Shown: in pieces, positions 1-64,000 of the stretch
Numbering within the stretch: position 1 is the first letter of the stretch
Layout of the letters: every line of letters begins with the position of its first letter
Assembly: GCA_951812655.1 (NCBI GenBank)
Contig: OX638319.1
Location: forward strand, 496,001 to 560,000
Reading direction: 5' to 3'
Origin: an uncultured Candidatus Nitrosopumilus sp.
Lineage (GTDB): Archaea; Thermoproteota; Nitrososphaeria; Nitrososphaerales; Nitrosopumilaceae
Length of the DNA stretch: 64,000 nucleotides
Translations under genes and position numbers: made by a program
The notes under the pieces: model-generated
What the model saw: only the letters and a program-made list of their open reading frames with translations
Told to the model about the DNA's origin: nothing
Databases searched by the model: none

Positions 1-264
1 GACACCTGTTACATTACCAGGAAATAGAATAATTGGGATTGTTAGACCTTTTTTAATCCCCTTAACCACTTGAGCCATTTCAATCTGATCAGTTGCAGAT
101 GAACCTCCAACCAAAATAGCAGAAGCTCCAATTTTTTCAACATTTTTTGCAAGATCACTTGATGCTTCTATGTTTGATGCTTCTGAATCAATTAGTACAA
201 ACAACAATGCATTTTTCTTTTTTAGTTCTGACTTAAGATACGATTCAACTTTATCTCCAGTCAT
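1..264 (-). CDS. Geranylgeranylglyceryl phosphate synthase, N-terminal part (truncated by window edge)
   Basis: The reverse strand reads from an ATG at 264 off the left edge, giving 88 residues. It contains IGASAILVGGSSATDQIEMA followed by IPIILFPGNVTGV, which are the TIM-barrel phosphate-binding and substrate motifs of the PcrB/GGGP synthase family. These enzymes join glycerol-1-phosphate to geranylgeranyl diphosphate, the first committed step of archaeal ether lipid synthesis. The barrel's C-terminal half lies outside the window. The gene is divergent from the next gene on the plus strand. Family assignment is strong; the exact prenyl substrate is inferred from the archaeal context. Confidence 0.85.
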   Translation of the reverse strand, partial: MTGDKVESYLKSELKKKNALLFVLIDSEASNIEASSDLAKNVEKIGASAILVGGSSATDQIEMAQVVKGIKKGLTIPIILFPGNVTGV

Positions 265-328
265 ATGAGGTCTCTACATGTGTCTCTTTAAAGTTTAATT
301 GGAATACAGTATACAGATTTGTATAGCT

Positions 329-691
329 ATGGATGAAAGTGAAAGAACCAATTTTAACAATATTATAAGAAAAATTATCGAAAAATCACTGTTTACAGAA
401 CGACAAGTTGAAATTATTTTAAATCAAAAGGATCTTCTAGAATCTAATTTTTCTATTTCAAAGGGAGCATATTATAGGCAAGTTGGTCAATCTAGAGACA
501 AATTGATTGGGTTGTTCTATTCAATCATATTATTTCGTGGTCTAGGCATACTATTACCTGATGATATAGACGTGATATCAAAACTTTCTGAACAAATTAG
601 TGTGATTAACGATGGTGATGTTTTCCCTGAAAGAGAAGATGAGGTAATATCTGTGATTGATAGACTCATCCGTCAGGCATGTAATATGTGA
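329..691 (+). CDS. Conserved hypothetical protein, helical, possible DNA-binding
   Basis: I do not recognise a named family. The frame is open from a TTG at 299, but the ATG at 329 (MDESERTNFNN) is preferred because a TTTAAAG element at about 288-294 places a transcription start close to it. The product is about 120 residues, soluble, with no signal peptide or membrane segment. The stretch RQVEIILNQKDLL followed by ISKGAYYRQVGQSRDKL looks like consecutive helices of a helix-turn-helix-type fold. It lies between GGGP synthase and a set of small regulators close to the origin. A regulatory role is only a guess. Confidence 0.6.
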   Translation: MDESERTNFNNIIRKIIEKSLFTERQVEIILNQKDLLESNFSISKGAYYRQVGQSRDKLIGLFYSIILFRGLGILLPDDIDVISKLSEQISVINDGDVFPEREDEVISVIDRLIRQACNM

Positions 692-760
692 TGTTTGTGT
701 GTGGTTTGTTCAATCATATAATAGTTTGAATTGTGATGTTTGTGTGGTTTGTTCATCTAA
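687..760 (+). repeat. Two near-identical direct repeats between two small genes
   Basis: TGTGATGTTTGTGTG followed by GGTTTGTTCA occurs at 687-712 (with an extra TG) and again at 732-755. The first copy overlaps the stop codon of the upstream gene and the second ends just before the GTG start at 764. This is either a local duplication or a pair of regulator sites in front of the membrane winged-helix gene. Confidence 0.7.
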
Positions 761-763
761 AGT

Positions 764-1432
764 GTGAAAAAATATTGTTCAATCACAATATATCACGTAT
801 TAGGCACAGTTTTTGTGATGTTAATAGAAATTCCTGACCCTGAAATAATTTTAAGTGTGATTTTAGCATTTGTAATGGGTATTATTGGACTATATGCATA
901 CTTCAAAATTCGTCCATTTGTAAAAACCAAAAATGAAAAATTGGATACAACACAAACTGAACGATTAGAATATTATGAAAGACAATTAATTGATATGAAA
1001 ATTCGTCTGGATGCCTTAGAATTGCAGGGAATTGATCAAGATATTGATAAAAAAATAGAAGATCCAAATCTTGAACTCAAACAATTTATTGAAAAATTAG
1101 CGAAAAATGATATTCAAGACAAACCTGTAGACATAATTTCCAAAGTTGAAACACCAATCAAAAAAGTAATCCCCATTAGTGACAAACCCAATATTGTGCC
1201 TATCAATCCAGTAGATTATGTGTTACATCTAATCACAAATAAAGCAATGACATCACGTGATATCCAAATCACATTAAAGAAAAGTCGTGAACATACTTCA
1301 CGTCTAATGAAAAAATTATTTGAGGATGGGTATGTTGAGCGAAATACTGATTCAAAACCATATACTTATTCAATCTCTAAAAAAGGAATAGAAAAAGTTG
1401 AGCGAAACAGTACGGATCTCATTATTGAATAA
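764..1432 (+). CDS. Membrane-anchored winged-helix protein
   Basis: The protein is 222 residues from a GTG start; an internal ATG at 818 (MLIEIPDPEIIL) is a reasonable alternative. A hydrophobic segment (about residues 28-50, IILSVILAFVMGIIGLYAYF) is followed by a charged coiled coil (about 60-110), a proline-rich linker, and a C-terminal winged-helix domain (about 150-215, with ITLKKSREHTSRLMKKLFEDG as recognition region and a wing ending PYTYSISKKG). This architecture suggests a MarR/wHTH-type regulator tethered to the inner face of the membrane. Ligand and targets are unknown. A pair of direct repeats lies immediately upstream. Confidence 0.7.
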   Translation: MKKYCSITIYHVLGTVFVMLIEIPDPEIILSVILAFVMGIIGLYAYFKIRPFVKTKNEKLDTTQTERLEYYERQLIDMKIRLDALELQGIDQDIDKKIEDPNLELKQFIEKLAKNDIQDKPVDIISKVETPIKKVIPISDKPNIVPINPVDYVLHLITNKAMTSRDIQITLKKSREHTSRLMKKLFEDGYVERNTDSKPYTYSISKKGIEKVERNSTDLIIE

Positions 1433-1492
1433 ACTACCAAATTTTGAAAATAATTTAATAATAATTATATATTAATAATTTAATAATATTTT

Positions 1493-1654
1493 ATGTCGGT
1501 TCAAGATAATGAAGTATTGGTAAAGATTACGTCGGCTGGAACAATTTCAATTCCTAAACAATTCAGAGATTTTATGGAAATAAAAAAAGGTGATTATGTC
1601 AAAATCATTCTCGGTAAAGACAGATTATTAGTTAGAAAAGTCATAATTTCTTAA
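1493..1654 (+). CDS. Small AbrB/SpoVT-type swapped-hairpin protein
   Basis: A 53-residue frame opens with ATG at 1493. It reads VKITSAGTISIPKQFRDFM, then IKKGDYVKIILGKDRLLVRK, the classic AbrB/MazE/SpoVT swapped-hairpin DNA-binding motif with the S/T-x-G-x-I-x-I-P-K core. Such proteins act as transition-state regulators or as antitoxins. No toxin is adjacent, so a regulator is more likely. Upstream is a very AT-rich promoter tract containing two copies of AATTTAATAAT. The stop codon overlaps by 4 bp the stop of the convergent gene on the minus strand. It is short but unmistakable in sequence. Confidence 0.8.
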   Translation: MSVQDNEVLVKITSAGTISIPKQFRDFMEIKKGDYVKIILGKDRLLVRKVIIS

Positions 1655-2049
1655 TTGATTGTTTTTTGTTTTTGTACCATTTTCATTGTTTGATATGTCC
1701 ATTCTCTACCAGTTCTTGTCCTATTTACCCTCCCTTTTGTAGAAAATCTTGATAAATATGTAGAAATTACACTAAGTTTTACAGGCTCGTTATATTCATC
1801 CTCATATTTTTCAAGAATATTTGAAGATGTGAATTTTCCTATTGGATAAAACTTATCCACAATATTCCAAATTTTAGTCCCGACTGAGTCTGTTTTGGTT
1901 ACCTCATGTTCTTCTTCTTCAATATTCATCAAGTCCATCATCTCGAAGATTTTCAGGACTTTTTCTCTGGTCACATTACCCTCTAATTTTATGTTATAAC
2001 GGCCACCATCGGCATCCTCCATATCTATCCTAATCTGTTTTTTTGTCAT
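1651..2049 (-). CDS. Conserved protein with C-terminal winged-helix-like domain
   Basis: The gene encodes 132 residues from an ATG at 2049. The N-terminal 35 residues form a beta-rich stretch (IRIDMEDADGGRYNIKLEG), followed by an acidic linker (NIEEEEHEV). The second half (about 60-125) alternates helices and ends in a basic VNRTRTGREWTYQTMK strand pair typical of a winged helix. No named family is recognised. It is transcribed away from the origin region and converges with the AbrB-like gene. Its start is only a few bases from the first TGTTAACA palindrome, so it may be controlled by, or bind to, that array; this is inference. Confidence 0.6.
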   Translation of the reverse strand: MTKKQIRIDMEDADGGRYNIKLEGNVTREKVLKIFEMMDLMNIEEEEHEVTKTDSVGTKIWNIVDKFYPIGKFTSSNILEKYEDEYNEPVKLSVISTYLSRFSTKGRVNRTRTGREWTYQTMKMVQKQKTIN

Positions 2050-2071
2050 CTTTGAGATCTATCGGATCGAA

Positions 2072-2344
2072 TGTTAACAGTTCAAATGATCCACGAATTT
2101 TTGTTAACAAACTACTTTGTTAACATTGACTGCATATCTCATGCCTAGAGTAAATTTTGTTATTAACTATTGTTTTATTCCATATCATAATAAAAGATTA
2201 TTTTTATGCCTGGAATGGAAATAAAGGGGTCAAAATAGCATATTCACAATGTTAACACCAATCTTAACGCCTGGAATGGAAATAAAGGGGTCAAAATAGG
2301 CTTTTGAGACAATTTCTTAACACCAATTTAACACACTGTTAACA
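2072..2344. promoter_or_regulatory. Array of five TGTTAACA palindromes
   Basis: The perfect 8-bp palindrome TGTTAACA occurs at 2072-2079, 2102-2109, 2118-2125, 2250-2257 and 2337-2344. Copies two and three form the arms of a longer inverted repeat, GTTAACAAA/TTTGTTAAC. TTAACACCAAT is also repeated after each origin box (2252-2262 and 2317-2327). The array is consistent with binding sites for a dimeric protein within the origin. Confidence 0.7.
2208..2299 (+). repeat. Two identical 31-bp origin recognition boxes
   Basis: The 31-bp unit begins GCCTGGAATGGAAATAAAGG and ends GGTCAAAATAG; it is found at 2208-2238 and 2269-2299 with no mismatch and a 61-bp period. It resembles the Orc1/Cdc6-binding ORB of other archaea, including the G-rich string AAGGGGT. 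Both copies are in the same orientation, with the G string towards orc1. Confidence 0.85.
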
Positions 2345-2538
2345 TATTCAAATCACAACTAAACCCACACACCAATATTTCCACTCTATCTTTTTCTTAA
2401 TTTTTTTCAAAAAAAGAAATTCTAAATCTAACTAAAAATAATTAATTACAAACTAAACTAGTGTTACTCTTGTATTCTATACTCTCTTAATTCAGATATG
2501 ATTGTGAAAGTGTTGACAGGAAACAAAGGTGTGTGAGT

Positions 2539-3744
2539 ATGTCTGATCCGATAGACAGATTGCTCGATGCGGCAGAATCTGGTAAATTGATTATTAAAAA
2601 CAGGGAGAGTCTTCACTTTTCATACAAGCCAGAAATTATACTCCATAGAGATTCTGAACTTGAACAAGTCACGCAATCACTTCTCCCAATACTAAAAAAA
2701 TCTAGACCATCGAACCTCTTAGTATATGGCAAGCCAGGCACTGGCAAAACTCTCGTAGTGAGAAGAGTTATAGATAAAATTCAAGCAAGAGTAGAAAAAT
2801 CAAATTTTCCCATTATATTGGTATACTCAAATTCCAAAGAAGAGACAACATTGTATGGATTACTGGTCAATCTAGGCATACAATTAGGCCTAAATGATAG
2901 AGAATTACCTTCAACTGGGTTAGCAATCAGCGAAGTATTCAAAAGAATACTAAATAAAATAAAAAAGGAAAAATTCAACGCAATTTTTGTCATTGATGAA
3001 ATTGACTATCTTGCCCAATTGGTGGTGAAAACGGGAAAAGACATACTGTATCAACTTACCAGAGCAAATGAGCGACTGGAAGATGGAGGCACCTTGACCT
3101 TAGTTGGAATTTCAAATGATCTTACTTTTAAGGAAAAATTAGATCCTAGGGTAATCAGTAGCTTAGGTGAAGAAGAAGTAGTTTTTACAAACTATGATGT
3201 AGGACAAATTAAAAAAATTCTTGAAGAACGTATCAATGAGTCATTTATTGAAAATTCTGTAGACGAACCTGCCGTTAATCTAATTGCCGCACTTGCAGGT
3301 GGCGAACATGGAGATGCCCGAAGGGCCATTGATTTACTTCGTGTAGCAGGCGAACTTGCCGAACGACATCAATCTGATACAGTCACAATTGAACATGTTA
3401 GAGAAGCTACCCAAAAAATAGAGGAAAACAAAGAAGAAAAGTCCCTGAAATCATTCCCATTACATGAAAAACTGGTTCTTTTGGCTATAATGAAGGCAAA
3501 CGGGTCATCTACAGGCGAAATTTATTCCTCATACAAAAATCTCTGTAAAGTAATAGGCAAAGACGGACTTACTCAAAGACGGATCACACAAATGCTTAGC
3601 GAAATAGAATTATCCGGAATTATTTCTGGAAGACTTATTCACCAAGGAATTCATGGACGAACAAAAAAATTCAAACTGACTATATCGTCTGAAATGATCA
3701 AAAAGACTTTCAAGGAAGATCTAACTTTGCAAGACATTGTCTGA
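2539..3744 (+). CDS. Orc1/Cdc6 replication initiator
   Basis: This AAA+ initiator binds origin boxes and loads the MCM helicase. The protein is about 401 residues. It has Walker A GKPGTGKT (about residue 65), Walker B IFVIDEID (about 150), the sensor-1 region LVGISNDL (about 193), and a C-terminal winged helix (about 305-395). The ATG at 2539 is preferred over the GTG at 2533 because AAAGGTG at 2525-2531 lies at ribosome-binding distance. Its 3' end overlaps the convergent PolD gene by 24 bp. The adjacent upstream origin boxes make it the probable cognate initiator. Confidence 0.95.
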   Translation: MSDPIDRLLDAAESGKLIIKNRESLHFSYKPEIILHRDSELEQVTQSLLPILKKSRPSNLLVYGKPGTGKTLVVRRVIDKIQARVEKSNFPIILVYSNSKEETTLYGLLVNLGIQLGLNDRELPSTGLAISEVFKRILNKIKKEKFNAIFVIDEIDYLAQLVVKTGKDILYQLTRANERLEDGGTLTLVGISNDLTFKEKLDPRVISSLGEEEVVFTNYDVGQIKKILEERINESFIENSVDEPAVNLIAALAGGEHGDARRAIDLLRVAGELAERHQSDTVTIEHVREATQKIEENKEEKSLKSFPLHEKLVLLAIMKANGSSTGEIYSSYKNLCKVIGKDGLTQRRITQMLSEIELSGIISGRLIHQGIHGRTKKFKLTISSEMIKKTFKEDLTLQDIV

Positions 3745-5181
3745 ATTTGAACTATAGTTCTGATGAAAGACCTGAAATGTTTTTAGATTTACCATGAGAG
3801 CGATTCCCGGATTTGGAGTCATTCCTACGCTAGCTTGAAAGGGAGTTTGTGCCTGCCAAGAACCAGAATTTAACAGTAAAACCCCCTTGTACATGTCTAA
3901 TTGAGCCCTATGAACATGACCTACATGGAAAATATCCGGAACATTTTCAATCACTAATACATCCTCCATTTCGGGAGCTATGGGTGTCTGACTACCATAA
4001 ATTGGACTAAGATGCCTTGCCCGAAGCAAATGTCTCATTACATCAGTTGGTCTATCATAACTTAGACCTGGTGTAGTCTTCACGATGTCATCAATACTTT
4101 GTCCATGAAACATTGTTACAATAACCCCATTCAATGAGACAACTGCTGGGTTGCCTACCATAAACACATTTTCTCTTTCCCATAACCCAGAATTGTATTT
4201 TTTTGGAATGGCTGGCTGTGGGAGTGCTCTTCTTCCAGGATCGTGGTTTCCTGGCATTATGATTACCTTCATGTTTTTTGGTATTTTGTCAATCAGATCC
4301 TCTGCTTTTTTCAATTGTTCTTGTATGGTTTGACAAACCAGCTCCTTGTTCTGATTTGGGTATATTCCAACCCCATCCACCATATCTCCACCAATTAGGA
4401 TGAACCGAATCTTTCTGGCAACTGGATCAGGACTTGATAGCCATGATATGAATTCTGAGAACTCATTTTCCATGAAATACTTGCTTCCGATATGCAGATC
4501 TGAAAGAAATACTGCATATGCTTCAGTTTCTGACTTATTTTTTGCCTGTTCTGGAATATCTGGCAAAATAATATCCTTGATGATATACCCTGAATTTTTC
4601 GCTGAACTTACTCTTACCATCACAAATTGATCAATTAGAAGAGTATCTGCTAATTTTTGCAATTCATCATCAAAGATTATTCCCTCAAACGTGCCTGATG
4701 GGTCCTCTAGGAGTAACTTTGTGACATTTCTCTCAGAATTTCTCTCAGAAACCAAACCACAGACATACAGATCATCTTCAATCTTTGTTGTTTTTACGAA
4801 GGCTGCTGACTTGAGCATTTTTGATTCAGGTCTATCTGAAATAATTCGTTTAAGTTTGTTGAAGCGGCTTGAAAACAAGGCATTGTATCCTTTCACTCCC
4901 TCTCCTGATGTTATTTTGCTAGTAGGCTCTGACAAAATCTTTACCGTACTTTGTATCGTTGAATCTTCTTTGATTCCTAGATATGTCTCTAAATCATCCT
5001 GGTCTATCTGAAATAATTTCTCCCTCGATTTCTCCCTCACTATTTCCTTTATGATCTTCTCCAGCTTATCTACATCCAAATCTTCTAAAATTTTGAAAGC
5101 ATCAGGATGAATCTGAAAACCCTTGTTTAATGCATAATTTAGCGCAAAGGACAACTCTTTTTTCATATCAAAAAACGTCAT
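3721..5181 (-). CDS. DNA polymerase D small subunit (DP1)
   Basis: The product is 486 residues, the usual DP1 length. After an N-terminal helical domain and an OB-fold (about 125-205), the calcineurin-like phosphodiesterase domain carries the metal-binding motifs SDLHIGS (about 227), GGDMVDG (264), PGNHDPGRR (310), MFHGQSID (357) and VGHVHRA (420). These are the proofreading 3'-5' exonuclease residues of PolD. The subunit partners with the large catalytic DP2, which is not in this window. Placement next to orc1/cdc6 and the origin is common in archaea. The gene is convergent with orc1 and its start faces a SpoIIM-like gene. Confidence 0.95.
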   Translation of the reverse strand: MTFFDMKKELSFALNYALNKGFQIHPDAFKILEDLDVDKLEKIIKEIVREKSREKLFQIDQDDLETYLGIKEDSTIQSTVKILSEPTSKITSGEGVKGYNALFSSRFNKLKRIISDRPESKMLKSAAFVKTTKIEDDLYVCGLVSERNSERNVTKLLLEDPSGTFEGIIFDDELQKLADTLLIDQFVMVRVSSAKNSGYIIKDIILPDIPEQAKNKSETEAYAVFLSDLHIGSKYFMENEFSEFISWLSSPDPVARKIRFILIGGDMVDGVGIYPNQNKELVCQTIQEQLKKAEDLIDKIPKNMKVIIMPGNHDPGRRALPQPAIPKKYNSGLWERENVFMVGNPAVVSLNGVIVTMFHGQSIDDIVKTTPGLSYDRPTDVMRHLLRARHLSPIYGSQTPIAPEMEDVLVIENVPDIFHVGHVHRAQLDMYKGVLLLNSGSWQAQTPFQASVGMTPNPGIALMVNLKTFQVFHQNYSSNSDNVLQS

Positions 5182-5221
5182 TTGGTTTAATTAAATCTGC
5201 TCTTGCATCAACCCTCAAATA

Positions 5222-5782
5222 TTGTTCACGAAGTACGGCAATGTGAATAAAACCAGAATTATTCTATTCTTCGTATTTCTAGTAATTTTTACTGCTACGT
5301 ATCAAATTGGTTCGATGACCACAGTCAGTGAAGAAGAGGCAAATGCTTTCATGGCAGAGTTCAAAGAACTTGTTTCAGATATTGATGCATTTGGAATCTT
5401 TACTCATAACTTAACCATCGCATTACCCATGTTTATTCCCGGTTTTGGGGTAGCTTGGGGATTATTCTCTGCCTGGTCGACAGGATTTGCCTTTGCATCT
5501 ATAGTAGTTACCGCACCACAATTAGCCGACATTTCGCCACTTTCAATCCTTCTCCTTTCCCCGTTTGGGTTAATGGAGCTTGTTGCATATTCATTTGGAA
5601 TTTCAAGAAGCTTTATTCTGATCAGGGCGATAATAAAAAAAATTGATCTGATGCCATTACTCAAACCAACACTAATTGAAATTGGAATAATGATGGGTCT
5701 TCTTTTGGCAGGCGGTTATCTAGAGTTTTACATGATTGAAATGGCTAGGGAAGAAGGACTAATGGACATTCCTGGTTTGTGA
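5222..5782 (+). CDS. SpoIIM-like (DUF95) integral membrane protein
   Basis: The protein has 186 residues from a TTG start and about five hydrophobic segments. An N-terminal helix (IILFFVFLVIFTATYQIG) is followed by a loop with the family-typical IFTHNLTIALPMFIPGFG and later SPFGLMELVAYSFGISRS. This is the SpoIIM/DUF95 fold, a permease-like membrane protein of unsettled function in archaea. No sporulation role is implied. It is divergent from the PolD DP1 gene with only 40 bp between them, so the two share a promoter region. Confidence 0.8.
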   Translation: MFTKYGNVNKTRIILFFVFLVIFTATYQIGSMTTVSEEEANAFMAEFKELVSDIDAFGIFTHNLTIALPMFIPGFGVAWGLFSAWSTGFAFASIVVTAPQLADISPLSILLLSPFGLMELVAYSFGISRSFILIRAIIKKIDLMPLLKPTLIEIGIMMGLLLAGGYLEFYMIEMAREEGLMDIPGL

Positions 5783-5791
5783 TTTGTATAA

Positions 5792-6211
5792 TCAGAATCT
5801 ATGCCTCTCTCTATTCTGAATTTTTCTCATAATTTTTCTCATGCATTTTTCAGGATTTCTATTGATGTCATGCTCCCAACATCTTAAAACTGACCACCCT
5901 TCAGATCGTAATTTTCTGGAAACTTTGATGTCTCTGTTCATGTTTCTCTCTATTTTGTCTCTCCAAAATTTTTTTGCGAGCCGTTTCTTCTCATAATATC
6001 TATAACCGTGCCAAAAATCACCGTCACAAAATATCGCGATCTTCTTAGTCGGAATTATGAAATCTGGATGACCAAACATCTTGGGATACATCTCATGCTT
6101 GAATCTGATCTCTTCAAGCATTTTGTTCATCTTTAGATCAATTTTGGTATTGGTTCCACGAATTCTAGACATCACCCATGATCTTTTTTCTTTGGTGAAA
6201 ATATCCGTCAT
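5792..6211 (-). CDS. Very short patch repair (Vsr-type) endonuclease
   Basis: The product is 139 residues from the ATG at 6211. The frame runs upstream to 6370, but those residues are low-complexity and would overlap the next gene's start. Vsr hallmarks are clear: SWVMSRIRGTNTKID near the N-terminus, then HPDFIIPTKKIAIFCDGDFWHG with the catalytic Asp and the FWHG motif, and the C-terminal GWSVLRCWEHDI. Vsr nicks beside T:G mismatches produced by deamination of 5-methylcytosine. No DNA cytosine methylase is nearby, so its partner is elsewhere or the enzyme acts alone. It is convergent with the SpoIIM-like gene. Confidence 0.88.
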   Translation of the reverse strand: MTDIFTKEKRSWVMSRIRGTNTKIDLKMNKMLEEIRFKHEMYPKMFGHPDFIIPTKKIAIFCDGDFWHGYRYYEKKRLAKKFWRDKIERNMNRDIKVSRKLRSEGWSVLRCWEHDINRNPEKCMRKIMRKIQNRERHRF

Positions 6212-6368
6212 CTTTAGTTTGATACATGGTGAAGTGATACTAACATTCTCTTTCTGGGGATAATTTTGAGTTAAGTAAAATACGCCTAAAATGATGTTTT
6301 GGCTAGAGTATGTTTGGATAAAATAATTTAACAGTAAATTATAAACCAAATCAGAGAAGAAAATATTC

Positions 6369-7301
6369 ATGAATACGTTTGTGTTAGTACTTGCTTTAGT
6401 GGCTATTTCATCAGTTTATTTCACAAATGACACATTTGCTGAAATTTCTGAAAATCAGGTTTTTCTCTTAGAGGGTTCTGGCTTTGCAGTCACTGAAGAA
6501 TTTATCAAGGTATCAGAAATAGATCTTGGCCTATCCTCACAGGATCAGCGTGGAAGCACAATCAATTTTCTTACTGAAGATGGTTTTATCACGCTTGACG
6601 ATGAAGAATTTATAATTTCTAATTTAGAGGGGAAATTTTTACGTGAAGGCAAGTATATCAGATTAAATGGCGAAATCGAAAGCCCTAACGGGCTTGATTC
6701 GTCAATAAGCTTTTTTGGTAGACTTGTCGATGAAAGCAAGAATGGTTCAATCTATGGCTTTACAGGAAGAATTACGACTTCTGATGACACTTTCAAAATA
6801 ATTTACACAACAAAATTATCCACACTATCAAAAATTGTTTCAACCCCAATTGAATCTGAAAAATCAAACATCAACACGGTGTACATACTTCGTGGTTCAT
6901 CATCTCAAGGTATTGCTGATAGCTATATTGATGTCGGTTCCGTTAAAGAAAATTCATTAGCAGTACAAAATGCTAACGATCCCCTTAGGTTGAGATATTT
7001 CTCACAAGATAGAATTTCAATTGAACCTGGAACTACAATTACAATAACAAATAACGATGTGGTGTCTCATAATGTAATTAGTGGCAAAGAAAATTACGGT
7101 GATAGACATGATCCATTTACTCCCGATGGTAGAATCTCTACCGGAGAAATTCTACCTGGAGAGTCCGTTGATATATTGTTAGGTGATGCAGGATTTTACA
7201 GGTTATACGATCCTGATTACCCTTGGATGAAAATAATAGCCTACGTGTTTCCAGATTCGGACAGTTTAGTTTTTGGTAACGGACAAAATTTGGGCAATTA
7301 A
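6369..7301 (+). CDS. Secreted protein with C-terminal cupredoxin-like domain
   Basis: The protein has 310 residues. A Sec signal peptide (about 1-24) precedes a beta-rich domain of no recognised family (about 30-165). The C-terminal part (about 200-300) has a cupredoxin layout: ITITNNDVVSHNVISG with the first copper His, and a late loop GFYRLYDPDYPWMKIIAYV where the Cys-x-x-x-x-His-x-x-x-x-Met of blue copper sites would sit. Only the Met position is visible; Cys and the second His are missing, so type-1 copper binding is doubtful. The 3' end overlaps cbiE by 4 bp, convergent. Many secreted cupredoxin-like proteins are known in ammonia-oxidising archaea. Confidence 0.7.
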   Translation: MNTFVLVLALVAISSVYFTNDTFAEISENQVFLLEGSGFAVTEEFIKVSEIDLGLSSQDQRGSTINFLTEDGFITLDDEEFIISNLEGKFLREGKYIRLNGEIESPNGLDSSISFFGRLVDESKNGSIYGFTGRITTSDDTFKIIYTTKLSTLSKIVSTPIESEKSNINTVYILRGSSSQGIADSYIDVGSVKENSLAVQNANDPLRLRYFSQDRISIEPGTTITITNNDVVSHNVISGKENYGDRHDPFTPDGRISTGEILPGESVDILLGDAGFYRLYDPDYPWMKIIAYVFPDSDSLVFGNGQNLGN

Positions 7302-8014
7302 TTTTCCCATTGCCATCTGTAATTCATGTATGAATCCAGATTGGTTTGATTGAACACCATTACAGACAAATCCGAAAATTCTTTGCCTTCCAAATCTTTT
7401 ACAGTACCTACAAAACTTGTCTCATTTTCTGTTGTAATTGCCTCATAAACATGAACTTTCATTTTTCCTGTATCGAAACCATGCTCTCTTAAGTATATTG
7501 CAATTTCAGATTGCATAAAATGTTTGTCAGGTTGTTTTGGCCATGGTCTTGGCACCAAAACTACACTATGACCATCAATCAAAGCTTTTTGCAATTCCAA
7601 TTTTTTATCCTCAATTGGTGTTGTTACGTGCATCGTGATTACCTTGGATTTGTCAAGGGGGACTTTTGCTCTTGATGCAGCAACTTGAATCGAACTTATT
7701 CCAGGAATGACCTCAATTTCTCCGAAAATCTCAATAAGCCTATCTACAACTTCCGATTCTGAAAAATTTACGTCTCCAGTAAATGGAATTACTAACGTCC
7801 TGTTGCCTAACTCTGGAAGAATTTTCTGATATGATCTTTCTTGGTCATTCATAGTAATTTCATACACTTCTTTTCCTTTAATCAGATGCTCTATTGTTTT
7901 TAAGGTATATTTGTAACCAACAACTATATCACAATTCTTTACGATATCATTTACAACTTCTGTTACGTATTTTGGAGAACCTGGCCCAACACCCACAGCA
8001 AAAACTTTTCCCAA
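7298..8014 (-). CDS. cbiE: Cobalt-precorrin-7 (C5)-methyltransferase CbiE
   Basis: The product is 238 residues from a TTG start two bases after the upstream gene's stop. It has the N-terminal FAVGVGPGSPKYVT loop and the IPFTGDVNFSE and VIPGISSIQVAASR motifs of the tetrapyrrole methylase family; the pattern with GDVNFS fits CbiE. CbiE uses SAM to methylate C5 in anaerobic-type cobalamin synthesis and works with CbiT, here encoded 37 kb away at 45008. Some archaea fuse CbiE and CbiT; here they are separate. It is probably co-transcribed with the 163-residue gene upstream. Confidence 0.88.
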   Translation of the reverse strand: MGKVFAVGVGPGSPKYVTEVVNDIVKNCDIVVGYKYTLKTIEHLIKGKEVYEITMNDQERSYQKILPELGNRTLVIPFTGDVNFSESEVVDRLIEIFGEIEVIPGISSIQVAASRAKVPLDKSKVITMHVTTPIEDKKLELQKALIDGHSVVLVPRPWPKQPDKHFMQSEIAIYLREHGFDTGKMKVHVYEAITTENETSFVGTVKDLEGKEFSDLSVMVFNQTNLDSYMNYRWQWEN

Positions 8015-8016
8015 TA

Positions 8017-8508
8017 TTACTTGGTGAAGTTTTGCCTGTCTTTAATATATTGCACAAAAGGTTCCCAGTCTACCTTCATGTATTTCGTAGGCTCTTTTGC
8101 AGGATATTTGACCCAATCTTGGGCTATGGAGTATTGAAACTTTTCATCCTTTCCATCTTTGCTAAACTCTAATTGCAATGAACTTCCCCAATCTTTTTCT
8201 GTAAAGCTAATATTTGATATTTCATCAAATGACAATTCAGTATTCCTGTCGTCTTCAAGGTCATTCATCAAATCTTTCTCATTATATCCATCGTGACGAA
8301 TCATCGTATTTTTCGACTTGATAAAATTTATGACTTGTCTTTGAGTTATTGCCTTCCACCAATTTATTTTTGATTCTGTTTTGTGTACAAACATCAAATG
8401 TTTATCAGTCAATACCAACATGCCTTCTTTTCCACCGATTGAAAAAAATTTTTTAGACTCTCTCCATATTGAAACTAAATGTGCCTGAATATTCTCATCA
8501 GGTTCCAT
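8017..8508 (-). CDS. Conserved hypothetical protein, PH/GRAM-like
   Basis: The protein has 163 residues from an ATG at 8508, is soluble and has no signal peptide. The middle part (GGKEGMLVLTDKHLMFVHK) has the beta-hairpin rhythm of PH-like or GRAM-like domains, and ISNISFTEKDWGSSLQLEFSK continues it, with a C-terminal helix WEPFVQYIKDRQNF. No function can be assigned. The two-base gap to cbiE suggests translational coupling, which hints at co-expression with cobalamin genes but proves no role in the pathway. Confidence 0.65.
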   Translation of the reverse strand: MEPDENIQAHLVSIWRESKKFFSIGGKEGMLVLTDKHLMFVHKTESKINWWKAITQRQVINFIKSKNTMIRHDGYNEKDLMNDLEDDRNTELSFDEISNISFTEKDWGSSLQLEFSKDGKDEKFQYSIAQDWVKYPAKEPTKYMKVDWEPFVQYIKDRQNFTK

Positions 8509-8581
8509 GTTGATTAATTTATTGAACTTTGTTAAAAACTAATACAATTAGCTTTTAAGTAACTAATCTTGAGAAATTTTA

Positions 8582-10090
8582 TTGAATAAAATATTTTCAT
8601 TTTTCATGTTTTTATTGTTGGTAGTTGGATTTGGAAATTTTGCATTTGCTCAGTACGATGATGAATTAGTAGTACTAGAAACCAATCTAGGAAATATTGT
8701 AATTGACTTTTTCCCCAATGATGCACCAAATCACGTTGAAAATTTTATTGGGTTGGCTGAATCTGGATTTTACGATGGAACTCTTTTTCATAGAATAATA
8801 CCGGGGTTTATGATTCAAGGTGGTGATCCCAACACAATAAACGGCGATCCAAACACATGGGGAACAGGCGGTCCAACTACGAGGGTAGATGCAGAATTTA
8901 ATACAATTGAACACAATCGTGGAATTGTTTCAATGGCAAGATCAGCTGATCCTAATAGTGGAGGTTCGCAATTTTTTATAGTACATGGGGATTCCAATTT
9001 TCTTGATGAGCAATACACTGTATTTGGTAGAATTGTAACTGAAGAAAGTTTTGAAACACTTGATAAAATTGCCGGAGTTAAAACAGAACCAGTAGATAGA
9101 CCTGTGGATCCCGAACAGGTCAAGATCACAAAAGCCACAATCGTAAATCGTTCTGATGTGCCAGATATTCTTGTATTAGAGGAGCCTGAACGTACTCAAT
9201 CCGCTGTAACCCCTTCTACAGGAAATCAGATGTACGAAAGTGCTGAACATGAAATTGGATTTAGTGTACCAGAAGGATGGTTATTGCAAAATCCTGACAA
9301 AGTAGAGGAAAATTCCCCTGATGTAGTTGCAGTTGGACCAAAAATTGGATTTATGAATCCTGTAATATCTCTCTTGGTATTGGATACTAATCAAAGATCA
9401 TTAGATGATATTATTTCTGAAAAAACAGAAGCAATTCAACCAGTAATTGAGTCAGGCAACTTAAAAATAATTTTACAGGAAAAAACTATGCTAAATGGAA
9501 ATAACGTATATGTAACTGAGGCGGAAGGAACTTTTTTTACGAACGATGAAGAGTTTAATGTCAAATTTAAAGAAGTAATGATTTATGACTCTGATAAATT
9601 CTATACTCTTGCATACAGTAATGGATTAGATGACTTTGACGCTCAACTTCCAAGATTTGAAGAAACAATTGACTCATTTGAAATACTCTCACAAGATATT
9701 TCATCAGATACATCCGATGCGGAAGGAGGCGGTTGTCTTATCGCAACAGCCACGTTTGGAACTGAGTTTGCACCACAAGTACAGCAACTAAGAGAAATTA
9801 GAGACAATTCCCTTTTGACAACCAAGTCTGGAATAGCATTTATGAGCGGATTCAACCAAATCTACTATTCATTCTCGCCTGCAATTGCAGATTTAGAACG
9901 TGAGAATCCTATTTTCAAAGAAATTGTCAGAGTCGCAATTACTCCAATGCTGTCGACATTATCAATTTTGAATTTTGTAGAAATTAATTCTGAGGCAGAA
10001 ATGCTATCGTACGGAATTGGAATAGTTCTAATGAACGTTGGAATGTATTTTGTTGCACCTGCAATTATTATTTATAAAATTAGAAAATAA
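8582..10090 (+). CDS. Secreted cyclophilin-type peptidyl-prolyl isomerase with extra C-terminal domains
   Basis: The protein has 502 residues from a TTG start. A signal peptide (1-24) is followed by a cyclophilin domain (about 27-185) with FHRIIPGFMIQGGDP, SMARSADPNSGGSQFFI and YTVFGRIV, which hold the catalytic Arg and proline pocket. Residues about 215-365 form a PsbP/serine-protein-like domain (IGFSVPEGWLLQNPDK). The C-terminal region begins GGGCLIATATFGTEFAPQV, the cysteine-containing CFI-box C-terminal domain frequent in thaumarchaeal exported proteins, and ends in a transmembrane helix (about 475-498). The protein is probably anchored outside the membrane as a folding catalyst. The tripartite fusion is unusual. 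Confidence 0.88.
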   Translation: MNKIFSFFMFLLLVVGFGNFAFAQYDDELVVLETNLGNIVIDFFPNDAPNHVENFIGLAESGFYDGTLFHRIIPGFMIQGGDPNTINGDPNTWGTGGPTTRVDAEFNTIEHNRGIVSMARSADPNSGGSQFFIVHGDSNFLDEQYTVFGRIVTEESFETLDKIAGVKTEPVDRPVDPEQVKITKATIVNRSDVPDILVLEEPERTQSAVTPSTGNQMYESAEHEIGFSVPEGWLLQNPDKVEENSPDVVAVGPKIGFMNPVISLLVLDTNQRSLDDIISEKTEAIQPVIESGNLKIILQEKTMLNGNNVYVTEAEGTFFTNDEEFNVKFKEVMIYDSDKFYTLAYSNGLDDFDAQLPRFEETIDSFEILSQDISSDTSDAEGGGCLIATATFGTEFAPQVQQLREIRDNSLLTTKSGIAFMSGFNQIYYSFSPAIADLERENPIFKEIVRVAITPMLSTLSILNFVEINSEAEMLSYGIGIVLMNVGMYFVAPAIIIYKIRK

Positions 10091-10091
10091 A

Positions 10092-11474
10092 CTACCAAAC
10101 ATCATCTACTTCGTCAAGCTGCCTATATTCTTTTTCAGGTTCATGCTTCATCAATTTCAATCTTGAAATATCTCTATCAAAGAACAAATCTATTGTCCAA
10201 TCAAGAAACACACGAGTTCTTTTATCAAAAGTTGAAATTTTGGAGAGGTATACGTTTCTCCAAATCAACCATGCCCAGAATCCAGATATGTTCATCCCCA
10301 AAAATGTAGCAATTCCGGTTCTTTTTCCAATAATTGCCATCTGACCCTTGGAATGATAGACAAATTTTTCTTTTTTGGAATTTGATATCATTGATATCAA
10401 ATTTTTTGCTGCGACCTTTGCTTGAGCTTCTGCAATTTGGGCAGTAGGCGGAAATGGTCTTTGCGTTTCGGGATCCAAAAACATTGCACAATCTCCAATT
10501 GCAAATACGCCCGGAAAATCCTGGACTTCAAGATAATCATTGACAATTAACTTGCCCTTTTCAGTCTTGAACATTGATCTCTTGATTGTGTTTACTGGAG
10601 TAACTCCCGCAGTCCAGATCAATGTCTTTGTTCTAATTACGTCTGTTATTGGTTCTTCATCTTCCTCTTTTGGATTCTGAACCAATAATTTGGTAGTGAC
10701 TTCATTTCCATCAAAGCTGGTTATTGCAGTTTTCAGCCTGATGTCGATTCCGTTATCTGTCATTTTCTCCTTTGCAAATCCTGCTAGCTTCTCGTTGAAT
10801 CCGGGTAAGATCATTCCCAAGGCTTCTATTACAACCACCTTGAGATCATTTTTGTGAATTGTAGGATAATATTTTCGTGCATCCAAAAGAAGATCCATTA
10901 ATTCGCCCGCAGTCTCAATTCCCGCAAAACCTCCTCCTGCAACCACAAAGTTCAGAAAGCTCTTTCGAAGAATAGGATCCGTCTCATTTTCTGCTTGTTC
11001 AAGCATGTCGATAACCCTGTTTCTTAGCATCACCGCATCATTTAGTGTCTTCATCGTATAGGCATTTTTTTCCACATCAGACATTCCAAAAAAGTTGGTC
11101 TCGCTACCGAGTCCAACTATGAGAAAATCATAATGTACTGATATGCTCCTCTTGTCTCCAGTTCCCCATAATGTTACCAGTTTTCCATACGGATCAATAT
11201 TTTTAATTCTACCCTCATAGAATTTTATTTTTTTACAAATTGTCCTGATTGGCAAAACAATATGTCTAGTTTCTATCATACCAGATGCCACTTGAGGCAG
11301 CATCGGTGTAAACAACAAAAAATTATCTTCACTAATCATCACAAGCTCAATCTCATCATCATTTCCTATCTTTGATTCTAATTGTCTAGCACATTCTACT
11401 CCGGCAAATCCCCCACCCAAAATTACAATTTTCTTTTTATTTCTAACCAATCGAATCCTTTTCACAAAATACAC
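10092..11474 (-). CDS. Type II NADH dehydrogenase-like FAD-dependent oxidoreductase
   Basis: The protein has 460 residues from a GTG start; nearby TTG/GTG codons are alternatives. Two dinucleotide-binding motifs are present: KIVILGGGFAGVECARQL for FAD near the N-terminus and FVVAGGGFAGIETAGEL (about 170-186) for NAD(P)H. The late VFAIGDCAMF motif binds FAD, and PPTAQIAEAQA is typical of NDH-2. A C-terminal amphipathic segment (GFWAWLIWRNVYLSKI) would attach it to the membrane. NDH-2 oxidises NADH and reduces quinone without proton pumping. Quinone specificity cannot be read from the sequence. It converges with the cyclophilin gene, 1 bp apart. Confidence 0.88.
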   Translation of the reverse strand: MYFVKRIRLVRNKKKIVILGGGFAGVECARQLESKIGNDDEIELVMISEDNFLLFTPMLPQVASGMIETRHIVLPIRTICKKIKFYEGRIKNIDPYGKLVTLWGTGDKRSISVHYDFLIVGLGSETNFFGMSDVEKNAYTMKTLNDAVMLRNRVIDMLEQAENETDPILRKSFLNFVVAGGGFAGIETAGELMDLLLDARKYYPTIHKNDLKVVVIEALGMILPGFNEKLAGFAKEKMTDNGIDIRLKTAITSFDGNEVTTKLLVQNPKEEDEEPITDVIRTKTLIWTAGVTPVNTIKRSMFKTEKGKLIVNDYLEVQDFPGVFAIGDCAMFLDPETQRPFPPTAQIAEAQAKVAAKNLISMISNSKKEKFVYHSKGQMAIIGKRTGIATFLGMNISGFWAWLIWRNVYLSKISTFDKRTRVFLDWTIDLFFDRDISRLKLMKHEPEKEYRQLDEVDDVW

Positions 11475-11518
11475 GCATATATAATATAATAGGAGTTCTC
11501 TAGAAATTAGTAGCGTCT

Positions 11519-12184
11519 TTAGGTTCTCATAATATCTGAATGTAAAATATCATACGCCCTTGATGAATCTCTTTCATTAAGAATTATTATGATGTTATCC
11601 TGACTAAAAAATGCATTTACCAATTCTATTCCATTTGCATGTAGAACTTCAGCAACATAAGATACCACATCTGATTGGTTTTGAGAATTGGGAATTGAAA
11701 TTCTGATCTTTGCAAGACCCGTACTAAACAAATCGTCTCTTTCTGAAACACCATTGAAAATTTTCCTGATGTCTTCCATATCCTCTGTTAGAAACCTAAA
11801 CGAATCAGAGAGTCGGAAAAAATCATAATTGTTTGTTACCTTGGAGAACTTGTCCAAAATTGCCATAGGATCCATCTTGTTTGAATCCTTAATTGAAAAT
11901 TTGACGTCCATGATTCCATCTGTTAAAGCCAGTCTTGCATTTTTTAAAACAAATTCATCTTTTACTTCCTCTTTAATTTCAAACGAGTCTGCATATCTCT
12001 TGATAGCAACTACCACAGTATTGAGATTCACCGAATTTCCTAGTATCTTCTCTATCTCTGGTTGAATTTTTACTGCCAGTGCTGTATAGTTGATCAAATC
12101 CATTTTCATGCAATCGTAGATTGAACGATTTCTGGTGATTATTTCTCTCACAACTTCAGGTATAGACATGCTAGTCGTTCTCAT
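11519..12184 (-). CDS. ACT-domain-like conserved archaeal protein
   Basis: The protein has 221 residues from an ATG at 12184. The N-terminal helical stretch (IPEVVREIITRNRSIYDCMK, then INYTALAVKIQPEIE) is typical of a conserved archaeal family of ACT-like proteins. The C-terminal half (about 140-215) has ACT rhythm: LAKIRISIPNSQNQSDVV, a helix, then IELVNAFFSQDNIIIILNE. ACT domains sense amino acids and related ligands; the ligand is unknown. No catalytic domain is attached. The promoter region is shared with the divergent sHsp-Cdc48 genes. Confidence 0.7.
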   Translation of the reverse strand: MRTTSMSIPEVVREIITRNRSIYDCMKMDLINYTALAVKIQPEIEKILGNSVNLNTVVVAIKRYADSFEIKEEVKDEFVLKNARLALTDGIMDVKFSIKDSNKMDPMAILDKFSKVTNNYDFFRLSDSFRFLTEDMEDIRKIFNGVSERDDLFSTGLAKIRISIPNSQNQSDVVSYVAEVLHANGIELVNAFFSQDNIIIILNERDSSRAYDILHSDIMRT

Positions 12185-12265
12185 TAAAATTATTATTAAA
12201 TGTCAATTATAATAGGATTATGTAATATATCATAGAAATTTCAATAATACTTATATTATGTAAGA

Positions 12266-12283
12266 CCTATTACATACAATAGG
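12266..12283 (+). promoter_or_regulatory. Inverted repeat at the sHsp start, possible operator
   Basis: CCTATT-acatac-AATAGG is a perfect 6-bp inverted repeat with a 6-nt loop. It overlaps the AGGTGA ribosome-binding site (12281-12286) and sits just below the TTATATTATG promoter-like tract at 12251-12260. Position and symmetry suit a repressor site or an mRNA hairpin that masks the ribosome site, possibly heat-responsive. This is inference. Confidence 0.5.
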
Positions 12284-12294
12284 TGAATATGACA

Positions 12295-12786
12295 ATGTTC
12301 TTTGATAGCGAATTTGATAGAATCTTCAAAAGAATGTCAAACTCTTTTTTCGACATAGATGACATTTTTGAAGAATTCAAGGGAAATGGTTCTGAATCTG
12401 GCCCGTATTATTATGGTTATACAATGACCGTTGGTCCAGATGGAAAACCTGTGGTAAAGGAGTATGGAAACGTCAAACCAGGCCTGCTTCCAACTTCTGA
12501 TACACGTGAACCACTTGTTGATACAATTGTCGACAAAAAAGAAAACGTAGTAAAACTCATAGCTGAGATGCCAGGAGTTGAAAAGTCTGACGTCAAAATT
12601 GTTGTTGAAAATAAGACAGTAGATGTTTCAGCAGAACATGGTGACAAAAAATATCATGTGAAAGTTCCGATGCAATTCAAAGTGGATGAAAATGCAAAAG
12701 CTTCTTACAAAAACGGAGTTTTACAAATCCTCTTCAAATTGATTGAAGAAGAAAAGCCAAAAGGCAAAACGGTGGAGGTTGAATAA
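12295..12786 (+). CDS. Small heat-shock protein, Hsp20/alpha-crystallin family
   Basis: The product is 163 residues from the ATG at 12295; GTG 12283 and ATG 12289 are in frame, but AGGTGA at 12281-12286 sits best for 12295. The alpha-crystallin domain (about 80-160) shows VVKLIAEMPGVEKSDVKIVV, a short beta-loop, and the conserved A-x-x-x-NGVL motif as ASYKNGVLQILFKL. The N-terminal arm is rich in Phe, Gly and Tyr, as usual. sHsps hold unfolded proteins for refolding or disposal. The gene lies 27 bp before cdc48 on the same strand, so a holdase and an unfoldase appear to be co-expressed. Confidence 0.92.
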   Translation: MFFDSEFDRIFKRMSNSFFDIDDIFEEFKGNGSESGPYYYGYTMTVGPDGKPVVKEYGNVKPGLLPTSDTREPLVDTIVDKKENVVKLIAEMPGVEKSDVKIVVENKTVDVSAEHGDKKYHVKVPMQFKVDENAKASYKNGVLQILFKLIEEEKPKGKTVEVE

Positions 12787-12813
12787 ACCCCTCTTTCTTT
12801 TTGAGGTAATGAT

Positions 12814-14955
12814 ATGAGTGAAATAGTTTTAAAAATTGAAGAAAGTCCACAACAACATGTTGGACGAGGCAGGGCCATCATTGATCCCAAAGTAATTGAA
12901 GATCAAAAATGGAATACTGGACAAATACTGGAATTGACATACAACAAAAAAACACATGTAAAACTCTGGCCCGGTTCTCCCGAAGAATACGGTTCAGGTA
13001 TTATCAAAGTTGATGGGATGACAAGACAAAATATTGGAGCTGGAATCGGTGATAAAATTTCACTAAAAACAGTAGAAGTCGCTAATGCTGAACAAATAGT
13101 CTTATCCCCAACTGAAAAGATTGCTGCAGAAGGATTACAAGAATACATGATTTACAACCATCTTAATCACGTGTTTACAACTGGAGATTCGGTTTCTCTT
13201 AATACCCAGATGGGAGGAAGAGTCCAATTTATTGTGACGAATACAAAACCATCAAAACCTGTTTTAGTTACTGAAAATACCATTTTCAAACTCGGTGCAA
13301 TGACTAAGGAAGTTGATTCCTCTTTTCCAAGGATAACATATGATGAACTTGGTGGGCTAAAAAACGAAGTTCAAAAAATTCGTGAAATGGTGGAATTGCC
13401 AATGAGACATCCAGAATTATTTGATAAAATAGGTGTGGAAGCCCCAAAAGGCGTGCTTTTGTATGGTCCTCCGGGCACTGGCAAAACATTACTGGCAAAG
13501 GCCGTAGCTGGAGAAACCAACGCCCACTTTATTTCATTGAGCGGTCCTGAAATCATGGGTAAACATTATGGTGAAAGTGAAGAGAGAATCAGGGAAATTT
13601 TCACTCAGGCTGAAGAAAATGCACCTAGCATAATTTTCATAGATGAGATTGACTCAATTGCCCCAAAAAGGGATGAAGTTTCTGGTGAGCTAGAAAAAAG
13701 AATTGTTTCACAACTGCTAACTCTGATGGACGGAATGAAGTCTAGAGGCAAAGTTGTTGTAATAGCTGCAACAAACAGACCAGATTCAATCGATCCTGCA
13801 CTTAGAAGACCAGGCAGATTTGATAGGGAAATTGAGATTGGAATTCCTGACGATGAAGGACGATTCGACATCCTTTCAATTCATACCCGTGGTATGCCAA
13901 TTGATGAAAAAGTAGATCTAAAACAAATCTCAAAAATTACACATGGATTTGTAGGAGCCGACTTGGAAGTACTATCCAAAGAGGCTGCAATGAGATCTCT
14001 TCGTAGAATTCTTCCTGAAATTGATCTTGATGAAGAAAAAATCTCTTCGGAAATTCTTCAAAAGATCCAAATCACCGGTGATGATTTCAGAGATGCACTA
14101 AAAGAAGTAAGACCCAGTGCACTCCGCGAAGTCCAAGTCCAAATTCCCGATGTAAATTGGGATGATGTTGGAGGTCTAGATGCACTAAAAGAGGAACTCA
14201 AAGAAGCTGTTGAATGGCCAATAAAATACAAGGATGCGTATGATTATGTGAATTTAGACACACCAAAAGGCGTGCTATTACATGGTCCTCCGGGAACTGG
14301 AAAGACATTGATAGCAAAGGCTCTTGCAAAGATGACCGAGTCTAATTTCATCAGCATTAAGGGTCCAGAACTCCTCTCCAAATGGGTTGGAGAATCTGAA
14401 AAAGGAGTTCGAGAAATATTCAGAAAAGCGAGACAGGCGGCTCCATGCATCATTTTCTTAGATGAGGTCGATGCACTAGTACCTAGAAGAGGAAGCAGTG
14501 GTTCAGATTCACATGTCACAGAAAATGTGGTCTCACAAATTCTAACAGAAATTGATGGGCTTGAAGAACTAAACAATGTCTTGATAATTGGTGCGACAAA
14601 TCGATTAGACATAGTAGATGAGGCTCTTCTCAGACCAGGCAGATTTGATAGAATTATCAAGGTTCCAAATCCTGATGAAAAAGGAAGGCAGCATATCTTT
14701 GAAATTCATACAAAGAATAAGCCTCTTGCAAGTGATATAAAAATCTCAGAAATTGTAAAGTTGACTGATGATTTTAGTGGTGCTGAGATTGCAGCAGTTG
14801 CAAACAGAGCAGCTATCAGGGCACTAAAGAGATATGTCAACGGCAAGTTGAAGAATGTTAAGGAGATCAAGATATCTCAAGAAGATCTAATTGAAGCTGT
14901 GGGTAAGGTAAAACCTCTAAAGAAAGAGGCTCCCATACCTCAATCGATAAAATAG
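12814..14955 (+). CDS. Cdc48/p97/VAT-type AAA ATPase
   Basis: The protein has 713 residues from an ATG at 12814. The N-domain (about 1-180) has the double-psi barrel signature [10 protein letters not shown] and the Cdc48_2 part. D1 has Walker A GPPGTGKT at about 218 and [15 protein letters not shown]2 has Walker A GPPGTGKT at about 491, [15 protein letters not shown] and the arginine-finger segment LLRPGRFDR. It is a homohexameric unfoldase that feeds proteins to the proteasome or other partners. It is in line with the sHsp gene upstream. The C-terminus ends soon after D2 and lacks the HbYX proteasome-docking tail at the last three residues (SIK). Confidence 0.95.
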
Positions 14956-14985
14956 TCTAAATACTAAGAATAACGACATAGAACC

Positions 14986-15204
14986 ATGAAACTCTATCTT
15001 GATTTTGAACCTTGCAAAGAATGTCATGTGATGATGGCTGAATTAAGTAGTCCTGAAATGATTTTTGCTGATGAGAAGACCAGATCAGATGAATCAGCGA
15101 AATTTCTTAGGCATTTAACATATAATCACACTGAAGTAGTTCAAGCTGTTATGGAAGATCTCCCAAAACAAAAAAGGGATCAAGAACCTGATTTCTATGG
15201 ATAA
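14986..15204 (+). CDS. Small hypothetical protein with possible zinc site
   Basis: The protein has 72 residues from an ATG at 14986, 30 bp after cdc48 on the same strand. It contains FEPCKECH and later HLTYNHTEVV, so a C-x2-C with H-x4-H zinc site is possible. The rest is acidic and helical, ending KQKRDQEPDFYG. I do not recognise a family. Its spacing suggests it could be expressed with cdc48, but nothing in the sequence ties it to that role. Confidence 0.6.
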   Translation: MKLYLDFEPCKECHVMMAELSSPEMIFADEKTRSDESAKFLRHLTYNHTEVVQAVMEDLPKQKRDQEPDFYG

Positions 15205-15275
15205 CTCTATCTCAATTCTAAGAAATTCAAGTTTTGTGTATGAACATAATTGTTTCACTGTTTTGATATAGTAAA

Positions 15276-15713
15276 ATGAAAAGAAGTATTGTTTTGGGAG
15301 TATCTTTAATACTTTCATCTGTTATATTTTCACAAATTGTTTTAGCCGTTGAACCAGAGCAAGAGCCTCAACCACCTCAGATTCCTGAACCTAGTCCTTC
15401 CCCCGAGCCAATTCAACCGCCAGTTCCTGAACCAGTTCCTGATCCGTTCCCAGAAGAATCTGATGCAGAGAAAATAGGACAATTAACTGAAGAAAATTTT
15501 GAACTTAAACAGCAAATCAATAATCTGAAAAATCAGATTTCACTACTGAAAAATGAAAATTCAAAACAGGTATCTGAGATTAATGAACTAAAAAATATTG
15601 TAAAAAATCTCAACGAGATCACAATGGAACAAATTAAAGTAATCCTGGAATTAGCAAATCAATTGAAAAATGTGATATTTGAAAAAATATTGCTGCCCGT
15701 TATCAATTTATAA
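15276..15713 (+). CDS. Secreted Pro/Glu-rich coiled-coil protein
   Basis: The protein has 145 residues. A signal peptide (1-25, ending VLAVEPE) is followed by a Pro-Glu-Gln-rich spacer (about 26-60, repeats of the type PEPxPEP) and a long coiled coil (about 65-125, heptad-like LTEENFELKQQINNLKNQIS). The last 20 residues are hydrophobic (VIFEKILLPVINL). No enzyme motif is visible. The layout suggests an exported structural or cell-surface-spacer protein, with the proline stretch acting as a stiff linker. Low complexity in the middle limits homology detection. Confidence 0.65.
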   Translation: MKRSIVLGVSLILSSVIFSQIVLAVEPEQEPQPPQIPEPSPSPEPIQPPVPEPVPDPFPEESDAEKIGQLTEENFELKQQINNLKNQISLLKNENSKQVSEINELKNIVKNLNEITMEQIKVILELANQLKNVIFEKILLPVINL

Positions 15714-15770
15714 TTTCTCAAATCAATTTAGAAATTCACAAAATGCATGGAGCCGTTATTATCTGAAATA

Positions 15771-15962
15771 TTATTTCTTTATTGATTCTAACGAATGTCC
15801 ACGATTTGTGATCATTTGAATTACTGCTTCAATAGTATAGTCGATACCATGCTCTTCTTCAAAATGATTCCTGAATTTCTCAATCATCTCCAAAGTTTTT
15901 TCCCCTTCTAGAATGTATTCACATTCAAAACCATAGTCTTTACATCTTAATTTTAATGTCAT
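15771..15962 (-). CDS. DUF1059 small protein
   Basis: The protein has 63 residues and reads LKLRCKDYGFECEYILEGEK, then RNHFEEEHGIDYTIEAV. The pattern C-x-x-x-G-x-x-C-x-x-x-x-x-G near the N-terminus followed by HF-x-x-E-H-G is the DUF1059 family, small proteins with two conserved cysteines and two histidines that may bind metal. Function is unknown. It is divergent from the fluoride-channel gene, with 129 bp between starts. Family assignment is fairly secure. Confidence 0.75.
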   Translation of the reverse strand: MTLKLRCKDYGFECEYILEGEKTLEMIEKFRNHFEEEHGIDYTIEAVIQMITNRGHSLESIKK

Positions 15963-16091
15963 TTGGTCTGAAAAAATATTGAACCTATAAAAACTATAGG
16001 CATATTTTTCTGATTCAAAATGATCATCCGTGAATTCAACTTAAATTTCTACATATAGCTCTAATAATGTAAAACAGGTTGTATTGAGTAG

Positions 16092-16472
16092 ATGAAAGGT
16101 TTGGAATTCATTTTTCTTGCGGCTGGTTCAGTTCTCGGCGCATTTCTAAGATACAAAGTCACTGAATCCCCAATGCTTTTTAATACATTACCTATCAACG
16201 TGCTAATAGTAAACGTTCTCGGCGCATTTATTCTCGGCGCATTTGTTATATTATCTGAACAATGGCATCTTGATGGTAGATATTCTCTTTTTGCTGCCGT
16301 AGGATTTTGTGGCTCACTTACCACCATGTCCTCATTTGCACTTGATTCAAGTAACCTTCTTGAGAATAATAATTACGGCGCATTTGCAATCAATGTTGTA
16401 ACTAATGTAGGTCTATCAATTGCAGCGCTAATTGGAGGAAAGTCATTAATGAGTGCCATTGTTAACAATTAA
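16092..16472 (+). CDS. crcB: Fluoride channel/exporter CrcB (Fluc)
   Basis: The protein has 126 residues and four hydrophobic helices. It carries the family signature GSVLGAFLRYKV near the N-terminus and GFCGSLTTMSSFALDS (about 75-90), with the Fluc GxxGxxTTFS-type segment in helix 3 and conserved Asn in helix 2 (IVNVLGAF). CrcB proteins form dual-topology dimers that let fluoride out of the cell. No crcB-type riboswitch could be seen in the 129-bp upstream region. The LGAF motif recurs three times and is each time encoded by the same CTCGGCGCATTT string. Confidence 0.92.
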   Translation: MKGLEFIFLAAGSVLGAFLRYKVTESPMLFNTLPINVLIVNVLGAFILGAFVILSEQWHLDGRYSLFAAVGFCGSLTTMSSFALDSSNLLENNNYGAFAINVVTNVGLSIAALIGGKSLMSAIVNN

Positions 16473-16478
16473 TTAGAA

Positions 16479-16709
16479 ATGGTATATTCCTATCAAGTTG
16501 TAAAATTTCAAACTATATCGTTGGTTCAAGGAACAAACTGGTCCCAATCAATCGGAGATAAAGGAATTCTTTACAAATCAATCAAGGATCCCTTTTCAAA
16601 ACTTATTGTTCAATCCTCAAATGGCTCAAAAAAATTGTATCGTGTACCAAAAGATAGAACAGTAGTTGTAGTAAATGATACTGCGCATTTTCTTGGAGAA
16701 CTATCCTAA
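16479..16709 (+). CDS. Small conserved hypothetical protein
   Basis: The protein has 76 residues from an ATG six bases after the crcB stop, so probably co-transcribed. It is predicted all-beta (YSYQVVKFQTISLVQ, KLIVQSSNGSKKLYRV, RTVVVVNDTAHFLGE) without cysteines, signal or membrane helix. I do not recognise a family. The tight spacing would allow a role linked to fluoride export, but there is no motif to support it. It converges with the next gene, 1 bp apart. Confidence 0.6.
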   Translation: MVYSYQVVKFQTISLVQGTNWSQSIGDKGILYKSIKDPFSKLIVQSSNGSKKLYRVPKDRTVVVVNDTAHFLGELS

Positions 16710-16710
16710 A

Positions 16711-16983
16711 TTATTTAAAAAATTTATCTACTTGATCCCTATACTTAAGAGCAATTTTTCCAAACTCTGAAAAATCATCGGCTGTTGGGTATTTCATTTT
16801 CATTGCAAATTGATTAACAAATACCGATAATGCGCTACCTATGATTAAATTGTAAACCCCATCAGCCATATTATTTGAGTAAGGAAATGCAACTCTGATG
16901 AATGGTAGGTATGTCTCAGTCTGAGAAATCATTAGTTTGATGTGTTCTTCAACGAATTCTTCAACGTCCGCATCAATTGCCAT
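16711..16983 (-). CDS. Small conserved hypothetical protein, helical
   Basis: The protein has 90 residues from an ATG at 16983. It is mostly helical: VEEFVEEHIKLMISQTET, then a moderately hydrophobic middle (YNLIIGSALSVFVNQFAMK) and a charged end (IALKYRDQVDKFFK). It is not hydrophobic enough for a confident membrane helix. No named family is recognised. It is convergent with the gene downstream of crcB and 58 bp from the zinc-ribbon gene. Confidence 0.55.
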   Translation of the reverse strand: MAIDADVEEFVEEHIKLMISQTETYLPFIRVAFPYSNNMADGVYNLIIGSALSVFVNQFAMKMKYPTADDFSEFGKIALKYRDQVDKFFK

Positions 16984-17041
16984 AATTATCCTTGTTTTGA
17001 TTTCTTATAAGTAGAACTTAAGTTTCTAGGCCTATTTTCAT

Positions 17042-17251
17042 TTATCTGATTATTTGTGCCAAATATTTTTCCTTTCCTTTCCTGCTTCTTGGTAGACATC
17101 TCAGTTGACTATTGCAGCAAGGACATATATTTCCATCAAATTTCACAAATATTTCACAATAATTACATCTCTTCTGTCCAGCAGCATATCTGCCAATTTC
17201 TGTTGGTTTGAGAGCCTTGTAATTTTTGCATTTTCCAATACAGTATGTCAT
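17042..17251 (-). CDS. Small zinc-ribbon protein
   Basis: The protein has 69 residues from the ATG at 17251; a TTG at 17272 is in frame but less likely. Seven cysteines are arranged in pairs: YCIGKCKNY, CNYCEIF, and ICPCCNSQLRCLPRS, consistent with one or two zinc ribbons. The C-terminus (PRSRKGKEKYLAQIIR) is basic and could contact nucleic acid. Small zinc-ribbon proteins like this are frequent in thaumarchaea and are mostly uncharacterised. Function unknown. Confidence 0.65.
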   Translation of the reverse strand: MTYCIGKCKNYKALKPTEIGRYAAGQKRCNYCEIFVKFDGNICPCCNSQLRCLPRSRKGKEKYLAQIIR

Positions 17252-17363
17252 ATTAGAAGATGAAATTTTCAAAAAGATAAAACGTTTGATTGCACTGCAC
17301 TCACTTTTTCAGAATCGCTGTTTAACCATATTGAATTTATAATGCAAATTTTATTTTTAATTA

Positions 17364-17672
17364 TTGCTTGAATTAGACAAGAAGGTATTTGGAACAATTA
17401 TGACCAAAGAAGTGATTGGTGCTTATCCACCAGCGATTCCAGATACTCAAAACAATTTTGAAAAAGAATTGATAAATCTACTTTCAGAACTACCGTCTCT
17501 TTCAAAAACTGTTCTTGAAAGACTTTTGGAAGAGCAAAAAATTGCTGAAGTGCATATCAATAACAGACCTGGCGCCATGGCTTTAGCTCAAGATAAGATC
17601 CAAATATTTAATGTATTTAACCAAAAATATGTTAAAGCAATTAAACTAAAACTTGAGTCCTATCCAAACTGA
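17364..17672 (+). CDS. Conserved hypothetical protein
   Basis: The protein has 102 residues from a TTG at 17364, favoured because a TATA-like TTTATAAT at about 17336-17343 sits roughly 25 bp upstream, which fits a leaderless start; the ATG at 17400 is the alternative. The sequence is helical (NNFEKELINLLSELPSLSK, TVLERLLEEQKIAEVHI) and ends with IFNVFNQKYVKAIKLKLES. No motif is recognised. It converges with the antiporter gene. Confidence 0.55.
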   Translation: MLELDKKVFGTIMTKEVIGAYPPAIPDTQNNFEKELINLLSELPSLSKTVLERLLEEQKIAEVHINNRPGAMALAQDKIQIFNVFNQKYVKAIKLKLESYPN

Positions 17673-17712
17673 ACATTCTAATTTAAAAAAAACTGCTTTT
17701 GAAAGTTTCTTG

Positions 17713-19170
17713 TTATTTCTTTTTAACAAATCCGCCTTCAATGTCATCATCCTTGGAACTTTCGATCGATTCTTTAACTGCTATTCCTGCATCATCTTTG
17801 GGATTTTCTGGCGGTTTAACAAATCCGCCTTCAATGGATTCTGGCGGTGGGATCTTCTTTGATTTTCCTAATCCGATAGTTGTAATGATTACTGATGATA
17901 GAATAATAAAGAAAATTATTTGCGGATATGCCTCAGCATTTGGTAAACCCAAAGTTATTGGATATGTTGCAAGTACTGCAGCTGCCAACCCTCTGGGAAT
18001 CATAGAATTTGTAACTGCTCTGTCTAGAAGTGAAAATCTTTTTGTTAACGTAATTTTTCCGACAAATACTCTTCCAAAATAAACAATTACAGTGATTAAA
18101 ATTCCAAATACCAAATATTCTATTTGGCCAAAACTCGCCATTAGACCAACAAACACAAAGAAAAATGATCTTACCAAAAATGTCAATTGATTGTGTGTGG
18201 GATCATCTGCTTCAATTTTTGGAATCTTAAATTTAAGAATCCTTGAAAGATGATTTTTATTTCCAATCATCAAACCAAATACCAATGCTGTTAGTGCACC
18301 TGATTCCCCAAATGAATTTGCCAAGAAAAACAAAACAAACAGTATTCCTAAAGTAAGCATGTATGCGTGCTGAGCATTTCCAAGCTTTGTTGAAACATAC
18401 ATCCAAGGAATTCCTACTCCAAATCCAAGTACTAAACCCACAACAATAGCTCGTCCAATGGTTTCTTGCAGGGTTTCGATGTCAAAATGTCCTGCAAGCA
18501 CTGCCTCAAATAGTATGAATGCAATGATTGTGGCTAGAATATCCGTTAATGCTGATTCAAAACTTAACATCGACTTTGTTTCTTCTGAGATTTTGATATT
18601 TCTGACCAGTCCAAAAACAATAGCCGAACTACTTCCTCCCACAATGGAACCCAACAGAATGCTCTCTAACCATGCCCATCCTAATGCAAAATGTCCTGCA
18701 AGAGAAATCATTACGACTGATAGAATAAAACCAAGAACCGCAAGTGTAAATGAAAAGTGTGCAGTTTTGATAACATGCTTGATATCTAGATTTAGTCCTC
18801 CATCAAACATGATGATAATTAGTGCAAGTGCTGCAAAATATGGCACTACTTGAATCACAGCTTCTGGTTGAATGATTCCTAACACTGGTCCGATAATCAC
18901 TCCAAGAATCATTAGAAAAGCTACATCTGGAATACCTGTTTTTTTAAAAAATGCCTCTCCTGCAACTCCGAGAAAAATCACCACACCTGCAGCAAGTAAT
19001 ATCACATGCGCTGAAGCAATGGGTCCGTCTTGAATTGATAATGTGCCTATGGAGTTCTGCAATTCCGTTACTTTGTCTAGAATCATATTCGTATCAAAAT
19101 TCACTAATTCAATTACATCTCCAGTTTGTCCCCTGATTAAATTCAAGATAGACAAAATCACAAAATTCAT
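17713..19170 (-). CDS. Monovalent cation:proton antiporter, CPA family
   Basis: The protein has 485 residues from an ATG at 19170 with about 12 hydrophobic helices. GGSSSAIVFGLVRN and FESALTDILATIIAF carry the paired polar residues of the CPA transport core, and the MFDGGLNLDI motif is typical of the NhaP/CPA1 group. It would exchange Na+ or K+ for protons across the membrane. The cytoplasmic C-terminus contains the duplicated string EGGFVK (EGGFVKPPENP and EGGFVKKK), which reflects a 22-bp DNA repeat. Ion specificity is not decided by sequence. Confidence 0.88.
   Translation of the reverse strand: MNFVILSILNLIRGQTGDVIELVNFDTNMILDKVTELQNSIGTLSIQDGPIASAHVILLAAGVVIFLGVAGEAFFKKTGIPDVAFLMILGVIIGPVLGIIQPEAVIQVVPYFAALALIIIMFDGGLNLDIKHVIKTAHFSFTLAVLGFILSVVMISLAGHFALGWAWLESILLGSIVGGSSSAIVFGLVRNIKISEETKSMLSFESALTDILATIIAFILFEAVLAGHFDIETLQETIGRAIVVGLVLGFGVGIPWMYVSTKLGNAQHAYMLTLGILFVLFFLANSFGESGALTALVFGLMIGNKNHLSRILKFKIPKIEADDPTHNQLTFLVRSFFFVFVGLMASFGQIEYLVFGILITVIVYFGRVFVGKITLTKRFSLLDRAVTNSMIPRGLAAAVLATYPITLGLPNAEAYPQIIFFIILSSVIITTIGLGKSKKIPPPESIEGGFVKPPENPKDDAGIAVKESIESSKDDDIEGGFVKKK
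17722..17836. repeat. 22-bp perfect direct repeat in antiporter 3' end
   Basis: A 22-bp string beginning TTTAACAAATCCGCC occurs at 17722-17743 and 17815-17836, 93 bp apart. Both encode IEGGFVK in the same frame. The 93-bp spacing is 31 codons, so an in-frame segmental duplication followed by divergence of the remaining segment is a simple explanation. Confidence 0.8.
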
Positions 19171-19275
19171 TTATGATTAAATCTACACGTATCTGGTTAA
19201 AAATTAAACTAGATTAAATTTACAATTTTTGACGATTTTACTAATTTTTAAATGGCTGTAATCAACTAGTACATA

Positions 19276-19824
19276 ATGAGTGCCACTAACCAACTTCGTT
19301 CAGATCACGAACAAGTTCGTCGTCTGGAAAGACTTGTAGCAAAATGTGCTGATGAATTGTACAAAGGCAACAAAATTCCTTTTTCAGATCTGACAAAAAT
19401 CACTCTAGTAATCTCAGAATTTGTCGATACAATTCATCACTCCAGAGAAGAAGATTCGTATTTTCCTTGTGTTGCAAGTTATGACTCTTTAAAAGACCAA
19501 ATCAGAAAATTTATGATTGAACATGAATTTGGAAGAAATATAGCCCGACAGATATCAAATCATCTAAAACGATGGAAAGATGGTGAGGATGCGCAAGAAC
19601 CTGTATCAAGATACTTGAGAACGTATGCCATTTTCCTTAATGATCACCTTAACAAAGAAAATAAGTTCTTTGATGATGCAGAAGCTGAAATCTTATCCAA
19701 AGAAGAAGAAGTAGAAATGTATGAACAGTACAATTCAGTTTTTGCTATAGTAAAAAAAGTGGAAGATATGATAAAAGAAATTGATTACTTGGAAAATCAA
19801 CCTTGGGCAAAAAAATTAACGTAA
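19276..19824 (+). CDS. Hemerythrin-like HHE domain protein
   Basis: The protein has 182 residues from an ATG at 19276. It has the HHE four-helix pattern: an N-terminal LRSDHEQVRRLE, TIHHSREEDSYFP, FMIEHEFGRNIA and FLNDHLNKENKFFDDAE, which together give the His and Glu ligands of a diiron centre. Such proteins bind oxygen or nitric oxide or manage iron; in an ammonia oxidiser NO handling is plausible, but that is inference. It stands 31 bp before cysC on the same strand. Confidence 0.88.
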   Translation: MSATNQLRSDHEQVRRLERLVAKCADELYKGNKIPFSDLTKITLVISEFVDTIHHSREEDSYFPCVASYDSLKDQIRKFMIEHEFGRNIARQISNHLKRWKDGEDAQEPVSRYLRTYAIFLNDHLNKENKFFDDAEAEILSKEEEVEMYEQYNSVFAIVKKVEDMIKEIDYLENQPWAKKLT

Positions 19825-19855
19825 GCTCTTTATGTGTTATCATGAGATTTTGTTC

Positions 19856-20371
19856 ATGAAACCTTTCGTTCTTTGGATGACCGGTCTTCCTTGTTCTGGA
19901 AAGACTACAATCGTAAAAGACTTGCAAAAAGATATCCCGAATCTTGCTATGCTTGACGGTGATGAGTTAAGAGAGTGGTTTTCCCCAAAAGATTTTTCAA
20001 AAGCAGGTCGTGATGAGCACAACAAAAAAGTTGCTCATTTGGCAAAGCTCTTGTTGAATCACGGTGTTCCTAGTGTGGTATCTCTTGTTTCTCCATATGC
20101 TGAGAACAGGCAAAGTGCCAGGGAGATTATTGACGCAGGTGATCAGTTTGCAGAGTGTTACGTTCAATGTTCTTTGGCAAAGTGCGAAGAAAGAGATGTC
20201 AAAGGCATGTATGCCAAAGCTAGAAAAGGAGAAATCAAAGGGTTTACAGGAATAGATGATCCTTATGAGGCTCCGGAAAAAGCTGATTTGGTAATTGATA
20301 CAGAACACGAACCGCTTTCAGACAGTGCAAACAAGGTCAAAGACTTTCTTAAGGGAAGAAACCTACTCTAA
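19856..20371 (+). CDS. cysC: Adenylylsulfate kinase
   Basis: The product is 171 residues from the ATG at 19856; an earlier ATG at 19832 adds eight atypical residues. It has P-loop GLPCSGKTT at about residue 10, the LDGDELREWF motif that binds APS, and GIDDPYEAPEKADLVIDT near the end, all diagnostic for CysC. The enzyme phosphorylates APS to PAPS. It overlaps the 3' end of the convergent cysQ gene by 9 bp, so PAPS synthesis and PAP removal are paired. ATP sulfurylase lies at 38396. Confidence 0.93.
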   Translation: MKPFVLWMTGLPCSGKTTIVKDLQKDIPNLAMLDGDELREWFSPKDFSKAGRDEHNKKVAHLAKLLLNHGVPSVVSLVSPYAENRQSAREIIDAGDQFAECYVQCSLAKCEERDVKGMYAKARKGEIKGFTGIDDPYEAPEKADLVIDTEHEPLSDSANKVKDFLKGRNLL

Positions 20372-21178
20372 TTTTTTGAACTGCTCAACTATCTTGTTGT
20401 GAACCAATCCATTTGTTACCAGTATTCCATTTTGGTGATAGACATCTTTGTTATTGTATGTTAAATCATTTCCATACATATCTGTCATCTTTCCTCCTGC
20501 TTCCAAAATAATACAATATGATGCTGCGGAATCCCATTCTTTCATTTTGTTGGTAGTCGTAATGTATGCTTCAGCTTCTCCAGAGCTAATTTTTCCAACT
20601 TTTAATGAACTACCGATACTTGTAAAATCACTGATTCCCAATTTTTTAATAAATAATTTTTCTTTCTCTGATAGATGATGTCTGGATCCAACAGTTCTGC
20701 ATTTGGAAACTTCTGAAATTCTAGTTACAGATATTTTTCCCCATTTGCCATCTGAATACCTGAATGCACCACTTCCCTTTTGTGCAACAAATAATGTTTT
20801 TTCCGTTGGCCATCCGATTACTCCAATTATTGGTTTCTTATTTTTAATTAAGGAAACCATTACAGTGAACTCGCCAGTTTTATCGATAAAATCTGAAGTT
20901 CCATCAAGCGGATCTACGATCCAAACCATTTCTTTTGATAGGCGGCCTAGATCGTCATTATCTTCCTCAGACAGGATGGCATGTTCTGTTTGCGAGAGAA
21001 TGCTCTTAATGATCTCATTGCTCTTAAGATCAGCATCTGTAACAGGCGAATCGTCATCTTTTGTGGACATTTTATAGTCGTCGTCATATATCCCTAATAT
21101 TGAATTTCCTGCTTCTTTTACCGCCTTGATTGCAATATCTAATTCAGGAATTTTTTCAGAAATGGGAATTTCTTGCAA
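20363..21178 (-). CDS. cysQ: 3'(2'),5'-bisphosphate nucleotidase CysQ-like (inositol monophosphatase family)
   Basis: The protein has 271 residues. It carries the metal-binding motifs SPVTDADLKSNEII, ILSEEDNDD, the family signature WIVDPLDGTSDFI and late MKEWDSAASYCIILEAGG. This is the lithium-sensitive phosphatase superfamily; neighbouring cysC and the WDSAA form favour CysQ, which dephosphorylates PAP formed from PAPS. Inositol monophosphatase or fructose bisphosphatase activity is an alternative. It is convergent with cysC. Confidence 0.85.
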   Translation of the reverse strand: MQEIPISEKIPELDIAIKAVKEAGNSILGIYDDDYKMSTKDDDSPVTDADLKSNEIIKSILSQTEHAILSEEDNDDLGRLSKEMVWIVDPLDGTSDFIDKTGEFTVMVSLIKNKKPIIGVIGWPTEKTLFVAQKGSGAFRYSDGKWGKISVTRISEVSKCRTVGSRHHLSEKEKLFIKKLGISDFTSIGSSLKVGKISSGEAEAYITTTNKMKEWDSAASYCIILEAGGKMTDMYGNDLTYNNKDVYHQNGILVTNGLVHNKIVEQFKKLE

Positions 21179-21188
21179 TTACAATTAC

Positions 21189-21407
21189 CTAAGTTGTAAG
21201 CTCTGGTTTCAGAGTCCATACTACTCCTAACACTATGAACGGAATTGTTAAAACTCCTATGATGCCAAGTACTGTGTTAAATTGCGATTCTGAAACTGCT
21301 GGATTGTTAACTATCCATGGCAACGGTAAGCTAATGATAATCCAAATTACTCCTAATAGAATAATCAGCTTGGCCTTGGCCTTTCTGTCTTTCATTGATT
21401 TTGACAC
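21189..21407 (-). CDS. Small membrane protein with two helices
   Basis: The protein has 72 residues. A basic N-terminus (KSMKDRKAKAK) is followed by helix 1 (LIILLGVIWIIISLPLPWIV) and helix 2 (TVLGIIGVLTIPFIVLGVVW). Two short helices with a positive N-terminus suggest a small inner-membrane protein with cytoplasmic termini. No family is recognised. It is 10 bp upstream of cysQ on the same strand and probably co-transcribed. Confidence 0.6.
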   Translation of the reverse strand: MSKSMKDRKAKAKLIILLGVIWIIISLPLPWIVNNPAVSESQFNTVLGIIGVLTIPFIVLGVVWTLKPELTT

Positions 21408-21435
21408 TCGGCGGTTGTATTAATTTCATGTGAAT

Positions 21436-22179
21436 TCATTTGATTGATTCTCCTCCATCTACTGTTAGTACTGCTCCCGTAGTCCATGATGCATCATCTG
21501 ATGCAAAGTATAATACTGCTTTACCAATTTCATCAGGTTTGCCAATTCTGCCAATAGGATGTTCGTTGTCCATGAAATCCTTGTCCTTTTGAGTATTCAA
21601 AAATGGTTTAGTCATGTCAGTGTCAACTACACCAGGACAGATACAGTTGATTCTTATCTTGTCTTTAGAATACTCTAGTGCCCAACATTTTGTCAACAGT
21701 ATTAATGCGGCCTTTGATGCTGAATACGCATCTGCATTAAATCCTTGATAAGCCTTTATCCCTGCATCAGATGAGATATTAATTATTGAACCCGATGTTT
21801 TTTGCAAGTGTGGTATTGCCTCCTTTGTAAATCTAAACTGTCCAGTAAGATTCACATCTAAAACTTCATTCCATTCGTCCTCGTCAATATTATGTAGCTG
21901 TTTTATTTTTGGAAACATTCCGGCATTATTTACAAGAATATCTAACTTGCCAAATTTTTTAATTATTTCATTTACAACATTCTTCACTTCGTCACTTTTT
22001 CTAATATCAGCTGCAATTCCAATTGAATTGGGAATCTTTTCAACTCCTTTTTCTAATCTGTCTGGATTTTTTGCAGTGATTATCACGGATGCTCCATTTT
22101 CTGATAGTATTTTTGCAGTAGCAAGTCCTATTCCTCTACTTCCACCGGTAACTAATGCAACTTTTTCCGATAATTTCAC
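21436..22179 (-). CDS. SDR-family oxidoreductase, FabG-like
   Basis: The protein has 247 residues. Hallmarks of classical short-chain dehydrogenases are present: NAD(P)-binding ALVTGGSRGIGLATA, DILVNNAGMFP, and the catalytic Ser, Tyr and Lys in SSDAGIKAYQGFNADAYSASKAA, followed by NCICPGVVDTDMT. The end GAVLTVDGG is typical of FabG-like enzymes. The substrate cannot be deduced: 3-oxoacyl carriers, polyols or sugars are all possible. It is transcribed away from the putative structured RNA at 22.35 kb. Confidence 0.88.
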   Translation of the reverse strand: MKLSEKVALVTGGSRGIGLATAKILSENGASVIITAKNPDRLEKGVEKIPNSIGIAADIRKSDEVKNVVNEIIKKFGKLDILVNNAGMFPKIKQLHNIDEDEWNEVLDVNLTGQFRFTKEAIPHLQKTSGSIINISSDAGIKAYQGFNADAYSASKAALILLTKCWALEYSKDKIRINCICPGVVDTDMTKPFLNTQKDKDFMDNEHPIGRIGKPDEIGKAVLYFASDDASWTTGAVLTVDGGESIK

Positions 22180-22280
22180 TAGTTTTTAGTTAAAAATTCG
22201 TAATTTATAGATCCAACATTTGTATGAACATATAAAATAATTTTAATAAAAAATGATATTTTTGTATAAAACATTGCTAA

Positions 22281-22314
22281 AATTTTTAAATATATGAAGT
22301 GTATATACTATTTA
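22281..22314 (+). promoter_or_regulatory. TATA-like promoter of the putative ncRNA
   Basis: ATTTTTAAATATAT at about 22281-22295 and a second AT element GTATATACTATTTA at about 22301-22314 precede the folded region. An archaeal TATA box here would start transcription near 22315-22325 on the plus strand. Confidence 0.5.
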
Positions 22315-22319
22315 ATGTC

Positions 22320-22450
22320 GAAAGATAAAATTTCTATCGACTAGAGTTGCGTAGCCCCGCAGAACGAAAAAGGCAATCAGACGTCTATACGATCTGACAA
22401 AGAGAGGAAATCTCTCAGTGTTCTGCAATTTAGGGGTCTGCGCCTTTTAA
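22320..22450 (+). ncRNA. Putative structured non-coding RNA (three-way junction)
   Basis: The segment is richer in G and C than its flanks and folds strongly. A closing helix pairs GCGTAG (22349-22354) with CTGCGC (22438-22443), CCCC (22355-22358) with GGGG (22433-22436), and GCAGAAC (22359-22365) with GTTCTGC (22420-22426). Inside are hairpin A, TCAGACGT-CTAT-ACGaTCTGA (22377-22397), and hairpin B, GAGAG-GAAAT-CTCTC (22402-22416). A T-run follows at 22445-22448. I do not recognise it as a tRNA, 5S, SRP, RNase P or known riboswitch. Strand is inferred from the TATA-like element and the T-run; a minus-strand leader of the SDR gene is the alternative. Confidence 0.6.
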
Positions 22451-22878
22451 TTTTCTACAATGTATACTGATACTGAACCCATGGTGTTTCCATTTGGATT
22501 AATGGTGATTGACATTTCTTGAATTTCAGAGATCAAAATATTTTTTTGTCCTTTGTATTCCCATGTAAAATATTCGGAAATTCCAGTTTGATGTGGACTT
22601 CCAATCAAATCGTAATCTTCAGAAAAATCAAATGCATCCCCATTTAATGTGATTGATAAAATTTCTGGACTGCTTCCATTTGGAACAAATCTGAAAGAAT
22701 ATTCACCTTTTTCAATCAATAAAAAATCTGAATATGTTCCATTTTCGTAAAGATTGGGATCTGCTAGTGTGACATGAAACAAAATATTGTCATCATCATT
22801 TTTTTCATTAGTCGAAACAATTGCAAAAATAACTACAAAAATAACAATGATTGGAATAAACATTATTCTCTTGTTCAA
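22447..22878 (-). CDS. Membrane-anchored or secreted hypothetical protein
   Basis: The protein has 143 residues. An N-terminal hydrophobic segment (RIMFIPIIVIFVVIFAIVS) acts as signal anchor; there is no clear cleavage site or lipobox. The exported part is beta-rich (DFLLIEKGEYSFRFVPNG, ISITLNGD-like strands, MSITINPNGNTMGSVSVYIV), suggesting a beta-sandwich. No family is recognised. Its stop codon lies at the 3' end of the putative ncRNA, so the two are convergent. Confidence 0.6.
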   Translation of the reverse strand: MNKRIMFIPIIVIFVVIFAIVSTNEKNDDDNILFHVTLADPNLYENGTYSDFLLIEKGEYSFRFVPNGSSPEILSITLNGDAFDFSEDYDLIGSPHQTGISEYFTWEYKGQKNILISEIQEMSITINPNGNTMGSVSVYIVEN

Positions 22879-23488
22879 TACACTGCATGCAAAATTCTGT
22901 TATAAAAATAGATTTAGAAAAAAATAGGAAAACATGTGCAAATAACTATATGTTCATTTTAAGAGATGAAAAAATTTTTTTAATTGTGTATATTTTTTAC
23001 ATTCTACTGTACTGTGAATTGAATAATGATAATTCTTTTATGTCAAAATGATCTTCTTGTTAATTTTTTTCATTCTTGTCATATGAAAAAATCTCTTTTT
23101 TTATAAATAATGTTCACATCATGTTAGTCTCATTTTTTTTACAAAGATATGCTGAATCTTTTAAAATTAATTCTTTCATGTTGTTTCATTTTATCTTTTC
23201 AAGATGAAAATTGACTCAATCGTCAAAATCTCATTCTTTTTGATATTTAGTTAAAATTCTGATCTAAATAAAACATGATAATACTTGATAAACTCTTTCA
23301 TGGATTTTATGTTAAAATTTTAAGTTTTAAAATAATTTTGAATCTATTAAATTTGTGTCAAATTTCTTAGATTAAAAATAATATGATCTTTAATGAAAAT
23401 TTTCAAGTTAGTTCTTGTTAGTAATTTTTAATTCACTGTGAACCATTTTTTACACCCAAAATTAAGTATGTATTCTAAAAATCAAGTC
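22879..23488. other. AT-rich gene-free stretch
   Basis: About 610 bp without a convincing gene. It is dominated by T and A runs and short ORFs under 20 codons. It separates a divergent pair, a secreted-protein gene and an ESCRT-III gene, so it must hold both promoters and may encode a long leader or small RNA. I could not recognise a defined element. Confidence 0.6.
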
Positions 23489-24130
23489 ATGCCTAGTTTA
23501 TCTGCAAAGTGGTCAAAACAACAGCAGCCAGGGATTGCCGAAAAAATCAATGATACGATTAAGCCAAAAGGCGCTTTGAAACCAAGGGTGAATGAAGGTA
23601 TTAAGAAATTACAATCACAAATTAAAAAATTAGATGCCATGTTATCGAGTTTGCAAGATCGTGATGCTAAATTATTCCAAAGAATTGTTGACGCAACCCA
23701 AAAACATGATGTCCAAACCAGTAAAGTTCTTGGTAACGAATTAGCTGAAGTAAGGAAAGTTTCCAAAATTTTGAGCAGTGCTAGAATTTCGTTAGAACAA
23801 ATTGAGTTACGATTGACAACATGTAGTGATCTTGGAGATACCGTTGTTGCAATAATGCCAACCATGGGATTAATGAGAAATCTTAAGTCATCATTAGGAA
23901 AAGTGATGCCAGGTGCAGAACACGAAATTGGCCAGATGGCCGATATGCTTGGTGGATTTATGACGGAAAGTTTCTCTGGTGATGCAGCATTTGGAATTAA
24001 TGAAACGACCAATTCCGAGTCTGAAAGTATCTTGAAAGAAGCTGCTGCTGTTGCCGAAAGTTCTGCAGGTCAAATGTTCCCTTCTGTTCCTTCTAGTAGT
24101 GAAGAAGCGACAACTGCAAAATTTCTATAA
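23489..24130 (+). CDS. ESCRT-III-like protein, CdvB paralog (first copy)
   Basis: The product is 213 residues from the ATG at 23489 (MPSLSAKW), chosen by alignment with the second paralog at 47964; the frame is open to 23438. The Snf7-like core contains KPKGALKPRVNEGIKKLQSQ, LQDRDAKLFQRIV and GNELAEVRKVSKIL, matching the other copy nearly block for block. A variable acidic Ser-rich tail ends with MFPSVPSSSEE, which is also conserved in the paralog. ESCRT-III proteins polymerise on membranes for cell division and vesicle release. No CdvA or CdvC (Vps4) gene is in the window. Confidence 0.9.
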   Translation: MPSLSAKWSKQQQPGIAEKINDTIKPKGALKPRVNEGIKKLQSQIKKLDAMLSSLQDRDAKLFQRIVDATQKHDVQTSKVLGNELAEVRKVSKILSSARISLEQIELRLTTCSDLGDTVVAIMPTMGLMRNLKSSLGKVMPGAEHEIGQMADMLGGFMTESFSGDAAFGINETTNSESESILKEAAAVAESSAGQMFPSVPSSSEEATTAKFL

Positions 24131-24140
24131 TTCTAATATT

Positions 24141-24602
24141 TTATTCACTTAAGGATTCTCTAGATTCTTTTATTTTTCTGACTTTGACGCCTTCTTCATC
24201 AATAACTCTATCTACACCGGAAAGTTTTTCTCTTAAATTGTTGATTATTGAACCCACTTCGTCTGCTTCATTTTCTACCTGCTTTCGTTTGTTGGCAAGT
24301 TCTTCAATCCCTTTGTTTTCTTCATCTATGTATTCACTGACCTTGTGAAGCTTTTCTTTCAGATTTTTTATGTCAACGGCCTCTTCTTCTACATCTTTCT
24401 CAAGCAATGTCCTCTTGTCTTTCAGGTTTTTAATCATTAGTCCAACATAATCTATTGCTTCTTCTAATTTTGCCCGTTTACCCATCAATTCTCCAATTCC
24501 AATTTGATTAGATGAATTCGAAATTGGTTCTATTTTTTCCTCCCCTTGATTTCTTTCTTCTACCATTTCTCCTCCTTCCTGATTTTTGTGTTTATCAAAC
24601 AT
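24141..24602 (-). CDS. Coiled-coil protein facing the ESCRT-III gene
   Basis: The protein has 153 residues from an ATG at 24602. After a polar, Glu-rich N-terminus, nearly the whole chain is coiled coil with an internal repeat of about 32-35 residues: LEEAIDYVGLMIKNLKDKR, LEKDVEEEAVDIKNLKEKL, VENEADEVGSIINNLREKL, each with an (I/V)xNL(K/R)(D/E)K core. It has no signal or membrane helix and no cysteine. The repeats suggest a rod or scaffold. It is convergent with the CdvB paralog with only 10 bp between the stops; a functional link is speculative. It lacks the PRC-barrel start expected for CdvA. Confidence 0.65.
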   Translation of the reverse strand: MFDKHKNQEGGEMVEERNQGEEKIEPISNSSNQIGIGELMGKRAKLEEAIDYVGLMIKNLKDKRTLLEKDVEEEAVDIKNLKEKLHKVSEYIDEENKGIEELANKRKQVENEADEVGSIINNLREKLSGVDRVIDEEGVKVRKIKESRESLSE

Positions 24603-24704
24603 TTCCTGATTTTCTTTCTAAAATGGGAATAAAAAGATACATTGCATCTCAAAGCTGACCTTGTGAATGATTTTTAGTCAATTAGAGAAAAAGATGGTGG
24701 TTTC

Positions 24705-25256
24705 TCACCGATAGATGTGTTTGAATTCTTGGCCTGGATTGTTTCTCCTTTCTGAATCTGTTACCGATTCTCCTATTTGTAATGGCTTGATATTTTGGAC
24801 AATTTCAGGATTTTTTACTATGGAATTCATGAGTGAAATTACAAATTCATTTTCATCTCCCATTTTTCCAGAAAATACGATTTTGAAGCTTAAATCTGCA
24901 TTGGATTCATTTTCATCGGAAATTCCCCATAAATTGTCACCAATTTTTGAAGCTTTTCCATCAAATAGTATGATTCCTGATTGATACATCTTGTAATTTA
25001 CGTATGCCCATGATATTTGACCGTCAAATGATAGTATTCTCTTCAAATCTTCTTCTAAGATCTCTTCAGGAAGGGCATATTGACGAATTTCCAATTTCCC
25101 ATCAACCACTTTTTCTGTAAGAATTACTTTAAGTTCTCCATCTTCGTCTTGTCTTTTCTCATTTTCTGCAAATGAATAGATTACAGATATTGGTGAAGAC
25201 CCAAGCATCAAGAGAATCATCAATACTCCAATAATTCTGATCTGGGATTTTATCAT
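24705..25256 (-). CDS. Secreted hypothetical protein
   Basis: The protein has 183 residues. A signal peptide (about 1-30, IIGVLMILLMLGSSPISVIYSFA) is followed by a charged segment and a beta-rich domain: LKVILTEKVVDGKLEIRQYA, ISWAYVNYKMYQSGIILFDG, LSFKIVFSGKMG. No family is recognised, and there are no cysteines that would suggest redox or metal roles. Its promoter region is shared with the divergent regulator at 25571. Confidence 0.6.
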   Translation of the reverse strand: MIKSQIRIIGVLMILLMLGSSPISVIYSFAENEKRQDEDGELKVILTEKVVDGKLEIRQYALPEEILEEDLKRILSFDGQISWAYVNYKMYQSGIILFDGKASKIGDNLWGISDENESNADLSFKIVFSGKMGDENEFVISLMNSIVKNPEIVQNIKPLQIGESVTDSERRNNPGQEFKHIYR

Positions 25257-25490
25257 GAAAAAACATTGTCAAAATGATAGATTAGGAACGAATAGAAATC
25301 ATCCTGTTCTTTATATACTGATTTTCATCAAAATTCCCAATTTCTCAAAAAATTGGTAGATTTTTGTCCAAAAATTCTCTTTAAAAATTTTTTAGAAAAA
25401 TTAATTGTTTACAGATTATTTTCCAGGAATGATTTTTCCCACTTTAGTTTCTATTATCTCAAAATCGTTGAAAATTAGGCATTTTTTTAA

Positions 25491-25532
25491 TGAAACGACC
25501 TGTTCCGCTATGCGTTCCGCTATGAAGTTTCA
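25491..25532 (+). promoter_or_regulatory. Tandem repeat operator-like element
   Basis: GTTCCGCTATG occurs twice in tandem (25502-25512 and 25514-25524, 12-bp period), framed by the inverted pair TGAAAC (25491-25496) and GTTTCA (25527-25532). The element lies 39-80 bp upstream of the wHTH regulator and is markedly more GC-rich than its surroundings, as expected for a protein-binding site, possibly autoregulatory. Confidence 0.55.
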
Positions 25533-25570
25533 AAATGTTCCTCATAAACTACATCATTGTATACTAGAAC

Positions 25571-25858
25571 ATGTCAAAACAACAATACAGGTCCGAAATG
25601 GGCATAATGGGTGATATCTTAGACGTAACCGCTGATGGCGGTCGTGGTGGAGTCATTGTATCTGCAATCTCTCGCAAAGCCAACCTATCTCACTATGCAG
25701 TACTAGACAAATGTGAGAAATTGGTAGAAGCTGGCTTAGTCGAATCCGTCAAAAATGACAGAAATAGAGTCTTTTTGATTACTGAAAAAGGAATTTTGTT
25801 CTTTCAGGAATTCAAAAGATTTCAGGGACTTGTGGAAAGCATGAATCTTAGGTATTGA
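25571..25858 (+). CDS. Winged-helix transcriptional regulator
   Basis: The protein has 95 residues from an ATG at 25571. The chain is a single winged helix: MGDILDVTADGG, then VIVSAISRKANLSHYAVLDK as helix-turn-helix, LVEAGLVES and a wing NRVFLITEKGILFFQEF. This matches the archaeal HTH_45-type small regulators. An operator-like tandem repeat lies upstream. The following two genes, a membrane wHTH protein (4-bp gap) and a secreted protein (overlapping), appear to be in the same operon. Confidence 0.8.
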   Translation: MSKQQYRSEMGIMGDILDVTADGGRGGVIVSAISRKANLSHYAVLDKCEKLVEAGLVESVKNDRNRVFLITEKGILFFQEFKRFQGLVESMNLRY

Positions 25859-25862
25859 GTAG

Positions 25863-26915
25863 ATGAATCAAGAAATTGTGTCAATGTATAGAAAAGAGTG
25901 TCTTCGAGATGATGGAATGCTTTTTGTAAGGACTGAGGCAATCTTTGATACAATGATCAAAACACCTCTTTTGGTAGCTAGTTTGATTATTGTAGCAGCT
26001 ATAATGCCTGTTCAGTCTTCATTCAGTTCTCCTAGAGCCCTAGATCTAATTATATATCCTGATGGCTCTACTCATGTTTCTACAGAAATTGATGTAGATC
26101 CACTCGTTGCTGATTTTGAGCTTGATCTATTTGGAAGCACCATTGATAATCTTGTAGTGGTAAATGAAAATGGGTTTTTACTCAACACTGAGATAATAGG
26201 TGATTTTGCCTTGGTTGAAACCTTTGGTTCGTCTATCATTTTTGTAGAATATGATATTCATGACTTAGTCTCTAAACAAGGTAGGATGTGGACATTTTAT
26301 TTAGATGCCCCTTCAGATTTTTCCTTATTCTTACCCAAAAACTCTGCAATTGTTGGAATGACTAATCTTCCGATCAATATGGAAATTATACGTGATCAAA
26401 ACCAACTAACATTATCTTCTGGTGAGGCTGAAATTAATTATCTTTTTGGAACTTCTCATACTATATCAGATCCAGTGATTCCTGATAATCCTGCACCTGA
26501 AATTGATGATTTTGTATTTTTGATTATTGGTGGAATTGCATTGACTGTGATTGTGGTCATAGGAATAATGGTAATGCGAACTAAGCAAAAAACAGCTAAA
26601 TCAGTACTAGGGAAACAAACAATCCAAAAAACTGAAACCGTTGACACTGAAACCGTTGACACTGAAACCGTTGACACTGAAACCATTTTCAAAATTAAAC
26701 CAGATCTTCGTGAAGATGATAAAGAGATAGTGAGGTTTATTTCTAATAATGGGGGAGAAGTTCTTGAAAGTGATTTACGTAAAAAATTTTTACAACCAAG
26801 AACCACCATGTGGCGTGCAGTAAAGCGATTAGAAAGAAATGGTATTATAGAAATTGAAAAGAAAGATTTGCAAAATCTGGTAAAGATACGAAAGGATATT
26901 GAGGAAGAAAAATGA
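25863..26915 (+). CDS. Membrane protein with extracellular domain and cytoplasmic winged helix
   Basis: The frame opens at ATG 25863 (350 residues); an internal ATG at 25953 places a signal peptide (MIKTPLLVASLIIVAAIM) at the very N-terminus and may be the true start. An exported beta-sandwich-like domain (about residues 55-205) is followed by a transmembrane helix (about 222-243), a linker containing VDTET repeats, and a C-terminal winged helix (about 285-345: LRKKFLQPRTTMWRAVKRLE). This is a one-component receptor-regulator architecture. The ligand is unknown. The stop overlaps the next start (ATGA). Confidence 0.75.
   Translation: MNQEIVSMYRKECLRDDGMLFVRTEAIFDTMIKTPLLVASLIIVAAIMPVQSSFSSPRALDLIIYPDGSTHVSTEIDVDPLVADFELDLFGSTIDNLVVVNENGFLLNTEIIGDFALVETFGSSIIFVEYDIHDLVSKQGRMWTFYLDAPSDFSLFLPKNSAIVGMTNLPINMEIIRDQNQLTLSSGEAEINYLFGTSHTISDPVIPDNPAPEIDDFVFLIIGGIALTVIVVIGIMVMRTKQKTAKSVLGKQTIQKTETVDTETVDTETVDTETIFKIKPDLREDDKEIVRFISNNGGEVLESDLRKKFLQPRTTMWRAVKRLERNGIIEIEKKDLQNLVKIRKDIEEEK
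26631..26684 (+). repeat. 15-bp minisatellite within coding sequence
   Basis: ACTGAAACCGTTGAC is repeated three times without mismatch (26631-26645, 26646-26660, 26661-26675) plus a partial fourth copy to 26684. It encodes TETVD repeats in the cytoplasmic linker. The unit is a multiple of three, so copy-number change would alter linker length without frameshift. Confidence 0.9.
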
Positions 26916-27718
26916 AAACATTAGCGTTATTTACAATATTTGTCTTAATTTTTGGAACAGCATCATCATCATTCAGTGATGCATATGCACAAAATGATCC
27001 TACTGTTTTGTTACGAATTGCTACGCAAGCAGATACTGAAATCCTAAACCAATTGGAAAACTCTTACGGTGATTCTGTACCTTCTGATGTACAAGCACTA
27101 TATGAAAAAGGAAATGCTGCAGTAGAATCACTTGAAAGTTCTCTTTCTGATAACGTAGAACAAGCAAAAGAGGATTTTCTTATTGCAATGAAGTCGTTCA
27201 GGCAAATTTCGAATCTCATTTCTGAACCTTCTTCTGAAACAAAATCTATCCCATCTTTTGACAGGGATCTTGAAAGTGAACTTAACCGATTATACAAATA
27301 TTTTCAGAGTCTGAAAACAATATCTCAGAAACATAACACCGGAATTGATTTTTCTGAAATTGAACAGAAATTTGTTCTAGTTCGTGAACAAATTAATTCT
27401 GATATGCATGATGAATCTACTAAAACTCTTCATGAATTAGAATCCCTTATTCACGTAAAGAATCAGAAAATTCGTGAACATTCGTCTAATTCGGCTTCTG
27501 ACAGAATTATCATATTTGCATTAAAACAGCTAGAAAAAATTCAAAAAATGCTTGATGATCCAACGTTAGATACTAGCATGCCTGAGTTTGCAATCGCTAT
27601 TTCTCTAGTTGCAGAGATTGAAACTTTGATTTCAGAAGATAATATTCCTGATGCTAAGGAAAAATTTGGTGAATTGAATAAAATAATGAAAATTATCAAA
27701 AGATCAAATGGCCAATAA
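26912..27718 (+). CDS. Secreted helical protein
   Basis: The protein has 268 residues. A signal peptide (1-25, ending AYAQN) precedes an almost fully helical chain: TEILNQLENSYGDSVP, NAAVESLESSLSDNVEQAKE, LESELNRLYKYFQSLKTIS, LESLIHVKNQKIREHS, FALKQLEKIQKMLDD. No cysteine and no enzyme motif are present. The start codon overlaps the upstream stop by 4 bp, so its translation is coupled to the membrane wHTH protein. It may be an extracellular partner or ligand-binding helper of that protein; this is inferred from coupling only. Confidence 0.65.
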   Translation: MKTLALFTIFVLIFGTASSSFSDAYAQNDPTVLLRIATQADTEILNQLENSYGDSVPSDVQALYEKGNAAVESLESSLSDNVEQAKEDFLIAMKSFRQISNLISEPSSETKSIPSFDRDLESELNRLYKYFQSLKTISQKHNTGIDFSEIEQKFVLVREQINSDMHDESTKTLHELESLIHVKNQKIREHSSNSASDRIIIFALKQLEKIQKMLDDPTLDTSMPEFAIAISLVAEIETLISEDNIPDAKEKFGELNKIMKIIKRSNGQ

Positions 27719-27754
27719 CATAAGCTTCATATACATTTTCTAAGAAATTCGAAC

Positions 27755-27949
27755 ATGGCATCTAAAGCAATTACTGTTGCTGTAGGCATTCCAATGATTA
27801 TTGTTGGTGTCTTAATGGCTTGGCTATGGGCTCCAATGGGGGAAGACTTGCAAAATCAAGTAGAGCTTGTAGGTAGTACTATTGGCATCTTGGGAGTGAT
27901 ATTCTTTATTGCTGGATTGTTTTATTCAAAAGAACCAGTAATGCATTAG
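27755..27949 (+). CDS. Small two-helix membrane protein
   Basis: The protein has 64 residues. Helix 1 (ITVAVGIPMIIVGVLMAWLW) and helix 2 (VGSTIGILGVIFFIAGLFY) are separated by a short polar loop (APMGEDLQNQVE). No family is recognised. It starts 36 bp after the secreted helical protein and could extend that operon, or have its own TATA-like promoter in the ATATACATTT tract at about 27727-27736. Confidence 0.6.
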   Translation: MASKAITVAVGIPMIIVGVLMAWLWAPMGEDLQNQVELVGSTIGILGVIFFIAGLFYSKEPVMH

Positions 27950-27990
27950 AAGCTCACTGAATAAATAATGAAAAATATTACTATTATTAC

Positions 27991-28704
27991 TTGAAAGTTA
28001 GATTATTTGAAATATTTACCTCTATAGAGGGTGAAGGGATTCTCTATGGTACAAAAACTCTCTTTGTGCGATTAGCTGGCTGTCCTTTTACTTGTTTTTA
28101 CTGTGATACAAAAGAATCTCTTCCATTAGACTCTGGTATGGAGTATTCAATTGATGATGCATGTAATCTAATGGATTCCAATCTAAAAAATAATACCTAT
28201 AAAGTAAATTTTACTGGAGGTGATCCACTAATTCAACACGAAGCCGTGGCATTACTTGCAAAGCACATACAATCTAAAAAGATCCTAACATATCTTGAAT
28301 CATCATGTTTTGATATTGATAGATTCAATCATGTTTTACCTTTTATTGATATTGCTAAAATTGAATTCAAAACGAGAGACTCTGATTTTGTTGACCTAAA
28401 ATATTACGATAAATTTATTGATCATACTATGAAATGCCTTGAATCATCTGTACTTGCAAAAAAAACCACCTATATCAAAATTGTAGTTAGTTCAAAAACT
28501 CAACCAGATGAATTTGAAAAGTTGGTGAAGGAGATATTTGTCATTATTTCAAAAGGCAATATCGACGGATTTATTATTCAACCAACGTACGGCATTTCTG
28601 AACCATCGTTGGATCTTTTATTGAACCTATACGATCTCGTCTATCCCTATTATGCTGATGTCAAAGTGGTCCCTCAGTTACACAAACTCATTGGTGCTCC
28701 CTGA
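27991..28704 (+). CDS. queE: 7-carboxy-7-deazaguanine synthase (radical SAM)
   Basis: The protein has 237 residues from a TTG start. N-terminal EIFTSIEGEGILYG, then LAGCPFTCFYC with the C-x3-C-x2-C [4Fe-4S] motif and VNFTGGDPLIQ, are diagnostic for QueE. It converts 6-carboxytetrahydropterin to 7-carboxy-7-deazaguanine on the way to preQ0 and, in archaea, archaeosine in tRNA. folE lies 62 bp downstream and queC on the opposite strand at 29617; the QueD step is not encoded in this window. Confidence 0.9.
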   Translation: MKVRLFEIFTSIEGEGILYGTKTLFVRLAGCPFTCFYCDTKESLPLDSGMEYSIDDACNLMDSNLKNNTYKVNFTGGDPLIQHEAVALLAKHIQSKKILTYLESSCFDIDRFNHVLPFIDIAKIEFKTRDSDFVDLKYYDKFIDHTMKCLESSVLAKKTTYIKIVVSSKTQPDEFEKLVKEIFVIISKGNIDGFIIQPTYGISEPSLDLLLNLYDLVYPYYADVKVVPQLHKLIGAP

Positions 28705-28766
28705 TGCTGACACGGTCAAAAATCTGATTAGGTTCAAATACTAGACGAATTCTGTGAGAATATAAA

Positions 28767-29324
28767 ATGGATGAAGAACGCGTAAAGAAACTCGTTAGAG
28801 AATTAATTATTGAGGTTGGAGAGGATCCTACTCGTGAAGGATTGCGAGAAACACCCGAAAGAATTGCAAATATGTATAAAGAAATCTTTGGGGGATATGA
28901 TTCTGATTCCGAATTATCAGTACAATTTTCAGAAGATTCAGACGTAGTCATTGCTCGTGATATTCAATTCTATTCAATGTGTGAGCATCATATGCTACCA
29001 TTTTTTGGAAAGATCCACATCGCTTATTCTCCAAACGGAAGGGTTTTTGGAATTTCAAAACTTGTTAGACTAGTAGAAAAATTTTCAAAAAGACTTCAAA
29101 TTCAGGAACGATTGACCAAAAACATTGCTGATGAATTGCATTCTCAAGGGGTTAAGGGGGTTGTAGTTTTGGCAGATGCAGAACATCTTTGCATGAAAAT
29201 GCGTGGTGTCAAAAATGATGCAACATTGTCCTCATCTGCATTTAGGGGAATTTATGAAAATAAGGAAGAAAAGGCAGGCATAATGTCATTAATTAGAAAG
29301 TCCTCTTCAAATTTGTCTTTTTAG
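28767..29324 (+). CDS. folE: GTP cyclohydrolase I
   Basis: The protein has 185 residues, the usual length for type IA enzymes. It carries FYSMCEHHMLPFFGKIHIAY (zinc Cys and His), the substrate region VFGISKLVRLVE, and LADAEHLCMKMRGV with the second zinc cysteine. It opens GTP to dihydroneopterin triphosphate. In this context it feeds the preQ0/archaeosine pathway with queE and queC. It should not be confused with the archaeal MptA (type IB), which lacks the CEHH motif. Confidence 0.95.
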   Translation: MDEERVKKLVRELIIEVGEDPTREGLRETPERIANMYKEIFGGYDSDSELSVQFSEDSDVVIARDIQFYSMCEHHMLPFFGKIHIAYSPNGRVFGISKLVRLVEKFSKRLQIQERLTKNIADELHSQGVKGVVVLADAEHLCMKMRGVKNDATLSSSAFRGIYENKEEKAGIMSLIRKSSSNLSF

Positions 29325-29366
29325 AACAATTGAAAAATTAAATAATCGATTTTTTTCAGTATTGTT

Positions 29367-29615
29367 ATGGGAGTGCATCCAAATATTCACATTCCAAAGG
29401 AATCTTTTCCACATTGGATATGGTATGCAATTGAATGCGTTATAGTCATTGCCGTTTCCTTGTTGTTATCTAGAGAAATCACAAATTCCATTGAGGAAAT
29501 TTCTCCAGAAGTTTCAAATTATATCTTCATAGGAATCATGGGAATTGGTTTCCTGATTTGGTATGTGGGGCTTAGACGTGTGATTCTCACGAAGTTTCTT
29601 AGAAACGGATACTAG
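29367..29615 (+). CDS. Small two-helix membrane protein
   Basis: The protein has 82 residues from an ATG at 29367. Helix 1 (WYAIECVIVIAVSLLLSRE) and helix 2 (NYIFIGIMGIGFLIWYVGL) flank a short acidic loop; the C-terminus is basic (RRVILTKFLRNGY), so both ends are likely cytoplasmic. No family is recognised. It lies between folE and queC and is convergent with queC (1 bp between stops). Confidence 0.6.
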   Translation: MGVHPNIHIPKESFPHWIWYAIECVIVIAVSLLLSREITNSIEEISPEVSNYIFIGIMGIGFLIWYVGLRRVILTKFLRNGY

Positions 29616-29616
29616 G

Positions 29617-30294
29617 TCATTTTAGATATTTTGTCTTGTCTTTGATGCCCGCTTTTTCAAAAGCAATTTTTCTGTTGTTACAAGATTCACAAATTCCGCA
29701 GTGATATTTTTTGTTTGAATAACAACTCCAGGTTTTAAAAATAGAATCTCCCATGGTTTTAATTCCTTTTTTTAACAAGTCTTTCTTTGATAGACCCTCA
29801 CGATATGGTGACCAAATTTGAATATTTTTTCGTAATTTTGAATTGATTCCGTCAATTTCACCTTGATTGAATGCAGATTCTAATTTTTTAGCAAAAATTG
29901 GCCTGCAATCAGGATAGTGTTTATCACCCGTATGTGCTCCATATGCAACTAGGGAAGCGTTTAGTGTAAAGGCCCATGCTGATGCTATTGATAAAAATAC
30001 TGCATTTCTAATGGGCACCACAATAGAATATTCGAATTCAGTTGGAATTTCCCTTTTTGCACTTGTCAAAACATTGGAGTCTCCGTACAAATCTTTCATA
30101 AACCCAATATCGATAATTTTGTGTTGTTTTAATCCGAGCTTTTTTGCAAAAGTTTTTGCCGCAGATATCTCCATGTTTCCCTTTTGTCCATATGAGAATG
30201 TAATTCCATACAAATCATATTTTGACTTTAGGTATGAAACAGTACAAACTGAGTCAACACCTCCACTAAAAACAATGACTGCTTTTTTCACCAT
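29617..30294 (-). CDS. queC: 7-cyano-7-deazaguanine (preQ0) synthase
   Basis: The protein has 225 residues. It has the PP-loop ATP-binding motif VIFSGGVDSVCTVSYL near the N-terminus, YGAHTGDKHYPDCRP in the middle, and the C-terminal zinc motif SCYSNKKYHCGICESCNNRK. QueC converts 7-carboxy-7-deazaguanine to preQ0, the base inserted into archaeal tRNA at position 15. It is preceded by thrB on the same strand (17 bp gap) and is next to folE/queE on the other strand. Confidence 0.93.
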   Translation of the reverse strand: MVKKAVIVFSGGVDSVCTVSYLKSKYDLYGITFSYGQKGNMEISAAKTFAKKLGLKQHKIIDIGFMKDLYGDSNVLTSAKREIPTEFEYSIVVPIRNAVFLSIASAWAFTLNASLVAYGAHTGDKHYPDCRPIFAKKLESAFNQGEIDGINSKLRKNIQIWSPYREGLSKKDLLKKGIKTMGDSIFKTWSCYSNKKYHCGICESCNNRKIAFEKAGIKDKTKYLK

Positions 30295-30311
30295 TTCACT
30301 TATGTCCTCTT

Positions 30312-31226
30312 TTACTTTATGGCACCTTTGCTGGGCTTACAAATCACTGTTTGACATTTTGTATTTACATCGGCAAATCCTTTTGACATGGCTCTGCAAA
30401 TTTTTTCCAGATCTGCAGAATTTTTTGAAAACGCAATTACCGAAGGTCCAGCTCCACTTATGGTGACGCCCAATGCTCCTGCTCTAATTGCATTTGCTTT
30501 GACTTTCATAAATCCTGGAATCATATGGTGTCTAGCAGGCTCAACAATTACGTCTTTGATCGAATTCCCTATCAATTCCACGTCTCTGCTCATAAAACCA
30601 GCTACGATAGATGCGGCATTTGACAGATTCAATACACTATCTTCCATTCTGATCTTTTTTGGAATCACTCCTCTTGATACCTTGGTTTTCTTTTTTGGCA
30701 CGTCAATTTTTGGAACAGCAATACACATTCTAAGATCTGTTGGCGGATTAATTCTAATTACCTCCAAAGGTTCTGTTTTTACAATTACAAAACCTCCCAA
30801 TACCGAAGCTGCAACATTATCATAATGAATTGTTCCAGCACTAGCTTTTTCTCCAGAACCTGCATATTCTACTAAGGAATTATTGTCCAACTTTAGTCCA
30901 AACAATTTGTCAAATGCCACTGCAGTTGCCGCAGCAGATGCAGCACTACTGCCCATTCCAAACCCAGCAGGGACTCCTTTCTTTATGCTGATTTCTACTC
31001 CTTTCTTTATTCTGAATTTTTTCTTCATATTTTTTACTACGAGTCCAGCAGTATTGTTTTCTGGATTTGTAGGAATTAGGTCATCTGTAATTATCGTAAT
31101 TCCCTTTTCTGTTTTTGTCAGTGTAATTGTATCATAGAACGCATCTAATGCTAATCCAAAAACATCGAATCCTGGACCTAAATTTGCAGTAGATGATGGT
31201 GCTTTGATTGTGACTTTGGATACCAA
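30312..31226 (-). CDS. thrB: Homoserine kinase
   Basis: The protein has 304 residues from a TTG start. GHMP kinase motifs are complete: IKAPSSTANLGPGFDVFGLA at the N-terminus, KGVPAGFGMGSSAASAAATA as phosphate loop, and the C-terminal ALGVTISGAGPSVIAF. These patterns identify homoserine kinase within the GHMP group. It phosphorylates homoserine for threonine synthesis. Start and upstream GPN-gene stop are 1 bp apart, so the two are co-transcribed and probably coupled. Confidence 0.92.
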   Translation of the reverse strand: MVSKVTIKAPSSTANLGPGFDVFGLALDAFYDTITLTKTEKGITIITDDLIPTNPENNTAGLVVKNMKKKFRIKKGVEISIKKGVPAGFGMGSSAASAAATAVAFDKLFGLKLDNNSLVEYAGSGEKASAGTIHYDNVAASVLGGFVIVKTEPLEVIRINPPTDLRMCIAVPKIDVPKKKTKVSRGVIPKKIRMEDSVLNLSNAASIVAGFMSRDVELIGNSIKDVIVEPARHHMIPGFMKVKANAIRAGALGVTISGAGPSVIAFSKNSADLEKICRAMSKGFADVNTKCQTVICKPSKGAIK

Positions 31227-31227
31227 A

Positions 31228-31986
31228 CTAATCTTCTACCTCTTCGCCTAAATTAAGAATTCTACTCAGGGCACCTTCAAGATCTAGAAAACCTTCACCT
31301 GAAACGTTAGATATTGGAATTAATCCTTGTGCAAACTCTCCCATATCCAAACCTCGTAAAATGTTTGTAGTTAGGGAATATGTATCTCCATCTGTTTCCT
31401 TGCTTACAGCATTTTCTAACGTCTTCAAATCTGCTGACCATTGAAGAATTTCTTGTAGCTTATCTGCAAGTAGATCTGTTTTTGTCAGAACATTGATCGT
31501 AGGAAGATTCAATCGTAATCTAATCGATGTGGCAAGAAGAGCAATTGAAACAAAATTCACTGGTGAGGTAATCAGAGATCCGTCAAAGAGAAATACATTT
31601 GTTTTTTCATCAGATGATATATTGTCCACTATGAAACGTCCACTTGAACGATATGCAAATAACTCAATTTGACCTGGAGTATCGACAATTAGATAATCAG
31701 GATTTACTTGATCCACTTGTTCTTGAATCTCATCAATTTTTGATGCAATCAAATCATTTGCCATTACCATAGCACCGTTTGGACCAAGTTCGTATTGTTG
31801 CATGATTGACACGTAGTCTACATGATCTCTTACATCTACATCACAAGTATATGGCATACTTTCAACTCCTGGATCCAAATTCAAAATTGCTGCAAATGCG
31901 CCATTTTTTGAATAGTAATCCTGAAGTTTTGACGAAAGCAATGATTTACCGGAACCTGCAGTGCCTGAAATAAAAACTGTCTTCAA
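31228..31986 (-). CDS. GPN-loop GTPase
   Basis: The protein has 252 residues from a TTG start. It shows the P-loop VFISGTAGSGKSLL, the family-defining Gly-Pro-Asn in YELGPNGAMVMA, the Walker B-like IVDTPGQIELFAYR, and the guanine-specificity motif LTKTDLLAD. GPN GTPases dimerise; eukaryotic relatives help assemble and import RNA polymerase II. The archaeal role is not settled. It heads a thrB-queC run on the same strand. Confidence 0.9.
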   Translation of the reverse strand: MKTVFISGTAGSGKSLLSSKLQDYYSKNGAFAAILNLDPGVESMPYTCDVDVRDHVDYVSIMQQYELGPNGAMVMANDLIASKIDEIQEQVDQVNPDYLIVDTPGQIELFAYRSSGRFIVDNISSDEKTNVFLFDGSLITSPVNFVSIALLATSIRLRLNLPTINVLTKTDLLADKLQEILQWSADLKTLENAVSKETDGDTYSLTTNILRGLDMGEFAQGLIPISNVSGEGFLDLEGALSRILNLGEEVED

Positions 31987-32350
31987 TCCGTCTAATTTTC
32001 TCTATTTGCTTATATTTCAAACTAGCTTGGTTCATCCATTTAATTTTTAGATTTTTTGATATAATCAAAAATATGTCAATTTGACTTGTTCATTAATTCT
32101 GACGCCATGTTTAATGTTGAGTACAACATGTTTTAATTAAAAACTACCATCAAAAGACAGATCATCAAGGAACTGATAATGTACATTTTCTGTAAGGTAC
32201 TCAGTCATTTTTCAAAGGAATCAAACCTGTTTCCAAAATCTTCATAAATCCTATTATGGCTGTGATTTTGTGCCTGATTCCAACTGTCAATTTTCTGATG
32301 ATTGAGAATTTTCTCAACTTTCATATTTGATTCCATTAAGATATCATCAA
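31987..32350. other. Gene-free stretch between divergent genes
   Basis: About 360 bp with only very short frames. GTTG-agta-CAAC near 32117-32128 and the perfect palindrome TTGAGAA-tt-TTCTCAA at 32302-32317 are the only distinct elements. It must contain the promoters of the GPN GTPase and the flippase-like gene. Confidence 0.6.
32302..32317. promoter_or_regulatory. Palindrome upstream of the flippase-like gene
   Basis: TTGAGAA-tt-TTCTCAA, 7-bp arms and 2-bp centre, lies 34 bp before the preferred ATG at 32351. A dimeric regulator site is plausible. Confidence 0.4.
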
Positions 32351-33367
32351 ATGAACTGGAGACTAGTCGCAATTCCTGTTACTTTGATTCCTATTTTTCT
32401 AATTGCTATTCAATTTGATATTAAAATTGAGGATGTCTTAGCGATTGGATTGTTTCCGTTTGTAGGTGCAATAGCTGCAATGATGATCAAGCTGGGTCTA
32501 CAGGGAATCAAATTTGCATATATTACTAGAAAATATCTTGGTAGTTTCGATTCATTTTTTAAATTGGTTGGAGTCAGAGTCGGCAGTGAATTCATTAAAT
32601 TCACTACTCCAATGTTTATTGGAGCAGAATTTGTTGTAATTTACTATTTACACAAAAAAGGAGTCAAACCTGCAAAGTCTGCATGGATTGCAATTATGGA
32701 TATTGTGACAGAGGTTTTTGCAGCTGGATTGTTATCTATAATGGCGGGAATCATTGCGCTACTAAGCGGTGCATATCTTGTTGCAGCTGTCATATTAGCC
32801 ACCAGTATAACAATCACCTCTTTGTGGATGGTAATGTTCTTCCTTTCTTCTAAACATACATTCCAAGTCCCAAATGTGTTGGAAAACCTTGTTAAAAGAT
32901 TTGGAAAGGAGAAAGGAGTCAAAATGATTGGTCAAACAAATACGTGGATGGAAGAGGTTTGTACCATGAGCAGAGAAAACCTAAAGACTACTGAATCCAA
33001 AAAAATCTTCATCATATCGTTCTTATTTTCATTAGCATCCTGGGCATTTTATGGAATCTCGTTTATGATCATTGCAATGGGTACAGGATTCATGATCAAT
33101 GCATTTGATTCTATTATGGCAGTGATGGGTGCAAATGCAATTGGAAATTTGCCAATCACCATAGGTGGTTCTGGATTGGCTGAATTTGGAATCATCGCAT
33201 ATCTAAACAATCTAGATCCATTTGCTTTTGAAATCTCTGAAGGAATAATTGGTTGGGACGCTGTAATTGGCTGGAGAATTGCCACATACTATGTTCCTAT
33301 TGTGATAACATGGTTGCTATTGGTGAAATTGGCTCTAAGCAAAATATCTAAACCTCAGTCTACATAA
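32351..33367 (+). CDS. Lysylphosphatidylglycerol synthase TM-region / UPF0104 family membrane protein
   Basis: The product is 338 residues from the ATG at 32351; a TTG at 32327 is in frame. About eight hydrophobic helices are present. Family patterns are visible in LVGVRVGSEFIKFTTPMFIGAEF and the late GANAIGNLPITIGGSGLAEFG. Members of this family (YbhN, AglD-like) move or modify lipid-linked substrates and resemble flippases. The extra cytoplasmic lysylation domain of MprF is absent. A lipid-linked glycan or polyprenyl phosphate role would fit the glycosyltransferases at 35 and 49 kb, but this is inference. Confidence 0.8.
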   Translation: MNWRLVAIPVTLIPIFLIAIQFDIKIEDVLAIGLFPFVGAIAAMMIKLGLQGIKFAYITRKYLGSFDSFFKLVGVRVGSEFIKFTTPMFIGAEFVVIYYLHKKGVKPAKSAWIAIMDIVTEVFAAGLLSIMAGIIALLSGAYLVAAVILATSITITSLWMVMFFLSSKHTFQVPNVLENLVKRFGKEKGVKMIGQTNTWMEEVCTMSRENLKTTESKKIFIISFLFSLASWAFYGISFMIIAMGTGFMINAFDSIMAVMGANAIGNLPITIGGSGLAEFGIIAYLNNLDPFAFEISEGIIGWDAVIGWRIATYYVPIVITWLLLVKLALSKISKPQST

Positions 33368-33391
33368 ATTGATAATTTATCAAGTGTAATG

Positions 33392-33410
33392 AGACATTTT
33401 TGTCTTTTTT
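33392..33410 (+). terminator. Hairpin plus T-run terminator
   Basis: AGACA-TTTT-TGTCT followed by a T6 tract lies 25 bp after the flippase-like gene stop. The short AT-rich stem with U-tract is consistent with archaeal factor-independent termination. Confidence 0.5.
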
Positions 33411-33521
33411 AATATGTGGGATTTTATTCGGATAGATTATCAATTCAAACCTAAGTTCTTGTTTATTCGGTAAAAAACTACTATAGAAACCACTTTATCT
33501 TTCAATATTTTTTTCTGATTT

Positions 33522-34322
33522 GTGAATTTTAAAGATAAAGTTGTTCTCATTACTGGCGCATCTTCTGGAATTGGCAGGGATGCAGCAATAGAATTTGCAA
33601 AACTGGGTGCAAACATAGTTTTGGTTGCAAGAAAAAAAGACAAGCTTGAACAGACTGCAAATGAATTAAAAAAATTTGATACATCCATCTTGGTGTGTCC
33701 TTGTGATGTTTCTAACAGAGTTCAGGTTAAAGAAATGTCAAACATAGTTTTGGAAAAATATGGTTCTGTAGATATTTTGGTGAACAATGCAGGTTTTGCA
33801 ATATATGGTTCTGTATCTGATCTAACGATTGATGATATTGAATCCCAAATGGAAACCAATTATTTTGGGATGATTTATTGTACCAAAAATTTTCTTCCTT
33901 CAATGCTAAAAAAAAAGTCGGGTCATATTGTTAATGTTGCATCTGTTACCGCAAGCTTTGGTTTACCTGGCATTGCATCATACTGTGCATCAAAATTTGC
34001 AATGTTAGGATTTTCTGAGGGATTAAAACATGAACTCAAAGACACAGGAGTAGGAATCACTGTAGTTAGTCCCATTATGGTAAGAACAAACTTTTTTGAG
34101 CATCCTTCATTTGAAAAAATGCCCAAGTTTTCTCCAACTTCATTGAGTTCCAAAACTGTGGCAAAGACAATTCTAAAGGCTGCTAATTCGCCAAGATTGG
34201 AAATAATTGTTCCATCTGTTGTTAGAGGTGCGGTGTGGATGAAAAATACATTTCCTTATTTTATTAATCCGATATTGGGAAAATCTTTCAAAAACCAATT
34301 GGATTCTATCAAAAAAGATTAA
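33522..34322 (+). CDS. SDR-family oxidoreductase
   Basis: The protein has 266 residues from a GTG start. It has VLITGASSGIGRDAAIEF for cofactor binding, DILVNNAGFAIYG, VNVASVTASFGLPGIASYCA with catalytic Ser/Tyr and the SKFAMLGFSEGL Lys helix, and a long C-terminal extension (TFPYFINPILGKSFKNQLD) that is typical of membrane-associated DltE-like SDRs. The substrate is unknown. A preceding terminator separates it from the flippase-like gene. It converges with the gene at 34325. Confidence 0.88.
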   Translation: MNFKDKVVLITGASSGIGRDAAIEFAKLGANIVLVARKKDKLEQTANELKKFDTSILVCPCDVSNRVQVKEMSNIVLEKYGSVDILVNNAGFAIYGSVSDLTIDDIESQMETNYFGMIYCTKNFLPSMLKKKSGHIVNVASVTASFGLPGIASYCASKFAMLGFSEGLKHELKDTGVGITVVSPIMVRTNFFEHPSFEKMPKFSPTSLSSKTVAKTILKAANSPRLEIIVPSVVRGAVWMKNTFPYFINPILGKSFKNQLDSIKKD

Positions 34323-34324
34323 TT

Positions 34325-34726
34325 CTATTCTTCTGCATCATCGTCTGTGGCTTCGTTAGAGCTTACGTCTAACAATTCTAAAGATTTCAAATCAAATTGA
34401 TATATCGCTTTCATTTCTATCTCTTTTTCCTTTTCTAAAAATTCTGACACTTTTTTACTCAATGGTGCTTTGTGTTGGTCGAATACAAACTCATACACTT
34501 CTCCTTTTAGCAGATCGTCAATTTTGATACCCTTTCCTATCACGTCCATCGTTACAATGTGTCTTCCATCTTCCACTGCATCATATAGTTGTACGTCGAT
34601 CTTATTATCCTCATAATAAAATTCTAGAATGTATCCAGATTTTTTCAACTCTTGAGGTTTCTTGAACTTTGCATTTTGAATTTCATCCGTAACCCAATCC
34701 GGGATTTCATCTTTCTTTTTCACCAT
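34325..34726 (-). CDS. Conserved hypothetical protein
   Basis: The protein has 133 residues, charged and soluble. It reads IPDWVTDEIQNAKFKKPQEL, then a beta-rich part (YILEFYYEDNKIDVQLYDAV, HIVTMDVIGKGIKIDDLL) and an acidic tail ending SSNEATDDDAEE. No family is recognised. It follows the zinc-ribbon gene on the same strand by 12 bp, so it is likely to be the second gene of an operon. Confidence 0.6.
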   Translation of the reverse strand: MVKKKDEIPDWVTDEIQNAKFKKPQELKKSGYILEFYYEDNKIDVQLYDAVEDGRHIVTMDVIGKGIKIDDLLKGEVYEFVFDQHKAPLSKKVSEFLEKEKEIEMKAIYQFDLKSLELLDVSSNEATDDDAEE

Positions 34727-34738
34727 GTTAAATTCCTC

Positions 34739-35050
34739 CTAAGCGTCTAAGTTCTTGTCTTTTTTACTTTTAGACCACCATTCTAGATAGTCGTCATGTT
34801 TATCGTCACGCGTTCTTTCTTTTTGATTTAGTTTGTATCTGATATCTGATATCTGCTCTCTTGTAGCATACAATCCACACTTTTTACAAATAAAGTTCTT
34901 CGTTGACGTATCCATTTTCATTGGAATGTCAATTTCATCAAATAGTTTGAACAAATCATCTCTGCCTCTATTCTCTTCTGGAGTATCTTCTTCATACTTT
35001 GCTTGAATTTTCTTTTTCTCTCGTGAAGTACATTCAGGACAGTTAGGCAC
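34739..35050 (-). CDS. Small zinc-ribbon protein
   Basis: The protein has 103 residues from an ATG at 35050. One zinc ribbon is split between MPNCPECTSRE at the N-terminus and FICKKCGLYATREQI in the middle, with a charged linker between and a basic helical C-terminus (YKLNQKERTRDDKHDDYLEW). The layout resembles small nucleic-acid-binding proteins, but no named family is recognised. It is in operon with the 133-residue gene downstream. Confidence 0.65.
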   Translation of the reverse strand: MPNCPECTSREKKKIQAKYEEDTPEENRGRDDLFKLFDEIDIPMKMDTSTKNFICKKCGLYATREQISDIRYKLNQKERTRDDKHDDYLEWWSKSKKDKNLDA

Positions 35051-35062
35051 TGAATATCTAAC

Positions 35063-35158
35063 TTAATTTTTTCCATAAAAGCGTTCCCACATTCTAAGCT
35101 GATCGATATTATCCGACACGCGGATTTTTTCATCATCCCTTTCGGTCCGTTCGCCCAT
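35063..35158 (-). CDS. Candidate 31-residue small ORF
   Basis: A frame starts with ATG at 35158 and ends with TAA at 35063. It reads MGERTERDDEKIRVSDNIDQ and then LRMWERFYGKN. The sequence is charged and amphipathic, and its base composition is richer in G and C than the neighbouring intergenic DNA. No ribosome-binding site is visible; the start sits at the edge of a stable hairpin. It lies 13 bp upstream of the zinc-ribbon gene on the same strand, so it could be a leader peptide. Coding status is uncertain. Confidence 0.4.
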   Translation of the reverse strand: MGERTERDDEKIRVSDNIDQLRMWERFYGKN

Positions 35159-35172
35159 CGAAATCCCGCGTG
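35117..35172 (-). promoter_or_regulatory. Strong hairpin over the small ORF start
   Basis: CACGCGGATTT (35117-35127) pairs with AAATCCCGCGTG (35161-35172): 11 base pairs with one bulged base and a 33-nt loop. On the minus strand the start codon at 35156-35158 lies in the loop beside the stem. A translational switch or an RNA processing signal is possible. Confidence 0.5.
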
Positions 35173-35203
35173 CCAGATGAGGCAAAAGAGATAAAATTAT
35201 CTA

Positions 35204-36439
35204 TTATTTCTTTTCCTGAATAGACGAAGCTGCGATCTTTGCAGAATTTTCTGCTCCATTTGGAATAAAATTTCTTGAAAATTCGTTCAAACTATCTTCA
35301 AACTCATCATAATTCTCTTTTATTCTTGATATGCCGTGAGTTACTTGGCTTGTTTTAATTGCTAATACGCCGAGATTCTTTTCTTCGGCCCATTTGATAT
35401 TGTTTGTATGTTCGTCATAGATGGGGATTCCAATTATCGGTTTTGATTTTCCTCCCATGATTTCCCCCATTACTGTATGAGAACCGTTAACAACTGCGTA
35501 TTTACATAAATCTAAAATTCCATCTTTTTCCTGTTCTGAAAGATAACCTACATCAATTTGGATCCAATCAATTTTTTTCTCAAATGCTTCTGATAATGAA
35601 TATTTTCTCCCATCTTTTCCTAACACTGAATCTATACTGGGGTCATTTCTTGCATGCGAAACAATCCTTCTTTCATTGTTCATTTCTTGTTGATGAAACA
35701 CTTCTTCATATCGCTGACCGGTTCCATCATTTGTAGACTTATTTCCTGTTCTCATCCAATATCCAAATTCGTTGTTCTTTACCAATTTTTCAAGTTCAGA
35801 TTCCTTTTCTCTTTTGATTGGTTTACTATTAGTGAAATGCCCAACATAGATTATTTTTTCCTTCACTTCATTTGTAAAATTTAGATTATATTCACACATC
35901 GTATATGGTGGAGGTGAATCTGCAACAAGAATTTTTGATGCCTTTGCAATTTGTTTTGCAACAAAAATTAATGATGGATAGAGATATGATCTTGAATTAT
36001 ATAATTTTGGCCTAAACTGATTTGTTATAAACAAGCTTGGAACATTGCGATTTCTTGCTAAAATATTTGAACCCATGTCTCCATCATTTATCACTAAATC
36101 GAATTTCTCGTTGTCATACAGCTTCCTTTCGTCTCTCAAATAACTTACAATTTGTTTAATTAGCGGACGGTTGTTTGAAACTGGTAATAAAATATTCATT
36201 AATGACTTTGAAACACTTGGACCAAATTTACCGTCAATTGGAGTTGGCATCAAAATTTCATGGATTTTCTCTTTTTGATCAGGAAATTTTTTTAACAGTT
36301 TTTCATAAACATGATCTTTGCTAGAAAAATGAACCTCAAATTTATCTTTGATATGATCACTCAAAGACTCATTTAGCCTCATCATTCGTGAATAATGACC
36401 ACTCCCCCATGGGTAGATGAATTCTCCTATTTTAAGCAC
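35204..36439 (-). CDS. Predicted GT-B fold glycosyltransferase
   Basis: The protein has 411 residues. The N-terminus reads GEFIYPWGSGHYSRMMRLNE, the G-x-G-H motif of GT-B enzymes of the MurG/GT28-like group (archaeal MJ1255-like). The second domain contains YAVVNGSHTVMGEIMGGKS and KPIIGIPIYDEHTNN, the nucleotide-sugar-binding loop pattern. There is no membrane helix. The central insert (about residues 225-285) is unusually hydrophilic. Acceptor and donor sugars are unknown; cell-envelope or lipid glycosylation is likely. Confidence 0.78.
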   Translation of the reverse strand: MLKIGEFIYPWGSGHYSRMMRLNESLSDHIKDKFEVHFSSKDHVYEKLLKKFPDQKEKIHEILMPTPIDGKFGPSVSKSLMNILLPVSNNRPLIKQIVSYLRDERKLYDNEKFDLVINDGDMGSNILARNRNVPSLFITNQFRPKLYNSRSYLYPSLIFVAKQIAKASKILVADSPPPYTMCEYNLNFTNEVKEKIIYVGHFTNSKPIKREKESELEKLVKNNEFGYWMRTGNKSTNDGTGQRYEEVFHQQEMNNERRIVSHARNDPSIDSVLGKDGRKYSLSEAFEKKIDWIQIDVGYLSEQEKDGILDLCKYAVVNGSHTVMGEIMGGKSKPIIGIPIYDEHTNNIKWAEEKNLGVLAIKTSQVTHGISRIKENYDEFEDSLNEFSRNFIPNGAENSAKIAASSIQEKK

Positions 36440-36469
36440 AATATGAAACTAAATTTGCCGTTTAAATTC

Positions 36470-37582
36470 TCAATGATTTTCTAATGAATCTAAAATATCA
36501 TGAACATTGTTAGGCCCTATCTTGACTTTAATCGTCTTCTTCTTCTGAATGGCTTCATCTACTCCCTTTTCTGAAAAAGGAGGGATTTCTTTTGAAGGAA
36601 TGGCAATTGTTTTCTCCATTCTATTGAAGTTCCTTTCCAAACCGATCTCTTTTGCATCTTCAAATAAATTAGCATCAACCCCTGAGAGTGGAAGTATGGG
36701 AATCTTCTTTTTTCCTAAAACATAGGTTATTGAATTTTCAATAAAACTGGAGGAAAAGATCAATGGGGATAATCCAAGTGATACTCTATTACTTGAATAT
36801 CGTGTAAGCGTCTCTAATATTGAGTTGATGTAGATTAGATAATTTTTAATTCCATTCGTGCCAATTTTTAGATGTAAAAACTCTAACTCAATATTTTCTT
36901 GTAACAGTCTTGGAATTATTTGATTTATCATTTTAGCTAAATTCATCAGCTCAGATGTTTGTCTATAGCATACTATGATTTTTACATTACATCCTTGTTT
37001 TATTGCTTCATAACACGAAACTGCAGAAATTTCATCATATATTGCACATATGGTTTCTTGGTTTTCAAATTCATATGGAATTCCACCTTTTCCTTCATCT
37101 AAAAAAATACAAACGTATGCATTATTCTTTGTCAAATATGAATACAATAATTTGTCAAACTTCTCATCAGTTCCAGGATGAGCTCCTAGACTTGATTTTT
37201 TTTCTATGATGCTTGATGTTGCTGCAATCTCTACATCTTTTGTGACAAATCCTTTTGATATTCCTTCTACTTTTACCAGAAATTTTTCTCCTTTTAACAG
37301 TAGATTGCCTCCTATTGATGTGATTTCTGAAACAAGGTCTTGAAAATCGTTTATTGTTTTTCTTGCAATTGCGATCTTTTCTATTCCAAAAAGTAAATTG
37401 ATTGCAGTAGAGGCAAATACAGGATCGTGTGCATCGACCAAAATCACATCGCCATCTCGTTTAACAGAACTAAACTTTTGATTTTTTATCTTTAGAATTT
37501 TCTTAATATTTGAAATAAGCCGCGAAATTTTATTCTTTGAAAATATTGTCGGAAAAACAACAACATAAGAAACCTCATTCAT
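36470..37582 (-). CDS. ThiI-like protein with THUMP-type region and degenerate PP-loop
   Basis: The protein has 370 residues. The first 165 residues resemble the N-terminal ferredoxin-like plus THUMP part of ThiI (FLVKVEGISKGFVTKDVEIA, YVCIFLDEGKGGIPYEFEN). In ThiI this is followed by a PP-loop SGGxDS that binds ATP; here the equivalent place reads ICAIYDEISAVSCYEAIKQG, where the Ala-Val-x-Cys-Tyr-Glu-Ala helix resembles the ThiI SPVAAWLMMKRG helix but the glycine-serine loop is gone. The ATP-dependent thiolation activity is therefore probably lost; RNA binding may remain. It is transcribed ahead of the glycosyltransferase gene. Confidence 0.65.
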   Translation of the reverse strand: MNEVSYVVVFPTIFSKNKISRLISNIKKILKIKNQKFSSVKRDGDVILVDAHDPVFASTAINLLFGIEKIAIARKTINDFQDLVSEITSIGGNLLLKGEKFLVKVEGISKGFVTKDVEIAATSSIIEKKSSLGAHPGTDEKFDKLLYSYLTKNNAYVCIFLDEGKGGIPYEFENQETICAIYDEISAVSCYEAIKQGCNVKIIVCYRQTSELMNLAKMINQIIPRLLQENIELEFLHLKIGTNGIKNYLIYINSILETLTRYSSNRVSLGLSPLIFSSSFIENSITYVLGKKKIPILPLSGVDANLFEDAKEIGLERNFNRMEKTIAIPSKEIPPFSEKGVDEAIQKKKTIKVKIGPNNVHDILDSLENH

Positions 37583-37665
37583 ATTTTTTGTTTCATATTA
37601 TACTTGTTTATAATTTAGGATAAATTTCGGGTAATCAATATAAAACAAATATTTTAACAAATAAC

Positions 37666-38385
37666 GTGCTAAGATTTACACAAAAAGAAGTAGATGTTCT
37701 CAACTCGAAAATTAAAACCACCGAAGAAGCATTAGAATGGGTTTCTGATAATCTACATCCTAAGGTGGCAAAAGCATCAAGTTTTGGTGCAGAAGATGCA
37801 GTAGTCATGGATATCATGTTAAAAATTAATCCCAAGTTCAGATTTTTCACTCTTGATACTGGCAGACTTCCTCAGGAAACCTATGATATCATAGATGTTG
37901 TTAGAAAAAAATACAATATATCCATTGAAGTTCTATTTCCTGATACAAAACAGGTCGAAGAAATGGTAAAGGAACAAGGAATGAATCTTTTCTATGATAG
38001 TGTAGATAACAGAAAACTATGTTGTGAAATTCGTAAGGTAAATCCAATGAATCAAATTTTGAGTACTTTAGATGGTTGGATCACTGGATTGAGACGCGAT
38101 CAAACAAAAAATCGTGAAAATGTAACAATTTTTCAATTGGATCATGCTCATGGCGAAATTCTAAAGATCAATCCAATCGTTGATTGGACATGGAGTCAAA
38201 TTCAAGAATATATCAAGAAAAATAATTTACCGTACAATAGTCTTCTTGACAAGGGTTATCCAAGTATTGGATGTGAACCTTGTACCAGAGCAATTGAACC
38301 CGGAGAAGATATTCGTGCAGGAAGATGGTGGTGGGAACAAGGAGGAAACAAAGAGTGTGGCCTTCATATAGACCATCATGAATAG
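37666..38385 (+). CDS. cysH: Adenylyl-sulfate (APS) reductase, CysH family
   Basis: The protein has 239 residues from a GTG start. It has ASSFGAEDAVVMD for substrate binding, DGWITGLRRDQ, and the iron-sulfur cysteines NRKLCCEIRKV and IGCEPCTRAI, plus the C-terminal redox ECGLH. The CC and CxxC pairs mark the [4Fe-4S] subtype that usually reduces APS rather than PAPS. It releases sulfite. sat follows 10 bp downstream. Reductant is probably thioredoxin. The presence of cysC 18 kb away means PAPS is made as well, so substrate preference is worth testing. Confidence 0.92.
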   Translation: MLRFTQKEVDVLNSKIKTTEEALEWVSDNLHPKVAKASSFGAEDAVVMDIMLKINPKFRFFTLDTGRLPQETYDIIDVVRKKYNISIEVLFPDTKQVEEMVKEQGMNLFYDSVDNRKLCCEIRKVNPMNQILSTLDGWITGLRRDQTKNRENVTIFQLDHAHGEILKINPIVDWTWSQIQEYIKKNNLPYNSLLDKGYPSIGCEPCTRAIEPGEDIRAGRWWWEQGGNKECGLHIDHHE

Positions 38386-38395
38386 ATAATTTATC

Positions 38396-39538
38396 ATGAC
38401 AGAAAACAATTCAATTAAACCTCATGGCGGAATTCTGATAAACAGAATCTCAAAAGTTGATCCGACTGGATTGTTTTCAATTACAATTAGTGAAGATCTT
38501 GCAAATGATGTGGAAAACATAGCAGATGGGATCTTTAGTCCTCTAGAGGGATTTTTGGGCCAAAACGATTTTGATAGTGTTGTATCTAGAGGAAGACTGG
38601 CAAATGATCTGGCTTGGACAATTCCGATTGTACTTGATGTTGATGAACAAACTGCTTCCAAAATGAATGAGGCACACGATGTACTGTTACAAAATCCTGA
38701 TGGTACTGGGATTGCAGTATTACATGTTGATGAAACATATTCTTTCGATAAAGAAAAAACCGTATTGGGGGTTTATGGAACCAATGATGCATCTCATCCA
38801 GGTGTCTCATATACAATGTCCATGAAGGATTACCTTGTAGGCGGAAAGATTGATTATATTCAGAGACCTGGAGAGACTGAAATCAGGAAAAATAGATTAA
38901 CACCAATTCAAACCAGAGAGGCTTTTTCACAATCTGGTTGGAAGACAATTTGTGCATTTCAGACCAGAAATCCTCCACATGTGGCTCATGAGATGTTGCA
39001 AAAGACATCAATTACAACGCGTGATGGTGTTTTTGTAAATCCAATAATCGGAAAGAAAAAATCTGGTGATTTTGTAGATGAAGTAATTGTGCAATGCTAT
39101 GAAACAATGATCAAATTATACTATCCTGAAAATAGATGCAAACTTGGTACTTTGCATACGCAAATGAAATATGCAGGTCCCAAAGAAGCAATCCATCATG
39201 CAATAATGAGACAAAACTATGGCTGTACTCATATTATTATTGGAAGAGATCATGCTGGAGTCGGAAAATTCTATGATCCATTTGCAGCACAAAAGATATT
39301 TGATGACTATCCTGAATTGGAAATTTCACCTGTGTTCTTTCCACCCTTCTTTTACTGCAAAAAATGTCTTACCTACACTACTCCAAAAGCATGTCCGCAC
39401 GATAGTGATGTCAAAGAACAAATAAGTGGAACCGCACTTAGGGAAATGATTCAAAATGGTCAGTCCCCTTCAGAGTTTATTCTAAGGCCTGAAGTGGCAA
39501 AAGTAATTTTGGCACATCCAAAACCTTTTGTTGATTAG
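38396..39538 (+). CDS. sat: Sulfate adenylyltransferase (ATP sulfurylase)
   Basis: The protein has 380 residues. Diagnostic motifs are [16 protein letters not shown], the substrate loop [13 protein letters not shown], and the C-terminal zinc-type [16 protein letters not shown], then [13 protein letters not shown]. It makes APS from ATP and sulfate. It forms a pair with cysH. The zinc cysteines are shared by archaeal and thermophile-type homodimeric sulfurylases. No adenylylsulfate kinase domain is fused, in keeping with the separate cysC at 19856. Confidence 0.95.
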
Positions 39539-39568
39539 ATTTTTATTCAATCAGATCAGTTTTAGCTT

Positions 39569-40240
39569 GTGAAATACCTCTTTGCAATGGTTTTGCTTAC
39601 AGGAATCTGTGTGTCTCCTGCATTTGCTCAAGAGGAAAAGAACCCATCATTAATCATCGACACGATAGAAATTTTTTCAGATGAATTCAACGTAATATTG
39701 AGAGAGGCGCCAACAGTATTTCTTGATGATATACATGCGGTAAGCTGGCAAGTTACAATCGACAATAATCTTATGTATGGAAATCCAGATGGAAATGCAG
39801 TTTTACGATTATATGATGAAGAAACACCTGAAGAATTCATCGAAGTTGGAATGGGACCAAAACCAGACAATAAATTTTGGGTTGCAGTCCAAACTCCAAA
39901 AGAAGGATACATCGTAGTTCATAGTGATTTAGATAGGGGATGGTATCCTGAGGCAAAATCCATCATTTCTTATACTGATAGGGCGGGACTAACCGTAAAC
40001 AATGGGGCTAGAATAGTGGTTACCAATCTGGATATTGGCCAATTTGCAATCAATTCATACTCCGTTCATGGAAAACAAGGCTCCACTGATCCTCCGGCAA
40101 TAAACTCAGGCAGTATGATCATAGAGTTTCTATCTGGAGATCCTGCAAAGAATACATTTGCATTGTTTCCGTTTTACATGGCAGCAGGAATTGGATCAAT
40201 TGTCATTGTATTACTTCTAGTTACGAAGCGTCGTTCTTAG
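39569..40240 (+). CDS. Secreted/membrane-anchored hypothetical protein
   Basis: The protein has 223 residues from a GTG start. A signal peptide (about 1-20, YLFAMVLLTGICVSPAFAQ) precedes a beta-rich exported domain (VSWQVTIDNNLMYGNPDG, KFWVAVQTPKEGYIVVHSD) and a C-terminal membrane helix (about 197-218, FALFPFYMAAGIGSIVIVLL) with basic tail KRRS. This is a cell-surface protein anchored at the C-terminus. The domain could be an Ig-like fold, but no family is recognised. It follows sat by 30 bp and overlaps nth at its 3' end by 20 bp. Confidence 0.65.
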   Translation: MKYLFAMVLLTGICVSPAFAQEEKNPSLIIDTIEIFSDEFNVILREAPTVFLDDIHAVSWQVTIDNNLMYGNPDGNAVLRLYDEETPEEFIEVGMGPKPDNKFWVAVQTPKEGYIVVHSDLDRGWYPEAKSIISYTDRAGLTVNNGARIVVTNLDIGQFAINSYSVHGKQGSTDPPAINSGSMIIEFLSGDPAKNTFALFPFYMAAGIGSIVIVLLLVTKRRS

Positions 40241-40874
40241 TTTTGAAGAATTTACAACTGTTTTTAATCTGACATACATCACACATTGGGGAAATAGGTT
40301 TACAGATATTCTGTCCATACATGACAAACGTGTCATTAATGTCAATCCAGAACTTCTTCTTAATTTTTCTCATTAATTCTTGTTCTGTTTCTTCTGGATT
40401 TTTTGTATCAACTAATCCTAATCTGTTTGAAATTCTATGAACATGTATGTCCACTGGGATTGCAGGTTTCTCAAATGCGTATACTAGTACACAGTTAGCA
40501 GTTTTTCTCCCTACCCCTGGTAGTTGTACTAGCGAATCGAGATCGTCTGGAACTCTATCTTTGTATTTTGTATGTATGATGTTTGCAACTTCAATTATTC
40601 TCTTTGATTTTACATGAAAGAATCCTATTGATTTTATTATTTTCTCAATGTCTTTTAATTTAGCATTTGCCAATTCCTCTGGATTTTTATATTTTGAGAA
40701 CAGCTCTCTGACTGCTTTAGCTGTTGCCTCATCTTTTGTTCTGGCAGAAAGTATGGTCCCAATTAAAATACTGAATGGTCCGGTTTCTGCCTCGTGAAGT
40801 TCTCTTAATGCAGTCATTCTTGGCGGCTTCACCGAATTCATGGTTTTCGTCATTCCAGAAATAATTTTTTTCAA
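40221..40874 (-). CDS. nth: Endonuclease III
   Basis: The protein has 217 residues from a TTG start. It has the helix-hairpin-helix LVQLPGVGRKTANCVLVYAF, with catalytic Lys in GRKTA, the catalytic Asp in IPVDIHVHRISNR, and a C-terminal [4Fe-4S] loop ICKPISPMCDVCQIKNSC (C-x6-C-x2-C-x5-C). It excises oxidised pyrimidines and cleaves the abasic strand. Divergent from the phosphomevalonate dehydratase gene. Confidence 0.95.
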   Translation of the reverse strand: MKKIISGMTKTMNSVKPPRMTALRELHEAETGPFSILIGTILSARTKDEATAKAVRELFSKYKNPEELANAKLKDIEKIIKSIGFFHVKSKRIIEVANIIHTKYKDRVPDDLDSLVQLPGVGRKTANCVLVYAFEKPAIPVDIHVHRISNRLGLVDTKNPEETEQELMRKIKKKFWIDINDTFVMYGQNICKPISPMCDVCQIKNSCKFFKTKNDAS

Positions 40875-40929
40875 TTCTAGATGAAGAATTACCTACAAGT
40901 ATTATAACTGTAATAATAAGAGAATCTCG

Positions 40930-42084
40930 TTGGAACTTACTAGAGATGAAGAATCTGCTTTGAAAGGCGAACATGGAGAGATCATGCAAATGGCATATAG
41001 GATTTTGGTTGCAACAGGTGAGGCTACAGATGCTGAAAAATTGATACCAATAGAATGGGCTCATCTTTCTGGAGTTAATTATAATACAATTGGCGATGCC
41101 GGAGAAGAATTCCTTTCTACCGTTAGTAAAGATGCACGAGTCAAAGTAAAAACCACTTTAAATCCTATGGGATTTGATATTGATAACGTTTCAAATTATG
41201 ATATAGATCAAAACTTTATTTCCAAACAACTGTCTATAAAAAACTCGTATGAGAAAATGGGAGTCGTTCCTTCCTTCTCATGTATCCCTTATGAGATTTA
41301 TGACATTCCAAAAAGTGAAACTCAAGTAGCATTTGCAGAAAGTAATGCAGCAATCCACGCAAATTCATTTGATGATCTAAAAACAAACAAGGAAAGCGCA
41401 TTCAGTGCACTTGCAAGTGCTATTGTTGGAAAAAGCCCTTATTCTTCACTACGAAAAGAGGATAAACCAAACATTACAATTAGAATGAAAGTAAAAAATC
41501 CTAGCGAGCTAACATATGGGATGCTGGGATTTTTTGCAGGCAAAGTTGGAGATACTTCCGTAAATATTTCTGGACTTGGAGAGATGGACAAAAGGCAAAC
41601 CAAAGCTATGTGTGGTGGAATGGGAACATCAGGAACTTGTGCCAAGTTTATCTTTGGAGAGGGTGATTCAGATTGTGAAAAAATTGATTTTGATGAAAAA
41701 GAGATGCAAAACATTCATGATGAACTAAATACTGTTGAGAAAGGAGACATCATCACACTTGGAAGTCCTCAATTGGGATTAGACGAGATATCTGATCTTG
41801 CAGGCAAATTGAAGGGACGTTCCTTTCAAAAGAGATGTATGGTATTTTTGCCAAGAACGGTAAAAGTACAAGCAAGAAAAATTGGATATACAAACGAATT
41901 AGAACGTGCTGGATGCGAAATTCTTTCTGATTGTTGCACTTGTCTGTCTCCGCTAATAAGTAAGGATAATGTTGATGCAGTAACCACCAACAGTATCAAG
42001 GGTGCATTTTATCTTAAAAATTCCAACGGTGTAGGTGTAAACCTAAAATCTTTGTCACAAATAGTTGAAGATGAGACAAGATGA
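40930..42084 (+). CDS. Phosphomevalonate dehydratase large subunit (aconitase X family)
   Basis: The protein has 384 residues from a TTG start. N-terminal LTRDEESALKGEHGEIMQMA and the DUF521/AcnX motifs GMGTSGTCAKFIFG and EILSDCCTCLSPL identify the large, [4Fe-4S]-binding subunit. Together with the small subunit encoded just downstream it dehydrates (R)-5-phosphomevalonate to trans-anhydromevalonate 5-phosphate in the archaeal mevalonate pathway, which supplies isoprenoid lipids. Assignment to this activity rather than to other AcnX reactions rests on archaeal context. Start and stop overlap with the small subunit by ATGA. Confidence 0.88.
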   Translation: MELTRDEESALKGEHGEIMQMAYRILVATGEATDAEKLIPIEWAHLSGVNYNTIGDAGEEFLSTVSKDARVKVKTTLNPMGFDIDNVSNYDIDQNFISKQLSIKNSYEKMGVVPSFSCIPYEIYDIPKSETQVAFAESNAAIHANSFDDLKTNKESAFSALASAIVGKSPYSSLRKEDKPNITIRMKVKNPSELTYGMLGFFAGKVGDTSVNISGLGEMDKRQTKAMCGGMGTSGTCAKFIFGEGDSDCEKIDFDEKEMQNIHDELNTVEKGDIITLGSPQLGLDEISDLAGKLKGRSFQKRCMVFLPRTVKVQARKIGYTNELERAGCEILSDCCTCLSPLISKDNVDAVTTNSIKGAFYLKNSNGVGVNLKSLSQIVEDETR

Positions 42085-42470
42085 ATAAGGTTCTAGTTTC
42101 AGGAAAAGTAGAGGGAATTGTTTTAAAATCTAGCGATCCAATTAATTTCTTAGGCACAGTAAATAAAAAAACTGGAATAATCAGTGACAAGAATCACGAT
42201 CTTTTTGAAAAACCAGTTAAAAACACAATTCTTCTGTTTCCTTCTGGAATTGGGAGCAGTGTAGGAGCATATACAATATATTCAATTAAATCAAATGATG
42301 CTGCACCCCTTGCAATGGTTTGCCAAAAAGCAGATCTCACTGTTGCCACTGGATGTGCATTAGCAAACATCCCACTAATCATAATTAATGAAGAAGAATT
42401 TGCGTCAATAAAAAATGGTATGAAATTATCATTTGATACAGAATCATCTAATCAAATTCATTATCAATAA
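42081..42470 (+). CDS. Phosphomevalonate dehydratase small subunit (DUF126)
   Basis: The protein has 129 residues. It carries LFEKPVKNTILLFPSGIGSS and the swivelling-domain pattern of the DUF126 family, with QKADLTVATGCALANIPLI near the end. It forms the lid subunit of phosphomevalonate dehydratase with the gene directly upstream (4-bp overlap, translational coupling). In bacteria and some eukaryotes AcnX occurs as a single chain; the split form is normal in archaea. Its 3' end overlaps the NFACT gene by 23 bp. Confidence 0.88.
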   Translation: MNKVLVSGKVEGIVLKSSDPINFLGTVNKKTGIISDKNHDLFEKPVKNTILLFPSGIGSSVGAYTIYSIKSNDAAPLAMVCQKADLTVATGCALANIPLIIINEEEFASIKNGMKLSFDTESSNQIHYQ

Positions 42471-44397
42471 GACTTTCTTTCTGCAAATCGCCTTCTCCTA
42501 TTTCTATGATCTGACTTTTTCCAGCTGGCAATGCACGAACAAACTCGTCAATGTTGATCTTCTTGGTGACATCTTCTTGTATCTTCAAAAACTCTATCCT
42601 TATTTTTTTCGCTGCCTCTACCATTTCTAATCCATGTGGTTCAATAATTGCATAGCAAATAGAATTTTTCTTAATAGGTTCTGGAGGACCACATGTCAAT
42701 ACATAATCATTGTCATCTTGTTGCATTATCCCTACTGCCAGTCGAAGAGTTTCAGATTTGATAAAATTTCTCTGTCCCTCAATAGTGAATGATCCTTTGG
42801 GAAGAAATTCTCCGCTCGGTGCAGATTTTTTGACTTGTTCAGGATTTACCCAAAACGCACTTACACCATACAGTCCCTCTCTCCATGCACGACTAAAGCA
42901 AACCGTAGCATGTGAAACTTCATTCATGCTGGAAATAGGCGCGTTTTCACCTTCTTTTAGAATGAAAAACGGTGAACCAAAAATGTCTCCATGAAATACT
43001 CTGTCGTTATTTACCAAGTGTTTTCTGATTACAGCTGAATTTGATGCGGCATCTCTTCCGCCTATAGCTAGTATGCCGTCAGTCGTGAAAAACCACCTAT
43101 ATCTTTCATACCAGCTCTTTTTTCTAATTTCTGAGACCACAATCAAATCTTTTTCAGATTCTGTTTTACTCAAAAACTTCTCTAATTTTTTCTCTGTTTT
43201 TTCTTTGATTGCTTGGATTGAACCTATCGCTCCTGATTGTTTCTTTGCTTCATTGAATAAGACTGAAGCGATTGATTGAAGAGCAGATTTGGTATTAATT
43301 TTTATTTTTTCATCTTGAACAACAATCAATGAAATTCCTTTTTCGCTGATTAGTTTTGCATTATAATTTGATAAAATTTTCTGTGCAGAATCCTCTTCTA
43401 TTGATACTATTCCATTTGATACCATTTCAAAAAGAGAATTTGCAACATTCGTAATGTTCTTTGATTTCTCTTTAACTGTTTCAATAGCTTTTTGTTGTTC
43501 AGAAATTTGAGTTTCCATTTGTTTTATTTTCTTATCAGAACCGCTAGATTGGACCATTTTCCCATTTTCAATAATGCTTTCTGTGAAAACTGTGTCTAAA
43601 CCTTCTATGAAATTCTTTACTGGGGTTATTTCCCCTTCCAGTTTTCCTAATTTCACGGGAAGCACTTCAGTTTTTTCATTTCTAACTATGACCGCTTCAT
43701 GATTTCCTGATATGACATCTGAAACAATTCTTTTCACGGTTTCTAGAATGGCTTTAATTTCCTCGGCTGTTAATAGATTACCGATTTTTTTTGGATTTAT
43801 ATTTGCAATTTCAAAAACCGCTTCCACGTATTTTTTTGGCAAACCTAATTTTCTTCCAAGCCATTTTGCTGAAACCAAATCTGTAGTTTTTAATTCATCA
43901 AGATCTGATTCCTTCATATTAAAAATATCGAGTTCACTTTCTGGGGGTTGAGCATATTCCAATCCTACACTCAGCTTTCTATGTCTTACTTCGATCGAAT
44001 GCTGTAATGCAAGAATTTTCATCTCGTTGTTACAGAGTAAAATGTTGCCATCTCTAAAGAATTCTCCAACCAAAACAAACTCTTTTCCAAATCCTTCAAA
44101 AGTAAAATATGCTATTCTTTCTGCACCTATTTGCTCTATTTTCTTTAATTTTAATCTGAGAAGATCGCTTCGTAACCTTTTCAGTAGTTTGTTTGGTTCA
44201 AGTTGATCAATTTTTACTGCAGTTAACCATACCCCTGATGTGGAAATCATCATGAAGAGATCGCTTTTTTCAGTATGATGAAGCTTGAAGAGAATGCTGT
44301 CTTTTGTAATACCGTAAATATTGCTAATATAGTAACCCTGAACTTGCTCTGATATCTTTTCTACCAAATAGCGTAATTCTATACCTGCTAGAGCCAT
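42448..44397 (-). CDS. NFACT-family protein, Rqc2/RqcH homologue
   Basis: The protein has 649 residues, full length for the family. An NFACT-N domain (about 1-210, beginning LAGIELRYLVEKISEQVQGY) precedes a helix-hairpin-helix region, a long coiled coil (about 300-420, QMETQISEQQKAIETVKEK) and the C-terminal NFACT-R/DUF814 domain with WYERYRWFFTTDGILAIGGRDAASN. NFACT proteins bind stalled large ribosomal subunits and recruit tRNA for tailing of incomplete peptides; the archaeal branch is little studied. It converges with and overlaps the dehydratase small subunit. Confidence 0.9.
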   Translation of the reverse strand: MALAGIELRYLVEKISEQVQGYYISNIYGITKDSILFKLHHTEKSDLFMMISTSGVWLTAVKIDQLEPNKLLKRLRSDLLRLKLKKIEQIGAERIAYFTFEGFGKEFVLVGEFFRDGNILLCNNEMKILALQHSIEVRHRKLSVGLEYAQPPESELDIFNMKESDLDELKTTDLVSAKWLGRKLGLPKKYVEAVFEIANINPKKIGNLLTAEEIKAILETVKRIVSDVISGNHEAVIVRNEKTEVLPVKLGKLEGEITPVKNFIEGLDTVFTESIIENGKMVQSSGSDKKIKQMETQISEQQKAIETVKEKSKNITNVANSLFEMVSNGIVSIEEDSAQKILSNYNAKLISEKGISLIVVQDEKIKINTKSALQSIASVLFNEAKKQSGAIGSIQAIKEKTEKKLEKFLSKTESEKDLIVVSEIRKKSWYERYRWFFTTDGILAIGGRDAASNSAVIRKHLVNNDRVFHGDIFGSPFFILKEGENAPISSMNEVSHATVCFSRAWREGLYGVSAFWVNPEQVKKSAPSGEFLPKGSFTIEGQRNFIKSETLRLAVGIMQQDDNDYVLTCGPPEPIKKNSICYAIIEPHGLEMVEAAKKIRIEFLKIQEDVTKKINIDEFVRALPAGKSQIIEIGEGDLQKESLIDNEFD

Positions 44398-44500
44398 ATT
44401 GATGGTATTTTGTGTCTAAAATTATACTCTTGCTTTTATCTTCTCAAATTTTTACCAAAGATATTAAACATGGTTTGCTTGAGACACGCTAGAAATTTAC

Positions 44501-44977
44501 TTGGCGAAATTCAAAAAGAAGAAATCAGAACCTACAGTTGATCCTATTGATTCAAAAAATGAACCGGTTGAGGATCTTCCTGTTGATGTTCCTCGAAAAG
44601 AAAAATCAGAACCTATGCCAGAAGCTCCGTCTGAACCCTCAGTCAGTGTTGCTGAAAAAAGTGAAAAAGATCGTAAACTAAATCAGTTATTTTGGCTGCG
44701 TGTTGCTTTGGCAATCATTGCAGGTATTTCAGCAACTTTCATTTTTGAAGGTATTGAGGGTGAAGAGCGAAGATGGGCTTCGATTGGATTTATGATTGGT
44801 ATATTTTTCGCTACAGTTATTGTTGCTAAATCAATGAAAATGCAATTGCCTTCTGCAGATAGGAAAAAAGTTGTCACTCAAGCAATCGGAAGCTATGTTT
44901 TCTTGTATCTGTTTTCCTGGATTGTAAGTTATACGCTAACTCATTTGGGAGATGTTGGCAGTGGAGTTAACCTCTAG
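44501..44977 (+). CDS. Three-helix membrane protein, possible EMC6-like
   Basis: The protein has 158 residues from a TTG start. A highly charged, Pro/Glu-rich N-terminus (about 1-65) precedes three helices: LFWLRVALAIIAGISATFIF, WASIGFMIGIFFATVIVA and AIGSYVFLYLFSWIVSYTLT. The spacing and the final helix pair resemble the EMC6 subunit of the ER membrane protein complex, whose archaeal relatives pair with YidC/Oxa1-like insertases. This is a hypothesis from pattern similarity only. It is followed by cbiT 30 bp downstream. Confidence 0.5.
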   Translation: MAKFKKKKSEPTVDPIDSKNEPVEDLPVDVPRKEKSEPMPEAPSEPSVSVAEKSEKDRKLNQLFWLRVALAIIAGISATFIFEGIEGEERRWASIGFMIGIFFATVIVAKSMKMQLPSADRKKVVTQAIGSYVFLYLFSWIVSYTLTHLGDVGSGVNL

Positions 44978-45007
44978 TTCAGGATCTTAAATCAACAGTG
45001 ATGGCAT

Positions 45008-45598
45008 ATGTGGAAATTTAAAACACCTGGAATTCCTGATGAATACTTTGAAAGAGTAGAAAAAGTTCCCATTACAAAGGAAGAGGTAAGAGTAATTCAA
45101 ATTAGTAAGGCTAGGTTGAAACCTGGACAGATTGTTTATGATATAGGATGTGGCAGTGGTTCTATCTCTATCGAGGTTGCGCTTCAAATTGGATCATCTG
45201 GAAAGGTATTGGCAGTTGACTATGATGAAAATGCCATTGATTTAACAAAAAAAAATATGAGCAAGTTTGAGGTGTCCAATATTACCACAATTTATGGAAA
45301 TGCTAAAGAAAAAATCCTAGATCTTCAAGAAGCTGATACTATTTTTATTGGTGGAACTGGTGGAGATACAAAAGAGATCGTTGAATTATCTCAAGATAAA
45401 CTAAAATCTGGAGGTAGGATTGTGGTTGGAATAATACTGATTGAAACGCTGTATTCGGTGTTGCAAATATTAGATAAATTACAATTTGAATCTGTAGATA
45501 TTACTCAAGTAACAATCTCAAAGAGTAGAAAGACTACTACTGGAACAATGATGCTCGCAAGAAACCCCGTGACCATCATTTCTGCAACAAAAATTTAA
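45008..45598 (+). CDS. cbiT: Cobalt-precorrin-6B C15-methyltransferase (decarboxylating) CbiT
   Basis: The protein has 196 residues. It carries the start TPGIPDEYFERVEKVPITKEE, the SAM-binding IVYDIGCGSGSISIEVALQ and IFIGGTGGDTKEIVE, which are diagnostic for CbiT. It methylates C15 and removes a carboxyl group in the anaerobic cobalamin route, together with CbiE at 7298. It heads the run cbiT-cbiL-cbiF. Confidence 0.9.
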   Translation: MWKFKTPGIPDEYFERVEKVPITKEEVRVIQISKARLKPGQIVYDIGCGSGSISIEVALQIGSSGKVLAVDYDENAIDLTKKNMSKFEVSNITTIYGNAKEKILDLQEADTIFIGGTGGDTKEIVELSQDKLKSGGRIVVGIILIETLYSVLQILDKLQFESVDITQVTISKSRKTTTGTMMLARNPVTIISATKI

Positions 45599-45634
45599 TC
45601 TAGATTTTTAATTAGGGAGAAAACTGTAATTTTC

Positions 45635-46357
45635 ATGGCTGGATTAATTGGCATAGGGGTAGGTCCTGGCGATGTTGATCTTCTTACCGTAAAGGCCGTG
45701 AGGGCGATTCAAAACGCAGATATCATTATGTGTCCTGCCTCTAAAGAAGACCGGCCTAGTATTGCCTTAACCGTAGTTTTACCCATAATCGATCAGTCTA
45801 AAAATCAAGAAATCATAAAATTAATTTTTCCAATGACAAAAGACAAAGATGTTCTTGAGGCCACATGGAAAAAAAATGCCAAAATTATGGCTGAAACAGT
45901 TCTGACAGGAAAAAATGTCGTTTATCTTACTGTAGGTGATCCTTTCTTGTATAGCACCTGGATCTATATGCATAAAGATCTAAAAGAAAACTATCCCGAA
46001 ATGAATGTTAGTGTCATTCCGGGAATTGTATCAATGTTTACGTTTGCATCTAAAGTTGGTGTGAGTATTGCTGAGGGTGCAGAAAAAGTTGCTATCATTC
46101 CATCTTGCTATGATTTATCAAGCGTTAAAGAAATCGCAAAACATTCTGAGTCTATGATTTTTCTTAAAGATGGACGTTACTTTGATCAGGTCATTGAGGT
46201 TCTAAAAGATTCTGGTTTTCCAAATGATTCTATTTTTGCCATTGGTCAAGATCTTGGAACGGAAAATGAAATTATTAGAAAAATGACTCTGGGAGAAGTA
46301 AATGATTCTTCATTGACTACAAAATATTTTTCAATCTTGGTGGTAAAACGTGTCTGA
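45635..46357 (+). CDS. cbiL: Precorrin-2/cobalt-factor-II C20-methyltransferase CbiL
   Basis: The protein has 240 residues. It has the tetrapyrrole methylase start LIGIGVGPGDVDLLTVKAVR, the VVYLTVGDPFLYSTWIYM motif typical for CbiL, and VIPGIVSMFTFASKVG. It methylates C20 of the corrin precursor. The 3' end overlaps cbiF by 8 bp. The gene is 37 bp downstream of cbiT. Confidence 0.9.
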   Translation: MAGLIGIGVGPGDVDLLTVKAVRAIQNADIIMCPASKEDRPSIALTVVLPIIDQSKNQEIIKLIFPMTKDKDVLEATWKKNAKIMAETVLTGKNVVYLTVGDPFLYSTWIYMHKDLKENYPEMNVSVIPGIVSMFTFASKVGVSIAEGAEKVAIIPSCYDLSSVKEIAKHSESMIFLKDGRYFDQVIEVLKDSGFPNDSIFAIGQDLGTENEIIRKMTLGEVNDSSLTTKYFSILVVKRV

Positions 46358-47120
46358 TGTGTTTTTTGTAGGATGCGGTCCTGGAGATCCTGACCTAATC
46401 ACGGTTAAGGCTAAAAAGCTAATTCAAAAAGCTGATGTCGTTGTGTATTCGGGTTCTTTAATCCCAGAGCCAATTTTAAAACTTTGTAAAAAAGGAAAAT
46501 TATATGACGCGGCAAAATTAGTTAGGGAAGAAATTTTTGATTTGTTATTTAAAAATGCAAAAAAAGACAAACTTGTTGTACGATTGCATGATGGAGATCC
46601 TTCAATTTATGGCGCCATCAAAGAACAGATTGACAATCTTGAGAAAAAAGGAATCAAATCAACCGTTGTTCCTGGCGTAACTGCATTTTTAGCCTCAGCT
46701 GCGGCACTGGGAATGCAACTTACACTTCCAGGTGTAACCCAAACAATTATTGTCACTAGAGCAGAATCTAGAACCAAAGTACCAAAACGTGAAAAAATTT
46801 CTGAACTTGCAAAACACAAAGCAACGTTAATCTTCTATCTTAGCATACAATTGATTTCTAATTTAGTAACTGAAGCAATCGCAGGTGGATACAAAAAATC
46901 TACTCCTGTTGCAGTTGTTTACAGGGCAAGTTGGAAAGATCAAAAAATAATTAAAGGAACATTAGGAGACATAGCAAAAAAAATTAGAGAAGAAAAAATC
47001 ACAAGAACAGCGATTGTCATAATCAGTGACGTGATAGATCCTAAAACATACGAATATTCTAAATTATATGATAAGGAGTTCAGTCATGGTTATAGAAAAG
47101 CTAAATCGAAAAAAAGTTAA
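46350..47120 (+). CDS. cbiF: Precorrin-4/cobalt-precorrin-4 C11-methyltransferase CbiF
   Basis: The protein has 256 residues from a GTG start. The motifs VFFVGCGPGDPDLITVKA, VVVYSGSLIPEPIL and VVRLHDGDPSIYGAIKEQ, together with VVPGVTAFLASAAALGMQL, are the CbiF pattern. It methylates C11. Overlap with cbiL suggests translational coupling. Its stop lies inside the 3' region of the degenerate racemase on the other strand. Confidence 0.92.
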   Translation: MSDVFFVGCGPGDPDLITVKAKKLIQKADVVVYSGSLIPEPILKLCKKGKLYDAAKLVREEIFDLLFKNAKKDKLVVRLHDGDPSIYGAIKEQIDNLEKKGIKSTVVPGVTAFLASAAALGMQLTLPGVTQTIIVTRAESRTKVPKREKISELAKHKATLIFYLSIQLISNLVTEAIAGGYKKSTPVAVVYRASWKDQKIIKGTLGDIAKKIREEKITRTAIVIISDVIDPKTYEYSKLYDKEFSHGYRKAKSKKS

Positions 47121-47861
47121 CTTTATTTTTAATTCCTACATGCTTTAATTTTATTTGAAATGCATCTAAATTTCCTGATGCAAAAATTTTCAACGAATTT
47201 CTTTTGTTTTGATTATCCTTAATTTTCAAAAAAACTTTTCTTGCAACTTCTTTTCCAGGATCTATGAATTTAGTTTTTGGATATTCTTTTTCTAACAATG
47301 ATCTCAAAAATGGCAAATGTGTACTAGACAACATAATGATATCTATCTTGTTTTCAAATAATTTTTGATCTAGAACTTTCTTTTATTTTTTTGGAGTATT
47401 CTTTATCGGAATAAAATTTACCAGATTCTACCAGTTCAACAAGCTCCGAACCATCAATTTTAAAAATATTAATTTTTTCTGAAATATTGTTTTTTTAATA
47501 TACCTGTTTAGACCATTGCTGTTGATTGCACTGCTTGTTGCAAGAATTCCAACTTCTTTTGTTTTTGATTTTTTTGTGCATATTTCAGAGGTGGTTTTAC
47601 ATCGATTATCTTGCTTGTTACTAAATCCAGCATCAAGCTTGGAGTATTTGATGCTACTACTATGACATCTGGATTGAACATTTCATGTATTTTTTTGATT
47701 GATTTTTGAATAATTTGGGATAATTCGACCTGTGATTTCATTCCATAAGGAAAATTTTTTTGATCTGCGAAATAAACGATTTCTGACTTTGATATCTTTT
47801 GAATTTCTTGAATTATTGACAATGAGCCTAATCCTGAATCAAAAACCGCAATTTTAGCCAC
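47101..47861 (-). pseudogene. Degenerate glutamate racemase-like gene
   Basis: The N-terminus reads MAKIAVFDSGLGSLSIIQEI and YFADQKNFPYGMKS, a clear MurI start. The following parts continue in other frames: GILATSSAINSNGLNRYI (about 47491-47553), KIDGSELVELVESGKFYSD (about 47392-47460) and LSSTHLPFLRSLLEKEYPKT (from 47334). At least three frame changes fall near homopolymer runs. In addition the catalytic cysteines are replaced: ASNTPS instead of A-C-N-T and LSSTHLP instead of G-C-T-H. The gene is therefore inactive as a racemase, unless indels are sequencing errors; the Cys losses argue for real decay or a changed role. Confidence 0.85.
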
Positions 47862-47963
47862 AAATGATATTCAAAATAATGGCTAATGTTTGTTAGCTAA
47901 ATTTACTCCAATGTTGATCTAAATATACACCGTCAATTAAGACTAAATTTCTAAATTATCAAC

Positions 47964-48614
47964 ATGCCAAACTTCGATAAGACTTGGGCTCGACAAGAGA
48001 CCCAAAGCGTAACTGGCAAACTCCGTGAAGCAGTAAAGCCTCAAGGTGCATTAAAACCACGAATTTCAACTGCAGTAAACCAACTACAGGTCCAAATCTC
48101 AAAAACGGACTCTATGTTGGGTAAATTGCACGAAAGAGATGCGCAACTCTTTCAGAGAGTCGTGACTGCGATGCAGCAACATGATACTAGCACAAGTAGA
48201 GTTTTGTCCAACGAATTAGCTGAAATTCGTAAAGTTACAAAGATGCTCGGCAATGCAAGAATGTCATTAGAACAAGTCCAACTAAGACTGACAACTATTC
48301 ATGATCTTGGTGATGCTATGGTAGCAATTGGACCGGCAATGTCTACAATGAAGGGATTGAAGTCATCGCTTGGAAAATTCATGCCTGATGCTGATTCAGA
48401 ATTGAACAGTATGACCCAGACACTTAATGGACTCATGATGGATTCTCTTGCAGGAGACTCATTTAGTATGGAGTCTGATACTTCAAGTGAAGAAACAGAT
48501 AAGATTCTTCAAGAAGCATCTGCAGTAGCTGAGCAACAGATAGGCGACAAATTCCCATCTGTACCATCTTCAACTGGACTTTCGTCACAATCCTCTACTT
48601 CCACTTTTGAGTAG
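47964..48614 (+). CDS. ESCRT-III-like protein, CdvB paralog (second copy)
   Basis: The protein has 216 residues. It matches the copy at 23489 over the full core: REAVKPQGALKPRISTAVNQ, LHERDAQLFQRVVTAM, SNELAEIRKVTKMLGNARM and the tail FPSVPSSTG. Like the first copy it lacks the C-terminal winged helix found in CdvB proper, so both may be the short CdvB1/2-type subunits. These polymerise on membranes during division. No neighbour in the division machinery is seen. Confidence 0.9.
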   Translation: MPNFDKTWARQETQSVTGKLREAVKPQGALKPRISTAVNQLQVQISKTDSMLGKLHERDAQLFQRVVTAMQQHDTSTSRVLSNELAEIRKVTKMLGNARMSLEQVQLRLTTIHDLGDAMVAIGPAMSTMKGLKSSLGKFMPDADSELNSMTQTLNGLMMDSLAGDSFSMESDTSSEETDKILQEASAVAEQQIGDKFPSVPSSTGLSSQSSTSTFE

Positions 48615-48666
48615 ATAGATTAGGCGAATAGTTCATTCTTTTTGTTTTAATTTTTTAAAATTTTTT

Positions 48667-49833
48667 CTAACCCCCGAGCTTTTCTTTGAAAGTTAGTTTT
48701 TTGTTTAAGATGAAGTTGCTAAATGCTGCTGTTCCAATTGCTGAAATCAATGCAAATGGATATGCCACGTTGTGAGAATCTACTAACCAAAACACCATTC
48801 CTAATTGAATTAGTGCTCCTAATGAGCTAAACAAACCAAATTTACCAAATTGTGAGAATGTTTTCTTTCGTGAAAAATCTCTGTCTTCGAATGTCCAAAT
48901 CTTATTCAAGATGAAATTTGTTGATATTGAAGCGATTATTCCAAAAATGTTTGCATGAAGATACCATAATTCTGTTAAGCCTGATGTGAAAAGCATTGAA
49001 ATCACATAGTTGACGATAAATCCTGATGCGCCAACTGTGAAGAATCTTGCGGCTTTCGAGATGAAATGAACCGAACCTCGTTTTTCATTTGTTATAGATG
49101 AATTTTTACTCTTGTATAGTTTCCAGACTGATTTCACATAGTCAAGAATTATGGAGTTGTCTAACTTACTTGAACCAAACTGTCTATTCTCAAATGTGTA
49201 TGGGATTTCCTTAATGTTGATCCCGTTTGTTTTAACAAGAATTTCTAAAAGAAATTTGTAACCTAACGCATCAAAATTTAACCCTGATATGATGTTTTTT
49301 TTAAAAGCAAAGAATCCTGACATTGGATCTTTGATTTTAACACCTAGTCCTCTTTTTGCAATCATGATTGCAATTTTACTCATTAACTTTCGCTTTGTTG
49401 TCCATCCCTCTATCTTTCCCTCCCTGATGTACCGGGAGGCAACAACCAAATCGCATTGATATTGTTTAAACGCTTCAATCATTTTGGGAATGATCTGGGG
49501 AGGATGAGAAAAATCTGAATCCATCACTACAATTGTTTCTCCCTTCGCGTTTTGTATTCCGTTTAAAATTGCAGAAGAAAGTCCGTCCTTAGCTTTTCTA
49601 TGAATTATGTTGATTGTATAACCCGCAACTTTTTTAAAATCTTTCAAATATTCTTCAACAATTTTTCCTGTCCCGTCAGGAGAATTATCATCAACTACAA
49701 TTGCCTCAGTAGAAATATTTTTTGGCACATATTTTGATATGGTACGTAATATTTTCACTATGTTCTGAGATTCATTATAAGTTGGAATGATTATTGAAAC
49801 TTGAGTTTTGTTGTCTAAAACTTCCGCGTTCAT
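48667..49833 (-). CDS. Polyprenol-phosphate glycosyltransferase (Dpm1-like) fused to GtrA-like domain
   Basis: The protein has 388 residues. The N-terminal GT2 domain (about 1-240) has VSIIIPTYNESQNIVKILR, the DDNSPDGTG loop, VVMDSDFSHPPQIIPKMIEA with the DSD motif and DLVVASRYIREG. The C-terminal part (about 255-385) has four hydrophobic helices of GtrA type. Such fusions transfer mannose or glucose from nucleotide sugar to polyprenyl phosphate on the cytoplasmic face, probably for protein glycosylation in archaea. Mannose is likelier than glucose, but the sugar is not decided here. Confidence 0.88.
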   Translation of the reverse strand: MNAEVLDNKTQVSIIIPTYNESQNIVKILRTISKYVPKNISTEAIVVDDNSPDGTGKIVEEYLKDFKKVAGYTINIIHRKAKDGLSSAILNGIQNAKGETIVVMDSDFSHPPQIIPKMIEAFKQYQCDLVVASRYIREGKIEGWTTKRKLMSKIAIMIAKRGLGVKIKDPMSGFFAFKKNIISGLNFDALGYKFLLEILVKTNGINIKEIPYTFENRQFGSSKLDNSIILDYVKSVWKLYKSKNSSITNEKRGSVHFISKAARFFTVGASGFIVNYVISMLFTSGLTELWYLHANIFGIIASISTNFILNKIWTFEDRDFSRKKTFSQFGKFGLFSSLGALIQLGMVFWLVDSHNVAYPFALISAIGTAAFSNFILNKKLTFKEKLGG

Positions 49834-50122
49834 GCTGAGTTACCAAAATTAGTGTTATTATACTTTTGAAAACTTTCACGTTACTTTAGCAATAATTATT
49901 CCTCTCTTCTTTCATATTTTGCATTTTTTTATAAATAAAATATGCCTTTTAACAAATTTGTTTCAAAATTTGTTAAAATAAATTACTGTTTAATTCAAAC
50001 TTGAAAATTATTTTCATTCTCTCATTATTTCTTTTTGGTAAAATTAATCTAGCATGAAGAATTTTTTTAATGCAATAAGGAACATTATTTTTTATTAATT
50101 TCTAATACTTGTTTCTTACAAA
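49834..50122. other. AT-rich gene-free stretch with long inverted repeat
   Basis: About 290 bp between glyS and the polyprenol-phosphate glycosyltransferase. Nothing coding is visible. The inverted repeat at 49947-49978 is the only marked element. The rest is low-complexity T/A-rich DNA that should contain the glycosyltransferase promoter and glyS 3' end. Confidence 0.6.
49947..49978. promoter_or_regulatory. 13-bp perfect inverted repeat
   Basis: TTTTAACAAATTT (49947-49959) and AAATTTGTTAAAA (49966-49978) are perfect reverse complements around a 6-nt loop. The site is 114 bp upstream of the glycosyltransferase start and 145 bp past the glyS stop. Terminator or operator are both possible. Confidence 0.5.
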
Positions 50123-51583
50123 TTAAGGATATGCAATTGAACTAATTACAATTGAATCTAATTCAGAAATCTTAATTCTATTTTGTTCCATGGAGTCCCT
50201 ATTTCTAATTGTAACAGTTTCATCTTCTAAAGTTTGGTGATCAACAGTTACGGCAAAAGGGGCGCCAATTTCATCAAGTCTTCTATACCTTCTTCCTATT
50301 GCACCAGAGTGATCTAAGAATGCATCACACTTTCTTTTTATTTCCACATAAATTTCATCAGCTTTCTCTTTTAGACCGTCTTTTTTTACCAGTGATAGAA
50401 TTCCAATGTGCATTGGTGCAAGATATGGCTTTAAACCCAAAACTAATCGTTCGTGCTCTTTGTCATCTTCTAAGCTATGTTCTAATATTGTGTATAAACT
50501 TCTGTCAATTCCCATCGAAATTTCAAATACATGTGGCAAAACTTTGTCATCACCATCCATTATCTCAAATTTCTGCTTGCTCTTTTTTTCATGATTGGAT
50601 AAATCATAATCCGATCTATAATTACATGCAACCAATTCTAACCATCCTATTGTGGTTTCAACTTCAAAATCAAAAGCAACTTCGGCATAAAACGCCTTTT
50701 CTTTGTCTCCAAGTTTTCTAAATCGACTTTTTGAAATGTCAATTCCGGTCTTTTCGTAAAACTCTGTCAAAATACCCAAATAATATGCTACAAATTTATT
50801 TGGAACAATCCCTGTTTCCACAGCTTCTTTGCATGTCATTGAAACAGGATCTGCATCTGTTTGAATTCTAATTGTTACATCTTGAATTTCTGAAAATTTT
50901 TCCATTTCACTCAATTTTGAAGGATTGCAAAATACTTCAATTTCTGCTTGATAGAATTCCCTTAGGCGAAGCAGACTCTGTCTAGGGGCTATCTCATTTC
51001 TAAAACTTTTCCCGACTTGTGCAATTCCTAAGGGCAGTTTACCTCTCATGGTCTTGTACAGTCTAGGAAAATCCACGAAGATCGATTGACAAGTCTCAGG
51101 GCGTAGATATGCTTCTTCATCTTCAGGACCAATTCCCACTTTGAACATCATATTGAAATTCTTGGTTTTTTCAAAATCTCCCTTGCACTTTGGACACTTA
51201 ATATTATTTTCTGAAATTGCGTTGTCGAATTCTTCCAAGTCTGCACTTTCGGGAATTTCAATTTGAGTAAGCTCTGCAATCGTTCTGTCTGCTCTAAATG
51301 TTGCATTGCATTTCATGCATTTAATGATCGGATCTGCAAAATTTCCTAAATGTCCTGATGCTTCAAAAACTGATTTTGACATTATCTGAGAACCATCAAT
51401 CTCAAGCATTCCGTCTCTTCTGATGAGTTCTCTCCTCCATAACTCTAAAAATTTATTTTTTAAACTAACTCCTGAGGGACCGTATTCCCAAAACCCTGCT
51501 TGTGCGTCCGCATAAACTTCACAGCTAGGAAAATAAAATCCTCGTTCAAGTGCCAACTTCATTACAGATTCATAGTCCAACAT
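50123..51583 (-). CDS. glyS: Glycyl-tRNA synthetase
   Basis: The protein has 486 residues. Class II motifs are present: the N-terminal block SCEVYADAQAGFWEYGPSG, the inserted zinc-like CMKCNATF with CPKCKGDF, motif 2 FRNEIAPRQSLLRLREFYQA, and motif 3 MGIDRSLYTILEH. It is the eukaryotic/archaeal homodimeric form, not the bacterial tetramer. It charges tRNA-Gly, one of whose genes (CCC) lies at 59131. It lies upstream of, and in line with, the polyprenol-phosphate glycosyltransferase on the same strand. Confidence 0.95.
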   Translation of the reverse strand: MLDYESVMKLALERGFYFPSCEVYADAQAGFWEYGPSGVSLKNKFLELWRRELIRRDGMLEIDGSQIMSKSVFEASGHLGNFADPIIKCMKCNATFRADRTIAELTQIEIPESADLEEFDNAISENNIKCPKCKGDFEKTKNFNMMFKVGIGPEDEEAYLRPETCQSIFVDFPRLYKTMRGKLPLGIAQVGKSFRNEIAPRQSLLRLREFYQAEIEVFCNPSKLSEMEKFSEIQDVTIRIQTDADPVSMTCKEAVETGIVPNKFVAYYLGILTEFYEKTGIDISKSRFRKLGDKEKAFYAEVAFDFEVETTIGWLELVACNYRSDYDLSNHEKKSKQKFEIMDGDDKVLPHVFEISMGIDRSLYTILEHSLEDDKEHERLVLGLKPYLAPMHIGILSLVKKDGLKEKADEIYVEIKRKCDAFLDHSGAIGRRYRRLDEIGAPFAVTVDHQTLEDETVTIRNRDSMEQNRIKISELDSIVISSIAYP

Positions 51584-51611
51584 GGTGTCTTTTCATCCGC
51601 GAAATAAATTT

Positions 51612-52451
51612 CTACGCAAATCCCTTTGCAACTCTAACGTTTTCAAAGTCATCTCTATCATCGTCAATAGGTGTCTCTAAAATTATGGGAATATTTTGTT
51701 TGTTTGCAAATTTCACCACTGATTGTATGCCTTTTACTCCTATTCCTCCTAATCCTAAATGATAGTGTCTGTCAAGATTGCAACCGAGTTCTCCTCTTGC
51801 ATCATTAAGATGTAGAATTTTCAAATGTTTGATTCCTACATGCTTATCAAATTCAGCAAAAGTTTCCTTTACATCATTTTCAGTTCTCAAATCATACCCT
51901 GCAACAAATGCGTGACAGGTATCTAGGCAAACGCCAAATTTTTTTGCAGGTTTCAATTGCTTGAAAATTTCACCTAACTGTTTAAAATCTGAACCAACAG
52001 AATTTTTTTGACCTGCAGTATTTTCTAACAAGATTACAACATCGTTCTTTGTTTTTCCCGCTTTAGTTAATCCTTCTACAAGTCTTTTAATTCCAGCTTC
52101 TTCCCCTGTTCCCAAATGACTTCCTAGATGCGTTACGAGGTATGGAATTCCGAGCTGTGCACATCTTTCAACTTCATCAACTAACGTTTTGACGGATTTT
52201 TCAAATCCTTCTTCTTTCGGTGTTGCCAAATTTGGTAAATATGGCATATGTGCACATATTGCCAATCGATCGATTTTACTTGATTTTATTTTTGATTTAA
52301 AATTGTCAATGTCATCTTTGGTTAATTCTTTAGCGTGCCATCCTCTTGGATTCCTTGTGAATATCTGAAATGCTGAACATTCTCTTTTAACTGCATTGTC
52401 AACAGATTTGTCTATTGAACCAGAAATTGAGACATGACATCCTATTTGCAT
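51612..52451 (-). CDS. nfo: Deoxyribonuclease IV (endonuclease IV, AP endonuclease)
   Basis: The protein has 279 residues. It begins IGCHVSISGSIDKSVDNAV and has the zinc-binding HLGSHLGTGEEAGIKRL, LLENTAGQKNSVGSDF, VCLDTCHAFVAGYDLR, and HLNDARGELGCNLDRHYHLG, all diagnostic of endonuclease IV TIM barrels. It cuts at abasic sites in base-excision repair and complements endonuclease III encoded at 40221. It ends 28 bp ahead of glyS on the same strand. Confidence 0.96.
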   Translation of the reverse strand: MQIGCHVSISGSIDKSVDNAVKRECSAFQIFTRNPRGWHAKELTKDDIDNFKSKIKSSKIDRLAICAHMPYLPNLATPKEEGFEKSVKTLVDEVERCAQLGIPYLVTHLGSHLGTGEEAGIKRLVEGLTKAGKTKNDVVILLENTAGQKNSVGSDFKQLGEIFKQLKPAKKFGVCLDTCHAFVAGYDLRTENDVKETFAEFDKHVGIKHLKILHLNDARGELGCNLDRHYHLGLGGIGVKGIQSVVKFANKQNIPIILETPIDDDRDDFENVRVAKGFA

Positions 52452-52535
52452 GTGTTACTTTTCTCTAAACATAATTTAAATCAGAGTCAATATTGAAAAA
52501 ACCAGATTTTTAAGTAAACTCTGTCAATCAGTTTT

Positions 52536-53576
52536 ATGCTTGAGTTAGGAACCGATGAATTTGCAAAATATCCTTTCTTGGAGGGAGCTGGCAAAATTCT
52601 TAAAGATAAAGGATTTCCATTGTCTCAATTTGGAAACGATCCTGATCTCAAACCAGTTGTTGAAAAGGCAGTTCATAGACTTAAGGTTTCTACCAAAGGT
52701 GGTATCTACAAATCTGAAATTATTGATGGACAAGCATCAAAATCATTTATACTTGAAAAAGAGATTTTTTCTTTTCTTTTAGCTATTGTATTAATCAAGT
52801 TAACCGGCATGCACACTTTGAAAAAGAGATTTGCTCTTGCAGAAGCAAGGCGTGCAGAAAATCATCTTGAAAAAGATTTGGGAAAGGCATCTGATAAATC
52901 AAAAGTCGATTTGGCAATCAGAATTATTTATGATTTGTTCAATATTGAAGTGGTAAAGGAAAATGATTTTTTCAAAATACCTGTGTCCGACTATTTGAAA
53001 CACTCAGTAGATTTTCATGAGCGTGAATGGAAACTTATCAACAGACATGTGGAAGATGGAAAAGTATTGCTTACCCCAGATAAGACAGTCCGATTAATTC
53101 GAAAAGAGCTTAGTACTTACATCATATCCAAAATATCCAACGCGCCTACACCTCCTATGATTTCTGGATTGGAAAAAATTGTTAGCGAATTAACCTCAAT
53201 TGGGAGAGATCTAACTCCCTCTTATACTGTAATCACTGGAGAACATCCGCCATGCATAAAACATGCAATTGAAATTCTCGAAAAAGGTGAAAATCTTCCT
53301 CATTCTGGAAGATTCATGTTGGCCACTTTTCTTTTGGCAAAAGGACAATCGGTTCAACAAATTGCACCTTTGTTCAAAAATGCTCCTGATTATAATGAAC
53401 GTGTAACACTATATCAACTGAATCACTTAGCTGGAACCTATGGTAGTGGAACGCAATACTCATGTCCCTCATGTGAGAAACTTAAAACTCAAAGCTTGTG
53501 TTTTGCAACATCTGAATGCGACAATATTGTAAATCCATTACAATTCGGAAGGAAAAAGAATGATGCAAGAAGCTGA
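52536..53576 (+). CDS. priL: DNA primase large subunit PriL
   Basis: The protein has 346 residues. The C-terminal iron-sulfur region carries cysteines at about 239 (EHPPCIKHA), 310 and 313 (CPSCEKLK) and 322 (SLCFATS), with FMLATFLLAKGQSVQQIAPLF between, as in archaeal and eukaryotic PriL. It stabilises the initiating primase complex. Its 3' end overlaps priS by 17 bp, so the two are translated together. The N-terminal half is helical. Confidence 0.93.
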   Translation: MLELGTDEFAKYPFLEGAGKILKDKGFPLSQFGNDPDLKPVVEKAVHRLKVSTKGGIYKSEIIDGQASKSFILEKEIFSFLLAIVLIKLTGMHTLKKRFALAEARRAENHLEKDLGKASDKSKVDLAIRIIYDLFNIEVVKENDFFKIPVSDYLKHSVDFHEREWKLINRHVEDGKVLLTPDKTVRLIRKELSTYIISKISNAPTPPMISGLEKIVSELTSIGRDLTPSYTVITGEHPPCIKHAIEILEKGENLPHSGRFMLATFLLAKGQSVQQIAPLFKNAPDYNERVTLYQLNHLAGTYGSGTQYSCPSCEKLKTQSLCFATSECDNIVNPLQFGRKKNDARS

Positions 53577-54684
53577 CACAAAATTTTTAGAAAGTTCGTT
53601 TAAAAAATACTATTTCAACCATTTTGATCAAATAAAAGTTCCAGATCGAACAAATGAAAGGGAATTTGGATATCAGAAATTTAATTCTGGGATGAGTAGA
53701 CACATTTCAATTAAAGATGATAAAGAATTACATTTGTTACTAATACAAAATATTCCATCTGACATTTATTGTTCTAACGCATATTACTCATTTCCAAATC
53801 TTCCTATGAATGAAAAAGATTGGCGAGAGGCAGATTTAATTTTTGACATCGATGCAAAAGATCTAAACTTACCATGCAGAATTGATCATACTGTATCAAT
53901 TTGTAATGAATGCAACAATATATCAAAAAATTCATTACAATGTACCAAGTGCAATTCCAGTAAATTAGAAAAAAAATCTTTGCCTTGCAAAAATTGCATT
54001 GATGCCTCAAAGTTTGAAGTTAAAAAATTATCTGAAGTTCTAATTGATGATCTTGATATAGATAAAGACAACATTCATGTATATTTTTCTGGAAACGAAG
54101 GATTTCACGTATATGCGTATAATTCTCAATTCCAACACATTGGTTCAAGAGAAAGATCAGAACTAGTTGATTATATTTTGCTTCGTGGTACTATCCCTGA
54201 AACATTTGGAATGAAGAAATTCAAACAGGATCGTACATCTTTTCCAAATCTCGATGAACGTGGATGGCGAGGAAGGTTTGCTAAACATATTTTTGGTTCA
54301 AAATCCAAACGTTCAAAAATTATAACTGAACTACTTGCAAATGGCTATTCATCATTTCAAAAAACTCTTGATGATGCATCAGATGACATAGGAGTGAAAA
54401 TAGATCCTAATGTTACTATGGACATTCATCGAATTTTTAGACTGCCTGGTTCCATTAACAGCAAAAGTGGACTTGTAAAAACTCATTGTAAGGATTTGGC
54501 AAGGTTTGATCCATACACTGAAGCATCTTTTCTAAGTGATGATTCTGTAGAGATAATTGCTAATTGTCCAATAGAATTTAAATTAAAAAATAAAAAGTTT
54601 GGTCCATACAACAATGAAAAAATATCGGTTCCTACATTTGCCGCAGTTTACATGATTTCCAAAAAATTTGCCAGAATCGCCTAA
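53560..54684 (+). CDS. priS: DNA primase small (catalytic) subunit PriS
   Basis: The protein has 374 residues; the first ATG pair at 53560/53563 makes either start possible. The catalytic DxD lies in ADLIFDIDAKDL (about 96-98). An inserted zinc motif has six cysteines (CNECNN, CTKCNSS, LPCKNC at about 115-146). VYFSGNEGFHVYAYN holds the nucleotide-binding Ser-Gly-His-like segment and TMDIHRIFRLPGSINSKSGL is the conserved core. It synthesises primers with PriL. Coupling with priL is by overlap. Confidence 0.93.
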   Translation: MMQEADTKFLESSFKKYYFNHFDQIKVPDRTNEREFGYQKFNSGMSRHISIKDDKELHLLLIQNIPSDIYCSNAYYSFPNLPMNEKDWREADLIFDIDAKDLNLPCRIDHTVSICNECNNISKNSLQCTKCNSSKLEKKSLPCKNCIDASKFEVKKLSEVLIDDLDIDKDNIHVYFSGNEGFHVYAYNSQFQHIGSRERSELVDYILLRGTIPETFGMKKFKQDRTSFPNLDERGWRGRFAKHIFGSKSKRSKIITELLANGYSSFQKTLDDASDDIGVKIDPNVTMDIHRIFRLPGSINSKSGLVKTHCKDLARFDPYTEASFLSDDSVEIIANCPIEFKLKNKKFGPYNNEKISVPTFAAVYMISKKFARIA

Positions 54685-54725
54685 TTTTGCTGGTAAGACA
54701 TTAATTTACCAAATCTGGAGAAATT

Positions 54726-57590
54726 TTGGTTTTGTATAGCGCCTCTACTGATAAGCAAGCTCCACCTCCTGATGCTGGGAAATTCATTAGATTGGGCATT
54801 ATTGCTGTCATTGGCGTAGTGATCTTTTCCATGGTTGGAAATCAGGCAGTCATTTTATCAATGAATTTCACCGAATTTGGTGAACAATTTAGCAAGCCTC
54901 TTTACTACTCCTTGATTTCTACTCTAATTCTCTCTGCCGTTGCTCTTGTTCGTGTTAATATCAAAGAAAGATCTTCAATTTTCTGGTATGCTATCAGTAC
55001 AGGAATAGGCTTTCTTTCAAGTGGTGGACAACAGCCTATTTCTACAAATGTTCAGAGTTTTAGAGATCACAAGCTAACCTCTCCGCAATTTGTCCTTTGG
55101 CAAATTACAAAGATCTTGCTTTTTGGGGCATTCTTTGTAAATATCATGTTTGGATTTGCTGCAATGTCTTTTATCGAAGGTAATTCTTTGGGAATTGAAA
55201 ACCTACCTGCTTTATTCTCTCTACCTTTTGTAACTCCTGAAACTAACCCGAGTTATGCGTCTGAAAATGTAGTACCAATGATTCCAGCTTTGGTGATTCT
55301 AATTCCTCCATTACTTGCAGCAATTGGATTACGTTTAGTTTTGTATGTGGGAATACATAGAATAATCAACGTAATTACTTCTTTTCTAAAAGATTCTAGC
55401 GAAGGAAAGCCTAGATATCTAAATTATGTCTCAACTATCGAAGGAATTATTGGTATTGGTATTCTTTGGGTGGGCTTTAATCTATTTTTCACGGATCAAA
55501 TTGATTACAATACAAGATATGTGATAGGTGGTACACTTGTAATAGGCGCTGCATTAATCGCATTTTCAATAGTTGATAGAATTCGAGCACGTGTACTTAC
55601 TCATATGTTTAAGAGAGACGTATACATCAGAATTCTAACAATAATCGCAATTGCAATTATTGTAGCTGGAGTTGTATCTGTAAACAACAGCATTGCAGAT
55701 GCAAAGAAGATTGAATATCTGGGACCCTACACTGCTCAACAAATAGGCGTGAATCGTTATCTTGGTGAGCTAAATAACGTACAGGAAAATATTCACGATG
55801 TTCAGCTAACATCTGTTTCTCCAAATAACATAAACAATTATGTAAAACAAAACAGTGATGTCCTTGACGTCATTCGAGTTTGGGATTGGGAAGCTGCATT
55901 TGCAAAACTAAAACCCGAAATTGGACTTATTCCATATGTTGACTTTGAAGACAATGACATTCTCAGATTTAACAATACTTTGTATTGGACAGCATCAATG
56001 AAGCCAATTCTTCCATCATCAGTGAGTATTGACAATCAATGGTACAACGAACACCTGGTTTATACCCATGTTCCGGATGGATTTTTAACCCTAGAAGCCA
56101 CTGATGGTCAAATCGTTGACAGTGGGGAATTTTTCAAACAAAGAGAAATTTACTATGGTGAAGGCGGATTATTTGAACAAACTTGGTCTGGATATGCAAA
56201 TTCAAGAGATAATGAAAATAGTGCAGAACTTGGAGGGGTATCTTATTCTGGTTTAGGTGGATTGGATGTCTCACCACCTCTAAGTTGGATATTTGAGCCA
56301 AACTTCCTGCTTTCATTTCCTACCGAACCTGTACATATCATGAGATACAAAGACGTGCATGATAGAATGGAAGTGCTATATCCTTATTTCCTCTATGATC
56401 TATTTGGAAAAGAATTAGACTCGCTTCCAGTAACAGATGGAGAAAATTCCTATTGGTTAATCCCTCTGATTATTGGATTTGACACAAGAGATGTGCCATG
56501 GTCTGTAGGCAATCCATATCTTCGTTTGGTGGGCTATGCACTCGTAGACTCTTACAATGGAGATATTCAGCTACTAAAAACCGGGGATGATTTCTTCTCT
56601 GAGATGTTCGCTGGTCAATATTCTGAACAATTCCAACCTATGCCTTCTTGGTTAGAAGAACAGATCAGATATCCAGTAGAACTGTTCAATTGGAAAACTG
56701 AAATGTATAACATCTACCATGTAACAAATGTTGAGACTTTCATCCAAGCAAATGAATTCTATGAAATTCCTAGAGGTCTAGATACCTATTACGTTGAAGC
56801 AAAACCTCCAGGTTTTGAGCAAACAGAATTCTTAGGATTGCTGTCTTTAGAATTAAAAGGATCTCAAGGAAGAAATCTTGCCGGATACATGGTAGTTGAG
56901 AATGATCTTAACAACTTGGGAAATTTACAATTTTATGAGGTCCCGTTGAATTCTACTACCAAATTAATTGGACCTACAGCTGTAAGAGAAGCACTTGACA
57001 GGGATCCAGAATTTGCTCAACTAAAAACCCTTTTGAGAAATCCAAGAGTTGGTGATAATATTCTGTATCGTGTTGGTGATCACGACGTTTACTTTATTCC
57101 AGTTTATACTGCAGGTGCAGGAGGCGTTGTTGCTCAATTAGGTACTATAGCTGCCGTTGGAGCAGCATTTAACGGAGAATATTTTGTAGGTTTGGGCTCA
57201 ACTCAGGAAGAAGCATTTGAGGAATACCTGAAGAAAGTTTCTGGAGTTGCTTCAACCACTACTACTGCTGATGATGATTATGTTGAACTAGACAAGAGTG
57301 ACAGAATCAATATCATAAAGTCAGTGTTTGAAGACAATGATATTGCGGTATCCGAACCAACATCCATACAGATTCCATTGTCATTTAATGAAGGAGAACT
57401 TTTCTTCTTTACTGAAAATGATCGTGTGGAGGCTGAAGAATTCCTATCAGAATTCATTGATGACTTTGTAAAGCCACGTAGTGACCGAGTCTTCATGTGG
57501 CAAGAGGAAACCAACCTCAACATCGGAACTGTATTTGTAAAGGATGGACTTCCTGAGATACACTATGTATCAATTGAGGTAGGCAACTAA
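54726..57590 (+). CDS. UPF0182-family large membrane protein
   Basis: The protein has 954 residues from a TTG start. About seven transmembrane helices are concentrated in the first 330 residues (LGIIAVIGVVIFSMVG, IGILWVGFNLFFTD), followed by a very large extracellular part with the family blocks VFVGLGST-type (NGEYFVGLGSTQEEAFEEYL) and YWLIPLIIGFDTRDVPWS. UPF0182 proteins are widespread and of unknown function. The size and layout agree with the family. The stop codon directly abuts the start of the GATase gene. Confidence 0.88.
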   Translation: MVLYSASTDKQAPPPDAGKFIRLGIIAVIGVVIFSMVGNQAVILSMNFTEFGEQFSKPLYYSLISTLILSAVALVRVNIKERSSIFWYAISTGIGFLSSGGQQPISTNVQSFRDHKLTSPQFVLWQITKILLFGAFFVNIMFGFAAMSFIEGNSLGIENLPALFSLPFVTPETNPSYASENVVPMIPALVILIPPLLAAIGLRLVLYVGIHRIINVITSFLKDSSEGKPRYLNYVSTIEGIIGIGILWVGFNLFFTDQIDYNTRYVIGGTLVIGAALIAFSIVDRIRARVLTHMFKRDVYIRILTIIAIAIIVAGVVSVNNSIADAKKIEYLGPYTAQQIGVNRYLGELNNVQENIHDVQLTSVSPNNINNYVKQNSDVLDVIRVWDWEAAFAKLKPEIGLIPYVDFEDNDILRFNNTLYWTASMKPILPSSVSIDNQWYNEHLVYTHVPDGFLTLEATDGQIVDSGEFFKQREIYYGEGGLFEQTWSGYANSRDNENSAELGGVSYSGLGGLDVSPPLSWIFEPNFLLSFPTEPVHIMRYKDVHDRMEVLYPYFLYDLFGKELDSLPVTDGENSYWLIPLIIGFDTRDVPWSVGNPYLRLVGYALVDSYNGDIQLLKTGDDFFSEMFAGQYSEQFQPMPSWLEEQIRYPVELFNWKTEMYNIYHVTNVETFIQANEFYEIPRGLDTYYVEAKPPGFEQTEFLGLLSLELKGSQGRNLAGYMVVENDLNNLGNLQFYEVPLNSTTKLIGPTAVREALDRDPEFAQLKTLLRNPRVGDNILYRVGDHDVYFIPVYTAGAGGVVAQLGTIAAVGAAFNGEYFVGLGSTQEEAFEEYLKKVSGVASTTTTADDDYVELDKSDRINIIKSVFEDNDIAVSEPTSIQIPLSFNEGELFFFTENDRVEAEEFLSEFIDDFVKPRSDRVFMWQEETNLNIGTVFVKDGLPEIHYVSIEVGN

Positions 57591-58133
57591 TTGCTGCTTG
57601 TTGTTGACAATGGCTCAGTCTACACAAGGCAATTAACCAATTTCTTGGGAGAAACTGGAGTTTTATTTGAAAAGCAACCTCCACAATCTCTAGATCTAAA
57701 TTTACTTACAAACTATGATGGTTTCATCCTTTCTGGAAGAAAGAAAAATGAAAAAAAAATCAATGAAATCAATTCAAAAATTGTCAAATATTGTGTCAAG
57801 AATAATGTTAAGTTATTAGGAATATGCTATGGTGCTGAAATTCTAGCTCTGACTTTGGGGGGTACAATTAGAAAAACTCCTTCTGTTCAAAAAGGCAATG
57901 AATTAATTCTAATTCTAAAGGAGAATTCAATTTGCAATGATTCTCTGAATGTATTTGAGAGTCATGCTTTTGAGATTTCCAAGCTTCCAAATCCTCTAGT
58001 ACAACTAGCTGGTTCAGAAAATTGTAAATATGAAATGATCCAATATGAAAAAAGACCAATATTTGGAACACAGTTTCACCCTGAAATGAGTAAAGATGGG
58101 AATTATCTGATTGAAAAATTCTGTTCACTCTGA
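57591..58133 (+). CDS. Class I glutamine amidotransferase, GMP-synthase subunit A-like
   Basis: The protein has 180 residues from a TTG start immediately after the UPF0182 stop. The catalytic triad is visible: nucleophile Cys79 in LLGICYGAEI, and His163/Glu165 in QFHPEMS. Length and pattern fit stand-alone GATases such as archaeal GMP synthase subunit A, but the DNGSVYTRQL start is also compatible with other family members. No synthetase subunit is near, so the partner is not identified. Confidence 0.8.
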   Translation: MLLVVDNGSVYTRQLTNFLGETGVLFEKQPPQSLDLNLLTNYDGFILSGRKKNEKKINEINSKIVKYCVKNNVKLLGICYGAEILALTLGGTIRKTPSVQKGNELILILKENSICNDSLNVFESHAFEISKLPNPLVQLAGSENCKYEMIQYEKRPIFGTQFHPEMSKDGNYLIEKFCSL

Positions 58134-58167
58134 TTGATTTTAATAACTCTCAAAATTTCTTTATGTC

Positions 58168-59130
58168 ATGGAAGAAGAAAATCATGAATTACTTTTGCCT
58201 CTAGTTGAAGAAGAAAACATTTGCCTTCCATTGCCTATCAATGTCGTGTCCAAATACTGGAATGTTGAATTGTCTATGGATGAAGCGATAGAAGCAGCAA
58301 AAAAATATTCTGGATTTGAGGGAAGCGTTTTGATAGAAGGAATTGACTCCGCAGAAAGATCTGGCCTAATGTGCAAAATCTTCCATTCATCCTTAACTGA
58401 ATTAAAAAAAATTATCGATATGGGAATTCCTCCAATTGTAATACTCCCAGGAATTCCCGAAATTACTCAGCATGCTTCCGTAATTACTGGCTATAATGAT
58501 GAAGAAAAAACCATCCTTCACTATATTCAAAAAGGTAATCAAGAAGGTGAGCAACAAGAAGGTGCAATACCTCAAGAAATATTTGAAAATGAATGGGCTG
58601 AAGAAGGAAAACTACTCATTGTTTTAACTCCTTCTGAAATCATGTCTTCTATAGAATTTGAAAACGCTTCAAACAATAATTCAAATCTGCTGTGTTTTGT
58701 ATCTGAAAAACAAAATATCCTAAAAAATGATTCTGAAGCACTTGAATCATTGAAACAAGCTGTTGATTTAGATCCAAATAACTCAACTGCACTTAATTTG
58801 TTAGGCGCTGTCATGAATAAACAAAATTCTCCTGAATGCATCAAGCATTATGAGAAGTGTATATCCATTAACAGCAGATCATTTTTGAGCTTTAACGGTT
58901 TGGGAAATTTCTATCTTAAAACAAATCAATTTGAAAAAGCAGAGGATTGCTATTCTAAAGCCATAGAAATAAATCCTAAAAGATCTGCAAGAATTTACAA
59001 AAATCGTGCTTATCTTAGGGAAAAACAAAACAAAAATCCTGATGCGAAGGATGATCTTAAAAATTATTTAAAGTATTATCCTAGAGCCCCTGATCGAGGC
59101 ATGATAGAGCAAGCAATAAGAGAACTGTGA
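58168..59130 (+). CDS. Peptidase C39-like domain fused to TPR repeats
   Basis: The protein has 320 residues, cytoplasmic by lack of signal. The N-terminal half resembles a papain-like C39 domain: candidate Cys19 in ENICLPLPINVV, and His102 in ITQHASVITGYNDEEKTILHY. The C-terminal half (about 195-315) has TPR motifs (ALNLLGAVMNKQNSPECIKH, FLSFNGLGNFYLKTNQFEKA). Such a fusion suggests a peptidase or pseudopeptidase with a protein-protein interface. No secretion partner is adjacent. Its stop abuts the tRNA gene. Confidence 0.7.
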   Translation: MEEENHELLLPLVEEENICLPLPINVVSKYWNVELSMDEAIEAAKKYSGFEGSVLIEGIDSAERSGLMCKIFHSSLTELKKIIDMGIPPIVILPGIPEITQHASVITGYNDEEKTILHYIQKGNQEGEQQEGAIPQEIFENEWAEEGKLLIVLTPSEIMSSIEFENASNNNSNLLCFVSEKQNILKNDSEALESLKQAVDLDPNNSTALNLLGAVMNKQNSPECIKHYEKCISINSRSFLSFNGLGNFYLKTNQFEKAEDCYSKAIEINPKRSARIYKNRAYLREKQNKNPDAKDDLKNYLKYYPRAPDRGMIEQAIREL

Positions 59131-59204
59131 TGCGGAGTGCGGGATTTGAACCCGCGGCCTTCAGCTTGGGAAGCTGACGTCATACCAGACTAAACTAACT
59201 CCGC
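59131..59204 (-). tRNA. tRNA-Gly (anticodon CCC)
   Basis: The reverse strand folds as a complete cloverleaf. The acceptor is GCGGAGT with ACTCCGC plus discriminator A; the anticodon stem-loop TCAGC-TTCCCAA-GCTGA gives CCC; the T arm is GCGGG-TTCAAAT-CCCGC. No intron is visible and CCA is not encoded. The 3' end sits 1 base from the stop of the convergent C39/TPR gene. Confidence 0.95.
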
Positions 59205-59256
59205 TCATGACAAATTCATTGACTATGATTAAATATCTTGATTGTTAAATCTAGGT

Positions 59257-59430
59257 ATGGATGCACGATGCCCTGAATGTGAAAGGGTTGCAAAACTGGA
59301 TGAAGATATTACAACTGTAAAATGCCCTCATTGCAATTTTGAAGCCGATTATGAAACTTATCTTGAAATCATGAAAGATCATGCAATCAACATGTCATCT
59401 GATTATATTCCAGACAGACCTGGTATTTGA
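59257..59430 (+). CDS. Small zinc-ribbon protein
   Basis: The protein has 57 residues from the ATG at 59257; an upstream TTG at 59242 is in frame but less likely. It reads DARCPECERVAKLDEDITTV, then KCPHCNFEADYETYLEIM, a C-x2-C pair followed by another C-x2-C, consistent with one zinc ribbon of the rubredoxin-like type. The C-terminal helix is acidic. Function unknown. It is convergent with the 39-residue zinc protein, with no bases between the stop codons. Confidence 0.7.
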   Translation: MDARCPECERVAKLDEDITTVKCPHCNFEADYETYLEIMKDHAINMSSDYIPDRPGI

Positions 59431-59550
59431 TTACCAATAGTTTCCTTTGTCTGAACAGTCTAAATGAGCTCCGCAATTTGGACAAAACATATGACATGCT
59501 TGCATATCCACCATCTTGTTGTCGCATCTTGGACACCTGATCTCTTCCAT
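59431..59550 (-). CDS. Very small zinc-binding protein (39 residues)
   Basis: A frame from ATG 59550 to TAA 59431 reads MEEIRCPRCDNKMVDMQACH and then MFCPNCGAHLDCSD, ending KGNYW. C-x2-C, C-H and C-x2-C patterns with a further Cys define one or two zinc sites, similar to zinc-ribbon minimal domains. It is too short for most automatic gene calls, but the cysteine spacing is strong evidence for a real protein. It is convergent with the 57-residue zinc ribbon. Confidence 0.7.
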   Translation of the reverse strand: MEEIRCPRCDNKMVDMQACHMFCPNCGAHLDCSDKGNYW

Positions 59551-59618
59551 TATGCCTATACATGTTGAACTTGATTTAAAAATAATGTCCAAAGGTTAAT
59601 TAGTCGTTCAACTGTTTT

Positions 59619-60029
59619 TTGAAACAATTGGCAAATTTCAAACTCACAATCTCTGATATTAAAGGAAAATCAATTTCAAAAGAACTCAAAGACAATGATG
59701 CGAATCCATTCTTGGGATTGCAGCTTGGTAATGATACTGATGCATCAATTGTAGGATTAACTGGCAAACTAAAACTCACTGGTGGAAGTGACAAGTCTGG
59801 TGTTCCAATGAGAACAGATGTTCACGGTGCCGCAAGAAAAAGAGTTCTTTTGGTTAGAGGTGTTGGTTTGCAGGATGCCGAGTATGGCCAAAGAAAAAGA
59901 AAGCTAATGCGTGGAAATACCGTCTCTGAGGAAATCTATCAGCTTAATTGTAAATTCGATGGAGAGCTACCAGTAGAAGCACCATCAGAAGGTTCTGTTG
60001 ATGAAAAAACTGAAGATAAAAAAGAATAG
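59619..60029 (+). CDS. rps6e: 30S ribosomal protein eS6
   Basis: The protein has 136 residues from a TTG (59619; 59631 is a second possible TTG). The family motif LTGGSDKSGVPMRTDVHGAA and the basic VQ-like RKRKLMRGNTVSEEIYQLNCK are diagnostic of eS6. It is the archaeal short form without the long C-terminal phosphorylated tail of eukaryotes; here the tail is acidic (EGSVDEKTEDKKE). It precedes aIF2 gamma, with a 19-bp tandem duplication across its stop codon. Confidence 0.93.
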   Translation: MKQLANFKLTISDIKGKSISKELKDNDANPFLGLQLGNDTDASIVGLTGKLKLTGGSDKSGVPMRTDVHGAARKRVLLVRGVGLQDAEYGQRKRKLMRGNTVSEEIYQLNCKFDGELPVEAPSEGSVDEKTEDKKE

Positions 60030-60054
60030 CTTAACTAAAAAAGAATAGCTTAAC
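60017..60054 (+). repeat. 19-bp tandem duplication across the eS6 stop
   Basis: TAAAAAAGAATAGCTTAAC occurs at 60017-60035 and again immediately after at 60036-60054 with no mismatch. The first copy contains the eS6 stop codon (60027-60029), the second lies in the intergenic spacer. Confidence 0.9.
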
Positions 60055-60079
60055 ATATGCCGATTCCATATTTTGACTC

Positions 60080-61342
60080 ATGCATTGGAGAGACACTCTT
60101 CCTGAATGGTATGTTGAAAAATATGGTTATCAACCTTGTGTGAACATAGGTACTGCAGGTCATGTAGATCATGGAAAAACTACTCTGATCCAAGCTTTGA
60201 CAGGTTCGTGGACAAGTGTGCATAGTCAAGAATTAAAACGTGGAATTACAATCCGTGTTGGTTATTCTGATGCTGCGTTTTACAAGTGTAAAGATTGTGA
60301 AGAGCCTTTAGGGTATTCCACCACTCCAAAATGCAATAATTGTGGAAAAGAAAGTGAGTTATCCAGAGTTGTCAGTTTTGTAGATAGTCCAGGACACGAA
60401 AGTTTAATGTCAAATATGCTTTCGGGCTCAGCGTTAATGGATGGTGCATTGTTACTGGCTGCGGCAAACGAAACAGTTCCAAAACCACAAACAAAAGAAC
60501 ATCTTTTAGCTCTTCAAACCCTTGGAATCCAGCAAATTGTCATAGTTCAGAATAAAGTAGATTTACTTTCTTATGAGGAAGCTCTTGCAAATTATCAAGA
60601 CATTACAACTTTCGTTAAAGGGACACATGCCGCAAAAGCACCAATAATTCCAATTTCTGCTCAATCTGGATTGAATGTTGATGCATTGATTGGAGCAATA
60701 GAATCCACGATCAGAACGCCAGAAAGAGATGAAAAAGCTGATACAGTAATGCATGTTTTACGTTCGTTTGATGTAAACAAGCCTGGAATTAAACTAAAAG
60801 ATATCAAAGGTGGTGTCATTGGAGGAAGTCTCACACAAGGAATTTTCAATATTGGAGATGAAATTGAGATAAAACCTGGTATACTGAATGAGAAGAAAAA
60901 GGTATACGAACCCTTGTTTACTGAAATTACCTCATTGGGAACCGCTGCCGGGATTGTCGATTCCGTCAAACCTGGTGGCCTTGTTGCGATTGGAACAAAA
61001 TTAGATCCTTCAATGACAAGAAGTGATTCCTTCATTGGATCTGTTATTGGCAAACCTGGAACTCTTCCTGAAAATTCCACTTTACTGAAATTAGAAGTTA
61101 GTTTGTTTGATTCTGCAGTTGGAGCTACTGAAGATATCAAGGTTCAACCAATTCAATCCGGAGAACTACTTCGATTAAACATTGGAACTGCCCCTGTTTT
61201 GGGAAAGGTGACTAAAATTAAATCAAAAAATATTGAGATTGAACTGAGAAGACCTGCATGCATCTTTGAAGGTGGTAATGTTGCCATTAGTAGGAGAATA
61301 GCTGAAAGATGGAGACTCATTGGTGCGGGAATAGTTGGTTGA
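60080..61342 (+). CDS. Translation initiation factor aIF2 gamma
   Basis: The protein has 420 residues. It has GTPase motifs NIGTAGHVDHGKTTLIQAL (G1), the inserted zinc knuckle CKDCEEPLGYSTTPKCNNC, VDSPGHESLMSNMLSG (G3) and VIVQNKVDLL (G4). It binds initiator Met-tRNA and GTP as part of the aIF2 trimer. The alpha subunit is at 62360; beta is not in this window. The stop overlaps the PIN gene start, so translation may be coupled. Confidence 0.96.
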   Translation: MHWRDTLPEWYVEKYGYQPCVNIGTAGHVDHGKTTLIQALTGSWTSVHSQELKRGITIRVGYSDAAFYKCKDCEEPLGYSTTPKCNNCGKESELSRVVSFVDSPGHESLMSNMLSGSALMDGALLLAAANETVPKPQTKEHLLALQTLGIQQIVIVQNKVDLLSYEEALANYQDITTFVKGTHAAKAPIIPISAQSGLNVDALIGAIESTIRTPERDEKADTVMHVLRSFDVNKPGIKLKDIKGGVIGGSLTQGIFNIGDEIEIKPGILNEKKKVYEPLFTEITSLGTAAGIVDSVKPGGLVAIGTKLDPSMTRSDSFIGSVIGKPGTLPENSTLLKLEVSLFDSAVGATEDIKVQPIQSGELLRLNIGTAPVLGKVTKIKSKNIEIELRRPACIFEGGNVAISRRIAERWRLIGAGIVG

Positions 61343-61703
61343 CGTTATCTGTGATACTAATTTTCTCATCCACTTGGCAACTAGAAGAATTATAAATATT
61401 GACGATCTAGATGTCGAAATTGGCCGAATTAATTTCGTTGTACCTAATGTTGTAAAAAATGAATTATCTGAATTGATGAAAAATCCCACTAAAAGAAACG
61501 ATGTACAATCAACTCTTGATTACATTAAAAAATTCAAGATGATTCCAATTTCTGGCACATTTGCTGATAAAGAACTATTAGATTATGTTTCAAAAAACAA
61601 TGCCATAGTTGCCACGATGGATAAAGAACTAAAAAAACAGATTAAACAATATGGAAGTTCTATAATGTCTTTTTCTGGAAATCGTATAGTTCTGGAATCT
61701 TAG
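61335..61703 (+). CDS. PIN-domain nuclease (Fcf1/Utp24-like)
   Basis: The protein has 122 residues from a TTG that overlaps the aIF2 gamma stop. It opens VDVICDTNFLIHLA (first acidic residue), NVVKNELSELM and IVATMDKELKKQI, which complete the acidic active site of PIN nucleases. The placement after eS6 and aIF2 gamma matches conserved archaeal clusters with an rRNA-processing nuclease of the Utp24/Fcf1 type. A toxin-antitoxin role is unlikely, as no antitoxin is adjacent. Confidence 0.85.
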   Translation: MVDVICDTNFLIHLATRRIINIDDLDVEIGRINFVVPNVVKNELSELMKNPTKRNDVQSTLDYIKKFKMIPISGTFADKELLDYVSKNNAIVATMDKELKKQIKQYGSSIMSFSGNRIVLES

Positions 61704-61738
61704 TAAAATTTAAGATTGAGTTTTTTCTAAGAATTTTA

Positions 61739-62194
61739 ATGAGTGTTTTTTCTTTAGAAAGTAATGCATTTGCAAATGATGAAGTTATCCCTAGAAAACA
61801 TGGTTACAAAAATGGGAATTTTAGCCCTCAGTTAACAATTAACCACATTCCCAAGAATACATCCTCTTTAGTTCTTATCATGGATGATCCTGACGCTATG
61901 GCAGCTGTTGGAAAAGTTTGGGTGCATTGGGTTGTATGGAATATAGATCCAGAAATTACTGAAATAGAGGAAAATTCAATACCTTTTGGTTGCATGGAGG
62001 GAAAAACTGATTTTGGAGAAATCGAATATGGCGGACCTGCGCCTCCTGATAAAGAACACACTTACATCTTCAAACTCTATGCATTAGATATCAAACTTGA
62101 TTCTGTAGAAGGTTCAACTAAAAATCAAATAGAAAAAGACATGCAAAATCATATAATTGCTGAAACCAGTCTTAAAGGAAGGTATTCTCCTTGA
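61739..62194 (+). CDS. PEBP/YbhB-family protein (Raf kinase inhibitor-like)
   Basis: The protein has 151 residues. It has VFSLESNAFANDEVIPRKHG, the ligand-pocket motif LVLIMDDPDAMAAVGKVWVH, EYGGPAPPDKEHTYIFKLYA and the final SLKGRYSP, all hallmarks of the PEBP family. Members bind phosphoryl or lipid ligands, and their role in archaea is unknown. It is convergent with nop10 (2 bp between the stops). Confidence 0.9.
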   Translation: MSVFSLESNAFANDEVIPRKHGYKNGNFSPQLTINHIPKNTSSLVLIMDDPDAMAAVGKVWVHWVVWNIDPEITEIEENSIPFGCMEGKTDFGEIEYGGPAPPDKEHTYIFKLYALDIKLDSVEGSTKNQIEKDMQNHIIAETSLKGRYSP

Positions 62195-62196
62195 TT

Positions 62197-62358
62197 CTAT
62201 TCTTTGGAATATCTTTCAGCTAGCCTATATCTCATGTATTTATCATCAGGCGAAAATTTAGCAGGATGAGCTGAAATGGTTTCCTCGTTGCATTTGGTAC
62301 ATTTTGTTTTCAATGTATAGCGGTTGCATTTGGTACATCTTCTTAAAAGAAATCTCAT
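62197..62358 (-). CDS. nop10: H/ACA RNP protein Nop10
   Basis: A frame from ATG 62358 to TAG 62197 encodes 53 residues: RRCTKCNRYTLKTKCTKCNE gives the C-x2-C...C-x2-C zinc ribbon, then HPAKFSPDDKYMRYRLAERY, the Nop10 signature. Nop10 is part of the H/ACA RNA-protein complex that converts uridine to pseudouridine in rRNA. It starts 1 bp after the aIF2 alpha stop, a conserved archaeal pairing. It is too short to be found by length filters. Confidence 0.95.
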   Translation of the reverse strand: MRFLLRRCTKCNRYTLKTKCTKCNEETISAHPAKFSPDDKYMRYRLAERYSKE

Positions 62359-62359
62359 T

Positions 62360-63157
62360 TTAATTCTCTCTTGTTTTCTTAGAGTCTTCTCTTGTGAATT
62401 TGAATGAGCCTTTTTTCTTTACTATACTTGTCTCAATCTCATCAATAATTGGCTTCAATAATTTTTCAGCAGATTTAAAATCTTCTGAAGTGATTGATAG
62501 TCTATATTTTGGGGCTCCAAGATAAGTGATATCTACAGTTGAATCTTTTTTTATAGAGTCTAGCAGTGTCTTTTTAATTATTTCAACGCCATCCGATCTA
62601 CTGTTTGTGATTTCCATAATTCCTCTTATCTCAACTGACGGAAGTTTGATTTTTGAACAAATCTCTTCAATGACAGTTGCAGTCTTTTTGGCAAGTTTTA
62701 ATTCCTTAACAGAGCCAATTCCATTTCTTCCAATTGATATGAATGCATCATAAACTGAATCGAATTTTGAATAGATGCTGTCCTCGAGCTTTTCAATTTC
62801 TTCGTCTGTTAGCTTTGCTTTATCTTGAACATTTTGTAATATTGTTTTACCTTTTTCAAATTTTTTAACCTCTTTCAATTTTTGTTTTTTCTGATCTTTT
62901 GAAACTTGTTTCAACGAGAGATCTATGTCCCCTCGTTGAGGATTTACTTTTTTTACAAGAAGAACCTTTTTCTCCCCATCTCTGACAAATCTATTAACTG
63001 ATCTAATCCAACCTGGAGCTATTTCAGAAACGTGCAAAAATCCCTGAATATCATCATATTCGTCTAATGCCACATATGCCCCGTGATCCATTACTTTGGT
63101 AACCGTTGCAAGAACAATTTCGCCTTGTTCTGGCATCTCTTGAATCTCTGTAGACAT
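62360..63157 (-). CDS. Translation initiation factor aIF2 alpha
   Basis: The protein has 265 residues. It starts with an S1 domain (GEIVLATVTKVMDHGAYVAL, GFLHVSEIAPGWIRSV) and has the conserved QRGDIDLSLKQVS, then a helical middle and a C-terminal alpha-beta domain (VDITYLGAPKYRLSI). It is the alpha subunit that stabilises initiator tRNA in the aIF2 complex with gamma (60080). nop10 follows in the same operon. Confidence 0.95.
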   Translation of the reverse strand: MSTEIQEMPEQGEIVLATVTKVMDHGAYVALDEYDDIQGFLHVSEIAPGWIRSVNRFVRDGEKKVLLVKKVNPQRGDIDLSLKQVSKDQKKQKLKEVKKFEKGKTILQNVQDKAKLTDEEIEKLEDSIYSKFDSVYDAFISIGRNGIGSVKELKLAKKTATVIEEICSKIKLPSVEIRGIMEITNSRSDGVEIIKKTLLDSIKKDSTVDITYLGAPKYRLSITSEDFKSAEKLLKPIIDEIETSIVKKKGSFKFTREDSKKTREN

Positions 63158-63197
63158 TTCTTCTAAAACTCAATTGTGCGTAAATTAATGTTGCTGG

Positions 63198-63731
63198 CTA
63201 GAAGTCGATCCCTTCTTTTGCTTTGATTCCTTTTTGAAATGGATGCTTAATCTCCCTCATTTCAGTGACTAGATCTGATGCATCGATAATTTCCTTTTTG
63301 GCATAATTGCCTGTTAAAATCAGATCTACTCCTTTGGGTTTTGATTTGATAATATTCAATACATCATTCATTGAAATCAAATTGAGATTTACAGCATAGT
63401 TTATCTCATCTAAAATCACAATATCATAGTTCCCTGATTGAATTTTTTCATTGCTAATTCTAATTGCCTCTTTAGCAATTTTTTCATGATCTTCTTTTGG
63501 ACTTTTGTCATCCATTATTCCTACAAATCCTTTTCCCACTGCGACCATTTCAAATTCTGGTTCCAGTCTTTTTGATGAATCCATTTCGCCGTAATGCCAT
63601 GAACCTTTGATGAATTGAATCATGCACGTTTTCTTTTCATAACCTGTTGCGCGTAACGCAATTCCTAAAGCAGCTGTTGTCTTGCCTTTGCCTTTGCCTG
63701 TGTAAACAATTGTCAGACCATTATTTTCCAC
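63198..63731 (-). CDS. cobO: Cob(I)alamin adenosyltransferase, CobA/CobO type
   Basis: The protein has 177 residues. It has the P-loop YTGKGKGKTTAALGIALRA, the substrate part FIKGSWHYGEMDSSKRLEP and DIVILDEINYAVNLNLIS, which identify the CobA/BtuR/CobO family. It attaches adenosine to reduced corrinoid to form adenosylcobalamin. The cobyrinate diamide synthase gene starts divergently 87 bp away, so a shared promoter region is likely. Confidence 0.94.
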   Translation of the reverse strand: MENNGLTIVYTGKGKGKTTAALGIALRATGYEKKTCMIQFIKGSWHYGEMDSSKRLEPEFEMVAVGKGFVGIMDDKSPKEDHEKIAKEAIRISNEKIQSGNYDIVILDEINYAVNLNLISMNDVLNIIKSKPKGVDLILTGNYAKKEIIDASDLVTEMREIKHPFQKGIKAKEGIDF

Positions 63732-63818
63732 ATCTTATGTCCTGAGAATCTAAGTAAAAACATTGAGTTTTGTTCAAAATGTATGAGTTTAAATAAAAAA
63801 TACATCTAGTGATGCAAA

Positions 63819-64000
63819 TTGAAAATTCCCAGGATAGTTATTGCAGGTTCTACTAGTGGAGTGGGAAAAACCTCAATCACATGCTCTATCATTTATGCCT
63901 TACAAAAGCACGGTTTTTCTGTTCAACCATTTAAGGTTGGGCCAGATTACATCGATCCAGGATACCTTTCAAGTATTTCAAAACATGAAACATATAATTT
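63819..64000 (+). CDS. cbiA: Cobyrinate a,c-diamide synthase, N-terminal part (truncated by window edge)
   Basis: A TTG at 63819 opens IPRIVIAGSTSGVGKTSITC, then QPFKVGPDYIDPGYLSSIS. The first is the Walker A-like loop of the dethiobiotin-synthetase-type amidotransferases, and GPDYIDPGYL is the CbiA/CobB signature. The enzyme amidates cobyrinate a and c side chains with glutamine. Only the first 60 residues are inside the window. Neighbouring cobO supports the assignment. Confidence 0.88.
   Translation, partial: MKIPRIVIAGSTSGVGKTSITCSIIYALQKHGFSVQPFKVGPDYIDPGYLSSISKHETYN

Follow-up and report, generated by a model that had tools for sequence, protein, structure and literature searches.

The window analysed here, a 64,000-nucleotide stretch of a contig from an uncultured Candidatus Nitrosopumilus sp. 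(OX638319.1, positions 496,001 to 560,000), contains a G+C-richer segment between two genes, which raises the question of what this segment encodes and what its product might do. A sequence-only reading had placed a structured RNA at 22320-22450. Coordinates below are those of the window and, unless stated otherwise, of its plus strand.

Fold, covariation and distribution

Minimum-energy folding of 22320-22450 gave -40.7 kcal/mol (z = -3.79), a stability that none of 200 dinucleotide shuffles equalled. The long closing helix and the two hairpins of the sequence-only reading (22349-22443) were recovered in this fold (z = -3.8). The closing helix consists of two parts. P1a is formed by GCGUAGCCCC at 22349-22358 (GCGUGRYCC in other genera), which pairs with 22433-22443, and P1b by GCAGAAC at 22359-22366, which pairs with GUUCUGC at 22419-22426. 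Between P1b and P1a, on the 3' side, lies a one-sided 6-nt bulge (AAUUUA, 22427-22432) that differs in length and sequence among relatives. Hairpin A (22377-22397), which is variable in sequence and length and supported by covariation, carries the CUAU (CTAT) loop that had been claimed for it, as seen in the pairs of the window copy. Hairpin B (22402-22416) also exists as claimed, but its loop is the pentaloop GAAAU and not a GNRA tetraloop of the GAAA type; it has the near-fixed form GAGAG-GNRWU-CUCUC and is a candidate recognition element. Directly 3' of P1a, a U-rich tract (TTTTAATTTT, 22445-22454) presumably marks the end of the transcript, and a T-rich tail is also found in relatives. A pseudoknot that would pair the junction AAAAGG with the tail CCUUUU was considered and dropped, being good in the window's genus but not retained in distant genera.

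The structure was then compared across an alignment of 22 diverse sequences, on which the structure string was positioned manually. Compensatory changes on both sides were found in 17 of the 28 pairs, and 90.8% of the cells were paired, against 33-52% in slid controls. The covariation score was 0.286, compared with 0.173 in shuffles (0/500 reached 0.286) and 0.05-0.11 with slid partners. In these 22 sequences P1a is 100% paired and never broken, with three pairs changed on both sides, while P1b shows both-side changes at 6/7 pairs, its variants GUAGAAC, GCAAAAC, GCGGGAC and GCAGGAC in place of GCAGAAC each having a matching partner strand. Hairpin A changes on both sides at all seven counted pairs, although only 69-77% of its cells pair, owing to alignment gaps in this region, and hairpin B is near-invariant in sequence, with 94.5% of its cells paired. 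Uncompensated breakage of the helices in relatives, which the sequence-only reading had named as evidence that would refute it, was looked for with a favourable outcome, since all five helices show compensatory changes. Judged from this alignment, the helices are those of a structured RNA under selection. A mobile element with inverted repeats was ruled out by the conserved gene order and the compensatory helix changes. The reverse strand of the segment folds too (z = -3.1). Read on the plus strand, the alignment holds G-U pairs in 38 cells against A-C in 9, and because this excess, the TATA box and the open reading frame described below all agree, the RNA was assigned to the plus strand, a minus-strand RNA being less likely.

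A second copy, 89% identical to that of the window, is present in the same genome, and a relative was found in 89 of 95 genomes of the same genus, mostly as two copies each (all 56 good genomes were positive). The covariance-model search that the sequence-only reading had proposed, with a first model built on 43 copies, detected the RNA in 199 of the 400 genomes searched from the order, which belong to 18 genera, all in a single family; a second model, built on the 22 diverse members, detected it in 207/400. In a draw across the phylum, 62 genomes matched, all from one family, and the copy of the single listed genome of that family without a match was recovered by sensitive searches, complete with a TATA box and a 9-codon ORF (locus L110 of genome G259). 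We infer that this family is the Nitrosopumilaceae, as the carriers include Nitrosopumilus, Nitrosarchaeum, Nitrosomaritimum and 'Nitrosopumilaceae archaeon', with a few labelled otherwise. The hosts are ammonia-oxidizing archaea of marine and fresh waters. Outside this family, broad searches of the order and phylum gave no match and a sensitive search gave only hits with E > 1; the core pattern was not found in 11 genomes of other families, and a search of viral contigs returned no match. Two metagenome-assembled genomes labelled 'Nitrososphaeraceae archaeon' (L155 and L175) carry the RNA together with the TATA box and the 9-codon ORF. These labels may be wrong, as the whole-genome matches are confined to the window's family.

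The sequence-only reading had found no RNA class that the segment matched, and Rfam 15 likewise gave no match for the window copy or for 18 related loci. When the window segment was searched at E up to 5, only a plant-virus 5'UTR model appeared, at 15 bits against a cut-off of 75. No description of the RNA was found in the open-access literature. It is highly probable that these copies form a real, conserved family of structured RNA that is as yet unlisted.

Promoter and micro-ORF

The TATA-like DNA before the RNA and the T-run after it, both mentioned in the sequence-only reading, correspond to TTAAATA at 22286-22292 and to the T-rich tract at 22445-22454. The TATA box is preceded by an A-rich BRE-like stretch and lies 29 nt (start to start) 5' of an ATG at 22315. 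This spacing is 28-30 nt in nearly all of 93 homologues. A proximal promoter element, TATA, occupies 22304-22307 (-11 to -8 of the ATG), with T, A, T and A found in 81, 84, 75 and 76 of 91 homologues, respectively. That the promoter is strong is suggested by a further conserved stretch, 22298-22307 (about -17 to -8, with the consensus AGTTCCTATA), which the genera share in addition to the TATA box. From this arrangement, transcription should start on the ATG at 22315 or 1-2 nt before it. The start of the unit at 22320, as first proposed, has to be moved to near 22314/22315, and a conserved ORF occupies the first 30 nt of the unit. In ordinary genes of the genus loci, TATA-to-ATG spacings cluster at 25-29 nt (small counts), which fits leaderless starts, weakly because many of those genes are orthologues.

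This ORF, conserved and predicted to be leaderless, is the main feature of the RNA and had been missed by the sequence-only reading. In the window it extends from 22315 to 22344 and comprises nine codons and a stop (ATG TCG AAA GAT AAA ATT TCT ATC GAC TAG, MSKDKISID). It ends just 5' of the main fold, and the gap between stop and stem is 0-5 nt among copies. Among the 93 homologues, the ORF has nine codons in 88, eight in three, and twelve and four in one each, so that 91 have 8-9 codons. Start codons are ATG (91) and GTG (2), and the stops are TAA (58), TAG (19) and TGA (16). A stop stands at the expected triplet in 88 homologues, against 0-3 when the position is displaced by -6 to +6 nt. To test the ORF without reliance on the 5' end, 110 loci found by the core pattern only were read, of which 107 had enough flank. 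In all 107 a TATA box precedes an ATG by 28-30 nt and the frame closes after nine (98) or eight (9) codons; this set overlaps in species with the 93 homologues. None of 65 distinct ORFs has an internal stop in frame, whereas 49 and 22 of them have stops in the two other frames. These counts come from related sequences and are non-independent events, although the divergence is wide.

The encoded peptide, in contrast, is free. The 62 distinct 9-codon ORFs give 56 distinct peptides, ranging from MSKDKISID to MTFVVRAMD, MLVQCRMMD, MAEKSRQMT and MQKDAKSTA, and diversity per ORF pair at codon positions 1, 2 and 3 is 0.36, 0.47 and 0.40. Since position 2 varies no less than position 3 and the peptides are divergent, the peptide is not visibly selected, and since start, frame, length and stop are kept without it, the act of translation looks selected. 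The sequence pattern would fit the short ORF of a leader-peptide attenuator RNA, of which the translation and not the product matters. On such conservation the ORF is very probably translated, and its pattern suggests that translation itself, and not what it yields, controls this RNA or is exploited by it.

A hairpin is predicted within the ORF, between its start and stop codons (22317-22341, pairs predicted in the window copy); over the 62 distinct ORFs its mean z is -2.8, with 90% below -1. Placed right after the AUG, it could impede initiation. A longer protein made by reading through the stop codon was considered and rejected, because by eye the frame is open in some copies and closed in others. 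In genome G036, the copy at the SDR locus (L051) is degenerate, with 23% G+C, an ORF broken at codon 4 and eroded helices, whereas the copy at the other locus (L050) is intact; ORF and fold have decayed jointly.

An RNA conserved in this way might be a small mRNA, with the peptide of 8-9 amino acids as its product and the structured part as a protective or stabilising 3' UTR. This would agree with the universal retention of the ORF with all three stops in use, with a last codon that is often D, E or K, and with the frequent K-D at codons 3-4, a recurrence for which the ORF hairpin can also account. The complete divergence of the peptides and the equal variability of codon positions 2 and 3 speak against it; moreover, conservation is higher in the core than in the ORF, and paralogues with different ORFs have the core in common. 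We regard such an mRNA as unlikely.

Genomic context and comparison with other RNAs

The upstream SDR gene named in the sequence-only reading belongs to Pfam PF13561 (E = 7e-70) and lies on the minus strand. Downstream, a minus-strand gene at 22447-22878 encodes a product of 143 aa for which a Pfam search gave no match. As both neighbours are on the minus strand, the RNA is flanked by a divergent gene on one side and a convergent gene on the other, and because the stop codon of the latter sits in the U-rich tail, which overlaps its 3' end, a 3'-end overlap between the two transcripts is expected. Across copies, at several unrelated loci, the upstream gene is mostly divergent and the downstream gene mostly convergent. 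One set, which includes the window, has the SDR gene alongside and then a convergent gene ending PNGN..GPVSV-type, while another has a convergent 363-aa gene (MIKSSEIKKIVNDYSD...) downstream. Further copies lie at other places, and a few copies have a close co-directional gene downstream, at 23 nt (L118), 66 nt (L045) or 67-89 nt (L114, L124 and L129). Because the copies serve no single gene, action in trans is favoured.

Paralogues within one genome (L044/L045 in G003, and the window copy/L033 in G000) can have near-identical cores, rare variants included, and keep different ORFs of their locus types. This suggests gene conversion of the core, and it would be expected of a core that is the functional part shared by both copies. 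A third type of paralogue occurs in genus g8 (L120:12721-12858, L121:4943-5082 and L122:4058-4197), with an altered hairpin B, GGCAAGAGAAUGCUUUUGCC; it keeps the TATA box and the 9-codon ORF (MRKDANSGK and similar) and adjoins a gene beginning MWDAISEKLQDAEKIVFVTGAGISQESG.

The same context bears on a cis-acting attenuator, in which translation of the micro-ORF would decide passage through P1a and the U-tract terminator into downstream DNA. The leader-peptide-like ORF, the U-rich tract after P1a and the few close co-directional genes would suit it. However, with a convergent next gene in the window and at most loci, read-through would yield only antisense RNA, the paralogous loci differ in their downstream genes, and the ORF codons contain no regulatory amino-acid run. 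The co-directional regulated operon that characterizes leader-peptide attenuators was not found as a consistent downstream neighbour of this stand-alone RNA, and an attenuator is decidedly unlikely. Quite improbable, too, is a purely non-coding RNA in which a structural or initiator role accounts for the AUG and the stop-like triplet, which would be in frame by chance. The ORF region is indeed a hairpin with its own structural constraint, and an initiator preference can yield AUG at the start site, but ATG is twice replaced by GTG, all three stops are used, and length changes in whole-codon steps (8/9) except in one degenerate and one 12-codon copy, while the gap from stop to stem varies over 0-5 nt. 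Besides the lack of in-frame internal stops in distinct ORFs noted above, the first stop stays at that codon in only 4.3% of shuffled ORF bodies. Least probable of all is a ribosome bait, in which the leaderless micro-ORF would park one ribosome with the core at the mRNA entry side, for instance in storage or stress control: a 30-nt ORF of about one footprint, a leaderless start, an irrelevant peptide and a presence in nearly all family genomes that points to housekeeping would fit, but complementarity to or mimicry of rRNA did not exceed that in shuffles (longest exact match 8-9 nt), and an RNA that pairs with or mimics rRNA was rejected on this chance level.

No conserved unpaired segment suitable as an antisense seed was found across genera. 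Bacterial tmRNA combines a reading frame of roughly 10 codons with a structured domain in one RNA. The archaeal RNA differs in that its ORF has an AUG of its own and begins at the 5' end, and neither a tmRNA by ARAGORN, which reports only a tRNA-Gly in the window, nor an Rfam match was obtained. The bacterial dual-function sRNAs SR1, SgrS and RNAIII have coding and structural parts and conserved functional peptides, whereas here only the length, start and stop of the ORF are conserved, and a conserved peptide was not found (56 peptides from 62 distinct ORFs, with codon positions equally variable). Among planktonic archaea, Tan1 of Thalassoarchaea (Euryarchaeota) is a structured non-coding RNA of 229 nt whose structure was derived from homologue comparison, and for which no mention of a micro-ORF was found (PMC5069720). 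The nearest working analogue is rnTrpL of Sinorhizobium meliloti, a leaderless attenuator sRNA that begins with the ATG of a 14-codon ORF (PMC7298713). Both have a 5' end on the ATG of a very short ORF (predicted in the archaeal RNA) and fold, and rnTrpL acts in trans; however, it is an attenuation product from upstream of a trp biosynthesis gene, with a peptide that is active in trans (PMC7298713), whereas the RNA described here has an archaeal host and no such operon, regulatory codon run or conserved peptide. Singly, the parts of the RNA all have precedents. It is judged new in kind because each known kind considered fails a tested defining feature.

Proposed mechanism and significance

Taken together, these features are compatible with a stand-alone, trans-acting structured RNA of about 140 nt in Nitrosopumilaceae, whose closing helix would be gated by the ribosome on the micro-ORF; we give this reading an even chance of being correct. 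Each copy would be transcribed from its own promoter, from a start at most 2 nt away from the AUG, to give a leaderless mRNA. A ribosome would load once the 5' end emerges, read through the ORF hairpin and halt 0-5 nt before the main fold, and because an ORF of 30 nt roughly matches one ribosome footprint, ribosomes would probably do so one at a time. The sequences show the peptide to be dispensable, with start, frame, length and stop retained. When the stop codon occupies the A site, a ribosome of usual dimensions extends about 12-14 nt beyond the first nucleotide of that codon. Its leading edge would then lie at about 22354-22356 and open roughly the outer 6-7 pairs of P1a, among them the most invariant ones, while P1b and hairpins A and B would remain folded. 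Translation may in this way gate P1a and, through it, 3'-end formation, the stability of the core or its binding to a partner; hairpin B would be the probable site of protein recognition in this core. Gating of P1a by the ribosome, deduced from ribosome geometry, falls somewhat short of an even chance. More tentative still is the proposal that the RNA is a free-standing leaderless micro-mRNA, constant in length at one ribosome footprint, whose translation cycle mechanically opens and closes a trans-acting RNA, which would make it a reporter of the translation state.

Nitrosopumilaceae are among the most abundant marine ammonia oxidizers. Almost all complete genomes of the family that were examined carry the RNA, often as two copies, although none of the RNA libraries searched contains it. 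The covariance models allow its immediate annotation. Free in sequence but fixed in length, frame and stop, the micro-ORF would be a clean natural case of translation selected without a peptide product, and the RNA offers a small, concrete and testable way into the study of regulation in these archaea, for which genetic tools are few. If the proposed mechanism is true, the gated RNA would be a new archaeal device whose translation cycle, independent of any peptide or downstream gene, reports the translation state generally in ammonia-oxidizing archaea.

Follow-up and report, generated by a model that had tools for sequence, protein, structure and literature searches.

Three consecutive genes in the analysed stretch of DNA (the window, 64,000 nucleotides) encode a soluble winged-helix regulator (W), a membrane-anchored regulator (R) and a secreted protein predicted to be helical (S), and to judge from comparison of their upstream regions the tandem repeat in front of them is a real control element dedicated to the W-R-S unit. 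We propose that W-R-S is an autoregulated envelope-sensing operon, a reading to which we give about an even chance. The window comes from a 1.67-Mb single-contig Nitrosopumilaceae genome. To our knowledge, very little is known about how ammonia-oxidising archaea regulate their cell surface, and the operon suggests that they couple a soluble DNA-binding protein and a membrane DNA-binding sensor to a fast-changing, swappable secreted protein. The module is compact and kept across a family of widespread archaea, its one-copy operator makes the circuit directly testable, and nature has exchanged S more than once, in one case with R nearly the same, which provides ready-made experiments on the need for a particular partner.

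Organisation of the operon

W (95 residues, 25571-25858), R (350 residues, 25863-26915) and S (268 residues, 26912-27718) all lie on the + strand. R starts 4 bp past W, and the start of S overlaps the stop of R by 4 bp (ATGA); the sequence-only reading had described both junctions, and they were found as described, at 25863 and 26912. Among 80 loci with R (the window's own and 79 of the 80 fetched), the W-R gap lies between -4 and +6 bp in 76 (2, 3, 4 or 6 bp in 74 and -4 bp in 2), and R and S overlap by 4 bp in 68, by 1 bp in 5 and by 8 bp in 3, S being unfound in 4; in this set, ORF picking overlooked R in L070 and S in L083, L096, L100 and L118. A second set of 80 named loci, some of whose genomes are shared with the first, has the same W-R-S layout. 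With one promoter, close W-R spacing and the R/S overlap, the three genes form one unit that looks co-transcribed, in agreement with the single transcription unit proposed earlier. A shorter R, beginning at M31 (25953) and read from a separate promoter in the resulting 94-bp gap, was considered and rejected: the upstream frame is open, and the first 31 residues hold a GMLFVRT segment, ahead of the first hydrophobic stretch, that is conserved across genera. R does start later in L078, L090 and L100, all three from a single outlying genus.

Operator and promoter

W passes the Pfam HTH_45 model (PF14947, 35.9 bits against a gathering cut-off of 25.5), which bears out its assignment as a winged helix-turn-helix (wHTH) regulator. 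It also resembles Sso10a (33.1 bits, short of the NF053610 cut-off of 60) and gives 20.3 bits with the ArnR model NF041016, whose cut-off of 400 is not reached.

Upstream of W, two tandem GTTCCGCTATG units occupy 25502-25512 and 25514-25524 on the + strand, with a start-to-start spacing of 12, and are flanked by a left half-site TGAAAC (25491-25496) and a GTTTCA element (25527-25532). A putative core promoter follows (25533-25570, + strand), with the TATA-like CCTCATAAAC at 25540-25549 and TATACTA at 25560-25566; CCT[CGA]AT[AT]A is found in 68 of 81 promoters, and 67 of 81 have TATA or ATAC close to the start codon; from these sequences the TATA box is probably correctly assigned and the transcript probably leaderless.

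Judged from the window alone the tandem repeat could be due to chance, since shuffles of the window gave at least two matches with at most one mismatch in 4 of 100 cases. It is nonetheless real, because it is conserved across promoters: two GTTCCGCT units with at most two mismatches in total are present in 76 of 81, two exact units in 66 and at least one exact unit in 77. The consensus of the 81 aligned upstream regions reads GTTCCGCT-N-TG-N-GTTCCGCT-N-TG-NN-GTTTCA...CCTNATNAA, with the GTTCCGCT and TTTCA columns conserved at about 90% or more. The tandem repeat noted before the wHTH gene thus stands. The TGAAAC/GTTTCA frame that had been described around it is present at this locus and weaker elsewhere: it is exact in only 26 of 81 promoters, and the looser TGRAAC-N4/5-GTTYC occurs with at most one mismatch in 62 and exactly in 34. 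The distance of the operator to the start codon is near-fixed: of the 81 promoters examined, 74 have the exact GTTTCA hexamer, and in 69 of these it lies 43-44 nt from the start of W. The operator ends at -39. In archaeal promoters a position just upstream of BRE/TATA suits an activator. The placement would thus suit activation, although position alone cannot separate an activator from a repressor.

The full 31-bp site (at most three mismatches) occurs exactly once in 44 of 61 family genomes and more than once in none; a reversed-pattern control gave no match in any of the 61. In the window's own genome there is one site, and the control gave none. Every full site sits at the W promoter (distances compared by eye), also in G056, where a contig break falls inside W and the site was read directly. 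Some of the 17 genomes without a full site have no W, and others have W with an altered operator, namely G001 (one unit fewer), genus g15 (at L078 both arms read TGGAAC...GTTCCA) and G043. No such element was seen by eye in the 130 bp upstream of W paralogues in seven loci. It is likewise absent upstream of all 14 R genes analysed from other families, none of which has an adjacent W and which show only single-unit matches with 3-4 mismatches of 11. The operator therefore goes with W rather than with R in its distribution. Two wider roles were rejected on these grounds: with one full site per genome the full operator is not a genome-wide regulon site, and with no such site near the 14 distant R genes it is not bound by R across the class. 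That the operator is single-copy, promoter-proximal and W-linked favours a local circuit read by W.

Architecture of R and the Ost1-like fold

The AlphaFold2 model of R, built from 57 sequences, has a beta domain at residues 57-196 (pLDDT 90-95), a helix at 217-240 and a winged helix at 272-349; its pTM is 0.44, the outside domain being confident and the membrane and linker parts of low confidence. This prediction agrees with the extracellular domain, membrane helix and cytoplasmic winged helix described from the sequence, except that, given the N-terminal hydrophobic stretch, R may keep one or two membrane helices. Neither R nor S passes any Pfam cut-off. The winged helix, strongly conserved across the class, has MarR/HTH_24-like matches (HTH_24 in 26 of 27 R members at E<=1, the R of the window itself being below the Pfam cut-off), and R scores 14.8-18.5 bits with DUF7343 (PF24034), below the cut-off of 27.6 and yet the best match in its genome. 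R has no match to the ArnR model NF041016, and a sequence search of the PDB gave a best E of 0.91. An in-frame 15-nt tandem repeat (26632-26685) in the cytoplasmic linker gives ETVDTETVDTETVDTET. In several genera (L073, L079, L104, L230 and others) R has extra helical-looking repeats between the outside domain and the membrane helix; that this helical insert and S are clear homologues was rejected (hhalign E 0.023, probability 2).

The best structural matches of the outside domain are eight Ost1/ribophorin I entries, which take ranks 1-8 with Z 12.4-14.2; against residues 232-447 of yeast Ost1, Z is 14.2 and the rmsd 2.6 A over 144 residues. The matched part is the membrane-proximal luminal domain of Ost1. 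The next matches are N-terminal domains of M1 aminopeptidases (Z up to 11.7), and Foldseek matched R to Ost1/ribophorin with E 2.5e-6. OST1 is reported from TACK and Asgard archaea (PMC11417166). The Ost1 family PF04597 is absent among the best 25 of the 37 families matched by 27 R proteins at E<=1 and has no match in the window's own genome at E<=0.01; many members of the phylum outside this family have an archaeal Ost1 protein, 30 of 151 genomes with one above the Pfam cut-off, and the family itself has two weak sub-cut-off hits among the matches listed. A comparison of the R profile with ten archaeal Ost1 proteins (L264-L273, from 10 of the 37 genomes with PF04597 hits) aligned R to the same Ost1 domain with modest scores (E 1.9e-4 and probability 47 with A5; E 0.0053 and probability 6.8 with A2). 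The outside domain alone gave E 0.0081 and scored 25.7, where 200 column shuffles reached at most 21.85; a control pair of S and the Ost1 profile gave E 0.0014, on signal peptides.

The outside domain is thus predicted to have the same fold as the Ost1 domain, with homology a possibility. We found no report of this fold in R in the open-licence literature as judged from listings, which makes this a weak statement. An Ost1-like fold would link a domain of the eukaryotic secretory pathway with archaeal gene control. It is a speculative and rather improbable extension that R is an Ost1-type translocon or oligosaccharyltransferase domain rewired to DNA, which would report the load of secretion or surface glycoproteins to the promoter of a swappable surface protein; if true, co-component signalling would have an archaeal counterpart of independent origin and with its topology reversed.

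Distribution of the three genes

Of the 151 family genomes searched, 136 gave a match to R (E<=0.001) and 123 a match to helical S, and every one has W or a paralogue. When the search rows were sorted by eye into proper orthologues, R proper (E<1e-20) was present in 130 of 151 and W proper (at least about 60% identical) in 128 of those 130; the two exceptions, G007 and G140, have a partial R match that probably reflects a contig end. Of the 130 genomes, 123 have helical S in the S slot and 6 (G024, G040, G046, G059, G086 and G109) an unrelated 116-residue protein; in G137 the slot lies near a contig start. All three genes are missing from 21 of 151 genomes, several of them incomplete MAGs but the single-contig G006 and G023 among them; family genomes are related, and these counts are not independent events. 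In one locus (L063, G124) W is intact while R contains three TGA and one TAA and S two TGA and two TAA, which reflects either decay of the module or assembly errors.

The co-occurrence search suggested by the sequence-only reading was thus run, and it showed joint presence and loss within the family. Across the class, the R profile matches 178 of 250 genomes, a count that includes the family itself. Fifteen stretches, all with R, were taken from 14 genomes that belong to other families, and 14 of these loci were analysed, L238 (a short R fragment) being left out. W is adjacent to R in none of the 14, the one W-like match (L231) lying elsewhere in its stretch, and an HMM search found helical S beside R in three (L227, L228 and L235), with no S hit in 11. 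Among the neighbours of distant R genes, four on the same strand and three convergent ones appear to encode secreted helical proteins (four of the seven judged by eye). Because W is adjacent to none of the 14 distant R genes, R is more widespread than the W-R-S module, and W with its operator looks like a family-level addition to R. The self-contained module proposed earlier therefore holds within the family, where the genes are kept or lost together if contig ends and replaced S are allowed for; outside the family R does occur without its partners, since none of the 14 distant loci has an adjacent W and 11 of them give no S hit.

S, a fast-evolving and replaceable protein

After a signal-peptide-like start, the AlphaFold2 model of S is all helix, with ten helices listed and a pTM of 0.41, as expected of the secreted helical protein that had been proposed as third gene product; Foldseek returned no PDB match at E<=0.001 (84 at E<=10). 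In 54 of 81 loci with helical S longer than 180 residues and with QueE and FolE, mean pairwise identity is 0.84 for W (precisely 0.838), 0.81 for FolE, 0.76 for the R winged helix, 0.75 for QueE, 0.57 for the R outside domain and 0.36 for S. Among the operon's parts, S evolves fastest and W slowest.

S has been replaced at least twice by the unrelated 116-residue protein, since well-supported branches of the R tree (93 rows, 15 with short S) force at least two changes. In the second locus set the short S occupies 10 of 80 loci, each keeping the 4-bp overlap. One case is a pair with different S types, L095 (NPMR theta_1; R identical to that of L167) and L105 (theta_2; R identical to that of L169). 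Their R proteins are 93% identical, the 27 differing alignment positions being spread over R; DNA identity is 92% as far as 16 bp past the end of R and 95% again beyond a point about 35 bp downstream of the short S. The difference is confined to S, at 116 against 267 residues and 24% identity in a forced alignment. Relatives of the 116-residue protein occur in 25 of 151 genomes, slot copies included, and 12 aligned members share an invariant GCVSC segment; we read its fold from the sequence as beta and probably Fn3-like. In G109 a near-copy lies directly after a W paralogue (L250, 4360-5058) and is a possible source of the swap. The long S of some genera (L073, L116, L125, L126 and L128) ends in His-rich low-complexity tails.

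Proposed circuit and alternative explanations

In the circuit that we propose, W, probably as a dimer, would bind the GTTYC-type half-sites at about -80 to -39, immediately upstream of the core promoter. R would sit in the membrane, where its Ost1-like beta domain may sense conditions at the cell surface or in secretion; on the cytoplasmic side, its winged helix would act at the same promoter, with or against W. This winged helix may act at the W promoter or elsewhere, and R may thus act on other promoters. The output would be S, a secreted surface protein that evolves fast and is encoded on the same transcript, and S or its load may feed back on R and close the loop. Binding of W to the operator, the sign of regulation, the action of R at the promoter, its stimulus and the role of S as output are all inferred. 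Replacement of S in the same slot with its junction kept is as expected if S is cargo, and a swap with R little changed argues that S is the product of the circuit rather than what R is built to bind. S would then be mainly the operon's envelope output under the control of W and R, and less likely the cognate ligand of R.

Less probable, though the strongest competitor, is a co-component-like arrangement in which, by analogy, S would be the extracytoplasmic partner or ligand that sets R activity through the beta domain, with W as a helper. The overlap of the R and S genes and the fast evolution of S fit this known type, described for VtrA/VtrC and ToxR/ToxS in PMC9214523, and in some distant families an S-like secreted ORF stands beside R without W. 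An R-S neighbourhood of this kind, found by HMM in 3 of 14 distant loci, counts against our preferred reading, as does the tracking of the R outside domain by S: given QueE and FolE, S distances correlate at 0.65 with the R outside domain, 0.42 with the R winged helix and 0.24 with W (no significance test applied), which favours R-S contact. The R outside domain also tracks W (0.62), however, so the signal is non-specific. Against a dedicated partner stand the 11 of 14 distant loci where R has no S hit, the predicted helical fold of S, which is not lipocalin-like, and its exchange for an unrelated protein beside an R that is 93% identical, with differences scattered over R. The earlier idea of S as a fixed outside partner of R is thus not supported.

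It is improbable that W alone autoregulates, with R merely co-expressed and regulating a distant target such as surface genes and S an unrelated passenger: the operator follows W and not R, and other families of the class have R without W, but the three genes are almost always lost together and keep the 4-bp overlap, which speaks against this reading. Ordinary synteny in a slowly rearranging lineage, with no functional link, is very improbable. The downstream neighbours QueE (66 of 81 loci) and FolE (63 of 81) are likewise close enough to fall inside the fetched stretch, but the 4-bp overlap survives S replacement, the single operator is dedicated and the genes are lost jointly within the family.

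Relation to known systems

By the tested cut-offs R and W are not assignable to Ost1, Sso10a, ArnR or DUF7343. ArnR and ArnR1 of Sulfolobus have an N-terminal DNA-binding part, unlike R. They share with R that they are archaeal membrane-bound wHTH regulators, in their case of surface structures (as cited in PMC13286277). W is similar in sequence to Sso10a/HTH_45 proteins but goes with a specific operator. Compared with Ost1/ribophorin I, R has one beta domain, with a cytoplasmic wHTH in place of the ribosome-binding part that PMC11417166 reports for Ost1.

Transmembrane transcription regulators (TTRs) are one-component systems, archaeal ones included, that join a DNA-binding domain and a membrane helix in one chain (PMC10269533). 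R is such a TTR, its chain being predicted to hold both a DNA-binding domain and one or more membrane helices; it differs from those described there in its C-terminal DNA-binding domain and Ost1-like outside domain, and its operon adds a dedicated wHTH gene and a gene for a secreted protein. The main text of that paper has no occurrence of Nitrosopumilus or Nitrososphaer-.

In VtrA/VtrC and ToxR/ToxS (PMC9214523), the transcription factor is tethered to the membrane, and a gene that partly overlaps its own encodes an extracytoplasmic protein that evolves fast. R-S has in common with them the tethered regulator and the adjacent, overlapping, fast-evolving partner gene (4 bp in 68 of 80 loci). 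Their regulators, however, have an N-terminal cytoplasmic HTH of the CadC/OmpR type and a C-terminal outside domain, whereas R has the opposite order and another type of wHTH; the VtrA/VtrC partner is lipocalin-like (beta), whereas S is predicted to be all helix; and R-S adds the swap of the partner for an unrelated protein and the extra soluble regulator W. R-S thus resembles co-component systems somewhat but departs from two of their defining features, the topology and the lipocalin-like partner.

Judged by the titles listed, the open-licence literature on DUF7343/DUF7345/COG2512 and that on Nitrosopumilus regulators contain nothing on the operon, and for the locus tags Nmar_0028-0037 the same literature gave one paper, on the CdvB Nmar_0029. 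In the window, a CdvB-type cell-division paralogue (149 bits to NF041005, below the cut-off of 350) lies upstream at 23438-24130, with two minus-strand genes between it and the operon.
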